This document shows positions 1-41,765 of a stretch of 41,765 nt of DNA, piece after piece. How positions within the stretch are numbered: the stretch's first letter is position 1; every line of letters begins with the position of its first letter. Both the position numbers and the translations under genes were made by a program. The stretch spans positions 1 to 41,765 of the forward strand of contig JAICWH010000010.1 of the NCBI GenBank assembly GCA_025934895.1. The letters run 5' to 3'. This DNA comes from Nocardioidaceae bacterium (GTDB lineage: Bacteria; Actinomycetota; Actinomycetes; Propionibacteriales; Nocardioidaceae). The notes beneath the pieces are model-generated. The model had not been told where the DNA came from and ran no database searches. It was given only the letters and a program-made list of their open reading frames with translations.

Positions 1-1
1 C

Positions 2-3000
2 GAGGTGGACCCCTCCGTCCTCCTCGGGAGTGACGAGGGAGGCGACCACACCGACCACGTCGCCGATGCAGCGCAGCCCAGCGCCCGGGACGCCGGGACC
101 CTCGGCCGGGCCGCCGCTCCCGCCGAACCGTCGCCGGCCACCTCGCTTCTGTTCCAGGCTCCTGATCCCGCCGCCGCCCCGAAACGCACGAGGCGGCGGG
201 TGGGCAGCCAGCCGGCGCCGGTGCCGGCATCCGACGACCTCGACGGGGCAGGCGCGCGCACGCAGCCCATCCCAGCGGAGGGACGCGCCGACGAGGACCT
301 GCCCGTGGCCGGCCGCGACGACGCCCCGGACGGCGTCCCCTGGGACAGCCCGCGAGCCGCCGGCGTGGACAACGGCGACGCGGCTCAGGGCGACCGCGGT
401 GAACCCGACGCCGGTGAACCCGACGCCGGTGATATCGACGCCAGTGAGACCGACGACGAGCAGAGCGGCAACCGCCGCCGCCGCCGCCGCGGGGGCCGGC
501 GCCGCAGGCGGGGCGGCAGCGGAGACGGCGATGACGCCGCGGAGGACCCAGCCACCGGGACCGGCACGGAGACGAGTGCCGCAGCGGGTGACGCCGAGCC
601 GGACCAGGTCGCACCGACCGGTCGCCAGGGCGGCCGGGGCCAGCGCACCCAGAAGGGCGACCGCAGCGCCGCCGAGACCAAGGACAAGAACGACAAGGAC
701 GACAAGGACGAGGACAAGGACAAGGACAAGGACAAGGACAAGGACTCCGGCTCGGGGGAGGGCCAGCGCGGCCCTGGAGAAGACCGGAGCGACGACCAGG
801 ACGAGTCCGAGGGCCAGGACGAGGGCACCGGCTCACGCCGACGCCGCCGGCGCAGGCGCACCGGCGAGGACGGCGACGGCGGCTCCGACGAGCCGCACAC
901 CGTGGTCAAGGTCCGCAAGCCGCGCACCGCCGAGGACGAGATCACCAGCCTGCACGGATCAACCCGGCTCGAGGCGAAGAAGCAGCGCCGTCGCGAGGGT
1001 CGAGAGGCCGGCCGCCGCCGGGCCCCGATCGTCAGCGAAGCCGAGTTCCTGGCCCGTCGCGAGGCCGTGGACCGGGTGATGGTGATCCGCCAACGCGAGG
1101 ACCTCACGCAGATCGCCGTCCTCGAGGACAAGGTGCTCGTCGAGCACTACGTCGCCCGGGAGTCACAGACGTCGCTGATCGGCAACGTCTACCTCGGCCG
1201 GGTGCAGAACGTGCTGCCGTCGATGGAGGCCGCCTTCATCGACATCGGCAAGGGCCGCAACGCGGTGCTGTACGCCGGTGAGGTCAACTGGGACTCCCTG
1301 GGAGCCGGCAACGGACCGCGCAAGATCGAGCAGGTCCTCAAGTCGGGCCAGCCGATCCTGGTGCAGGTCAGCAAGGACCCGATCGGACACAAGGGGGCGC
1401 GGCTGACCAGCCAGGTCAGCCTGCCCGGTCGGTTCCTGGTGTACGTGCCGGACGGCACCACCAGCGGCATCTCGCGCAAGCTGCCGGACACCGAGCGGAG
1501 CCGGCTCAAGGCGCTGCTCAAGGACATCGTCCCGGACACCGCCGGGGTGATCGTGCGGACCGCGGCCGAAGGGGCCTCCGAGGACGAGCTCACGCTCGAC
1601 GTACAGCGGCTGACGGCCCGCTGGGCCGAGATCGAGGCGAAGATCGCGAAGGGCAACGCCCCGCAGCTGCTGTACGGCGAACCCGACCTGACGCTGAAGG
1701 TGGTGCGCGACCTGTTCACCGAGGACTTCGGCAAGCTGGTCATCGCCGGAGACGACGCCTGGGATCTGGTCGACGGCTACGTCAAGGAGGTCGCCCCGGA
1801 CCTCGAGCAGCGTCTCGAGCGCTACACGGGTGACCAGGACGTGTTCGCGGCCTACCGCGTCGACGAGCAGATCGCCAAGGGGCTGGACCGCAAGGTCTGG
1901 CTGCCGTCGGGCGGCTCCCTGGTGATCGACCGCACGGAGGCGATGACGGTCGTCGACGTCAACACCGGCAAGTTCACCGGCTCCGGTGGCAACCTCGAGG
2001 AGACCGTCACCAAGAACAACCTCGAGGCCGCCGAGGAGATGGTTCGTCAGCTCCGGCTGCGCGACATCGGCGGCATCATCGTCGTCGATTTCATCGACAT
2101 GGTGCTGGAGAGCAACCGTGACCTCGTGCTGCGTCGCCTGGTCGAGTGTCTGGGCCGGGACCGGACCCGTCACCAGGTCGCGGAGGTCACCTCCCTGGGA
2201 CTGGTGCAGATGACCCGCAAGCGGATCGGCACCGGCCTGGTGGAGTCCTTCAGCGAGCCGTGCGACCACTGCCAGGGTCGCGGCGTAGTGATCCACCACG
2301 AGCCGGTCGAGCCGCGTCGGGCACCCGATGAGGAGCCTCGTCGCGGACGTCGCGGCGGACGAAGCCGGTCGGCGGAGGACGAGACCAGTGGAGGCGGTCG
2401 CGAGCGTGCGGCGGTGGTGGCGAAGGCGGCACCCTCGCCACGCGACATCGCGGCGATGGCCAAGCACGAGCCGCGTCCGCTCCTCGTCGCTCCGGCCGCC
2501 GAGGCGCCCGCTGCTGACCTGCCGGCGGACCAGAGCGGGGTCGAGCTGCCCGCCGTCGAGCTGCCCGCTGCTGACCTGCCCGCTGCTGACCTGCCGGCGG
2601 TCGACGTACCGCTCGGTGCGGTCCCGGTCGACCTCGAGCCCGTCGAGGCCACCTCGAGCGAGCCCCTGCCGGTCGAGGCGTCACCTCTCCCGGTCATGCA
2701 GACCGACGCGACCCCGGCGGACGTGACCCCGGCCGACACGACCCCGGCCGACGCCACCGCGGGGGAGCCGGTCGCGACCCCAGAGCCGGCACCGCCGGCA
2801 CCGCCGGCTGGTCCACGGCTGGTCACCTCCAGCCGCCGACGGGTGGTGCGCCGGCCGGCCGGACCGCCTGCGAGTGGGACGACCGTCCTCGTCGGCACGG
2901 ACCGGGCGGCCGGCCTGGACGGTTCGGCGAACGGGGGCGCGGACCCCACGGGCGACGGTGCCTTCGACGGGCCCGTCGACGCGCTCGTGGACGCCGGCCG

Positions 3001-3055
3001 CACCCCGTCCGAGCAGCCGCACGTTCCGGTGAAGAGGAAGGGGAACAGGCGCTGA
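2..3055 (+). CDS. rne: Rne/Rng family ribonuclease (RNase E/G), 5' partial
   Basis: Single-strand-specific endoribonuclease for mRNA decay and rRNA/tRNA processing. The frame is open to the window edge, so the true start may lie upstream; residues are numbered from the GTG at 5. Residues 1-350 are low complexity, rich in Arg, Asp and Lys, with an acidic/basic Asp-Lys repeat. An S1 RNA-binding domain starts near 365 (NVYLGRVQNVLPSMEAAF). Catalytic metal-binding aspartates sit in VVDVNTG (D651) and VVDFIDM (D695), 44 residues apart as in E. coli RNase E (D303/D346). The Zn-link cysteines are C753 and C756. The C-terminal tail (about 770-1016) is Pro/Ala rich with ELPAVELPAADLPAADLP and TPAD repeats, a region that varies between species and often binds partners. 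It is followed by rplU across a promoter. Identity is secure; only the start is unknown. Confidence 0.95.
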   Translation, partial: EVDPSVLLGSDEGGDHTDHVADAAQPSARDAGTLGRAAAPAEPSPATSLLFQAPDPAAAPKRTRRRVGSQPAPVPASDDLDGAGARTQPIPAEGRADEDLPVAGRDDAPDGVPWDSPRAAGVDNGDAAQGDRGEPDAGEPDAGDIDASETDDEQSGNRRRRRRGGRRRRRGGSGDGDDAAEDPATGTGTETSAAAGDAEPDQVAPTGRQGGRGQRTQKGDRSAAETKDKNDKDDKDEDKDKDKDKDKDSGSGEGQRGPGEDRSDDQDESEGQDEGTGSRRRRRRRRTGEDGDGGSDEPHTVVKVRKPRTAEDEITSLHGSTRLEAKKQRRREGREAGRRRAPIVSEAEFLARREAVDRVMVIRQREDLTQIAVLEDKVLVEHYVARESQTSLIGNVYLGRVQNVLPSMEAAFIDIGKGRNAVLYAGEVNWDSLGAGNGPRKIEQVLKSGQPILVQVSKDPIGHKGARLTSQVSLPGRFLVYVPDGTTSGISRKLPDTERSRLKALLKDIVPDTAGVIVRTAAEGASEDELTLDVQRLTARWAEIEAKIAKGNAPQLLYGEPDLTLKVVRDLFTEDFGKLVIAGDDAWDLVDGYVKEVAPDLEQRLERYTGDQDVFAAYRVDEQIAKGLDRKVWLPSGGSLVIDRTEAMTVVDVNTGKFTGSGGNLEETVTKNNLEAAEEMVRQLRLRDIGGIIVVDFIDMVLESNRDLVLRRLVECLGRDRTRHQVAEVTSLGLVQMTRKRIGTGLVESFSEPCDHCQGRGVVIHHEPVEPRRAPDEEPRRGRRGGRSRSAEDETSGGGRERAAVVAKAAPSPRDIAAMAKHEPRPLLVAPAAEAPAADLPADQSGVELPAVELPAADLPAADLPAVDVPLGAVPVDLEPVEATSSEPLPVEASPLPVMQTDATPADVTPADTTPADATAGEPVATPEPAPPAPPAGPRLVTSSRRRVVRRPAGPPASGTTVLVGTDRAAGLDGSANGGADPTGDGAFDGPVDALVDAGRTPSEQPHVPVKRKGNRR
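680..746 (+). repeat. In-frame GACAAG tandem repeat in rne
   Basis: Near-perfect hexamer GACAAG (Asp-Lys) iterated about ten times in the disordered N-terminal extension of RNase E/G. The period is a multiple of three, so copy-number change keeps the frame. The region is likely length-polymorphic between strains. Confidence 0.85.
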
Positions 3056-3065
3056 TGGCTCCGTT

Positions 3066-3095
3066 TTGACCCGTCGGGGCGGGGTTGCGTAGACT
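3066..3095 (+). promoter_or_regulatory. Putative sigma70-type promoter of rplU-rpmA
   Basis: TTGACC (3066-3071), 18-bp spacer, TAGACT (3090-3095), just after the rne stop. Predicted transcription start is near 3102, giving a 5' UTR of about 120 nt before rplU. Confidence 0.6.
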
Positions 3096-3111
3096 CGACC
3101 CTCGGTGCCCG

Positions 3112-3188
3112 GGTGCATCGTCGTGCCCGTACGGCGCAACGCCCCCGTCTCGGTCAGCGAAGGCGCGGTGAGCGTGCCGGAATGCACC
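3112..3188 (+). promoter_or_regulatory. Structured 5' leader of rplU (candidate)
   Basis: GGTGCAT (3112-3118) can pair with ATGCACC (3182-3188), enclosing a small GGCG-CAA-CGCC hairpin (3133-3143). The leader is long for this genome and precedes a ribosomal-protein gene, where autogenous control is common. The structure is inferred from complementarity only. Confidence 0.3.
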
Positions 3189-3224
3189 AGATCCTCAGAG
3201 TCCGACGAAGAGAGTGAGACCGCG

Positions 3225-3533
3225 GTGTACGCGATCGTGCGCAGTGGCGGCCAGCAGCAGAAGGTAGCTGTTGGTGACGTCATCGAGATCGACAAGGTCG
3301 CCCAGCAGGTGGGTGACTCCGTCAGCCTCCCCGTGGTGATGCTCGTGGACGGTGAGAGGGTCACCGCCGGCGCGGAGGCGCTCGGACAGGCTTCGGTGAC
3401 CGTCGAGGTGCTCGGCGCGACCAAGGGCCCGAAGATCACCATCATGAAGTTCAAGAACAAGACCGGCTACCGCAAGCGCCAGGGGCACCGCCAGAAGTAC
3501 ACCCAGGTCAGGGTCACCGACATCAGCGCCTGA
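3225..3533 (+). CDS. rplU: 50S ribosomal protein L21
   Basis: L21, a 23S rRNA-binding protein of the large subunit, 102 residues (family usually about 100-105). The start is the GTG at 3225 giving [14 protein letters not shown]; the frame is open upstream to 3105, but that part is the leader and has no L21 homology. A weak purine-rich ribosome binding site (GAAGAGA) lies about 10 nt upstream. The family signature is seen at the C-terminus ([12 protein letters not shown]). rpmA follows after 82 bp in the usual rplU-rpmA-obgE order. Confidence 0.95.
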
Positions 3534-3615
3534 CCACGCAGCACCTGAGGCGGGCAGCACCACTGCGACCCGGCACCAGCATCCACCAGCCCACCGCACC
3601 GAAGGACTCGAACCC

Positions 3616-3873
3616 ATGGCACACAAGAAGGGCGCCGCCTCGACCAAGAACGGTCGGGACTCCAACTCGCAGCGGCTCGGTGTCAAGCGCTACGGCGGCC
3701 AGCTCGTCAACGCCGGCGAGATCATCGTTCGACAGCGGGGCACCCACTTCCATCCCGGCAACGGGGTCGGGCGCGGCGGCGACGACACGCTGTTCGCCCT
3801 GGTCGGCGGCAACGTCGAGTTCGGCACCAAGCGCGGCCGCCGGGTCGTGAACGTCCTCCCGACGGCGGAGTGA
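3616..3873 (+). CDS. rpmA: 50S ribosomal protein L27
   Basis: L27, 85 residues, located near the peptidyl-transferase centre. It begins [20 protein letters not shown] and carries the family signature [20 protein letters not shown]. There is no N-terminal extension needing cleavage (Firmicutes L27 has one). The GAAGGA ribosome binding site is about 10 nt before ATG. A long hairpin follows before obgE. Confidence 0.97.
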
Positions 3874-3914
3874 TCGCGTCCCGGAGCTGATCCGCAGCAC
3901 CACTCGAGCACCCT

Positions 3915-3952
3915 GAAGGGGCGTCCTGCGAACAGCCGCAGGGCGTCCCTTC
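3915..3952 (+). terminator. 16-bp hairpin terminator after rpmA
   Basis: GAAGGGGCGTCCTGCG (3915-3930) pairs over all 16 positions (two G-U wobbles) with 3937-3952, leaving a 6-nt loop. No U-tract follows, as is common for actinobacterial terminators. It separates the L21/L27 genes from obgE and could act as a partial terminator or RNA-stability element. Confidence 0.7.
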
Positions 3953-3963
3953 GTCGTATCCCC

Positions 3964-3981
3964 GGCGTCACTGGTGACGCC
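3964..3981 (+). promoter_or_regulatory. Perfect inverted repeat upstream of obgE
   Basis: GGCGTCAC (3964-3971), TG, GTGACGCC (3974-3981). The 2-bp centre suggests a protein-binding palindrome, or a 7-bp stem with a 4-nt loop. It lies 54 bp before obgE; the binding protein is unknown. Confidence 0.35.
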
Positions 3982-4034
3982 CCCGGCGACCCCCACAGCC
4001 CAGCAGGACACGGACGACATCGAAGGAGGCAGCC

Positions 4035-5645
4035 ATGGCCATCCCCACGTTCGTCGACCGAGTGACCCTGGAGGTGACCGCGGGACGGGGCGGCAACGGC
4101 GTCGCCTCCGTTCACCGCGAGAAGTTCAAACCGCTCGGCGGACCCGACGGCGGCAACGGCGGCTCGGGCGGGAGCGTGATCCTCCGCGTCGACCCCGATG
4201 TCACGACGCTCGTGGACTTCCACCACAGCCCGCACCGCCGCGCCGAGCACGGCGGTCACGGTGCCGGTGCGCACCGCAACGGGGCCCACGGCTCCGACCT
4301 GGTGCTCTCCGTCCCGGACGGCACCGTCGTCACCGACGACCAGGGCGCCGTGCTGGCCGACCTGATCGGCGCCGGCACCGAGATGGTCGTCGCTGCCGGT
4401 GGCCGGGGCGGTCTCGGCAATGCGGCGCTGGCCTCCTCCAAGCGCAAGGCGCCCGGCTTCGCGCTCCTCGGTGAGCCCGGCGACGACCTGACCGTGGGTC
4501 TGGAGCTCAAGGTGGTGGCCGACATCGGGCTGGTCGGCTTTCCCAGCGCTGGCAAGTCCAGCCTCGTCGCGGCCCTGTCCCGGGCCCGTCCGAAGATCGC
4601 CGACTACCCCTTCACCACGCTGGTGCCGAACCTCGGCGTGGTCACCGCGGGCGACACGACGTTCACCGTGGCCGATGTGCCCGGCCTGATCGAGGGCGCG
4701 AGCGAGGGGCGCGGCCTCGGTCACGACTTCCTCCGGCACGTGGAGCGCTGCGCGGCGCTGGTGCACGTCATCGACACCGCCACCTTGGAGCCGGACCGGG
4801 ACCCGCTGAGCGACCTCGACGTCATCGAGGCGGAGCTCGCGTCGTACGGCGGTCTGGACGACCGTCCCCGCCTGGTGGCGCTGAACAAGGTCGACGTCCC
4901 TGACGGTGGCGAGCTGGCGGACATGGTCATCGACGACTTCCGGGCGCGTGGACTGCAGGTGGTCCGCGTGTCCGCCGCCAGCCACGAGGGGCTGCGCGAG
5001 CTGTCGTTCGCGATGGCCGAGATCGTGGCCCGCAGCCGCGCCGAACGGCCCGTCGCCGAGGCGACCCGGATCGTGCTGCGGCCTAGGGGTACCACGGGCG
5101 GACCGGAGTTCACGATCCGCGAGACGGGTGAGGGCTGGCGGGTGCGCGGTCGCAAGCCCGAGCGGTGGGTCCGGCAGACCGACTTCAGCAACGACGAGGC
5201 GGTCGGCTTCCTGGCCGACCGGCTCAACCGGCTCGGGGTCGAGGACCAGCTGCTCGAGCTCGGGGCCCGCGAGGGCGACGCCGTGCTGATCGGTGCGGCC
5301 GACAACGCGGTCGTCTTCGACTTCCGGCCGATGGTGGAGACCGGCGCCGAGCTGCTCGGGCGCCGCGGTGAGGACGGCCGGCTCGAGGAGGCCCGCCCGG
5401 CCGCGCAGCGTCGCCGGGAGATCGAGGCCGCGATGGCCGCGCGGGCCGAGGGGGAGACCCGCGCCGACGTCGCCCGCCGGTTGACGTCCGACGAGGAGCT
5501 GTCGCCAGGCCCCGGCGGCGAGCCGGACTTCGGCTGGGATGAGGACGACCCCGGGCAGCACGATTCCGGGCAGCACGATTCCGGGCAGCACGATTCCGGG
5601 CAGCACGACCCCGGGCAGCACGTCGGCCCACCCACCGCCCGATGA
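4035..5645 (+). CDS. obgE: GTPase ObgE/CgtA
   Basis: Essential large-subunit assembly and stress-response GTPase, 536 residues. The ATG follows GAAGGAGG at ideal spacing. It has an N-terminal glycine-rich OBG fold (1-160; [26 protein letters not shown]) and a G domain with P-loop GFPSAGKSS (168-176), switch region [12 protein letters not shown]3 DVPGLIEGA and G4 NKVD (from N284). The C-terminal OCT domain typical of Gram-positive Obg covers about 345-430. The tail is an acidic, repetitive extension (GQHDS repeats) not needed for the fold. The stop overlaps the proB start (ATGA), implying translational coupling. Confidence 0.97.
5551..5622 (+). repeat. 15-bp tandem repeat in the 3' end of obgE
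   Basis: CCGGGCAGCACGATT repeated at 5551, 5566 and 5581, then a variant ending GACC at 5596 and a partial copy at 5611. It encodes a pentapeptide repeat of the form SGQHD. The period keeps the frame, so copy number can vary without disrupting Obg. Confidence 0.9.
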
Positions 5646-6766
5646 GCCTGCGCCGGCGGGTGGCGGCCGCGTCGCGGATCGTGGTCAAGGTCGGCTCGTC
5701 CTCGCTGACCACGACGGCAGGAGGCATCGACCCGGAGCGGGTGCGCTCCCTGGTCGACGCCCTCGCCGCCGCCCGCAGGCGCGGCGCCGAGGTGGTGCTG
5801 GTCTCCTCGGGGGCCATCGCGGCCGGACTGGCCCCGCTGAACCTCCCGCGGCGCCCCCGTGATCTGGCCACCCAGCAGGCGGCTGCCTCCGTGGGTCAGG
5901 GCCTGCTGGTGCGCGGCTACAACGAGCAGTTCGCCCGGCACGGCATCATCACCGGCCAGGTGCTGCTGACCGTCGACGACGTGACCCGCCGCAGCCACTA
6001 CCGCAACGCCTACCGGACGTTCGCCCGGCTGCTGGAGATGGGCGTGCTGCCGGTCGTGAACGAGAACGACACGGTGGCGACCTCCGAGATCCGGTTCGGT
6101 GACAACGACCGGCTCGCGGCGCTGGTCGCGCACCTGGTGCACGCCGACCTGCTTCTGCTGCTGAGCGACGTGGAGGGGCTCTACGACGGGGACCCTTCGC
6201 GCGGCGGGGCCACGATGCTCCTGGAGGTCAGCTCGGAGGCCGACCTGGACGCCGTACACGTCCGCCGTACCGGCTCGGCCGGCCTGGGCACCGGCGGGAT
6301 GGCCACCAAGGTCGAGGCCGCCCGGATCGCCACCGGCGCCGGCATCCCGGTGGTGCTCGCGGCGGCGCCCCGTGCCCAGGAGGCGCTGGCCGGGGAGCCG
6401 GTGGGGACGCTGTTCCATCCCACCGGCAGGCGGCGCCCGACCCGGCTGCTGTGGCTCGCGCACGCCACCGAGCCGAAGGGCCGGATCGTGCTGGACGCGG
6501 GCGCCGTCCGGGCGCTGACCGAGCGCCGGGCGTCCCTGCTGCCCGCCGGCATCACGGCCGTGAGCGGGGTGTTCGTGGGCGGTGACCCGGTCGACCTGGT
6601 AGGGCCGGACGGCGTCCCGGTCGCCCGCGGGCTGGTCAACTACGACTCAGAGGAGCTGCCCGGTCTGCTCGGCCGGTCGACCCGGGACCTGGCGCGCGAG
6701 CTGGGCGCGCCCTACGAGAGGGAAGTCGTGCACCGCGACGACCTGGTGCTGCTGCCCTCCCCCTGA
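5642..6766 (+). CDS. proB: Glutamate 5-kinase
   Basis: ATP + L-glutamate to gamma-glutamyl phosphate, the first step of proline synthesis; 374 residues. The amino-acid-kinase domain (about 1-255) has [36 protein letters not shown] and the [12 protein letters not shown] nucleotide/substrate loop. A PUA domain covers about 275-365, as in E. coli ProB. The start overlaps the obgE stop by 4 nt. The partner proA lies about 590 bp downstream, separated by a small unknown gene and a hairpin, so the two are probably transcribed separately. Confidence 0.96.
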
Positions 6767-6850
6767 GGGTGCCTGCTGCACGACGGAATCCGCTGCGTAG
6801 CGCCCGCCGCACGCCAGGAACCGGTGGCGGGTGAAACATTGCGCAACATG

Positions 6851-6870
6851 CCTCCGGCCGACACCGGAGG
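6851..6870 (+). terminator. Hairpin after proB
   Basis: CCTCCGG (6851-6857), 6-nt loop, CCGGAGG (6864-6870), a perfect 7-bp stem 85 bp after the proB stop, without a U-tract. Likely terminator of the obgE-proB unit. Confidence 0.45.
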
Positions 6871-6976
6871 GCGCACACTGGGGACGTCGCCCAGGTTTCA
6901 GCAGACTCCCGACTCAGGGTCGGCGCCGGTCGCACGGTGACGGTTGGCTCTCGGGACCTGTGAGGGGTTGGTTTCG

Positions 6977-7327
6977 TTGAGCGAGCCAGGCCGCCTCTGG
7001 CACGTGACGGTGACCGTCGAAGGCGACGAGGTCGAGCCCCGCATCGTCAGCAACGCCCTGCTGCGGCTCAAGCACCAGCGGCCCTTCCTGCACTGCCTGA
7101 GGTACGCCGCCGACCGGGCCGAGATCCAGTACTGGGAGGAGGCGACGTGCCTGCTCGACGCCTCGTCGCTGGCGCTGCGGGTGTGGGACGAGCACCGCAT
7201 CACCGAGGGGCTGCCGCACTGGGAGGTGGTGGGCCTCGAGGTCCTGGAGCGACACATCTTCCGCCACCGCGGCCATGACACCAGCGGCGTCACGAACCTT
7301 CACGACGTGAGACCCCTGCCGTTCTGA
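6977..7327 (+). CDS. Conserved hypothetical protein between proB and proA
   Basis: Not recognised. The 116-residue product is small and soluble, with no signal peptide or membrane segment. I chose the TTG at 6977 (M-SEPGRLWHVTV) because AGGGG lies about 9 nt upstream; another in-frame TTG at 6944 has no such site. It begins with a beta-rich part (LWHVTVTVEGDEVEPRIVSNALLRL) and contains Cys at ALLRLKHQRPFLHCLRY and EEATCLL. The C-terminus has a His/Arg cluster (RHIFRHRGHD). Codon use matches its neighbours, so it looks genuinely coding. Function unknown; position suggests only co-inheritance with proline genes. Confidence 0.65.
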   Translation: MSEPGRLWHVTVTVEGDEVEPRIVSNALLRLKHQRPFLHCLRYAADRAEIQYWEEATCLLDASSLALRVWDEHRITEGLPHWEVVGLEVLERHIFRHRGHDTSGVTNLHDVRPLPF

Positions 7328-7340
7328 GGGTGCCGCCACC

Positions 7341-7346
7341 TAGGCT
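7341..7346 (+). promoter_or_regulatory. -10 box for leaderless proA
   Basis: TAGGCT ends 6 nt before the proA ATG (7353), so transcription probably starts at the A of ATG. No ribosome binding site lies in front of the start codon. Confidence 0.55.
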
Positions 7347-7352
7347 GGCGCC

Positions 7353-8612
7353 ATGACCGGGTCCACCAGTGACGTCGGCTTCGAAGCCGTCGCCCAGCGC
7401 GCACGCGAGGCCGCCCACAAGCTCGCCCTGGCCACCCGCGCCACCAAGGACGCCGCCCTGCACGCCATGGCGGACGCGCTGGAGGCCGGCACCGACCACG
7501 TGCTGCGCGCCAACGGCGAGGATGTGGCGACCGCTCGCGACCAAGGCACCGCCGAGGGTCTGGTCGACCGGCTCCGCCTCGACGAGGATCGGGTCGGCGC
7601 GATGGCCCAGGGCCTGCGCGACGTCGCCGGCCTGCCCGACCCGGTCGGCCAGGTGGTGCGCGGCTCGACCCTTGCCAATGGTCTCGAGCTACGCCAGGTG
7701 CGGGTGCCCTTCGGGGTGGTGGGGATCATCTACGAGGCCCGGCCGAACGTCACCGCGGACGCCGTCGGCATCTGCCTCAAGTCCGGCAACGCCGTGCTGC
7801 TGCGGGGCTCCTCGAGCGCCCGCCGCTCCAACGAGGCCGTGGTCGCGGTGCTCCGGGACGCGGCGGCGGTGGCCGGTCTGCCAGCCGATGTCGTGCAGCT
7901 CGTTCCGGGTGAGGGTCATGAGTCGGCCAAGGCCTTGATGCGGGCCCGCGGGCTGGTCGACGTGCTGATCCCCCGCGGGGGGGCCGGGCTGATCCGCTCC
8001 GTCGTGGAGGAGTCCACCGTCCCGGTGATCGAGACAGGGACGGGCAACTGCCATGTCTACGTCGACGCGGCCGCCGACCTGGACCGGGCGCTCGCGATCG
8101 TGCTGAACGCCAAGACGCACCGGCCCTCGGTGTGCAACGCGGCGGAGTCCCTGCTGGTGCATGCCGACGTCGCCGACGCATTCGTGCCGCGGGTCGTTGC
8201 GGCGCTCCAGGACGCGGGCGTCACCGTCCACGGCGACGAGGCGTTCGCCGCCTGTGAGGGAGTGGTTCCCGTGACCGAGGAGGACCACCGGCGCGAGTAC
8301 CTCTCGCTCGACATCTCGGCCTCCGTCGTACCCGACCTCGACGCGGCGGTCGAGCACATCAGGACCTACTCCTCCGGCCACACCGAGGCGATCGTCACCG
8401 ACTCCCAGCAGGCGGCCCGTCGGTTCACCGCTGCGGTCGACTCGGCCGCGGTGATGGTCAACGCCTCGACCCGGTTCACCGACGGTGCGGAGCTCGGGTT
8501 CGGCGCCGAGATCGGCATCTCCACGCAGAAGCTGCACGCGCGAGGACCGATGGGGCTGCCGGAGATGACCTCGACGAAGTTCGTCGTCACCGGTGACGGC
8601 CACGTCCGCTAG
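7353..8612 (+). CDS. proA: Gamma-glutamyl phosphate reductase
   Basis: NADPH-dependent reduction of gamma-glutamyl phosphate to glutamate-5-semialdehyde, the second step of proline synthesis. The 419-residue length is typical. Aldehyde-dehydrogenase-like fold; cofactor region [15 protein letters not shown]; catalytic cysteine C261 in [14 protein letters not shown]; the C-terminal [25 protein letters not shown] signature is complete. It acts with ProB. The start is supported by the immediately preceding -10 box. Confidence 0.97.
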
Positions 8613-8627
8613 CTCGTCGTCCCGCAG

Positions 8628-9803
8628 ATGACGCGGACCGTCACCGTCGATGAGCGCCGCGCCCGGCTCGCACGCCGGCACCGGCTCCTGGCCGACGAGC
8701 GGACCGACGACGTCGCTGCGATCGCCGACTCCGTCGTCGCGCTGCACTCCACGGACCCGGTGACGGTCTACCTCTCCGCGATGGTCCGGATGCGGCACCC
8801 CTCCGTCGAGGCGATCGAGCGGGCCCTGTACGTCGATCGGGCGGTCGTCCGCCACCACGCCATGCGCCGCACGCTCTGGGTCGCCACGCCGGACGTCGTA
8901 CGCCTGATGCATGCCGCCGCGACCCGCAAGCTGGTCGGACCGGAGCACCGGCGCACCGTGAAGCTGCTGGCTGCTAACGGGGTCGCGGACCCCGAGGCGT
9001 GGCTGGCCGACGCGCGCACGCAGGTGCTCGCCGCGCTCGAGCAGCACGGGCCGATGACCGCCAGGTCGCTCGGCACCAGGGTGCCTGCACTGCGCCAGGA
9101 GATCGTGATGGCACCGGGCAAGGCGTACTCCGCCACCGTGTCCGCCCACACCCGGGTGCTGCTCAACCTCGGCTTCGAGGGCCGGATCGTGCGCACCAGG
9201 CCCACCGGCAGCTGGGTCAACGGCGCCTACACCTACGCAGCCATGGACTCGTGGCTCGACGGTGGGCTCGAGACGCCGCCCGAGCGTGAGGCGGCCTGCG
9301 ACCTCGCGCTGCGGTGGCTACGCGCCTTCGGGCCCGGCACCACCACCGACCTCCAGTGGTGGGCGGGCTGGACCGGCGCTACCACGAAGGCCGCGCTCGC
9401 CGACGCGGGCGCCGTCCAGGTGCGCCTGGAGGAGGGGACGGGCTGGGTCGCCCCCGGGGACGAGGACCTCGTCGAGCCGGTGGGTCCATGGGTGGCGCTG
9501 CTCCCCGGGCTGGATCCCACCACGATGGGGTGGAAGGAGCGAGGGTGGTACCTCCCCGCGGGCGCCGCCCACGCCTTCGACCGGATGGGCAACGCCGGCC
9601 CCACCGTCTGGGTCGATGGCCAGGTAGCGGGTGCGTGGGACCAGCGACCGGACGGTGAGATCCGGACCCGGCTCTTCACGGATCTGGACCGAAGCCACCG
9701 GTCCGCGGTGGAGGAGCGGGCCCGGGAGCTCGCCGAGCTGATCGGCGAGACCCGGTTCACCGTCCGCTTCCCCAGCCCCGCCTCCACCGCCCTGCGGAAG
9801 TGA
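8628..9803 (+). CDS. AlkZ-like winged-helix (HTH_42) protein
   Basis: Belongs to the HTH_42 superfamily of tandem winged-helix proteins, which includes the DNA glycosylases AlkZ and YcaQ/AlkX that excise alkylated or crosslinked bases. 391 residues, typical length. Known enzymes carry a catalytic Q-x-Q or Q-x-D motif near residue 40, followed by DP; here the same place reads VVALHSTDP, giving H40-S41-T42. Other family marks are RHHAMRRTLWVATPD (about 83-97) and SWVNGAYTYAAMDSWL. It starts 15 bp after proA and may be co-transcribed. Either a member of an H-x-T subgroup with altered chemistry or a DNA-binding protein without glycosylase activity; activity cannot be assumed. Confidence 0.8.
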   Translation: MTRTVTVDERRARLARRHRLLADERTDDVAAIADSVVALHSTDPVTVYLSAMVRMRHPSVEAIERALYVDRAVVRHHAMRRTLWVATPDVVRLMHAAATRKLVGPEHRRTVKLLAANGVADPEAWLADARTQVLAALEQHGPMTARSLGTRVPALRQEIVMAPGKAYSATVSAHTRVLLNLGFEGRIVRTRPTGSWVNGAYTYAAMDSWLDGGLETPPEREAACDLALRWLRAFGPGTTTDLQWWAGWTGATTKAALADAGAVQVRLEEGTGWVAPGDEDLVEPVGPWVALLPGLDPTTMGWKERGWYLPAGAAHAFDRMGNAGPTVWVDGQVAGAWDQRPDGEIRTRLFTDLDRSHRSAVEERARELAELIGETRFTVRFPSPASTALRK

Positions 9804-9849
9804 CCGGCGGGGCCGTCCGCGTCCTCGCGTCCCGGAGGACGAGCGAGGC

Positions 9850-9855
9850 TAGGCT
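9850..9855 (+). promoter_or_regulatory. -10 box for leaderless CDP-alcohol phosphatidyltransferase gene
   Basis: TAGGCT followed by 7 nt and ATG at 9863. This supports the internal ATG rather than the longer open frame from 9800. Confidence 0.5.
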
Positions 9856-9862
9856 CACGGGT

Positions 9863-10483
9863 ATGGCCAACGCGACCCACGTCGACGGCGACACGCTCGA
9901 TGTATGGACCCATCCGGAGCAGGAGCGCGTCGGCACGTCAGCGACCGTCATCACCTTCGTGCGCACCGTCGCGTCGGTCGTGCTCGCCGGGCTGGCCGCC
10001 CGAGAGCAGAGCCTCACGCTGCTGGTGGTCGCACTGGTCGTCTACTGGGCCGGGGACAGCCTGGACGGGTTCGTGGCCCGGATCCGCGGCTGCGAGACCC
10101 GGATGGGGGCGGTGCTGGACATCCTCTGCGACCGGTTCTGCGCTGCGTCGTTCTACCTCGGGCTGGTCTGGCTGCATCCCGGCTACGCCGTGCCGGTGTT
10201 CATCTACCTGGCCGAGTTCATGGTCGTCGACTGCTTCCTGTCGCTGGCCTTCCTGGCCTGGCCGGTGCGCAGCCCCAACTACTTCTACGTCATCGACCGC
10301 CCGCTGTGGGTGTGGAACTGGTCCAAGCCCGGCAAGGCCGTCAACTCCTCGCTGTTCGCCGTGCTTCTCCTGGTCACCGGGTGGGTGTGGCCGGCCGCCG
10401 TGATCGCGACGGCGCTGCTGGCCATGAAGACGGCCTCCCTGGTGCGTCTGGGACGGATCGGTCTCCCGGTCCCGACACGGTAG
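9863..10483 (+). CDS. CDP-alcohol phosphatidyltransferase family membrane protein
   Basis: Integral membrane enzyme of the family that transfers a phosphatidyl group from CDP-diacylglycerol to an alcohol. 206 residues, with about six hydrophobic segments between residue 30 and the C-terminus. The complete active-site motif is present: D65-x2-D68-G69-x2-A72-R73-x8-G82-x3-D86-x3-D90. The acceptor alcohol (glycerol phosphate, inositol phosphate or other) cannot be told from sequence. I start at the ATG at 9863 because of the -10 box just before it. The stop codon overlaps the -10 box of the next small gene. Confidence 0.85.
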   Translation: MANATHVDGDTLDVWTHPEQERVGTSATVITFVRTVASVVLAGLAAREQSLTLLVVALVVYWAGDSLDGFVARIRGCETRMGAVLDILCDRFCAASFYLGLVWLHPGYAVPVFIYLAEFMVVDCFLSLAFLAWPVRSPNYFYVIDRPLWVWNWSKPGKAVNSSLFAVLLLVTGWVWPAAVIATALLAMKTASLVRLGRIGLPVPTR

Positions 10484-10486
10484 GAT
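10481..10486 (+). promoter_or_regulatory. -10 box for the 48-residue membrane peptide gene
   Basis: TAGGAT, overlapping the upstream stop codon TAG, then 7 nt to ATG at 10494: leaderless arrangement. Confidence 0.5.
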
Positions 10487-10493
10487 CCTCGCC

Positions 10494-10640
10494 ATGTTCG
10501 CTGCCCCGCTCGTCGTCCTCGCCGCCGAGGCCGAGTCCTCCGGCATCAACCCGTTCCTCGTCGGTGGCGGACTGCTGCTGCTGCTGGCGCTGGCGGTCCT
10601 CGCGCTGCTGGCCTTCGGCGCCGGGCGGGACCACTCCTGA
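10494..10640 (+). CDS. Small single-span membrane protein, 48 residues
   Basis: A short frame that begins MFAAPLVVLAAEAESSGINP, then one strongly hydrophobic helix (about 21-41, rich in Leu/Ala with GGGLLLLLALAVLALLAF) and a short GAGRDHS tail. It has a well-placed -10 box 7 nt before the ATG and ends 21 bp before nadD. GC at third codon positions is high, as expected for a real gene here. Function unknown. It could be a small membrane protein or a translated leader of nadD. Confidence 0.6.
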   Translation: MFAAPLVVLAAEAESSGINPFLVGGGLLLLLALAVLALLAFGAGRDHS

Positions 10641-10661
10641 GCACCGGCCCTGCGGTGACGC

Positions 10662-11327
10662 GTGAGTGAGCCGGGACCGGCCGAGGTGTCGGTCGGCGCC
10701 GCCCGCCGGCGCATCGGGGTGATGGGTGGAACCTTCGACCCGATCCACCACGGGCACCTGGTGGCCGCGAGCGAGGTCCAGGCCTGGTTCGACCTCGACG
10801 AGGTCGTGTTCGTGCCGACCGGTCAGCCGTGGCAGAAGCAGGCGCGGCAGGTCTCCGCGGCCGAGGACCGCTACCTGATGACGGTGATCGCGACCGCGTC
10901 GAACCCGCGCTTCTGGGTCTCCCGGGTAGATATCGACCGGCGCGGTCCGACGTACACCATCGACACGCTGCGCGACCTGAGCGCGGAGCTGACCGACGCG
11001 GACCTCTACTTCATCACCGGCGCGGACGCGCTGTCCGACATCTTCACCTGGCGCGCCGCCGACGAGCTGTTCGACCTGGCCCACTTCGTCGGGTGCACCA
11101 GGCCCGGGTTCCCGATGGACCGCTCGACGCTGAAGGGGATCCCGGAGGAGCGGGTGACGATCGTGGAGATCCCAGCCCTGGCGATCTCCTCCACCGACTG
11201 CCGCAAGCGCCACATGCGCGGCGAGCCGGTCTGGTACCTCGTGCCCGACGGTGTCGTGCAGTACATCAGCAAGTACTCCCTCTACGCCCCTGCCTCACAG
11301 CCCACCAAGAAGCTAGGACCCACCTGA
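10662..11327 (+). CDS. nadD: Nicotinate-nucleotide adenylyltransferase
   Basis: NaMN + ATP to deamido-NAD, for NAD synthesis. 221 residues. Nucleotidyltransferase motif [12 protein letters not shown] at 22-33 (HxGH, H29-H32), and the C-terminal ISST signature ([13 protein letters not shown]). GTG start at 10662; an in-frame GTG at 10686 is a possible alternative. The stop overlaps the rsfS ATG by 1 nt. The nadD-rsfS-phosphatase order is the conserved actinobacterial arrangement. Confidence 0.95.
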
Positions 11328-11707
11328 TGAGCGCAACCGACCGGGCTCTCGAGCTCGTCCGCACGGCGGCGCAGGCGGCATCGGACAAGCTCGCTGAGCA
11401 CATCATGGCCTTCGACGTCTCCGAGCAGCTCGTGATCACCGACGCGTTCCTGCTCTGCTCCGCGCCCAACGACCGGCAGGTCAGGGCCGTCGTGGACGCC
11501 ATCGAGGACGAGCTGCGGGCGATCGGCGCCAAGCCGGTGCGCCGCGAGGGCGAGCGCGACGGGCGCTGGGTGCTTCTCGACTACGCCGAGATCGTGGTGC
11601 ACGTCCAGCACGAGGAGGAGCGGTCCTTCTACGCCCTCGAGCGACTCTGGCGTGACTGCCCCCAGATCCCGCTGCCCGACACGGTCACCTCGGGCCGGGG
11701 CCAGTGA
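11327..11707 (+). CDS. rsfS: Ribosomal silencing factor RsfS
   Basis: RsfS/Iojap family, 126 residues. It binds L14 on the 50S subunit and blocks joining to 30S when nutrients are limiting. Family marks are the AFDVSEQLVITDAFLLCSA strand region, GERDGRWVLLDYAEIVVHVQ and the ERFY-like RSFYALERLW. The start overlaps the nadD stop; the stop overlaps the next GTG (GTGA), so the three genes are translationally coupled. Confidence 0.95.
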   Translation: MSATDRALELVRTAAQAASDKLAEHIMAFDVSEQLVITDAFLLCSAPNDRQVRAVVDAIEDELRAIGAKPVRREGERDGRWVLLDYAEIVVHVQHEEERSFYALERLWRDCPQIPLPDTVTSGRGQ

Positions 11708-12348
11708 CCGGTCGGCGCCTGCTGCTGCTCAGGCACGGCCGGACCGCCTGGAACAGCATCGGCCGGGCGCAGGGGCATGCCGACGTGGAGCTCGACGAGG
11801 TCGGGCAGCAGCAGGCTGCATCGGTGGCGCCGTACCTCGCCGAGCTCCGGCCCGCGGCCCTGTGGAGCTCGGACCTGGCCCGGGCCAGGCAGACGTGTGC
11901 CTACCTCGAACGTGCGACGGGGCTCTCGGCCAAGCTCGATGCGCGGCTGCGCGAGTTCGACGTCGGCGCCCGGCAGGGGATGACCGCCGAGCAGTTCGAG
12001 GAGGCCTTTCCTCGAGCCTTTCTCGCCTGGCGGGCCGGTGAGGACATAGTCCGGGTGCCCGGATCGGAGGGCGTCGCAGAGGTCGCGGAGCGGATGGCGC
12101 CGGCGCTCACCGAGAGCCTCGAGTCGCTCGCACCGGGGGAGACGGGGATCGTGGTGACCCACGGGGCCTCGCTGAAGGTCGGCCTCCTGACGCTGCTCGG
12201 CTGGCCGCAGTCGCAGGCGGCCGACCTGCGAGGCGTCGACAACTGCGCCTGGGTCACGCTCGTCGAGACCGCTCCCGGTGCCGGGCTCCGGCTGGCCGGC
12301 TACAACCAGCGCGTCGGTCCTGTCCGCGGGGGTGTCGTCGACCTCTGA
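11704..12348 (+). CDS. Histidine phosphatase (phosphoglycerate mutase-like)
   Basis: 214 residues, histidine phosphatase superfamily. The catalytic RHG motif is in LLLLRHGRTAWN (H11 forms the phosphohistidine), and the second active-site histidine is in GIVVTHGASLKVG. Such enzymes next to rsfS in Actinobacteria are annotated variously as phosphoglycerate mutase or broad phosphatase; the substrate is not predictable. GTG start overlaps the rsfS stop. Confidence 0.85.
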   Translation: MTGRRLLLLRHGRTAWNSIGRAQGHADVELDEVGQQQAASVAPYLAELRPAALWSSDLARARQTCAYLERATGLSAKLDARLREFDVGARQGMTAEQFEEAFPRAFLAWRAGEDIVRVPGSEGVAEVAERMAPALTESLESLAPGETGIVVTHGASLKVGLLTLLGWPQSQAADLRGVDNCAWVTLVETAPGAGLRLAGYNQRVGPVRGGVVDL

Positions 12349-12390
12349 CCCGGGCAATGCTGCCGATTCGCATCCGGCACCCCGGTTGGC

Positions 12391-12396
12391 TAGGAT
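12391..12396 (+). promoter_or_regulatory. -10 box of the tRNA-Ala promoter
   Basis: TAGGAT, with TTCGCA 18 bp upstream as a poor -35 box. Predicted start near 12403, about 25 nt before the mature tRNA 5' end. Confidence 0.45.
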
Positions 12397-12427
12397 TCCC
12401 GAGTTGCCCAGCCGTACGGCGGGCGGC

Positions 12428-12503
12428 GGGGCTGTGGCGCAGCTGGTAGCGCACCTCCATGGCATGGAGGGGGTCAGGGGTTCGAGTCCCCTCAGCTCCA
12501 CCA
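12428..12503 (+). tRNA. tRNA-Ala (GGC anticodon)
   Basis: Full cloverleaf, 76 nt with encoded CCA. The acceptor GGGGCTG pairs with CAGCTCC (one G-U). The anticodon stem CCTCC/GGAGG holds loop ATGGCAT with anticodon GGC, read for alanine codon GCC. The T arm is CAGGGGTTCGAGTCCCCTC (stem with TTCGAGT loop), and the D arm has the AGCTGGTAGC element. Confidence 0.95.
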
Positions 12504-12518
12504 CTCGCACACGTCGTC

Positions 12519-12640
12519 GACCCGGCGCTTCTGGCGGCCGCCGACCCGGCGCTTCTGGCGGCGCACTGCCGACCCGGCGCATCTGGCGGCCGCCGACCCG
12601 GCGCATCTGGCGGCCAAAGCCCTGCCGACCCGGGGGACCG
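12519..12640 (+). repeat. Tandem repeat array A after tRNA-Ala
   Basis: GACCCGGCGC cores at 12519, 12543, 12571, 12595, and a last partial one at 12627 (spacings 24, 28, 24, 32), each of the first four followed by TTCTGGCGG or ATCTGGCGG. This is the reverse complement of the core of array B. No gene, spacer variation or mobile-element ends are visible. Confidence 0.8.
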
Positions 12641-12735
12641 GTGGTGGGAACGTTGCCAGGCTCGGTGTCTTGATCGGGATGAACCAGACCGGTGTCGTCG
12701 CTGACGGTGCCCCAATGAGGCGGGCGGGTTAGGGC
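12641..12735. other. Unique centre between the two inverted arrays
   Basis: About 95 bp without any supported gene, RNA or promoter. It is flanked by a perfect 14-bp inverted pair (CCCTGCCGACCCGG at 12620-12633 and its complement at 12747-12760). Confidence 0.4.
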
Positions 12736-12745
12736 CGCCAAAGCC

Positions 12746-12895
12746 GCCGGGTCGGCAGGGTTCCGCTCGCCACAGGCGCCGGGTCGGCCGGGATTCTCCC
12801 GCCACAGGCGCCGGGTCGGCAGGGTTCCGCCCGCCACAGGCGCCGGGTCGACAGGGGGCCGCCCGCCACAGGCGCCGGGTGGGCAGGGGTGGGGC
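12746..12895 (+). repeat. Tandem repeat array B, exact 32-bp period
   Basis: GCCGGGT cores at 12746, 12778, 12810, 12842 and 12874, exactly 32 bp apart; units read roughly GCCGGGTCGGCAGGGTTCCG then CCCGCCACAGGC. Oriented opposite to array A. Because adjacent units are near-identical with no unique spacers, this is not a CRISPR array. Confidence 0.85.
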
Positions 12896-13030
12896 GCCGT
12901 ACCGGCCGGTGTCCCCTCTCGAGCACCGCTGAGGAAATCCGTGGCCGGAGGTCACGTCACGGCATGAGCCGCGGGAAGGGGGGTACGCCCTCTGCCGTCC
13001 GCCACCAGTTCCGACTCAAAGGAGGGTTCC

Positions 13031-13270
13031 ATGGCTACCGGCGAAACCGGATTCGACGATGTCACCTTCGACCTGATCTCGTTGCAGTACCACTCGCTGA
13101 AGGCGGGCCACGACTACGGCCAGTACGTGCGTGACGCAGAGAACGCCGGCCACGACGAGATCGCGAGCTTCTTCCGTGAGGTGATGGAGGAGGACTCCCA
13201 GCGGGCTCAGAAGGCGCACGACTTCCTAGCCAAGTTCGGCGGCACGGACAACACGTCGCCCAAGAGCTGA
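13031..13270 (+). CDS. Small helical conserved hypothetical protein
   Basis: 79 residues, acidic, predicted largely alpha-helical (FDLISLQYHSLKAGHDYGQY, then EIASFFREVMEEDSQRAQKAHDFL). The strong ribosome binding site AAAGGAGGG lies 6 nt before ATG, suggesting high expression. It has several His and Glu residues (H22, H27, H41, E52, E53, H63) but no clear ExxH ferritin motif, so metal binding is only a possibility. It is a stand-alone gene followed by a perfect 12-bp terminator. Function unknown. Confidence 0.8.
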   Translation: MATGETGFDDVTFDLISLQYHSLKAGHDYGQYVRDAENAGHDEIASFFREVMEEDSQRAQKAHDFLAKFGGTDNTSPKS

Positions 13271-13286
13271 CGTCTCTGGTGGCATC

Positions 13287-13331
13287 GGGGGACGTGTGCC
13301 CGGGATCAGCAGGTCACGGCACACGTCCCTT
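13287..13331 (+). terminator. Terminator after the small helical protein
   Basis: GGGACGTGTGCC (13289-13300) and GGCACACGTCCC (13318-13329), a perfect 12-bp stem with a 17-nt loop, extendable by two G-U pairs. Confidence 0.75.
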
Positions 13332-13572
13332 CCGCCCTCCCGAGCGCCGCCCCCTTGGTGGGAGAGCGCCAACGCGAGCTCGTCGGCTGGTCCGTCTCGA
13401 CTAGGGTGAAGCGCTACCAGGGTGGCCGACCGACCGCCCGGGTCGGTGATCGAGGCCCGCCGTCAGCGTTCGAGCCAGGCGCTACGCCTGGCCTGTACGC
13501 CGAGGTCGGAGCCGTTACAGGTCCCGTCGGGGCAACGTCAGAAGATCCCCGGGAAGCCTCAGAACGGAAGCC
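13332..13572. other. Intergenic region with hairpin and short duplication
   Basis: No gene seen. GCCAGGCG-CTA-CGCCTGGC (13474-13492) is a perfect 8-bp stem with 3-nt loop, possibly the terminator of the minus-strand stress gene. GGAAGCCTCAGAAC is tandemly duplicated (13552-13565 and 13566-13579), the second copy covering that gene's stop codon. Confidence 0.5.
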
Positions 13573-14082
13573 TCAGAACGTCTGCTGGGACGCCGTGTGA
13601 CCTGGCAGCTGCGTCAGGAGCTCCCTGCCCCGCGCGGCCAGCTTGTGCTCGACGAGCACCTCGTAGCGGGTGGCGACGATGCGACTGACCGAGCTGAAGT
13701 CCCGTTGGCCACGGGTCGCCGCGTAGCCGACCAGTGCCCAGATCACGCCGAACAGGGCGCCGACCAGGACCGTCGAGAGGATGATGGCGAGCGCGTTGCC
13801 GGTGCCGAAGAACGAGAAGATCAACCCGATGAACAGGCCCATCCAGACGCCCGACAGCAACCCCCCGACGGCGACGCGGCCCGTGGTCAGCCGGCCGGTG
13901 ACTCGTTCGACCTGCTTGAGGTCGGTGCCCACGATCATGCAGTTCTCGACCGGGAACTCGTGGTCGGAGAGGAAGTCGACGGCCTTCTGGGCCTGTTCGT
14001 AGTGGTCGTAGACACCGAGCGACTGCGGGAACTCGAGAGTGAGCCCCGACTTGAGGACCCGGATGTTCTGCTGGCTGCTCAT
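13573..14082 (-). CDS. General stress protein, YflT/17M-like domain
   Basis: 169 residues. The N-terminal domain (about 20-70: LGVYDHYEQAQKAVDFLSDHEFPVENCMIVGTDLKQVERVTGR) matches the general-stress-protein 17M/YflT fold. It is followed by two adjacent membrane helices (about 73-120; GLLSGVWMGLFIGLIFSFF and ALAIILSTVLVGALFGVIW), and a C-terminal soluble part (RIVATRYEVLVEHKLAARGRELL). I start at the ATG at 14082 because GGGAGG precedes it; the frame is open 9 codons further. In Actinobacteria such proteins are membrane-anchored and often stress-induced. The exact role is unknown. Confidence 0.8.
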   Translation of the reverse strand: MSSQQNIRVLKSGLTLEFPQSLGVYDHYEQAQKAVDFLSDHEFPVENCMIVGTDLKQVERVTGRLTTGRVAVGGLLSGVWMGLFIGLIFSFFGTGNALAIILSTVLVGALFGVIWALVGYAATRGQRDFSSVSRIVATRYEVLVEHKLAARGRELLTQLPGHTASQQTF

Positions 14083-14112
14083 GACCCCCATCCTCCCACC
14101 AAAACCCAAGCC

Positions 14113-14146
14113 CGCGCTGAGCCGCTCTCAGTCAGTGCTCAGCGCG
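14113..14146 (-). terminator. Terminator after the galE-SDR operon
   Basis: CGCGCTGAGC (14113-14122) and GCTCAGCGCG (14137-14146), a perfect 10-bp stem with 14-nt loop, 32 bp beyond the SDR stop. Confidence 0.65.
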
Positions 14147-14178
14147 CCGGCCGGCGGTGGCTCTGGCCGCTGGCTCCG

Positions 14179-14940
14179 TCAGGTGATCGTCAGCCCTCCG
14201 TCGACCGCGAGGGTCTGCCCGGTGACGTAGCCGCCGGCGTCACTGGCCAGGAACACGAGTGCCGCGGCCAGCTCGGCGCCGTCGCCCTTGCGGCCCGCCG
14301 GGATCCGTGCGGCCATCGACTCGATGTAGCCCTCGGGATAGGTGTCGGTCATCTCCGAGGCGAAGAAGCCCGGCGCGAGCGCGTTGACCCGGATGCCCTT
14401 GCGTCCGGTCCACTGCTGGGCAAGGTCGCGGGTCATCCCGATCAGCCCCGCCTTGGACGCCGAGTAGGCAGCCTGCGGCAGTCCCGCAGTGGTGAGACCG
14501 AGGACGCTGCTGATGTTGATGATGCTGCTGCCCGGCCGCATCACCCGACCGCACGCCTGCGCCATCCAGTAACAGCCGTTGAGGTTCACGTCGATGACCG
14601 CCCGGAACTGCTCCGGTGTCTCGCGGGTGGCGGGGACGGCGGTTCCGACCCCGGCGTTGTTGACGAGTACGTCGACCCGGCCGAGCTCGCGCATCGTGGC
14701 ATCCACCAGCGCCGTGCAGTCCTCGGGGACGGCGACGTCGGTCTGCACGGTCAGCGCCCGGCGACCGGTGGCCTCGACCACCCCCCTGGTCTCCGCCAGC
14801 CGGTCCACCCGGCGCGCACCGAGCGCCACGTCGGCACCGGCCTCGGCCAGCGCCCGTGCGAACGACACCCCGAGGCCGGACGACGCCCCGGTCACGATCG
14901 CGACCTTGCCATCGAGCCGAAACAGGTCCAGGACGGTCAT
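14179..14940 (-). CDS. SDR family oxidoreductase
   Basis: Classical short-chain dehydrogenase/reductase, 253 residues. Cofactor motif TGASSGLG (17-24), NNAG (94-97), catalytic Ser144/145, Tyr159 and Lys163 (YxxxK in AAYSASKAG), and the terminal VTGQTLAVDGG motif. The start is the ATG at 14940, overlapping the galE stop (ATGA); the open frame extends upstream only as a galE shadow. Substrate unknown. Coupling to galE hints at sugar metabolism, but SDR substrates cannot be read from sequence. Confidence 0.9.
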   Translation of the reverse strand: MTVLDLFRLDGKVAIVTGASSGLGVSFARALAEAGADVALGARRVDRLAETRGVVEATGRRALTVQTDVAVPEDCTALVDATMRELGRVDVLVNNAGVGTAVPATRETPEQFRAVIDVNLNGCYWMAQACGRVMRPGSSIINISSVLGLTTAGLPQAAYSASKAGLIGMTRDLAQQWTGRKGIRVNALAPGFFASEMTDTYPEGYIESMAARIPAGRKGDGAELAAALVFLASDAGGYVTGQTLAVDGGLTIT

Positions 14941-15959
14941 CGTGTCTCCTCCTGCTGCGCTGCGGGTGGGCGGCTCACGTGGGTGTCCGGCAGGCCCCCG
15001 GCCGCCCGCCGGGCGTCCCAGGCGCTGGCGACCATCTCCTCGAGCGTGTGCCGCATCTGCCACTCGAGGTCGCGCCCCGCGAGCTCCCCGGACGCGACGA
15101 TGCGGGCCGGGTCTCCGGGTCGACGCGGCTCGACCCGTGGAGTGAAGTCGACGCCGGTCACCCTGGCCATCGCGTCCATGATCTGCCGCACCGACAGGCC
15201 CTCCCCGCTGCCGAGGTTGTAGACCGGCTCGAGGGGCCTGCCGTCGGTCAGCGCTCGCGCCGCGGCGACGTGTGAGCGCGCCAGGTCGGCCACGTGCACG
15301 TAGTCACGCACGCAGGTGCCGTCCGGCGTCGGGTAGTCCTCGCCGTTGATGTGCGGGGTGCGTCCCTCGAGCAGGGCCTCCAGCACCAGCGGGAACAGGT
15401 TGTGCGGGCTGGAGTCGTAGAGCTCCGTCGTACCTGAGCCGACGACGTTGAAGTAGCGCAGCGAGGTGTGGGTCAGCCCGGTCGCCGTGGCCTGGTCCCG
15501 GAGCAGCCACTCACCGATGAGCTTCGACTCGCCGTACGGCGACTCCGGCGCGACCGGCGTCTGCTCGCTGACCGTGTCCACGTCCGGGGTGCCGTAGGTC
15601 GCTGCACTCGAGGAGAACACGACCTGGTCCACCCCCACGTCCTGCATCGCACGCAGCACGCTGACCGTCCCGGTGACGTTCTGGTCGTAGGTGTGCAGGG
15701 GCCGTTGCACCGAGACCCCGGCGTACTTGAAGCCGGCGACGTGGACGACACCGATGACCTCGTGCTCACGGAGCGTCCGGCGCAGCCGGTCGGTGTCCAC
15801 GATGCTGGCCTCCACGAATGGCACCTCGTCGGGCACGAAGCTCCGGTGGCCGCTGGAGAGGTCGTCGACCACCACGCATCCCAACCCCTGTTCACGGAAC
15901 GCCCGCACGATGTGCGCGCCGATGTATCCGGCGCCTCCGGTCACCATCCAGGTCGTCAC
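14937..15959 (-). CDS. galE: UDP-glucose 4-epimerase
   Basis: Extended SDR interconverting UDP-galactose and UDP-glucose, 340 residues. NAD motif TGGAGYIG (7-14), SSSAATYG (117-123), catalytic Y142-x3-K146 (SPYGESK), and GalE-specific stretches FKYAGVSVQ, RYFNVVGS, NLFPLV and GTCVRDYVHV. The GTG start at 15959 follows GAGGAG. It is divergent from the sodium:solute symporter across 146 bp and co-transcribed with the SDR downstream. Confidence 0.93.
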   Translation of the reverse strand: MTTWMVTGGAGYIGAHIVRAFREQGLGCVVVDDLSSGHRSFVPDEVPFVEASIVDTDRLRRTLREHEVIGVVHVAGFKYAGVSVQRPLHTYDQNVTGTVSVLRAMQDVGVDQVVFSSSAATYGTPDVDTVSEQTPVAPESPYGESKLIGEWLLRDQATATGLTHTSLRYFNVVGSGTTELYDSSPHNLFPLVLEALLEGRTPHINGEDYPTPDGTCVRDYVHVADLARSHVAAARALTDGRPLEPVYNLGSGEGLSVRQIMDAMARVTGVDFTPRVEPRRPGDPARIVASGELAGRDLEWQMRHTLEEMVASAWDARRAAGGLPDTHVSRPPAAQQEETR

Positions 15960-16008
15960 GGTGGCTCCTCTTCTCCGGCGGTTGGGCTCCGACCATAACG
16001 AGTGCCGA

Positions 16009-16033
16009 GGACGACTCGTCTCGCGCGTCGTCC
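16009..16033. promoter_or_regulatory. Inverted repeat in the galE/symporter divergent region
   Basis: GGACGAC (16009-16015), 11-bp spacer, GTCGTCC (16027-16033). A perfect 7-bp dyad with centre-to-centre spacing of 18 bp, placed between the two divergent starts; candidate operator. Confidence 0.35.
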
Positions 16034-16082
16034 GGACCATGCGTCGGTTCCTGTGCGGGAGGGAGTAACGTGCGGGGCGCTT

Positions 16083-16095
16083 AGACCCCCGGTCT
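16083..16095 (+). promoter_or_regulatory. AGACC-CCC-GGTCT dyad before symporter start
   Basis: Short hairpin or operator ending 3 bp before the AGGAGG ribosome binding site. A similar AGACC-N4-GGTCT dyad lies in the leader of the MarR gene at 18233. Confidence 0.3.
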
Positions 16096-16105
16096 GCCAG
16101 GAGGC

Positions 16106-17797
16106 ATGATGGTTCTCGCTGCGAGCTCAGCGCTTCGACTCAATGCCAACTGGGTCGACTACCTGCTGATAGCCACCTACTTCGTGTTCGTGCTCGGCAT
16201 CGGCATCCTCGCCAAGCGCGCGGTGTCCAGCAGCATCGACTTCTTCCTGTCCGGGCGATCGCTGCCCGCCTGGGTGACCGGCCTGGCGTTCATCTCCGCG
16301 AACCTCGGCGCGGTCGAGATCATCGGCATGTCCGCCAACGGCGCCGCGTTCGGCATCCCGACGGTGCACTACTTCTGGATAGGCGCGGTGCCGGCGATGC
16401 TGTTCCTCGGCGTCGTGATGATGCCGTTCTACTACGGCTCCAAGGTCCGCTCCGTCCCGGAGTTCATGAACCGGCGGTTCGGGCCCACCGCCCACCTGGT
16501 CAATGCGATCAGCTTTGCGCTCGCCCAGCTCCTCATCGCCGGCATCAACCTCTACCTGCTCGCCAAGATCGTCGAGGTGCTGCTCGGCTGGCCGCTGTGG
16601 ATCTCGCTTTTGGTGGCTGCTGCGGTCGTGCTCACCTACACGGCGCTGGGCGGTCTGTCCGCCGCGATCTACAACGAGGTCCTGCAGTTCTTCGTCATCG
16701 TGGCCGCCCTGCTGCCGCTGACGATCGTGGGGCTGCACAAGGTCGGCGGCTACGGTGGGCTGAAGGACAAGATCGGCGCCTTCTCCGACGGGGGCAGCCG
16801 GCTGAACTCATGGCCCGGCACGAACCTCACCGGTATCGACAGCCCGCTGCTGTCGGTGATCGGCCTGGTGTTCGGGCTCGGGTTCGTGCTCTCCTTCGGC
16901 TACTGGACGACGAACTTCGTCGAGGTGCAGCGCGCGATGGCCTCCAGCTCGATCTCCTCGGCGCAGCGCGCACCCATCATCGGCGCCTTCCCGAAGATGT
17001 TCATCCCGTTCATCGTGATCTTCCCCGGCATGATCGCCAGCGTCCTGATCAAGGAGGTGGCGCCCACCGCGAAGGCCCCCGACTACAACAACGCGATCCT
17101 CTACATGATGCGGGACCTGCTGCCCAACGGCATGCTGGGCGTCGCGATCGCCGGTCTGCTGGCATCCTTCATGGCGGGCATGGCAGCCAACATCTCCGCC
17201 TTCAACACGGTCTTCTCCTACGACCTGTGGCAGACGTACGTGAAGAAGGACGAGCCCGACGACTACTACACGCGGGTCGGGCGCATCGCCACCGTGGCGG
17301 CGACGCTGATCGCGATCGGCACGGCGATCTTCGCGTCGAACTACACGAACATCATGAACTACCTGCAGACGCTCTTCGGGTTCTTCAACGCGCCGCTGTT
17401 CGCAACCTTCATCCTCGGCATGTTCTGGAAGCGCATGACACCGACGGCCGGCTGGACCGGTCTGGTCAGCGGCACGCTGGCGGCGGTGCTCGTCGGAGTG
17501 CTCAGCAAGGACGCCCTGGGTCCGATGTCGATCGGTGCCATCGGACTGTCGGGTCAGGGGGCGAGCTTCGCGGCTGCCGGCGCAGCCTTCTTCGTCGACA
17601 TCGGCGTCAGCGCTGCGGTCACCATGGTCACCCGGCCGAAGCCCGAGTCCGAGCTGCGGGGGCTGGTGTACTCCCTCACGCCCAGACAGGACTTCCACGA
17701 CGAGAACGAGGGCCAGCTCTCGTGGTACCAGCAGCCCACCAAGCTGGCTGTCGTCGGGCTCGTCATCGTTGTCGTCCTGAACATCGTGTTCTGGTAG
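16106..17797 (+). CDS. Sodium:solute symporter (SSS family)
   Basis: Na+-coupled permease, 563 residues with about 13-14 hydrophobic helices. N-terminal signature LSGRSLPAWVTGLAFISANLG then AVEIIGMSANGAAFG matches the vSGLT-type TM1 region; later GYWTTNFVEVQRAMAS and the TM8 ASFMAGMAANISAFNTVFSYDLW Na+-site region are conserved. From what I recall of vSGLT, galactose ligands Q69 and E88 align here with Glu and Phe, so the substrate may not be galactose despite the adjacent galE. AGGAGG lies 1 nt before the ATG at 16106 and 4 nt before a second in-frame ATG at 16109, which may be the real start. The following small membrane protein starts 13 bp downstream. Confidence 0.9.
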   Translation: MMVLAASSALRLNANWVDYLLIATYFVFVLGIGILAKRAVSSSIDFFLSGRSLPAWVTGLAFISANLGAVEIIGMSANGAAFGIPTVHYFWIGAVPAMLFLGVVMMPFYYGSKVRSVPEFMNRRFGPTAHLVNAISFALAQLLIAGINLYLLAKIVEVLLGWPLWISLLVAAAVVLTYTALGGLSAAIYNEVLQFFVIVAALLPLTIVGLHKVGGYGGLKDKIGAFSDGGSRLNSWPGTNLTGIDSPLLSVIGLVFGLGFVLSFGYWTTNFVEVQRAMASSSISSAQRAPIIGAFPKMFIPFIVIFPGMIASVLIKEVAPTAKAPDYNNAILYMMRDLLPNGMLGVAIAGLLASFMAGMAANISAFNTVFSYDLWQTYVKKDEPDDYYTRVGRIATVAATLIAIGTAIFASNYTNIMNYLQTLFGFFNAPLFATFILGMFWKRMTPTAGWTGLVSGTLAAVLVGVLSKDALGPMSIGAIGLSGQGASFAAAGAAFFVDIGVSAAVTMVTRPKPESELRGLVYSLTPRQDFHDENEGQLSWYQQPTKLAVVGLVIVVVLNIVFW

Positions 17798-17810
17798 AGG
17801 GGAAGCAACC

Positions 17811-18131
17811 ATGTCCACAGCAGCGTCTGGCTCCAGTGACCACTCCACCAGCGGCACGACAAGTGGCGAAACGCCGCACAAGGCGGGTGCCTTCGACATC
17901 CGGGTGTTCATCGCCTCCCTGATCGGTATCTACGGCGTGGTGCTGGTGATCTACGGCATCATCGGCAGCAGCGCTGCCGACCTGAAGAAGACCGGTGACG
18001 TCAACATCAACCTGTGGGCAGGCATCGGCATGGTGCTGGTCTCGGCCTTCTTCATCGTCTGGGCACGACTGCGACCCGTCGTCGTCCCCGCCGAGATCCA
18101 CCACGAGGACGGACCGACACCGGGTCACTGA
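17811..18131 (+). CDS. Two-span membrane protein, symporter partner
   Basis: 106 residues: a Ser/Thr-rich N-terminal 30 residues, then two membrane helices (about 32-52, FIASLIGIYGVVLVIYGIIG, and 68-86, LWAGIGMVLVSAFFIVWARL), ending in an acidic His-containing tail. GAGGGGAAG precedes the ATG. It sits 13 bp after the symporter and is almost certainly co-transcribed with it; small two-helix partners are common beside SSS transporters. Role unknown. Confidence 0.8.
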   Translation: MSTAASGSSDHSTSGTTSGETPHKAGAFDIRVFIASLIGIYGVVLVIYGIIGSSAADLKKTGDVNINLWAGIGMVLVSAFFIVWARLRPVVVPAEIHHEDGPTPGH

Positions 18132-18183
18132 CGAGCCACGGCTCCGTCCTGGCGAGCTGCTTCGGTAAACCTTCGTCAGCCGG

Positions 18184-18203
18184 TTAGTAAAAAAGGTGAC
18201 TAA
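18184..18203. promoter_or_regulatory. TTAGT-N10-ACTAA dyad, likely MarR operator
   Basis: A-T-rich inverted repeat in a GC-rich genome, overlapping the proposed -35 box GTGACT (18196-18201) of the MarR gene. Typical place for autorepression. Confidence 0.5.
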
Positions 18204-18224
18204 TTGGTTGAATGTGGGCATAAT
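18196..18224 (+). promoter_or_regulatory. Promoter of the MarR-family gene
   Basis: GTGACT (18196-18201), 17-bp spacer, CATAAT (18219-18224). Predicted start near 18231, giving a leader with two G-loop dyads. Confidence 0.5.
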
Positions 18225-18232
18225 CAGAACTG

Positions 18233-18275
18233 AGACCGGGGGGTCTGAGTAAAGATGTTTGTGTCCGGGGGGACA
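18233..18275 (+). promoter_or_regulatory. Two similar 5-4-5 G-loop dyads in the MarR leader
   Basis: AGACC-GGGG-GGTCT (18233-18246) and TGTCC-GGGG-GGACA (18262-18275). The second contains the G-rich sequence that would serve as ribosome binding site for the ATG at 18279, so folding could hide it. Confidence 0.35.
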
Positions 18276-18278
18276 AGA

Positions 18279-18743
18279 ATGACGCTCGAATCACGTGAAC
18301 CAGTGCTGCCTTCTGTGGGAGCGCTCCTTCGTCGGCCTGCGGTCGTGGTGCGCCACGAGGTGATGGCCAGCCTGCGCGAGGCCGGCTTCATCGACGTATT
18401 GCCGGCGCATCTGGGGGTGTTCCAGCATCCCGGTCCCGACGGCCAGCGTCCCGGGGTGCTTGCTTCTCGCACCCAGGCGTCGAAGCAGGCCATGAACCAC
18501 CTGTTGCACCAGCTGGAGCTGGGGGGCTACCTCACCCGTGAGTCGCATCCGGACGACCGGCGGACCCGGGTGGTGCGACTGACCGCGCGTGGCTGGGCCG
18601 CGAACGAGGTCATCGGCCAGAGTATCGCGAGGCTGGAGCGGGAGTGGAGCCGAGCGCTCGGCGAGGAGGCGTACGCCGGTCTCGCCGAGGCCCTGCAGCA
18701 GCTCCAGCGCGTCCTGGACTCGCAGCGCCCCGGGCGTCACTAG
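18279..18743 (+). CDS. MarR family transcriptional regulator
   Basis: Winged-helix DNA-binding repressor, about 154 residues. The recognition helix and wing are seen in RTQASKQAMNHLLHQLE, GGYLTRESHPDDRRTRVVRLTARG (the DxRxxR wing signature). I prefer the ATG at 18279 (G-rich site 5 nt upstream); an in-frame ATG at 18255 would add eight residues. The leader holds an A-T-rich dyad over the promoter, consistent with autoregulation. The divergent-free position after the symporter pair makes those genes plausible targets (inference). Ligand unknown. Confidence 0.85.
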   Translation: MTLESREPVLPSVGALLRRPAVVVRHEVMASLREAGFIDVLPAHLGVFQHPGPDGQRPGVLASRTQASKQAMNHLLHQLELGGYLTRESHPDDRRTRVVRLTARGWAANEVIGQSIARLEREWSRALGEEAYAGLAEALQQLQRVLDSQRPGRH

Positions 18744-18824
18744 CCCGCCCGGCTCGCACGGGTCGCTGGTCGGCGGCGCTGTGCCGTCCCGACTGCGGGT
18801 CGACGGCGCCGGGTCGCCGTGCGC

Positions 18825-18830
18825 TAGTCT
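18825..18830 (+). promoter_or_regulatory. -10 box of the leuS leader transcript
   Basis: TAGTCT ending 6 nt before the ATG of the leader peptide at 18837; a partial -35 (TCGACG) lies 19 bp upstream. Predicts transcription starting at the leader ATG. Confidence 0.5.
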
Positions 18831-18836
18831 GTGGCC

Positions 18837-18872
18837 ATGTGTGAGCGACTTCTTCCCGTCCGGTCGCGTTGA
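18837..18872 (+). CDS. Putative leuS leader peptide (MCERLLPVRSR)
   Basis: Eleven-codon frame in the leuS leader, too short for normal gene calling. It begins at the predicted transcription start (TAGTCT box 6 nt upstream) and contains two consecutive CTT leucine codons (18849-18854), a codon rarely used in this CTG/CTC-dominated sequence. The stop codon overlaps the 5' arm of a downstream hairpin, and a U-tract terminator follows. This is the layout of a classical ribosome-mediated attenuator sensing charged leucine tRNA. Inferred, no direct evidence of translation. Confidence 0.5.
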   Translation: MCERLLPVRSR

Positions 18873-18932
18873 CGCACGCCCCACCCGGGCAGAGCTCGAC
18901 GCGGCCACCCCTCGTGCCTGAGGGGTTTTTTT
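18862..18932 (+). promoter_or_regulatory. leuS attenuator with alternative hairpins
   Basis: Stem A pairs 18862-18872 with 18896-18906 (11 bp, two G-U) and covers the leader stop codon. An alternative stem pairs 18887-18894 with 18911-18919 (8 pairs, one bulge at 18914) and would overlap the terminator's 5' arm, thus acting as antiterminator. When stem A forms, its enclosed segment is unavailable and the terminator wins. Pairings were found by eye. Confidence 0.45.
18907..18932 (+). terminator. Intrinsic terminator in the leuS leader
   Basis: ACCCCTC (18907-18913), loop GTGCCT, GAGGGGT (18920-18926), then a run of T to 18932. The only clear U-tract terminator in the window, placed 35 bp before the leuS start rather than after a gene. 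Confidence 0.8.
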
Positions 18933-18966
18933 GTGCCCAGCACGCACGAGGAGGAAGACGAGGCAG

Positions 18967-21474
18967 ATGACCCAGCAGGAGCAGGACCGTCCCGGCACGA
19001 GGCGACCGGAGCAGGCCACCTACGACGTGGTCGCCACCCAGGACAAGTGGCGCGCGGTGTGGCACGCGCTGGACCCGTTCCGGGCCGCCGACGACGGGGA
19101 GCGGGAACGGCGTTACGCACTGACCATGTTCCCCTATCCCAGCGGCGACCTGCACATGGGCCACGCCGAGGTGATGGCGCTGCACGACGTCATCGCCCGC
19201 TACTGGTGGCAGCGCGGGTACGACGTGCTGAACCCGATCGGCTGGGACTCCTTCGGTCTGCCCGCGGAGAACGCCGCGATCCTTCGCGACGAGAACCCGG
19301 CGACGTACACCTATGCCAACATCGAGACCCAAGCCGAGTCGCTGCGTCGCTACGCCGTCTCCTTCGACTGGTCACGCCGACTGCACACCAGCGACCCCGA
19401 GTACTACCGCTGGACACAGTGGCTGTTCCTGCGGTTCCGGGAACGGGGGCTGGCCTACCGGAAGTTCTCGCCGGTCAACTGGTGCCCCAACGACCAGACC
19501 GTGCTGGCCAACGAGCAGGTGGTCGACGGCTTCTGCGAGCGGTGCGGCGCCGAGGTCACCAAGCGCGAGCTGTCCCAGTGGTACTTCAAGGTCACCGACT
19601 ACGCCCAGCGGCTGCTCGACGACATGGAGCAGCTGGAGGGTCGGTGGCCCGAGCGGGTGCTGGCGCTGCAGCGCAACTGGATCGGCCGCTCGGTGGGGGC
19701 GCACATCACCTTCGAGCTGAGGCTGCACGACGGGTCGACGCGGTCGCTGACGGTCTACACGACGCGTCCCGACACCGTCTACGGCGCGACGTTCATGGTG
19801 GTCGCGGCGGACGCCAGGGTGGCCGGGGAGGTCGTCGCGCCGTCGCAGCGCGCCGCCTACGAGGCCTACCTGGAGGAGGTCCGCAAGGCCTCCGACATCG
19901 ACCGGCTGGCCACCGACCGGCCCAAGACCGGGGTCGACCTGGGGGTGACCGCGTTGAACCCGGCCACCGGCGAGGAGGTCGCCGTCTGGGCAGCCGACTA
20001 CGTGCTCGCCGACTACGGCACCGGCGCGATCATGGCGGTGCCGGCGCACGACCAGCGGGACCTGGACTTCGCGAGAGCGTTCGACCTGCCGGTCCGGCGG
20101 GTGGTCGACACCGGCGAGCCGAACCCCGAGGAGACCTACGTCGCGACGACCGGCGACGGCACCTACGTGAGCTCCGGTGAGCTGGACGGGCTCAGCGACA
20201 AGGCGACCGGCATCGCGAAGGTCATCGAGCGGCTCGAGGCCGAGGGGCATGGCGCTGGTGCCGTGAACTTCCGGCTGCGCGACTGGCTGCTTTCGCGACA
20301 GCGGTTCTGGGGCTGCCCGATCCCGATCGTCCACTGCCCCTCCTGCGGGGAGGTCGCCGTCCCGGACGACCAGCTGCCTGTCGTGCTTCCCGACCTGCGC
20401 GGCGCCGACCTCAAGCCGAAGGGCACCTCACCGCTGGCCGCCGCGGAGGAGTGGGTGAACGTGGACTGCCCCTCCTGCGGCGGTCCCGCCAAGCGGGACA
20501 GCGACACGATGGACACGTTCGTGGACTCGTCCTGGTACTTCCTGCGCTACTGCTCCCCCCACTTCACCGACGGACCGTTCGACGTCGAGGCGGTGCGCCG
20601 CTGGATGCCGGCCGAGCAGTACGTCGGCGGGGTCGAGCACGCGATCCTCCACCTGCTGTACAGCCGGTTCTTCACCAAGGTGCTGCACGACATGGGGATG
20701 CTCGACTTCGAGGAGCCGTTCACCGCGCTGCTCAACCAGGGAGTCGTGATCAACCAGGGCAAGAAGATGAGCAAGTCGCTGGGCAACGGCGTCAGCCTGG
20801 GGGACCAGCTCGCCGCGTTCGGCGTGGACGCGGTCCGGCTGACCCTGGTGTTCGCGGGCCCGCCGGAGGACAACATCGACTGGGCCGACCTCTCACCGGC
20901 CGGCTCCCTGAAGTTCTTGCAGCGGGCGTGGCGGCTGAGTGGTGACGTGACCTCGGCACCCGGCACCGCTGCCGAGGGTGGGGACGTGGCGCTGCGCCGG
21001 GTCACCCACAAGACGGTGCACGAGGCCACGCAGCTGGTCGAGACGCACCGGTTCAACGTGCTGGTCGCCCGGGTGATGGAGCTCGTGAACACGACGCGAA
21101 AGGCCGTCGACTCCGGCTGCGGCTCCGCAGACCCGGCCGTCCGCGAGGCGACCGAGGCCGTGGCCGTCCTGTTGAGCCTGGTCGCGCCGTACACCGCGGA
21201 GGAGATGTGGGAGCGGCTGGGTCACCGCCCGACCGTTGCCCGCGCCGGCTGGCCCGCGGTGGACCCGGCGCTTCTCGTCGAGGACTCGATCACCGCCATT
21301 GTGCAGGTGCAGGGCAAGCTGCGCGCCAAGCTGGAGGTCAGCCCGGACATCTCCGAGGAGGACCTGCAGGCGGCGGCGATGGCCGACACCCACGTGCAGC
21401 GCTCGCTGGAGGGCAAGACCGTGCGCAGGGTGATCGTCCGGGCGCCCAAGCTGGTCAACATCGTCGCCGGCTGA
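18967..21474 (+). CDS. leuS: Leucyl-tRNA synthetase
   Basis: Class I aminoacyl-tRNA synthetase, 835 residues. HIGH motif as HMGH (63-66) in [21 protein letters not shown] at 600-604, CP1 editing domain between, including the TTRPDT-like stretch [17 protein letters not shown] and [15 protein letters not shown]. Zn-ribbon-like cysteines occur at [18 protein letters not shown] and CPSCGEV/CPSCGG. The ATG at 18967 follows GAGGAGG; earlier in-frame starts lie inside the terminator T-run. It is preceded by a probable leucine attenuator. Confidence 0.97.
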
Positions 21475-21517
21475 GCCCGGCACCGCGCCGCTCCGGCCGC
21501 AGGCGCGCACCGGCTGT

Positions 21518-21590
21518 TTCCCATGGTATGCAGGCTGTCTGGCACTCCCCATGGCGCACGGCCCATGGGAAGTGCCAGACCCCCATGGGA
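21518..21590 (+). repeat. Cluster of four CCATGG palindromes
   Basis: CCCATGG-type sites at 21520, 21548, 21562 and 21582 within 70 bp, two being arms of the hairpin at 21537-21580 and a third copy (CCCATGGGAAGT) directly repeating its 3' arm. Confidence 0.7.
21537..21580 (+). terminator. Long hairpin after leuS
   Basis: GTCTGGCACTCCCCATGG (21537-21554) pairs with 21563-21580: 17 of 18 positions, one C-A mismatch, 8-nt loop. Lies 62 bp after the leuS stop with no U-tract. Likely terminator and/or 3'-end stabiliser. Confidence 0.65.
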
Positions 21591-21747
21591 AGTACGGCGG
21601 ATGGGCCGGGCACAGGTCCGCGGGGCCGGCCGAGCACGCGCGTAGGCCCGTTGACGGTCCACCCGACAACCCGGCTTCGTACGGCGCCGGGGTGACGTCA
21701 CAACGCCACCTCCGACGCCGTGTCACGACGCCTGTGAGGACGCCACG

Positions 21748-22392
21748 TCACAACCCGGCGAGGGCCGCCTGGATGGGCTGCTGCCCCGCGAGCAGGTCGA
21801 AGGTCGCGCCAGTCGTGGTGTCCATGTGGAGGACCTCGGCGAGCACACCAGCCACGTCCGCCCTGGAGACCTCCCCTCCGGGGAGGGACCCGACCTGCAC
21901 GCGTCCGAGGCCGGGGTGGTCGGTGAGCCGGCCGGGGCGCACGATGGTCCAGTCGAGGTCCCGGGCCCGGAGGTCGTCGTCGGCGGCCTTCTTGGCGCGC
22001 AGGTACACAGCGAACACGTCGTCGCTGGTCGGGTCGGCTTCCTCGGTGCCCATCGCGGAGACCATCACGTACCGACGCACCCCTGCGAGCTCGGCCGCGT
22101 CGGCGAGCAGCACGGCAGCGCCCTTGTCGACGGTCTCCTTGCGGGCCGCGCCGCTGTTCGGACCGCCGCCGGCGGCGAACACCACGGCGTCGGCGCCGTG
22201 CAGGACCTCGGCAAGCGTGGCGGCGTCGCACTCCTCGAGGTCGAGCACCACCGCCTCTGCGCCTGCCTTCTCGACGTCGCCGACATGGTCGGGATTGCGG
22301 ACGATCCCGACCGGGTCGTCACCGCGACGGGCGAGCTCCTTCTCGAGCAGCAGGGCGATCTGGCCGTGTCCTCCGGCGATGACGACGCGCAT
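21748..22392 (-). CDS. NAD(P)-binding SDR-type reductase (NmrA/YwnB-like)
   Basis: Atypical short-chain dehydrogenase, 214 residues. N-terminal cofactor motif GGHGQIALLLEKEL (7-20), VVFAAGG (about 70-76), the RRYVMVSAMGT strand (about 104-114), YLRAKKAADDDLR and DWTIVRPGRLTD. This matches NAD(P)H-binding proteins of the NmrA/YwnB/BVR-B group; the reaction is unknown. A GAGGAG site precedes the ATG. Stands alone, convergent with leuS. Confidence 0.85.
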   Translation of the reverse strand: MRVVIAGGHGQIALLLEKELARRGDDPVGIVRNPDHVGDVEKAGAEAVVLDLEECDAATLAEVLHGADAVVFAAGGGPNSGAARKETVDKGAAVLLADAAELAGVRRYVMVSAMGTEEADPTSDDVFAVYLRAKKAADDDLRARDLDWTIVRPGRLTDHPGLGRVQVGSLPGGEVSRADVAGVLAEVLHMDTTTGATFDLLAGQQPIQAALAGL

Positions 22393-22469
22393 GAGGCTCC
22401 TCTACAGTCGGGTGGGCGTACCCCGGGTCAACCCCGCGTCGACGTGGGAAGATTCCCGGCCTCCCCCGA

Positions 22470-22475
22470 TAGCCT
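22470..22475 (+). promoter_or_regulatory. -10 box for leaderless degV
   Basis: TAGCCT followed by 6 nt and the degV ATG (22482). Confidence 0.5.
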
Positions 22476-22481
22476 GACCGC

Positions 22482-23342
22482 ATGTCTCGCACCGTGGCGG
22501 TCGTCACCGACTCGACGGCGATGCTGCCGGCGCAGGTCCTCGAGGAGCGCGACATCCTCGTCGTACCCCTGCAGGTGGTGATCGGCGCGACCTCCTACCA
22601 CGAGGGCATCGACGCCGAGGCCACGCCGCAGACCATCGCCGAGGCGCTGCGGGCGTGGGCCCCCGTGAGTACGTCGCGACCGACTCCGGCGATGTTCCTC
22701 GAGGTCTACGAGGAGGCCCGCCGACAAGGCGCGCACGAGGTGCTGTCGGTCCACCTCTCCGGTGAGATGAGCGGGACCTTCGAGTCGGCCCGGCTGGCCG
22801 CCCGAGACGCGTCGGTACCGGTGCGGGTGATCGACACCCGCCAGCTGGGGATGGCGTCCGGGTATGCCGTGCTCAGCGCAGCCGACGTGCTCGACGCCGG
22901 CGGCACCGGCCAGGAGGCTGCCGACGCCGCACTCGCACGAGCCGCCGCGACGACATCGCTGTTCTACGTCGACACCCTGGAGTATCTCCGCCGCGGCGGA
23001 AGGATCGGTGCCGCTGCCGCTCTGCTCGGGTCGGCGCTCGCCGTCAAGCCGCTTCTGGAGATCGTCGACGGCCGGATCGCCACCCGGGAGAAGGTGCGTA
23101 CGGCGAGCCGGGCTCTGAGTCGGCTCGAGGAGCTCGCAGTGGCAGCCGCCGCGGACCGGCAGGTCGACGTGGCCGTGGCGCATCTAGCCAACCGGCAGCG
23201 CGCAGACGCGCTCGCCGGGGACCTCCGGCAGCGTCTTGCCGCGAACCTGTCGAACCGCCGCGTGTCGGTGGGCGAGGTCGGCGCCGTCATCGGGGCGCAC
23301 GTCGGGCCCGGCATGGTTGCGGTCGTCGTCGCGCCGCACTGA
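22482..23342 (+). CDS. DegV family fatty-acid-binding protein
   Basis: 286 residues. DegV/FakB proteins bind a fatty acid and, with FakA, deliver it for phosphorylation; no fakA gene is seen here. N-terminal VVTDSTAMLP and VSTSRPTPAMF match the DegV fatty-acid-binding signature, and the DTRQLGMASGYAVL and YVDTLEYLRRGGRIG segments are characteristic. The leaderless -10 box fixes the start. Adjacent to comEA but with its own stop 107 bp upstream, so not clearly co-transcribed. Confidence 0.92.
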   Translation: MSRTVAVVTDSTAMLPAQVLEERDILVVPLQVVIGATSYHEGIDAEATPQTIAEALRAWAPVSTSRPTPAMFLEVYEEARRQGAHEVLSVHLSGEMSGTFESARLAARDASVPVRVIDTRQLGMASGYAVLSAADVLDAGGTGQEAADAALARAAATTSLFYVDTLEYLRRGGRIGAAAALLGSALAVKPLLEIVDGRIATREKVRTASRALSRLEELAVAAAADRQVDVAVAHLANRQRADALAGDLRQRLAANLSNRRVSVGEVGAVIGAHVGPGMVAVVVAPH

Positions 23343-23437
23343 CCGCTCGAGAGGCCAGAAACTCTCCCCAGCCACCCTCGGGTCCGGGTTGTCCACAGCT
23401 CGCATGGCTGTCGCTGGCGGGTGTCCTGGGCTCTGCC

Positions 23438-23443
23438 TAGGTT
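23438..23443 (+). promoter_or_regulatory. -10 box for leaderless comEA
   Basis: TAGGTT followed by 6 nt (CCATGC) and the ATG at 23450. Confidence 0.45.
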
Positions 23444-23449
23444 CCATGC

Positions 23450-24427
23450 ATGCGCTCACGCAGGTCCGCCAACGACGAGGTCGCCGAGGTGGCCCGGCGA
23501 CGGCTGGAGCAGCTGAGCGCCGAGCTCGCCGCGGTCCGTCCCGACCGGGTCGACCCCTCACCGCCCGGCACCTGGGGCGGACCCGGTGAGCCAGCACGTC
23601 CGGACCACCCGCCGCGTGGTCCCGACCCGGTGCCCGGACGGCATGCCCACCGACCACTGGGACTGACGGCGCTGCTCGCCGGATGGGTCCTGGACCGCCT
23701 GCCGCCGACCTTGCAGGGGCGGGTGCGGATGTCCGGTGCCCACCTCGGGGTGGTCGCACTGATGGTGGTCGGCGTCTTGGGGGTGACGGCGTGGTGGGTC
23801 ATTCGCGCGGAGGGCGGACCGAGCGCTGTGCAGCCCGTCCCGGTCGGAGCAGCTCCTGCGTGGCCCGGAGGCCCGACCGAGCCGTTCACCAGCCCGTCGG
23901 CGGCGTCCGGGTCGCCCCTGGTCCCCTCGGCAGCGCCGTCGCCCGGAGCCGCCGCCGGAAGCGCGGCGCAGTCGCCTTCCCCGACGAGCCGCATCGTCGT
24001 CGACGTGGCGGGCAAGGTGCGGCGACCGGGCATCGCGACCCTTCCGCCAGGCTCGCGGGTCGTCGACGCGTTGGCGGCAGCCGGCGGTGCCCGCCGAGGC
24101 ACCCGGCTGGGGACCCTCAACCTTGCGCGGGTCCTCACCGACGGTGAGCAGATCGTGGTGGGCCTGCCTGCTCCGGCCGGGGTGGCCGCGTCCGCGGCCT
24201 CGGCCCCGACCGCGGGGGGTGCAGGCCTCCGTGGCCCGCTCGTGAACATCAACACCGCCTCCCAGGCCGAGCTGGAGGAGCTGCCGCAGGTAGGGCCGGT
24301 GACCGCGCGGTCGATCCTCGACTACCGTGCCGAGAACGGCACCTTCACCTCGGTGGACCAGCTCCTCGAGGTGTCCGGTATCGGTGACGCCACGCTGGCC
24401 AAAATCGCGCCCTATGTCACCCTTTGA
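23450..24427 (+). CDS. comEA: ComEA family DNA-binding competence protein
   Basis: Membrane-anchored DNA receptor of the uptake machinery, 325 residues. Long N-terminal cytoplasmic Pro/Arg-rich region (1-97), membrane helix about 98-118, Ser/Ala/Pro linker, SLBB domain (about 183-240: VVDVAGKVRRPGIATLPPGS) and a C-terminal double helix-hairpin-helix (about 265-325: NINTASQAELEELPQVGPVTA, VSGIGDATLAKIAPY) that binds DNA. The stop overlaps the comEC ATG. Functional DNA uptake in this organism is not shown by the genes alone. Confidence 0.93.
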   Translation: MRSRRSANDEVAEVARRRLEQLSAELAAVRPDRVDPSPPGTWGGPGEPARPDHPPRGPDPVPGRHAHRPLGLTALLAGWVLDRLPPTLQGRVRMSGAHLGVVALMVVGVLGVTAWWVIRAEGGPSAVQPVPVGAAPAWPGGPTEPFTSPSAASGSPLVPSAAPSPGAAAGSAAQSPSPTSRIVVDVAGKVRRPGIATLPPGSRVVDALAAAGGARRGTRLGTLNLARVLTDGEQIVVGLPAPAGVAASAASAPTAGGAGLRGPLVNINTASQAELEELPQVGPVTARSILDYRAENGTFTSVDQLLEVSGIGDATLAKIAPYVTL

Positions 24428-26760
24428 TGCGTCCGCTGCCTGTCCGCGATCCAGTCGTTCGCGCGGCTCAGGACCTGCGGGCAGTCCTGCTCGGTCTCTC
24501 GGCGTGGGCCGGTGGCCTGGCGGCCTTCCATCTGCCCGGCCGGGTGGCGATGGGCGTGTTGGGCGCAGGAGTCCTGGGCCTGGCCGTGCGGGCCCGCACG
24601 GGTGGGACGGTGGTCACCGGAGTGGTCTGCCTCGTTGCCGCCACTGCCGTCGGGTCCGCGGCGGCGGCTCGGGTGGAGGCTGTCCGGAACAGTGCCGTGG
24701 GCGTGCTGGCCGAGCAGCAGGCTGCGGTCACGGTGACCGGCCGGGTCGTCTCGGACCCGGTCGCCCGCACCGGACGGTTCGGTGGCTACACGCTGACCCG
24801 GCTGACCGTCACCGAGGTCGTGGCCCGAGGAATCGGCCACCGGACCGGCGTCCCGCTCCTGGTGATCGGCGACGAGGGCTGGGGCGGGGTGGCCCTGGGC
24901 GCGCGGGTGTCGGTCACCGGACGGCTGGCTCCGGCCGACGGTCCGGACCTGGCAGCGGTCCTCTCGACGGGGCGTGCTCCACGCATCCTGAGCGCTCCGG
25001 GCGAGATGTTCGCCGCTGCCGGTGGGATCCGCGCCGGCATCCGCTCCTCGGTGGCCGGAGCCCCGCCCGATGCTCGCGCCCTGGTCCCGGCGCTGGTGGT
25101 GGGGGACGACCAGCTGATGTCTCCGCAGGTCGTCGCGGACTTCCGAACGTGTGGCCTGACCCACCTCGCTGCGGTCTCGGGCACCAACCTCACCCTGGTG
25201 GTGGGCTTCCTGCTCATCGTGGCCCGCTGGGTGGGGGTCCGCGCCCGGGGGCTGGTGCTCGTGGGGGTGCTCGGGGTCCTCGGATTCGTGCTCCTCGCCC
25301 GGCCCGAGCCCAGCGTGCTGCGGGCAGCGGCCATGGGGTCGGTGGCGCTGCTCGGTCTGGGCTCCCGGGGGCGGGACCAGGGGGTCCGGGCGCTCGGCAT
25401 CGCGATCCTCGTGCTGCTCCTGCTCGATCCCTGGCTGGTGCTGTCTCCCGGGTTCGTGCTGTCCTCGCTGGCAACAGCCGGCATCTTGTTCCTCGGGCCG
25501 CCCTTCCGGGACGCGCTGCAGTCGTGGCTGCCGCGGTGGTCGGCCGAGGCGCTCGCCGTGCCTTTCGCCGCCCAGCTGGCCTGTACTCCTGTGGTGGCGG
25601 CGATCTCGGGCCAGGTGAGCCTCGTCGCGGTCGGCGCCAACTTGGCGGTAGCCGCCGTGGTGGGGCCCGCCACCGTGCTGGGCCTGCTGGGGGGTGTCTC
25701 GATGCTGGTGCTCCCGGTGCTGGGACATGTCTGCGGGTGGGCCGCCGGCATGTGCGCGTCGTGGATCATCACGGTTGCCACGCACCTCGCGAGGCTGCCG
25801 ACCGCCGCGGTGGACTGGTCCACGGGTGTCGTCTCGCTGGCGGCCCTGGCGTTGACCTGCCTGGCGGTGGGTCTGGTCGCCTCTCGGGTGTTCCGGCAGG
25901 CTCGCTGGTCGCTCGCCGTCGCGGGGCTCCTCGTGGTGGTGATGATCCGGCCCTTGCCGTCGCCGGGCTGGCCGCCCCGTGGCTGGGTGCTGGTTGCGTG
26001 TGACGTCGGCCAGGGCGACGGGTTGGTGCTGAACGCCGGGAAGGCCCGCGCGGTCGTGGTGGACACCGGCCCGGACCCGGAGGCGATGGACCGGTGCCTG
26101 CTCCGGCTCGGCGTGCGGACGTTGCCGGTCGTCGTCCTCACCCACTTCCACGCCGACCACATCGACGGCCTGCCGGCCGTGCTGCGCGGTCGGCGGGCCG
26201 GGGAGATCGACGTCACCGCCATCCCAGATCCGGCGTCGGGAGCGCGAGAGGTGCATCAGTGGGCGGCGGCGGCCCGGGTCCCGGTGCGGGTGCCCCCCTA
26301 TGGCGAGGTCAGGCGCGTGGGCGCGCTGACGTGGCAGGTCGTGGGGCCGGTGCGCGCGACGGCCGACGCGCGCAGCGAGGCGGAAGAGGGCTCGGTCGCC
26401 AACAACGCCAGCCTGGTGCTGCTGGTCGAGGTCGGCGGTGTGCGGCTGCTGTTGAGCGGCGACATGGAGCCCGAGGCTCAGGACGCCCTGGCGCGCTCCC
26501 TGCCGGGGCTGCAGGTGGATGTCCTCAAGGTGCCCCACCACGGCAGCCGCTACCAGGACCCGGCCCTGATCACCGGTCTCGGTGCCCGGCTGGCGGTCGT
26601 CTCGGTGGGGGTCGACAACGACTACGGCCACCCGGCGGCGTCGACACTGCGGCTGCTGCGACGTGCGGGCATGAAGGTCGAGCGCACCGACGAGGACGGG
26701 GACGTCGCCGTCACCGTGCAGGACGGCCGGCTGGGGGTGCGGGACCGAGGCGGTCCATGA
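24427..26760 (+). CDS. comEC: ComEC/Rec2 competence channel
   Basis: Inner-membrane channel for single-stranded DNA, 777 residues. N-terminal DUF4131-type region with helices, central Competence domain (about 230-500; GTNLTLVVGFLLIV, LATAGILFLGPPFRDAL), and a C-terminal metallo-beta-lactamase-like domain with H573-x-H575-x-D577-H578 (THFHADHIDG) and LKVPHHGSRY, possibly the nuclease for the non-transferred strand. ATG at 24427 overlaps the comEA stop (TGATG). The usual follower holA is displaced by a convergent kinase gene. Confidence 0.94.
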   Translation: MRPLPVRDPVVRAAQDLRAVLLGLSAWAGGLAAFHLPGRVAMGVLGAGVLGLAVRARTGGTVVTGVVCLVAATAVGSAAAARVEAVRNSAVGVLAEQQAAVTVTGRVVSDPVARTGRFGGYTLTRLTVTEVVARGIGHRTGVPLLVIGDEGWGGVALGARVSVTGRLAPADGPDLAAVLSTGRAPRILSAPGEMFAAAGGIRAGIRSSVAGAPPDARALVPALVVGDDQLMSPQVVADFRTCGLTHLAAVSGTNLTLVVGFLLIVARWVGVRARGLVLVGVLGVLGFVLLARPEPSVLRAAAMGSVALLGLGSRGRDQGVRALGIAILVLLLLDPWLVLSPGFVLSSLATAGILFLGPPFRDALQSWLPRWSAEALAVPFAAQLACTPVVAAISGQVSLVAVGANLAVAAVVGPATVLGLLGGVSMLVLPVLGHVCGWAAGMCASWIITVATHLARLPTAAVDWSTGVVSLAALALTCLAVGLVASRVFRQARWSLAVAGLLVVVMIRPLPSPGWPPRGWVLVACDVGQGDGLVLNAGKARAVVVDTGPDPEAMDRCLLRLGVRTLPVVVLTHFHADHIDGLPAVLRGRRAGEIDVTAIPDPASGAREVHQWAAAARVPVRVPPYGEVRRVGALTWQVVGPVRATADARSEAEEGSVANNASLVLLVEVGGVRLLLSGDMEPEAQDALARSLPGLQVDVLKVPHHGSRYQDPALITGLGARLAVVSVGVDNDYGHPAASTLRLLRRAGMKVERTDEDGDVAVTVQDGRLGVRDRGGP

Positions 26761-26803
26761 GTCACAGCCCGGCCGGCTCGGCATGGCGGGACCGAGACGG
26801 TCC
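26741..26803. repeat. Duplicated GGGACCGAGRCGGTCC hairpins at the comEC/kinase junction
   Basis: GGGACCGAGGCGGTCC (26741-26756) inside the last comEC codons and GGGACCGAGACGGTCC (26788-26803) in the gap. Each can fold (GGACC/GGTCC, 5-nt loop). The second lies between two convergent stops and may terminate both genes. Confidence 0.6.
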
Positions 26804-26808
26804 GGCAG

Positions 26809-28605
26809 TCACTGGCTCACGGTGTGTGAGCTGAGCACGTCGTCGCTGTCGATCAGGTATCTGCTGTTCAACCGCACCAGGTCCAGGCGTTGCCTCTCCA
26901 CCACGATGCGCCCGTCGGCGTAGTGGTAGCGGACCGTGGCGTCGACCGTGTCACCTGCACTCGAGCCGCCCGAGCCGCCCGAGCCGCCCGAGCCACCCGA
27001 GGCGGTGACGTCGCTGACCCGGGCCGAGTCGATGGCACCCCAGAACCGGTCGTAGGAGGACCGTCCTACGGACTGCTCGTGGCTGCCCAGCTGGGCCCAG
27101 CCGGCGTCGGTGCCGGCGACCTTGAAGTAGTCGTGCAGGAACGCGGCCTTGGCCGCCAGGCTCCCGGACCTGGTCCCCCGGCCGGTGGCGGACGGCCCGG
27201 TACTGGCGGACGGGCGGGTACCGGCGGACGGGCCGGTGGACGTGGACGGGCTCCGAGTGGCGGAGGGCGACCCGCTCGACGGGGTGCGGGGGCTGCTGGA
27301 GGCCGTCGCCCGATCACCGCTCGACCGCTGCGGGTCGGAGCCCCCGCGCGTGAGCGCGAAGAGAACTCCTGCGGCGACGAGCACCAGGGCGAGGACCGCG
27401 AGAACGGCAGATCCGGCGCGCTTGGCTCCCGGTGAGGTCGGCCGAGCAGCCGCTCCCGGCCCGCCGGACCCCTCCAGCCCGCCAGCTGCCTTCGGCCCGC
27501 CGGGCCCCTCCGGCCCACCGGACCGGGCGCCTTCGGAGCGGGCCGACCGTCCGAGACCGGGCTGCGCTGCCCCGCTGCCACCCGTGCCAGCTGGTCCGGC
27601 TCCGGGCGTGTCCTGGAAGCCGCCGCCCTCGCCGGCCCCCTGGGTCCATCCCTCGGAGCCGGGCCCCGTCTGAGCCGGAGGCGGCGAGGACAGGACCGGA
27701 CCTGCTGCTCCTCGGGTCGCGGGGACCCCGGCGGTAGCCCCGGCCGGCCAGGACCCGTCCCTGCTGAACGCCCGCGTCTGCTGCAGCGTGTGCTGTCTTC
27801 GGTGCGCGTCGGCCAGCCGGTGCAGGGCGTGGGCGGCGTCCTCCATCGACCACCTGGAGGCGGGGTCGCGGTCCAACATCCGCAGCAGCGCAGGCTCCAA
27901 CCAGCTCGCGCGACTGGGCGCGGGCGGCTGCCGACTGACGATCTCGTGCAGCACGGCGATCGGGTTCTCCCGGGCCCGGTACGGCGGCCGCCCCTCCACC
28001 GCGGCGTACAAGGTGGCGCCCAGCGCCCACACGTCTGAGGCCGGAGTGGGTGCGTCGCCCCGAGCCAGCTCGGGTGAGAAGTAGGACGGAGTGCCGGTCA
28101 CCAGGCCGGACTGGGTCAGTGCGGGGTCGCCCGCGGACCGGGCGATGCCGAAGTCGCTGATCTTGGCCACGCCATCCTCGCGCACCAGCACGTTGCCCGG
28201 CTTCACGTCGCGGTGCATCGTCCCGGCTGCATGCGCGGCCGCAAGGCCGTCCGCCACCTGGGCGCCGATGTCGGCGACGTGCGCGGGGTCCAGCGCGCCT
28301 TCCTGGGAGACCAGGTCGGCCAGCGACCGGGACGGCACGTACTCCATCACCAACCAGATCGCGTCCTGCTCCTCGACCACGTCGAACACCGTGACCACGT
28401 TGCGGTGGCTCAGCGCGGCGGAGGACCGGGCCTCCCGCAGTGCCCGAGCCGAGTCCGTGACCGACTCACCCGGCAGCAGCCCCACCTGCTTGACCGCGAC
28501 GTCCCGCAGCAGCATCTCGTCACGGCACAGCCAGACGGTGCCCATACCGCCCCGCCCGACAGCAGGACCCACGCGGTAGCGGCCGCCGATCAGCTCGGGG
28601 TGCAT
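26809..28605 (-). CDS. Membrane Ser/Thr protein kinase (Pkn-type)
   Basis: Hanks-type kinase, 598 residues. G-loop GRGGMG (17-22), VAVK (K39), catalytic HRDVKPGN (131-138, D133), DFG (151-153), SPE at 177-179. Activation loop Thr/Ser in ALTQSGLVTGTPSY. A Pro/Gly/Ser-rich linker (280-398), one membrane helix (399-419), then a Ser/Thr/Pro-rich stalk and about 110-residue extracytoplasmic domain with a GGSGGSGGSGGSS linker (537-549). There are no PASTA repeats, so the sensed ligand differs from PknB. ATG at 28605 follows AGAGGAGG. Inserted in opposite orientation between comEC and holA. Confidence 0.93.
   Translation of the reverse strand: MHPELIGGRYRVGPAVGRGGMGTVWLCRDEMLLRDVAVKQVGLLPGESVTDSARALREARSSAALSHRNVVTVFDVVEEQDAIWLVMEYVPSRSLADLVSQEGALDPAHVADIGAQVADGLAAAHAAGTMHRDVKPGNVLVREDGVAKISDFGIARSAGDPALTQSGLVTGTPSYFSPELARGDAPTPASDVWALGATLYAAVEGRPPYRARENPIAVLHEIVSRQPPAPSRASWLEPALLRMLDRDPASRWSMEDAAHALHRLADAHRRQHTLQQTRAFSRDGSWPAGATAGVPATRGAAGPVLSSPPPAQTGPGSEGWTQGAGEGGGFQDTPGAGPAGTGGSGAAQPGLGRSARSEGARSGGPEGPGGPKAAGGLEGSGGPGAAARPTSPGAKRAGSAVLAVLALVLVAAGVLFALTRGGSDPQRSSGDRATASSSPRTPSSGSPSATRSPSTSTGPSAGTRPSASTGPSATGRGTRSGSLAAKAAFLHDYFKVAGTDAGWAQLGSHEQSVGRSSYDRFWGAIDSARVSDVTASGGSGGSGGSGGSSAGDTVDATVRYHYADGRIVVERQRLDLVRLNSRYLIDSDDVLSSHTVSQ
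26963..27001 (-). repeat. 9-bp tandem repeat encoding Gly-Gly-Ser linker
   Basis: GAGCCGCCC iterated about four times (on + strand), encoding the GGS repeats in the kinase's extracytoplasmic domain; frame-preserving. Confidence 0.8.
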
Positions 28606-28807
28606 CGGGCCTCCTCTCCGGGCAGTGGATGTCCGCGGGACGTACCCACCAGCCGCCCGGCCACGCCGGGCAGCCGCGGACGGACCCGCCGGCGGCCGAC
28701 AGGAGCCGGTGGGAAGCCGGCAGCGACCGGGCAGCACCCGGTACCACCACGGCAGCCGCTCGCACCGGTCCGGCCCGGGGGTGGGCTGTGGCAGGCTGAG
28801 CCACACC

Positions 28808-29788
28808 ATGGCGTCCCCGCAGTCCTCCGACATCCTCGGCCGCGTCACCCTGGTCACCGGACCCGAGGAGCTGCTCAACCAGCGCACCGTCGATGCCGCC
28901 ATCGCGGCCGTGCGTGCACTGGACCCCGAGTCCGAGGTCAGCGAGACCACGGCCGGGGAGCTCAGCATGGCGGCCCTCGGTGACCTGTCCGCGCCCTCCC
29001 TCTTCTCCTCGATCAGGTGCGTGGTCGTCGCTCGCCTCGAGGACCTGCCGGAGGACGTTCACGACGGGCTCGTGGGGTACGCCAGCGAGCCGTCCTCGGA
29101 CATCGGTCTGATCCTGGTGCACTCGGGGGGCCAGAAGGGCAGCGGTCTGCTGACCAGGCTGCGCAGGCTCCCGACGCTCACCGAGGTGAAGTCCGCGAGC
29201 CTGAGGCCGTCGGAGTACTCCGGTTTCGTGTCCCGGGAGGTCCGCAGCCATGGCGGCCGAATCGCCGAGGACGCAGCCGACCTGCTGGTCCAGGCCGTCG
29301 GTCAGGACCTGCGAGCGCTCGCCGGGGCGGCCCAGCAGCTCACGAGTGACACCCCCGGCGCGCCGCTGACCGCGGCCGTCGTACGCCAGTACTTCGGTGG
29401 GCGAGCGGAGGTCAAGTCGTTCGCCGTCGCGGACGCTGCGCTGGCCGGACGACTGTCGCTGGCGCTCGAGGAGCTGCGTTGGGCCCTGGACAACGGCACA
29501 CCCGCGGTGCTGGTCACGAGTGCGTTCGCGACCGGACTGCGCGGGCTGGCGAAGGTCGCCTCCGCGCCGCGGGGGCTACGAGAGGGTGATCTCGCCCGCG
29601 AGGCAGGGGTGCCGCCCTGGAAGGTCCGCACCCTGCGCGAGCAGGCTCGAGGCTGGGACGAGCGGGGGCTCGCCGCCGCGATCACCGCGGTGGCACGCGC
29701 CGACGCGGACGTCAAGGGAGCCGCTGCCGACGCGGCGTTCTCGCTGGAGCGGATGGTGCTGACGGTCACCGCGGCTCGCGCCCGCTGA
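28808..29788 (+). CDS. holA: DNA polymerase III subunit delta
   Basis: Clamp-loader delta subunit, 326 residues. N-terminal half ILGRVTLVTGPEELLNQRTV (substrate P-loop-like fold), middle LILVHSGGQKGSGLLTRLRRL, then ASLRPSEYSGFVSREVRSHGG, helical C-terminal part with ALAGRLSLALEELRWAL and GVPPWKVRTLREQARGW, all typical of actinobacterial HolA. The ATG at 28808 gives MASPQSSD. CAGGCT lies 10 nt upstream as a possible -10 box. Convergent with rpsT. Confidence 0.93.
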   Translation: MASPQSSDILGRVTLVTGPEELLNQRTVDAAIAAVRALDPESEVSETTAGELSMAALGDLSAPSLFSSIRCVVVARLEDLPEDVHDGLVGYASEPSSDIGLILVHSGGQKGSGLLTRLRRLPTLTEVKSASLRPSEYSGFVSREVRSHGGRIAEDAADLLVQAVGQDLRALAGAAQQLTSDTPGAPLTAAVVRQYFGGRAEVKSFAVADAALAGRLSLALEELRWALDNGTPAVLVTSAFATGLRGLAKVASAPRGLREGDLAREAGVPPWKVRTLREQARGWDERGLAAAITAVARADADVKGAAADAAFSLERMVLTVTAARAR

Positions 29789-29807
29789 CCCGGTCGGCGA
29801 CATGACG

Positions 29808-29840
29808 CAGGCGCCGTCCCCGGCTGGAGTACGGCGCCTG
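29808..29840. terminator. Bidirectional terminator holA/rpsT
   Basis: CAGGCGCCGT (29808-29817) and ACGGCGCCTG (29831-29840), perfect 10-bp stem, 13-nt loop, midway between the two convergent stop codons. Confidence 0.7.
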
Positions 29841-29859
29841 GTCGTGGCGAACGAGCGCG

Positions 29860-30120
29860 TCAGAGGGAGGCGGCGCGCCTGCTGATCGCGGACTTCTTGT
29901 TCGCGGCCTGGTTCTTGTGGATGACGCCGGCCGACGCGGCCTTGTCCAGCTTGCGGCCTGCCGCTGCGGCCAAGGTCCTGGCCTCGTCGGCGTTGCCGGC
30001 CTCCGCCGCCTCGCGGAAGCGGCGGACAGCGGAGCGGAGCGCGGACTTGACCGACTTGTTGCGCTCGTGGGCGGCCGCGCTCTGGCGGTTGCGCTTGATC
30101 TGGGACTTGATGTTCGCCAC
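29860..30120 (-). CDS. rpsT: 30S ribosomal protein S20
   Basis: S20, 86 residues, binds 16S rRNA. GTG start at 30120 ([13 protein letters not shown]), the usual S20 N-terminus; the frame is open upstream to 30351 but that is untranslated. Characteristic [16 protein letters not shown] and [14 protein letters not shown]. Strongly basic. Positioned opposite holA as in related genomes. Confidence 0.96.
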
Positions 30121-30299
30121 GGGCAGGCCTCGCTCGTCTCGGAAGTTTCGGTGGTCGATGCTGGTCGGGCGTGAAGGAGGGGTCCGGCCCCGACGTACTG
30201 AGAAGATACTGAGGGCGCGCTCGCACCTGGACACGCGACGTCCGACGGTACCAGCGACGCAGCACCGGGCCCAAATCCTCCCATCCGGGGCTCTCCGGC

Positions 30300-31277
30300 T
30301 CAGGTCCAGCCGCGGCGCTGCGCGAGCCAGGCCCAGCTCGCCTCGGCACACCAGTCCTGGTGGCGGCGCAGGAACGGCGAGGTGTGCGGCACCGGCTGGT
30401 CGCGCCGCTCGAGAAAGTAGCCGCAGAGCAGCGCCAGCACGGCGTCGACGTCGCCGGGGTCGACGTCGCGGGTCAACCGACGCCGGGCCAGCACGTCGTC
30501 GGCGTCCAGGCCGTCACCGCAGGCGGTCATCAGCAGGAAGACCGTGTCCAGCCACGCGGCGCCGACCACCGGGAAGTTCCAGTCGCACAGGTAGGCGCCC
30601 GCGTCGGTGAGCACGAAGTTGTCGTCGCGCGCGTCGGTGTGCACCAGGGTTCGACCGGCCGAGGCCTGCGCGAACCGTCCGGCCAGGGCTGCGGCCTCCT
30701 CGAGGTGCGGCCAGCCAGGCGCCGTACGACGGACGTGGTTCCAGCACGCCGGCTCGCCCGCGAACTCCTCGGCGAACGAGCGCAGGGTCATCGGAGGAGG
30801 GGTGAGCCGCTCCGCCAGTGCCTCGAGCGTGTCGAGGCACTGGTCGAGCTGCTCGGGGGTCCACGGCCGGACCGGGTTCGTCCCGTCGACGTACTCCAGC
30901 GCCAGCACCACCCACAGGTCGTCCTCGTGGGACCACAGCAGCTCGGGGACCGCGATACCGGACGGCAGTGCGCGCAGGTTGCGGATCTCCTCGGCGTAGG
31001 CGTCGGCGAACGGTCGCTGCGCCTTGCGACTCGCCGCCTTGAGAAAGATCCGGCGATCGTCGGCGCCGGTCAGGACGCTCGCGCAGCCCGGGGTGTAGCC
31101 CGCTCCCGCGGACCGGGTGCGCACGACGTGCGTACCGAGGCGGCTCTCCACCAGCCGGCGGAGCATCGGCGGCAGCAGCACCCAGTCGAGCCGGCGGGCC
31201 GTGTGGCCGTGGGGGACCGGCTCGACGGTGGAGACGCCCCGCGGGCCGCGGCGGGAAGGCGTCCGATCCTCAGCCAT
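30300..31277 (-). CDS. Phosphotransferase (APH-like) family protein
   Basis: 325 residues, kinase-like fold. Catalytic VHTDARDDN (H213-x-D215-x4-N220) and metal-binding DWNFP after it; nucleotide-binding lysine likely K80 in [11 protein letters not shown]. The N-terminal part has [24 protein letters not shown]. Substrate unknown; the family phosphorylates aminoglycosides, choline, homoserine and others, and chromosomal members are often not resistance genes. I start at the ATG at 31277, with CACAAT 8 nt upstream as a -10-like box. Divergent from lepA. Confidence 0.82.
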
Positions 31278-31478
31278 AGGCGCCCATTGTGACCGCCCTC
31301 GACGGCCCGCGTCACCCGACATCGGGCTGGCCGGCGTCCGGGTCGGTGACCTCGTGGAGGTGGTCGGCGCGGTCCGGGACCCGTCCGCGACGCCCAGCCC
31401 CGAGAAACCGGACGCCTCGCCGGGGCGGGGGACTGTGGGATGATGGAGGCGACCCCCGCAAGCTACCGAGAGTCATCC

Positions 31479-33356
<1,878 letters not shown>

Positions 33357-33370
33357 CCCGCGCAGGCGCG

Positions 33371-34303
33371 ATGGGCACCTCGTTCGACGTGCCGTCCACC
33401 TTCCTCGCCGACGCGGCTCCCGGCGGCCCGGTCGCCGAGTTCCGGGACCGGCTGCCCGGGCTGGTCCGCGAGGTGGTCGACGACTGGGCGTTGACCTACG
33501 ACGGTCAGCCCCGGCACGGTGGAGCGGCTCTCGTCCTGCCCGTGCGTACGACGGCCGGCCGGCCCGTCGTACTCAAGCTGAGCCTGCCGCACGACGACGC
33601 CCGGCACGAGCACCTCGCGCTGCGGGCCTGGCGGGGCAACGGCACGGTGCAGCTGGTGCGTGCGGACCCACGCCGCTGGGCGCTGCTGCTGGAGCGGCTG
33701 CACGCGACCGAGGACCTCACGTCGGTGTGGGACCTGGAGGCCTGCGAGGTCGTCGCCGGTCTCTACGCACGGTTGCACGTGCCGGCGTTGCCGCAGCTCG
33801 AGCGACTCTCGTCGAACGTCGCCCGTTGGACCGCACGCCTCGCCGCACTGCCGTTCGCCGCTCCCGTGCCGAGGCGGCTCGTCGAGCAGGCCGTGTCCCT
33901 CGGCCGGACACTGGTGGGCGACGAGGCGACCGACGCACGCACCATCCACGGCGACCTGCACTACGAGAACGTGTTGGCCGGCGACCGCGAGCCGTGGCTG
34001 GCCATCGACCCGAAGCCGATGGCCGGCGACCCGCACTACGAGGTGGCGCCGATGCTCTGGAACAGGTGGGAGGAGATGGTGTCCACGGGGGACGTCCGGG
34101 GCGCCATCCGGAGACGCTTCCACACCATCGTCGACATCGCCCTGCTCGACGAGGACCGGGCGCGCGACTGGGTGATCGTGCGTGAGATGCACAACGTGCT
34201 GTGGGCGATCGAGGACGCTGTGCGGCAGAACCGTCGGCTCAGCGCCGAGCACCAGGGGTGGGTCACGAGCGCCGTCGCGATCGCCAAGGCCGTCCAGGGC
34301 TGA
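33371..34303 (+). CDS. Aminoglycoside/hydroxyurea kinase-like protein (APH(6)-type)
   Basis: 310 residues, family of streptomycin 6-phosphotransferase and hydroxyurea kinases. Catalytic IHGDLHYENVL (H193, D195, N200) and AIDPKPMAGD metal motif; nucleotide-binding VVLKLSLPHDDARHEHLALRAW. Starts 14 bp after lepA, so probably in its transcript. Whether it inactivates an antibiotic is unknown; the surrounding core genes argue for a native chromosomal kinase rather than an acquired resistance gene. Confidence 0.85.
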   Translation: MGTSFDVPSTFLADAAPGGPVAEFRDRLPGLVREVVDDWALTYDGQPRHGGAALVLPVRTTAGRPVVLKLSLPHDDARHEHLALRAWRGNGTVQLVRADPRRWALLLERLHATEDLTSVWDLEACEVVAGLYARLHVPALPQLERLSSNVARWTARLAALPFAAPVPRRLVEQAVSLGRTLVGDEATDARTIHGDLHYENVLAGDREPWLAIDPKPMAGDPHYEVAPMLWNRWEEMVSTGDVRGAIRRRFHTIVDIALLDEDRARDWVIVREMHNVLWAIEDAVRQNRRLSAEHQGWVTSAVAIAKAVQG

Positions 34304-34315
34304 GGCCGGGTGGGC

Positions 34316-34321
34316 GACAAT
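34316..34321 (+). promoter_or_regulatory. -10 box for leaderless MOSC gene
   Basis: GACAAT followed by 6 nt and ATG at 34328; supports this start over an in-frame upstream start at 34310. Confidence 0.45.
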
Positions 34322-34327
34322 GACGCC

Positions 34328-34996
34328 ATGGCACACGTGGTCTCCGTCAACGCCGGTCGCATCGTGCCTGCGTCCTGGGCCGGGAGGCCCCAGCAGACCG
34401 CCATCGCGAAGACCCCGGTCAGCGGGCCGGTCACCGTGCGCCGGCTCGGGCTCGAGGGCGACGAGATCGGGGACCCGCGCTTCCACGGCGGGCCGCACAA
34501 GGCCGTCTACGCCTATCCCGAGGAGGACTACGCCTTCTGGGGCGAGCGGCTCGCGCGACCGGTGCCGATCGGCACGTTCGCCGAGAACCTGACCACCCGC
34601 GGCCTCGACGTCAACGCGGCTGTGCTCGGCGAGCACTGGCGGATCGGCTCGGTGCTGCTCTCGCCCGCCGAGGTGCGCACGCCCTGCAACACCTTCCGCA
34701 CGTGGATGGGTCGTCGGGGCTACGACGCGTCGGACTGGATGCGACGGTTCGCCGCCGAGGCGCGCGCCGGCACCTACCTGCGGGTCCTCGAGGAGGGCGT
34801 GCTGCAGACGGGGGACGAGGTTCAAGTCGTGCACCGACCCGACCACGGGGTCACGGTGTCGACGATGTTCCGCGCGTTCACGACCGACCACTCGCTGCTC
34901 CCGGGGCTGCTGGACGTCGAGGGCCTCCCGGACCACGCCTACGCCGCGGCGCGACGATACACGGCTGCGAGCTCGCGGCCCGGCGTACGGCGGTAG
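34328..34996 (+). CDS. MOSC domain protein (YiiM-like)
   Basis: 222 residues. MOSC domain with RRLGLEGDEIGDPRFHGGPHKAVYAYPEEDY and the conserved cysteine in EVRTPCNTF, then the YiiM-type C-terminal three-helix part. Related proteins are molybdenum-cofactor sulfurtransferase-like or reduce N-hydroxylated bases (YiiM detoxifies 6-N-hydroxylaminopurine, from memory). Short separate unit preceding an acyl-CoA synthetase. Confidence 0.85.
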   Translation: MAHVVSVNAGRIVPASWAGRPQQTAIAKTPVSGPVTVRRLGLEGDEIGDPRFHGGPHKAVYAYPEEDYAFWGERLARPVPIGTFAENLTTRGLDVNAAVLGEHWRIGSVLLSPAEVRTPCNTFRTWMGRRGYDASDWMRRFAAEARAGTYLRVLEEGVLQTGDEVQVVHRPDHGVTVSTMFRAFTTDHSLLPGLLDVEGLPDHAYAAARRYTAASSRPGVRR

Positions 34997-35090
34997 CGCG
35001 GCCCGATAGCCTGGCACGGACGTGGCCGGGCGACCGACGTGCAGCCGCGGGGCCCGGCTGACCGGGACGAGGTGGAGGACCAGGAGAGCG

Positions 35091-36932
35091 ATGTCTGCAC
35101 CCAGCGCCAGTGACACGGGCGCCCCGAACACAGGCGTCATCGACGACCGCGCGCCGAGCGTGGGGCACCAGTTCTTCGACCGGGTCCGCACCAGTCCTGA
35201 CCGAGAGGCCTACCGCTACCCGGTGGGTGAGCGCTGGGAGTCCCAGACCTGGGCGGAGACGGGCGCGCAGGTCACCCGGGTCGCGGCAGGACTGGTGGCG
35301 CTGGGCCTGGAGCCCGAGCAGCGGGTGGGCATCGCGGCGGCCACCCGGCTGGAGTGGATCATCGCCGACCTGGGGGTGCTGTCCGCCGGAGCGGCCACCA
35401 CCACGATCTACCCCTCGACGAACCCGGACGACGTCGGATTCATCCTCGCCGACTCCCAGTGCCGGGTGGTCTTCGCCGAGAACGATGCGCAGATCGACAA
35501 GATCGCCGCGCACCGCACCGAGCTGCCGCACCTGGTCAAGGTGGTGACCTTCGACGGCACCCCGGACGGCGAGTGGGTGATCGGGATGGCGGACCTGCAC
35601 CAGCTCGGCGAGGAGCTGCTCGTGACCAGCCCCGACGTGGTGCAGCACCGCCTCGACGCCACCCGTCCCGACTCGCTGGCGACCCTGATCTACACCTCCG
35701 GCACCACCGGCCGTCCCAAGGGCGTGCGGCTGCGGCACTCCTCGTGGACCTACGAGGGGGCGGCGATCCAGGCGCTGGACATCCTGGACGAGACCGACCT
35801 GCAGCTCCTGTGGCTGCCGATGGCGCACTCCTTCGGCAAGGTGCTGCTGAGCGCCCAGCTGGCCTGCGGCTTCCCGACGGCGGTGGACGGCCGGGTGGAC
35901 AAGATCATCGACAACCTGGCGGTCGTACGCCCGACGTTCATGGGGGCCGCGCCGCGGATCTTCGAGAAGGCCTACTCGCGGATCATGACCACGCAATCCT
36001 CCCGGGGTGGTGTCAAGGAACGACTGTTCAAGCAGGCGTTCCGGGTGGGGCTGCGCGTCGACCGGCTGCGGCGCGAGGGAAAACGGGTGCCGTTCCTGCT
36101 GGCGCGGCAGCACCAGTTGTTCGACAGGCTGGTGTTCGCCCAGGTGCGGATCCGCTTCGGCGGCCGGGTGCGGTTCTTCATCTCCGGGGCCGCCGCCCTC
36201 AACCAGGAGATCGCCGAGTGGTTCCACGCCGCGGGCATCGTGATCCTCGAGGGCTACGGCCTGACCGAGTCCTCGGCGGGCTCGGCGGTCAACCACCCCG
36301 ACGACTACCGGTTCGGCAGCGTGGGCCTGGCCCTTCCTGGCACCGAGATGCGGGTGGCCGAGGACGGCGAGCTGATGATCCACGGCCCCGGGGTGATGGA
36401 GGGCTACCAGAACCAGCCCGAGCAGACCGCCGAGGCGCTGACCGAGGACGGCTGGCTGCACACCGGGGACATCGCCGCGATCGACGAGCACGGGTTCGTG
36501 CGGATCACCGACCGCAAGAAGGACCTGTTCAAGACCTCGGGCGGGAAGTACATCGCGCCCTCGGCGATCGAGTCGCAGTTCAAGGCGATCTGCCCCTACG
36601 TGAGCCAGTTCCTGGTGCACGGCAGCGAACGCAACTTCGTGGTGGCGGTGATCACCTTGGACCCCGAGGCGATGGCGTCCTGGGCGGACGAGAACGGCAT
36701 GGGCGACCGGACCTACGCGGAGGTGGTCGGTTCCCGGCAGGTCGAAGACCTGGTCGCCGGCTACGTGGCGACCCTCAACCAGCGGCTGAACCGGTGGGAG
36801 ACCATCAAGAAGTGGATCCTGCTCGACCACGACCTGACCGTCGAGTCCGGTGAGCTGACGCCGTCGATGAAGGTCAAGCGCACGGTGGTGGAGACCAACT
36901 ACCGGGACCAGATCTCCCGCCTGTATGCCTAG
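35091..36932 (+). CDS. Long-chain fatty acid-CoA ligase (AMP-binding)
   Basis: 613 residues, ANL superfamily. Fatty acid + ATP + CoA to acyl-CoA. Motifs: LIYTSGTTGRPKGVRL (AMP-binding P-loop), GYGLTESSAG, TGDIAAIDEHGFVRITDRKKDLFKTSGGKYIAPS (A8/hinge region), and the catalytic lysine near the C-terminus in LTPSMKVKR. The ATG at 35091 follows GGAGGACCAGGAG; the open frame reaches 35022 but is leader. TAGCCT (35007) is a likely -10 box about 80 nt upstream. Confidence 0.93.
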   Translation: MSAPSASDTGAPNTGVIDDRAPSVGHQFFDRVRTSPDREAYRYPVGERWESQTWAETGAQVTRVAAGLVALGLEPEQRVGIAAATRLEWIIADLGVLSAGAATTTIYPSTNPDDVGFILADSQCRVVFAENDAQIDKIAAHRTELPHLVKVVTFDGTPDGEWVIGMADLHQLGEELLVTSPDVVQHRLDATRPDSLATLIYTSGTTGRPKGVRLRHSSWTYEGAAIQALDILDETDLQLLWLPMAHSFGKVLLSAQLACGFPTAVDGRVDKIIDNLAVVRPTFMGAAPRIFEKAYSRIMTTQSSRGGVKERLFKQAFRVGLRVDRLRREGKRVPFLLARQHQLFDRLVFAQVRIRFGGRVRFFISGAAALNQEIAEWFHAAGIVILEGYGLTESSAGSAVNHPDDYRFGSVGLALPGTEMRVAEDGELMIHGPGVMEGYQNQPEQTAEALTEDGWLHTGDIAAIDEHGFVRITDRKKDLFKTSGGKYIAPSAIESQFKAICPYVSQFLVHGSERNFVVAVITLDPEAMASWADENGMGDRTYAEVVGSRQVEDLVAGYVATLNQRLNRWETIKKWILLDHDLTVESGELTPSMKVKRTVVETNYRDQISRLYA

Positions 36933-36948
36933 CCTGCGTCGCGCAGGC
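36932..36948 (+). terminator. Terminator after the acyl-CoA ligase
   Basis: GCCTGCG, loop TCG, CGCAGGC (36942-36948); a perfect 7-bp stem beginning at the stop codon. Confidence 0.55.
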
Positions 36949-37008
36949 GGCGTCGTCTGCGGTTCGGCCGCGCTCAACGGGACGCCTGGGCGAGGCCGGG
37001 GTGCGTGA

Positions 37009-37014
37009 CAGGAT
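37009..37014 (+). promoter_or_regulatory. -10-like box for hemW
   Basis: CAGGAT, 6 nt, ATG at 37021. Confidence 0.4.
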
Positions 37015-37020
37015 GGTCTG

Positions 37021-38250
37021 ATGCCCAGCACGCTGCCCGAGGGTGAGCCCGCGCCCGCAGACGGGTCGCTGCCGGAGGCGGCGCTCGAGCGGGTCGGAAC
37101 CCGGCCGTTCGGGTTCTACGTGCACGTGCCGTTCTGCACGGTGCGCTGCGGGTACTGCGACTTCAACACCTACACCGCGAGCGACCTCGGCGGTGCCGTG
37201 GCCGGCGCCTCCCGGTCGACGTACGCCGACGTGGCGGTCGCCGAGATCCGGCAGGCCAGGAAGGTCCTGGGCGACGTGGACGTGCCGGTGCAGACGGTCT
37301 TCTTCGGGGGAGGTACGCCGACCCTGCTGGCGCCCGCGGACCTGGCCCGGATCGTCGCGGTGGTCGACGACGAGTTCGGTCTCGTCGAGGGGGCGGAGGT
37401 GACCACCGAGTCCAACCCTGACAGTGTCGACGCCGCCGCGCTGGCCGGGCTCCGTGAGGGCGGCCTGAACCGAGTGTCATTCGGGATGCAGTCCTCGGTG
37501 CCGCACGTGCTCCGGGTCCTGGACCGTACCCACGACCCCGACCGGGTGCCGCTGGTGGTGCGCTGGGCCCGGGAGGCCGGCTTCGACCAGGTCAGCGTCG
37601 ACCTGATCTACGGCACCGCAGGAGAGTCGATGACCGACTGGTCCGACTCGCTGGCCTCCGCGCTGGCGTGTCAGCCCGACCACCTCTCGGCGTACGCGCT
37701 GATCGTGGAGGAGGGCACCGCGCTGGCCCGGCAGGTCCGCCGCGGGGAGGTCGCGATGACCGACGACGACGACCTGGCCGACAAGTACCTCGCCGCCGAC
37801 GAGGCCCTGAAGGCCGCCGGGATGGGCTGGTACGAGGTCTCCAACTGGGCGCGTGCGCCCGAGGCGGCCTGTCGCCACAACCTGCTCTACTGGACCGGCG
37901 GAGACTGGTGGGGCGTCGGACCTGGCGCCCACTCGCACGTCTCCGGGGTCCGCTGGTGGAACGTCAAGCACCCGACGGCGTACGCGGGGCGTGTCGGCCG
38001 AGGGCTCTCGCCGGCCCACGGGCGGGAGCTGCTTCACCAGGAGGACCGGCGGGTGGAACGCGTGCTGCTCGAGACCCGGCTGCATCAGGGGCTGCCGGTC
38101 GACGTCCTCGACCCCGTCGGACGTGCCGCCCTGCCCTCGCTGGTGGACCGCGGCCTCGTCGGCGCGGGGGCGCTCGAGCGCGGACGGGTGGTGCTCACCA
38201 CCCACGGCCGGCTGCTGGCCGACGCAGTGGTGCGAGACCTGCTGGGCTGA
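37021..38250 (+). CDS. hemW: Radical SAM protein HemW (coproporphyrinogen III oxidase-like)
   Basis: 409 residues. Radical SAM cluster motif C39-x3-C43-x2-C46 (FCTVRCGYCDFNT), GGGTPTLL and the GSDRGN-like FGMQSSVPHVLRV, YDLIYG-like DLIYGTAGESM. HemW binds heme and is thought to serve as a heme chaperone rather than the HemN oxidase. The upstream leader is short; the -10 box places the transcript start at the ATG. Convergent with the DUF3097 gene. Confidence 0.93.
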   Translation: MPSTLPEGEPAPADGSLPEAALERVGTRPFGFYVHVPFCTVRCGYCDFNTYTASDLGGAVAGASRSTYADVAVAEIRQARKVLGDVDVPVQTVFFGGGTPTLLAPADLARIVAVVDDEFGLVEGAEVTTESNPDSVDAAALAGLREGGLNRVSFGMQSSVPHVLRVLDRTHDPDRVPLVVRWAREAGFDQVSVDLIYGTAGESMTDWSDSLASALACQPDHLSAYALIVEEGTALARQVRRGEVAMTDDDDLADKYLAADEALKAAGMGWYEVSNWARAPEAACRHNLLYWTGGDWWGVGPGAHSHVSGVRWWNVKHPTAYAGRVGRGLSPAHGRELLHQEDRRVERVLLETRLHQGLPVDVLDPVGRAALPSLVDRGLVGAGALERGRVVLTTHGRLLADAVVRDLLG

Positions 38251-38259
38251 GCCGGTGAT

Positions 38260-38277
38260 GTCTGGTCTCCAGCAGAC
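38260..38277. terminator. Weak hairpin between hemW and DUF3097
   Basis: GTCTG (38260-38264) and CAGAC (38273-38277), with inner CTGG/CCAG pairing possible. Short; low confidence. Confidence 0.3.
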
Positions 38278-38300
38278 CTCGCACGGTTCGGCTCCAGCCG

Positions 38301-39173
38301 TCAGGCGACGTCGGGTCCGGTCACGAAGTCGATCAGCTCCTCGACCCGACCGAGCAGGGCGGGCTCGAGATCGGCGTAGCTCCGGACCCCGCCCAGGATA
38401 TGCCTCCAGGCTCGGGCGATGTCGGCCTGCTCCCGGTGCGGCCAACCCAGTGACTGGCACACGCCCCTCTTCCAGTCGGTGCCGCGCGGGACCGTCGGCC
38501 AGGCCTCGAGTCGGAGACGGCCCGGCTTCACGGCCTGCCAGATGTCGATGAAGGGGTGACCCACGACGAGCACGTGCCTCCCCACCGGGCTCCTGGCCAC
38601 CGACGAGGCGATCCGGCTCTCCTTGGAACCGGGCACCAGGTGGTCCACCAGGACCCCCACTCGGCGCTCCGGTCCGGGCCGGAAGTCGCGCAGGTGCTCA
38701 GGCAGGTCGTCGACGCCCTCGAGGTACTCCACGACCACGCCCTCGACCCGCAGGTCGTCACCCCAGACCTTCTCCACCAGCTCCGCGTCATGCCGTCCCT
38801 CGACGAAGATCCGGCTGGCGCGGGCGACCCGGGCGGTGGTGCCGGGAACCGCTACGGACCCCGATGCGGTCCGCGTCTTCGGGGCCGGGCCGCCGCGTGC
38901 GGGCGGCGCCAGGACGACGGGTGCTCCCTCGAGCAGGAAGCCGGGCCCGAGCGGGAAGGTGCGTCGCCGTCCGCGCCGGTCCTCCAAGGTGACGGTCCCG
39001 AGGTCGCGTTCGACGGCGACGATCTCGCCGCACCAGTCGCTCGTCACCTCCTCGACGACGAGGCCGCGGTCCGCCTCGATCTCCACCGCGCGGCCTCGTC
39101 GGGGAGCCCGCCAGTCGGTGTTCAGGACGTCCGAGCCGTATCTGTCGCGCGGGACGTGAGGCGTGTCAGGCAT
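38301..39173 (-). CDS. DUF3097 protein with TOPRIM-like region
   Basis: 290 residues, matching the actinobacterial DUF3097 family (function unknown). N-terminal beta-rich part (about 28-95, EIEADRGLVVEEVTSDWCGEIVAVERDLGTVTLEDRRGRR). Residues 121-135 (RIFVEGRHDAELVEK, E125) look like the first TOPRIM motif of RNase M5, and residues 171-183 (RVGVLVDHLVPGS, D177) resemble RNase M5's TDPDFPG region, though the second aspartate of DxD is Leu here. Acid residues could give a metal site, or the domain may be non-catalytic. ATG at 39173. Convergent with hemW, divergent from padR. Confidence 0.75.
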   Translation of the reverse strand: MPDTPHVPRDRYGSDVLNTDWRAPRRGRAVEIEADRGLVVEEVTSDWCGEIVAVERDLGTVTLEDRRGRRRTFPLGPGFLLEGAPVVLAPPARGGPAPKTRTASGSVAVPGTTARVARASRIFVEGRHDAELVEKVWGDDLRVEGVVVEYLEGVDDLPEHLRDFRPGPERRVGVLVDHLVPGSKESRIASSVARSPVGRHVLVVGHPFIDIWQAVKPGRLRLEAWPTVPRGTDWKRGVCQSLGWPHREQADIARAWRHILGGVRSYADLEPALLGRVEELIDFVTGPDVA

Positions 39174-39241
39174 CCCCGAACCGTAGGCGCGGCCGTCGTA
39201 CGAGCGCCGAGCGGCACGCGGGGTCCGGGCTTGATTTCTCC

Positions 39242-39281
39242 TTGGCTGAAAGCGTGGGGCGATATATCGTCGGACTATCGC
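39242..39281 (+). promoter_or_regulatory. padR promoter and operator
   Basis: TTGGCT (39242-39247), 17 bp, TATCGT (39265-39270). Overlapping dyads: CGATATATCG (39260-39269, perfect palindrome) and GCGATA-N11-TATCGC (39259-39264 with 39276-39281). Fits autorepression by a PadR dimer. Confidence 0.55.
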
Positions 39282-39305
39282 AGAACAGTCGCAAGGAGGA
39301 ACCCC

Positions 39306-39959
39306 ATGAGTGAGAACAGTCCGTGGGACCAACCCTGGAGCAGCCGCCGGCACGGCGGCCGGCCGGGCGGCCGCGGTGGCCCGCGTGGGCCCTGGTCCGG
39401 AGGTCCGCCCCCGTGGGTGCAGGGCCTCATCGACATGGCCCAGAGCGGCACCCAACCCGACTTCGGGCAGGGCAGGTTCGGGCACCGGGGACCGAAGGTA
39501 CGGCGCGGTGACGTCCGGTCCGCCATCCTCGACGTGCTGGCGGTCGAGCCGATGAACGGCTACCAGATCATCCAGCAGATCGCCGAGCGCAGTGGCGGCG
39601 CCTGGAAGCCGAGCCCCGGATCGGTCTACCCGACCGTCCAGCAGCTCGAGGACGAGGGCCTCGTCGAGGGCACCGACGGCGCCGGGCGCCGGCTCCTGCA
39701 GCTCACCGAGGAGGGCCGCGCCTACGTGGAGGCTCACCCGGAGGAGCTGGCCGCCACCTGGCAGCCGTTCGAGCAGCCCGACGCCGACCACGCGCCGGGC
39801 GACCTGAAGCCGGTCATCGGCCAGGTGATGGGCGCCGTGTGGCAGGTCATCGTCTCCGGCAGCCGGCAACAGCATGCCGAGGCCGCCGAGATCCTCGGCG
39901 AGACCCGGCGCAAGCTCTACGGCATCCTCGCCGAAGGAGACGAGGGCGAGTCGTCATGA
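39306..39959 (+). CDS. PadR family transcriptional regulator
   Basis: 217 residues. Disordered Gly/Arg/Pro-rich N-terminus (1-62), then a winged-helix PadR domain (about 65-140; AILDVLAVEPMNGYQIIQQIAERS, KPSPGSVYPTVQQLEDEGLVEG, LQLTEEGRAYVE), then a C-terminal helical region for dimerisation. AAGGAGG precedes the ATG. A-T-rich palindromes overlap the promoter. Its stop overlaps the following DUF1707 gene by 4 nt, so that product is likely made in concert and may be the regulated function. Confidence 0.92.
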   Translation: MSENSPWDQPWSSRRHGGRPGGRGGPRGPWSGGPPPWVQGLIDMAQSGTQPDFGQGRFGHRGPKVRRGDVRSAILDVLAVEPMNGYQIIQQIAERSGGAWKPSPGSVYPTVQQLEDEGLVEGTDGAGRRLLQLTEEGRAYVEAHPEELAATWQPFEQPDADHAPGDLKPVIGQVMGAVWQVIVSGSRQQHAEAAEILGETRRKLYGILAEGDEGESS

Positions 39960-40387
39960 GCACGGCGTACCCAGGTGCGCCAGGTCCCGAGCCGCGGATC
40001 GGCGACAGCGAGCGTGAGGCTGCGGTCAAGGCGCTCGGGGAGCACTACGCGGCCGGTCGGCTCACCAAGGAGGAGTTCGACGAGCGCGCGGACGCGGCCT
40101 GGGCCGCCCGCACCCGCTCGGGTCTGTGGCCGCTGTTCAGGGACCTGCCACACCCGGCGGCCCCGCCCCCCGAACGGCCGCCGGCTCCTCCGCGGGTGTT
40201 CGGCCCGGGCCGGGCGCGGCCGGAGTGGGGCGTGGTCGCCCGGCTGCTTCCGCTGCTCATCATCGTCGCCGTCCTGATGGCCCTGACGCACCTGCCCGTT
40301 CTGCTGCTGCTGCTGGTCTGGGTGTTCTGGGCCAAGACGCACGGCGTGCGGAGTCGCCGGCGCGGGCGGCCGCACGACCGCAGGTAG
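39956..40387 (+). CDS. DUF1707 (SHOCT-like) membrane protein
   Basis: 143 residues. N-terminal DUF1707 domain (about 20-70: RIGDSEREAAVKALGEHYAAGRLTKEEFDERADAAWAARTRSGLWPLFRDLP), a Pro-rich linker, and two membrane helices (VVARLLPLLIIVAVLMALTH and LPVLLLLLVWVFWAKTH). Actinobacterial DUF1707 proteins often pair with PadR-type or sigma/anti-sigma regulators; the function is unknown. ATG overlaps the padR stop (ATGA). Confidence 0.88.
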   Translation: MSTAYPGAPGPEPRIGDSEREAAVKALGEHYAAGRLTKEEFDERADAAWAARTRSGLWPLFRDLPHPAAPPPERPPAPPRVFGPGRARPEWGVVARLLPLLIIVAVLMALTHLPVLLLLLVWVFWAKTHGVRSRRRGRPHDRR

Positions 40388-40458
40388 CGATGCTTGGGGG
40401 GTGCGCCGGGGTGCGCCGGCGGTCGTCCCCGGACCCGGCACGTGGCTGGGCAGCACAC

Positions 40459-41340
40459 CTAGATCAGCGGCAGCGTCTTCGAGGTCCGCGGCAGGTGCTC
40501 GTACCCCCGGCGTACGGCGTTCGCCAGCTCGTCGGCGGGGTAGGGCCACTGCGCCTGGGCCAGCGCGTCCCGCGCCGCTACGCCGCGGGAGGCGAGGTCC
40601 CGGATCGTCTCGGCGACGACCCCGATCGCGCTGCGCTGCTCCTCGACGAAGTCCTTGCCGACGGGCAGGCCGTGGCCGGGGACGACGACACTGTGCGCGG
40701 TGAGCAGACCGATCAGTAGGTCGAGCGTCCCAGGCCACTCCATCGGGTAGCAGTCCGTTCCGTAGCCGGGCACCCCGTGCCGCACCGTCGACTCCTCGAC
40801 CAGGTCGCCGGCGAACAGCAGGTCCGCGTCGCCGACCCGCAGGACCGCGTCCCCGCCGGTGTGCCCGCGGCCGGGGTGGATCATCTCCACGAGCCGGTCC
40901 CCCAGGTCCACGGCCTTGGCCGAGGAGAACGTCTCGGTCGGGAGCAGGATCCGGGTCGCGGCGATGTCGGAGAGGTGTGGGTCGGTGTCGTCACCGGCGG
41001 CGTCGCGCTGCAGCGCCGGGCCGGTCTGCGCGAGCCCCGCGGCCGCGTCCTCGTGGGCATGGATCGGTGGCCCGTCGTACCGCTCGGCGAAGACCACGTT
41101 GCCGAAGGTGTGGTCGAAGTGCTCGTGGGTGTTGAGGACCTCGACCACCTCACCGACGCCGAGCGACTCGACCAGACCGACGACCCGACGGGCCTCCACC
41201 TCGGACGCCTGGGTGTCGACGACGAGCAGCCCGCGGTCGCCGCCGACCAGCCCCACGTTGACGTCGAGGAACTCGAAGCGCGCGACCCAGCAGCGGTCGG
41301 CGATCTCCACGAAGCCGGTGTCGTGCGCGATGTCGGCCAT
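40459..41340 (-). CDS. MBL-fold metallo-hydrolase
   Basis: 293 residues, metallo-beta-lactamase fold. Zn ligands H72-x-H74-x-D76-H77 ([12 protein letters not shown]), a further His in [13 protein letters not shown] at [10 protein letters not shown] and HG in VVVPGHGLP. General hydrolase; substrate not predictable, could be a beta-lactamase-related or lactonase-like enzyme. Start at ATG 41340, preceded by a minus-strand TAGGCT 6 nt upstream that is fused head to head with the hrcA -10 box, so the two genes share a regulatory region. Confidence 0.85.
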
Positions 41341-41346
41341 GAGGGG

Positions 41347-41352
41347 AGCCTA
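41347..41352 (-). promoter_or_regulatory. -10 box of leaderless MBL gene (minus strand)
   Basis: TAGGCT on the minus strand (AGCCTA on plus), 6 nt from the MBL ATG. Confidence 0.55.
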
Positions 41353-41353
41353 G

Positions 41354-41359
41354 TAGGCT
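41354..41359 (+). promoter_or_regulatory. -10 box of hrcA
   Basis: TAGGCT, separated by one G from the divergent -10 box, so the two form the palindrome AGCCTA-G-TAGGCT. Confidence 0.55.
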
Positions 41360-41385
41360 TGGCACTCGGGATGAGTGAGTGCCAG
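41359..41385 (+). promoter_or_regulatory. CIRCE-type HrcA operator
   Basis: TTGGCACTC (41359-41367), 9-bp spacer, GAGTGCCAG (41377-41385). Compared with the CIRCE consensus TTAGCACTC-N9-GAGTGCTAA, each arm has one or two changes, and the 9-bp spacing is exact. It covers the transcription start of hrcA, giving negative autoregulation, and may also act on the MBL gene. Confidence 0.85.
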
Positions 41386-41421
41386 GGCGTGCAGGCCGAC
41401 GAGGACGAGGAGGCTGGATCG

Positions 41422-41765
41422 ATGGTCGAGGACCGCAAGCTGGCCGTGCTTCGGGCCATCGTCGAGGACTACGTGTCGACCCAGGAGCCGGTGGGGTCGA
41501 AGTCGCTGGTGGAACGACATCAGCTCGGCGTCTCCTCGGCCACGGTGCGCAACGACATGGCGGCCCTGGAGGAGGAGGGGTTCATCACCCAGCCGCACAC
41601 CAGTGCCGGGCGGATCCCCACCGACAAGGGCTACCGGCTCTTCGTGGACCGGCTCAGCCAGCTCAAGCCGCTCACGGTCGCGGAGCGACGGGCGATCGCG
41701 ACCCTGCTCGAGGGGGCCATCGACCTCGACGACGTCGTGCAGCGCAGCGTGCGGCTGCTCGCGCA
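41422..41765 (+). CDS. hrcA: Heat-inducible transcription repressor HrcA, 3' partial
   Basis: First 114 codons only; cut by the window edge. N-terminal winged helix ([63 protein letters not shown]) is characteristic. Represses chaperone genes through CIRCE. The ATG at 41422 follows GAGGAGG at 9 nt; an in-frame ATG at 41371 lies inside the operator and is less likely. dnaJ is usually next, beyond the window. Confidence 0.95.

Follow-up and report, generated by a model that had tools for sequence, protein, structure and literature searches.

We conclude that the leader preceding leuS, the gene for leucyl-tRNA synthetase, is very probably a ribosome-mediated transcription attenuator that senses leucyl-tRNA. 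The window, by which we mean the whole stretch of 41,765 nucleotides analysed here, belongs to a genome of 3.9 Mb from the family that includes Nocardioides, and the closest named relative by the N-terminus of LeuS is an uncultured Nocardioidaceae (93% identity). The leader element is real, and its parts are located at the following positions of the window:

18825–18830, plus strand: -10 box TAGTCT (TAnnnT) of the leader promoter, identified by sequence reading and by the same motif 6 or 7 nt 5' of the leader start in relatives
18837–18872, plus strand: leader ORF coding for MCERLLPVRSR with the stop codon TGA at 18870–18872, presumed leaderless; identified by reading, by conservation in 148 of 187 regions and by the leaderless leuL2 of S. 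lividans (RNA-seq)
18849–18854, plus strand: tandem CTT leucine codons, the presumed sensing site, based on the CTT bias in leaders versus leuS genes
18862–18872, plus strand: 5' arm of stem P1, GGTCGCGTTGA, containing the leader stop codon, based on covariation and folding
18896–18906, plus strand: 3' arm of stem P1, TCGACGCGGCC, abutting terminator T, based on covariation, folding and spacing
18907–18932, plus strand: intrinsic terminator T, ACCCCTC-GTGCCT-GAGGGGT followed by a T7 tract, based on covariation, folding and a terminator scan
18949–18957, plus strand: Shine-Dalgarno sequence of leuS, AGGAGGAAG, identified by reading
18967–21474, plus strand: leuS (ATG at 18967), the presumed controlled gene for leucyl-tRNA synthetase (TIGR00396, 920 bits versus a cut-off of 548)

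The -10 box, the spacing of 6 nt, the start codon, the peptide and the tandem CTT codons could all be read between 18825 and 18872 as described in the original prediction. The spacing between TAGTCT and the leader ATG (18837–18839) is the same as in relatives, among which the start is mapped in S. lividans only, and the ORF comprises 11 codons plus the stop (ATG TGT GAG CGA CTT CTT CCC GTC CGG TCG CGT TGA). Its leucine codons are cognate to the product of the downstream gene leuS, as required for a classical ribosome-mediated attenuator. Folding of the window likewise confirmed the expected stem of 11 bp over the leader stop codon, P1, with -27.6 kcal/mol and a z-score of -4.0 (reached by 0 of 200 shuffled sequences), and a gap of 0 nt separates it from the hairpin of T at 18907–18926 (-12.2 kcal/mol, z-score -3.5), the T7 tract of which covers 18926–18932. 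A scan of positions 1–40000 returned T as the sole terminator-like site with at least five uninterrupted T, in agreement with the earlier claim that it is the only clear terminator of this type in the window; the end of the U tract lies 34 nt 5' of the leuS start. A covariance model built from relatives recognized the element with 68.1 bits (E-value of 1.5e-15 in its own genome), a score which is not independent because the model's 30 rows include the window itself. Searches of Rfam at gathering and relaxed thresholds yielded no relevant match to the T-box or any other family. A tRNA gene was recorded at 12428–12500 of the window on the plus strand (RF00005, 63 bits), which is unrelated to the leuS leader as far as seen.

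The leader layout was defined as TAnnnT followed, after 6 or 7 nt, by a start codon (ATG or GTG) that opens a short ORF in which two leucines stand side by side. It was present in 148 of 187 leuS upstream regions, compared to none on the reverse strand and a mean of 0.2 in shuffled sequences. These regions were taken from Nocardioidaceae and other Actinomycetes after dropping near-identical ones, with a few genomes being counted twice, and the named carriers include Nocardioides, Kribbella, Arthrobacter, Pseudarthrobacter, Actinomadura, Thermomonospora, Microlunatus and Sinomonas. The alignment of related upstream regions proposed with the original prediction therefore turned out in its favour, since the short peptide with tandem leucines is conserved and the stems covary; none of the outcomes named as refuting it came up in the comparison, which shows that the layout is under selection. 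In a class-wide sample, to which some Nocardioidaceae with the longer LeuS type were added, the leader preceded leuS in 27 of 60 regions. Because about a fifth of the sampled regions and about half of the class-wide sample do not contain the leader, leuS can evidently do without it, a point that weighs against the attenuator reading. We observed two types of LeuS, one of about 835 amino acids and the other of about 950 or more, which are roughly 43% identical in their N-termini; the leader precedes both types, in different families, and both occur within the Nocardioidaceae. The presence of the same leader before two LeuS types suggests either gene replacement with retention of the leader or repeated gain of the leader.

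The leucine codons of the leaders are strongly biased, as CTT accounts for 208 of 446 (47%) and represents the last leucine codon in 127 of 150 leaders, compared to only 1.5% of the leucine codons in the leuS genes of 80 relatives and 5% in five genes of the window. A single tRNA decodes both CTT and CTC; given this and the codon bias, the leader seems to be tuned to one isoacceptor. The ORFs end in either of two ways: 67 leaders follow the pattern CTT-nnn-CAG-CCG-CGn-TGA with a stop after four more codons, and 69 follow CTT-nnn-TAG-CCG-CGn with a stop after one codon. The RNA arm is identical in both forms, and a change of CAG to TAG shifts the stop, indicating that the ending of the peptide is due to the RNA stem and not to a function of the peptide. 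A terminating ribosome would sit on the P1 arm at either stop position. The basal pair of T tends to vary with the stop form, being either A-U or G-C (e.g. in L012 and L029).

Both stems are corroborated by covariation. Among 69 distinct rows, 9 of 12 pairs of P1 and 4 of 7 pairs of T were changed on both sides in some sequence, and the two stems together contained 144 double-change cells, versus 43.5 in shuffled alignments (0 of 500 reaching the observed value) and 7–26 when slid. Because these rows had been picked for P1 pairing, their percentage of paired positions is biased, and we also placed the arms by anchors alone, which resulted in 85% pairing versus 29–55% for slid arms and 79% for exchanged rows. 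RNAalifold recovered both stems without guidance, a single column apart. Of 155 leaders, 144 have a gap of -1 to +1 nt between P1 and T, whereas the length of the P1 loop ranges from 3 to 36 nt. Both in the window (18925–18936) and in relatives, the U tract is followed by a conserved motif that resembles the general pause consensus, with G at -10, T at -1 and G at +1 and then YCC; the T was found in 132 and the G in 123 of 143 sequences.

When the 155 leaders were folded with the ribosome placed at different positions, P1 had a mean probability of 0.88 for a ribosome occupying the first leucine codon and of 0.00 for one at the stop codon. The mean probability of T in equilibrium folding, in contrast, stayed at about 0.98–0.99 in every ribosome state (0.98 for the window), implying that P1 reports the position of the ribosome but does not relay it to T by competition of secondary structures. 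P1 and T have at most about one base in common, and no arm shared by antiterminator and terminator, as the strict classical definition has it, was found, in line with the gap of -1 to +1 nt and the unchanged probability of T. This failure of P1 and T to exclude each other by base pairing in equilibrium folding counts against the attenuator reading. According to these models, the leuS leader would act like a classical attenuator, yet fall outside the strict class.

The leader, its codons, P1, T, their spacing and the link to leuS all emerge from comparing relatives, and on this basis we propose the following course of events. Transcription would begin at the first letter of the leader ATG or next to it, with immediate initiation by a ribosome; a leaderless start is supported by the orthologous leader leuL2 of S. 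lividans. If leucyl-tRNA is ample, the ribosome would reach the stop codon and mask the 5' arm of P1, allowing T to fold freely and RNA polymerase to halt 34 nt 5' of leuS. If leucyl-tRNA is scarce, the ribosome would pause on the CTT codons, P1 would fold against the base of T, and T would zip incompletely, letting transcription continue into leuS. For T to zip completely, a P1 duplex no more than 1 nt from the terminator base would need to enter the RNA exit channel. Because leuS should rise as leucyl-tRNA falls, P1 is taken as the antiterminator, acting from the foot of T. We infer from this arrangement that the ribosome would stall with this sign of the response, and that P1 would disable T by abutting it and not by taking its bases.

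The antiterminator envisaged originally was another one, namely a competing 8-pair stem in which GGGCAGAG would pair with CTCGTGCCT and, upon ribosome stalling, sequester the 5' arm of T. The eight pairs can indeed be drawn in the window between 18887–18894 and 18911–18919, with one bulge, but T remains at 0.98 in all ribosome states, the GGGCAGAG segment sits in the P1 loop with its variable length of 3 to 36 nt among relatives, and the stem is absent from the RNAalifold prediction. We consider this classical arrangement very improbable, and the conserved switching helix, as judged from the alignments, would be the 11-bp P1 over the stop codon instead of the 8-pair stem. The overall notion of a leuS attenuator sensing leucyl-tRNA has kept its leaderless leader with tandem leucine codons, the conserved covarying stems, the terminator and the link to leuS, and has lost the competing antiterminator. 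P1 might alternatively act not as the antiterminator but as a hairpin that makes RNA polymerase pause until the ribosome has caught up, with the read-through step being accomplished otherwise. P1 is located about 10 nt 5' of a TG step that is frequent in the T loop, which is the spacing expected for a hairpin pause. This reading is unlikely because the T loop is weakly conserved, no other antiterminator was predicted by either ribosome-state folding or RNAalifold, and a pause by itself leaves read-through unexplained.

T could be the ordinary terminator of a MarR-type gene at 18255–18743, which has the same orientation and whose end lies 94 nt 5' of the leader, leaving leuS with its own promoter and the leader ORF as a coincidence. 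However, a homologue of this gene is missing within 2.5 kb upstream (≤2.5 kb) in all 69 named leader loci, and P1, T and the leader are kept together 5' of leuS, which renders the idea hardly credible; to judge from these loci, the layout stays with leuS whichever gene is upstream. We regard translational control after the model of the leuA LEU element, with the leucine codon run pairing with the Shine-Dalgarno sequence of leuS, as exceedingly improbable: such a duplex can be drawn in the window between CTTCTTCC and GGAGGAAG, but in relatives the corresponding pairing, at -12.3 kcal/mol, was no stronger than that with a shuffled region (-11.7 kcal/mol, p = 0.10). Finally, the leader might encode an arrest peptide stalling the ribosome by its own sequence instead of by a shortage of leucyl-tRNA, and a C-terminal xQPR does recur in half of the leaders. 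This motif is accounted for by the P1 arm, the other half of the leaders stop one residue past the leucines, and the N-terminal part is freely variable, making an arrest peptide extremely unlikely.

Using the covariance model of the leuS leaders on the genome that holds the window, we detected two further sites, before ilvB and before cimA, coding for citramalate synthase:

C18:3691-3791 (equal to L267:1501-1601), minus strand: cimA leader coding for VPHHRIIIT (ATC ATC ATC ACC TAG), with the leaderless layout, a stem located at the stop and a terminator that abuts it, found by the covariance model
C18:19316-19435 (equal to L268:1501-1620), minus strand: ilvB leader MRLDILVRPGRVC of the same layout, the counterpart of known actinobacterial ilvB leaders, found by the covariance model

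Most cimA leaders of other Actinomycetes contain two or three isoleucine codons, and leaders similar to that of cimA were seen in L298, L300, L303, L304, L312, L315, L316, L318 and others. P1 and T were -1 to +1 nt apart at all 22 cimA loci and at 14 of 16 ilvB loci, including the copies of the genome itself, in a search which allowed for gaps of about -3 to +4. The class-wide count of 130 matched genomes out of 198 refers to leuS, ilvB and cimA together and not to leuS alone. We tentatively propose a common Actinomycete design in which the switching helix would not compete for the bases of the terminator but lie against its foot, at a gap of -1 to +1 nt, and so keep it from zipping fully at RNA polymerase, a plan that would serve leuS with leucine, ilvB with branched-chain and cimA with isoleucine codons, the last being apparently undescribed; this generalization is a serious possibility that still falls short of being probable. 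Within the literature available, a search turned up nothing that connects citramalate synthase with a leader peptide.

Four points are new here: how far the leader extends across the class, the abutting rule, the stop codon's two interchangeable positions, and the recurrence of this design before ilvB and cimA in the same genome. As far as the accessible parts of PMC1262725 and PMC8079986 go, they do not contain the wide extent, the covariation, the CTT bias, the abutting rule or the two stop forms. An attenuator predicted for leuS of two Streptomyces species in 2005 thereby becomes a widely shared feature of Actinomycetes that is backed by covariation and has a clear structural rule. If it is true that an abutting stem hinders a terminator without competing for its bases, this would represent a simple and testable control of intrinsic termination. 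The cimA leader hints at an isoleucine-specific control of citramalate synthase, which is directly testable.

The attenuators of the enterobacterial trp, his and leu genes combine a leader peptide containing cognate codons with a terminator and the ribosome as the sensor; their leaders have Shine-Dalgarno sequences, and the antiterminator occupies the whole terminator arm. In the leader described here, by contrast, P1 abuts T, and translation presumably starts leaderless with no 5' untranslated region. The closest known counterparts are from Streptomyces: attenuators 5' of leuS were predicted in S. coelicolor and S. avermitilis by Seliverstov et al. in 2005 (PMC1262725), and the 2021 re-annotation of S. 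lividans TK24 mapped leuL2 (MRAVRLLLSEPR) as leaderless with a terminator 5' of leuS (PMC8079986). The leaderless version, regarded as unusual in the original prediction, had accordingly been reported before in these sources. A leader with exactly the leuL2 peptide of S. lividans and the same P1 and T was found in the sampled related genomes. leuL2 shares with the window the controlled gene, a leaderless short leader with tandem leucines and a hairpin with U tract before leuS, whereas the window differs by two leucine codons instead of three, one more codon before the stop and the shorter leuS type (about 835 amino acids). The element of the window is a member of this Streptomyces kind of leuS leaders and not a new kind.

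The LEU element of actinobacterial leuA also has a leucine-rich leader, but is described in PMC1262725 as a pseudoknot without an intrinsic terminator, in which the codon run pairs with the Shine-Dalgarno sequence, a pairing not seen here. Mutations in the leader codons of S. coelicolor ilvB and leuA, as cited in the same paper, did not show the effect predicted by classical attenuation, which counts against a simple reading. The ilvBNC attenuator of Corynebacterium (ilvB-II motif) is supported by mutations and reporters (PMC11857589, PMC10272879) and likewise contains a (nearly) leaderless leader and a uORF stem beside the terminator stem. In C. glutamicum, its two hairpins, antiterminator and terminator, lie next to each other and contend for the trinucleotide at their boundary, as supported by mutations (PMC11857589), whereas those of the leuS leaders share 0 to 1 nt as a rule; the ilvBNC attenuator also differs by sensing branched-chain codons and by a third hairpin (PMC11857589, PMC10272879). 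The ilvBNC attenuator of C. glutamicum is the nearest precedent for the proposed action of the abutting P1. For ilvB1 of Mycobacterium tuberculosis, it has been proposed that the antiterminator is hidden by a ribosome standing at the stop codon and can form when the ribosome stalls at the sensing codons, with reporter support for attenuation (PMC13236596); the logic is the same, but gene and codons are others, and ilvB1 is described as forming two mutually exclusive structures. The leuL2 leader of S. lividans and the experimentally supported ilvB attenuators of Actinobacteria follow the same logic as the leader of the window, an analogy which supports attenuation of leuS.
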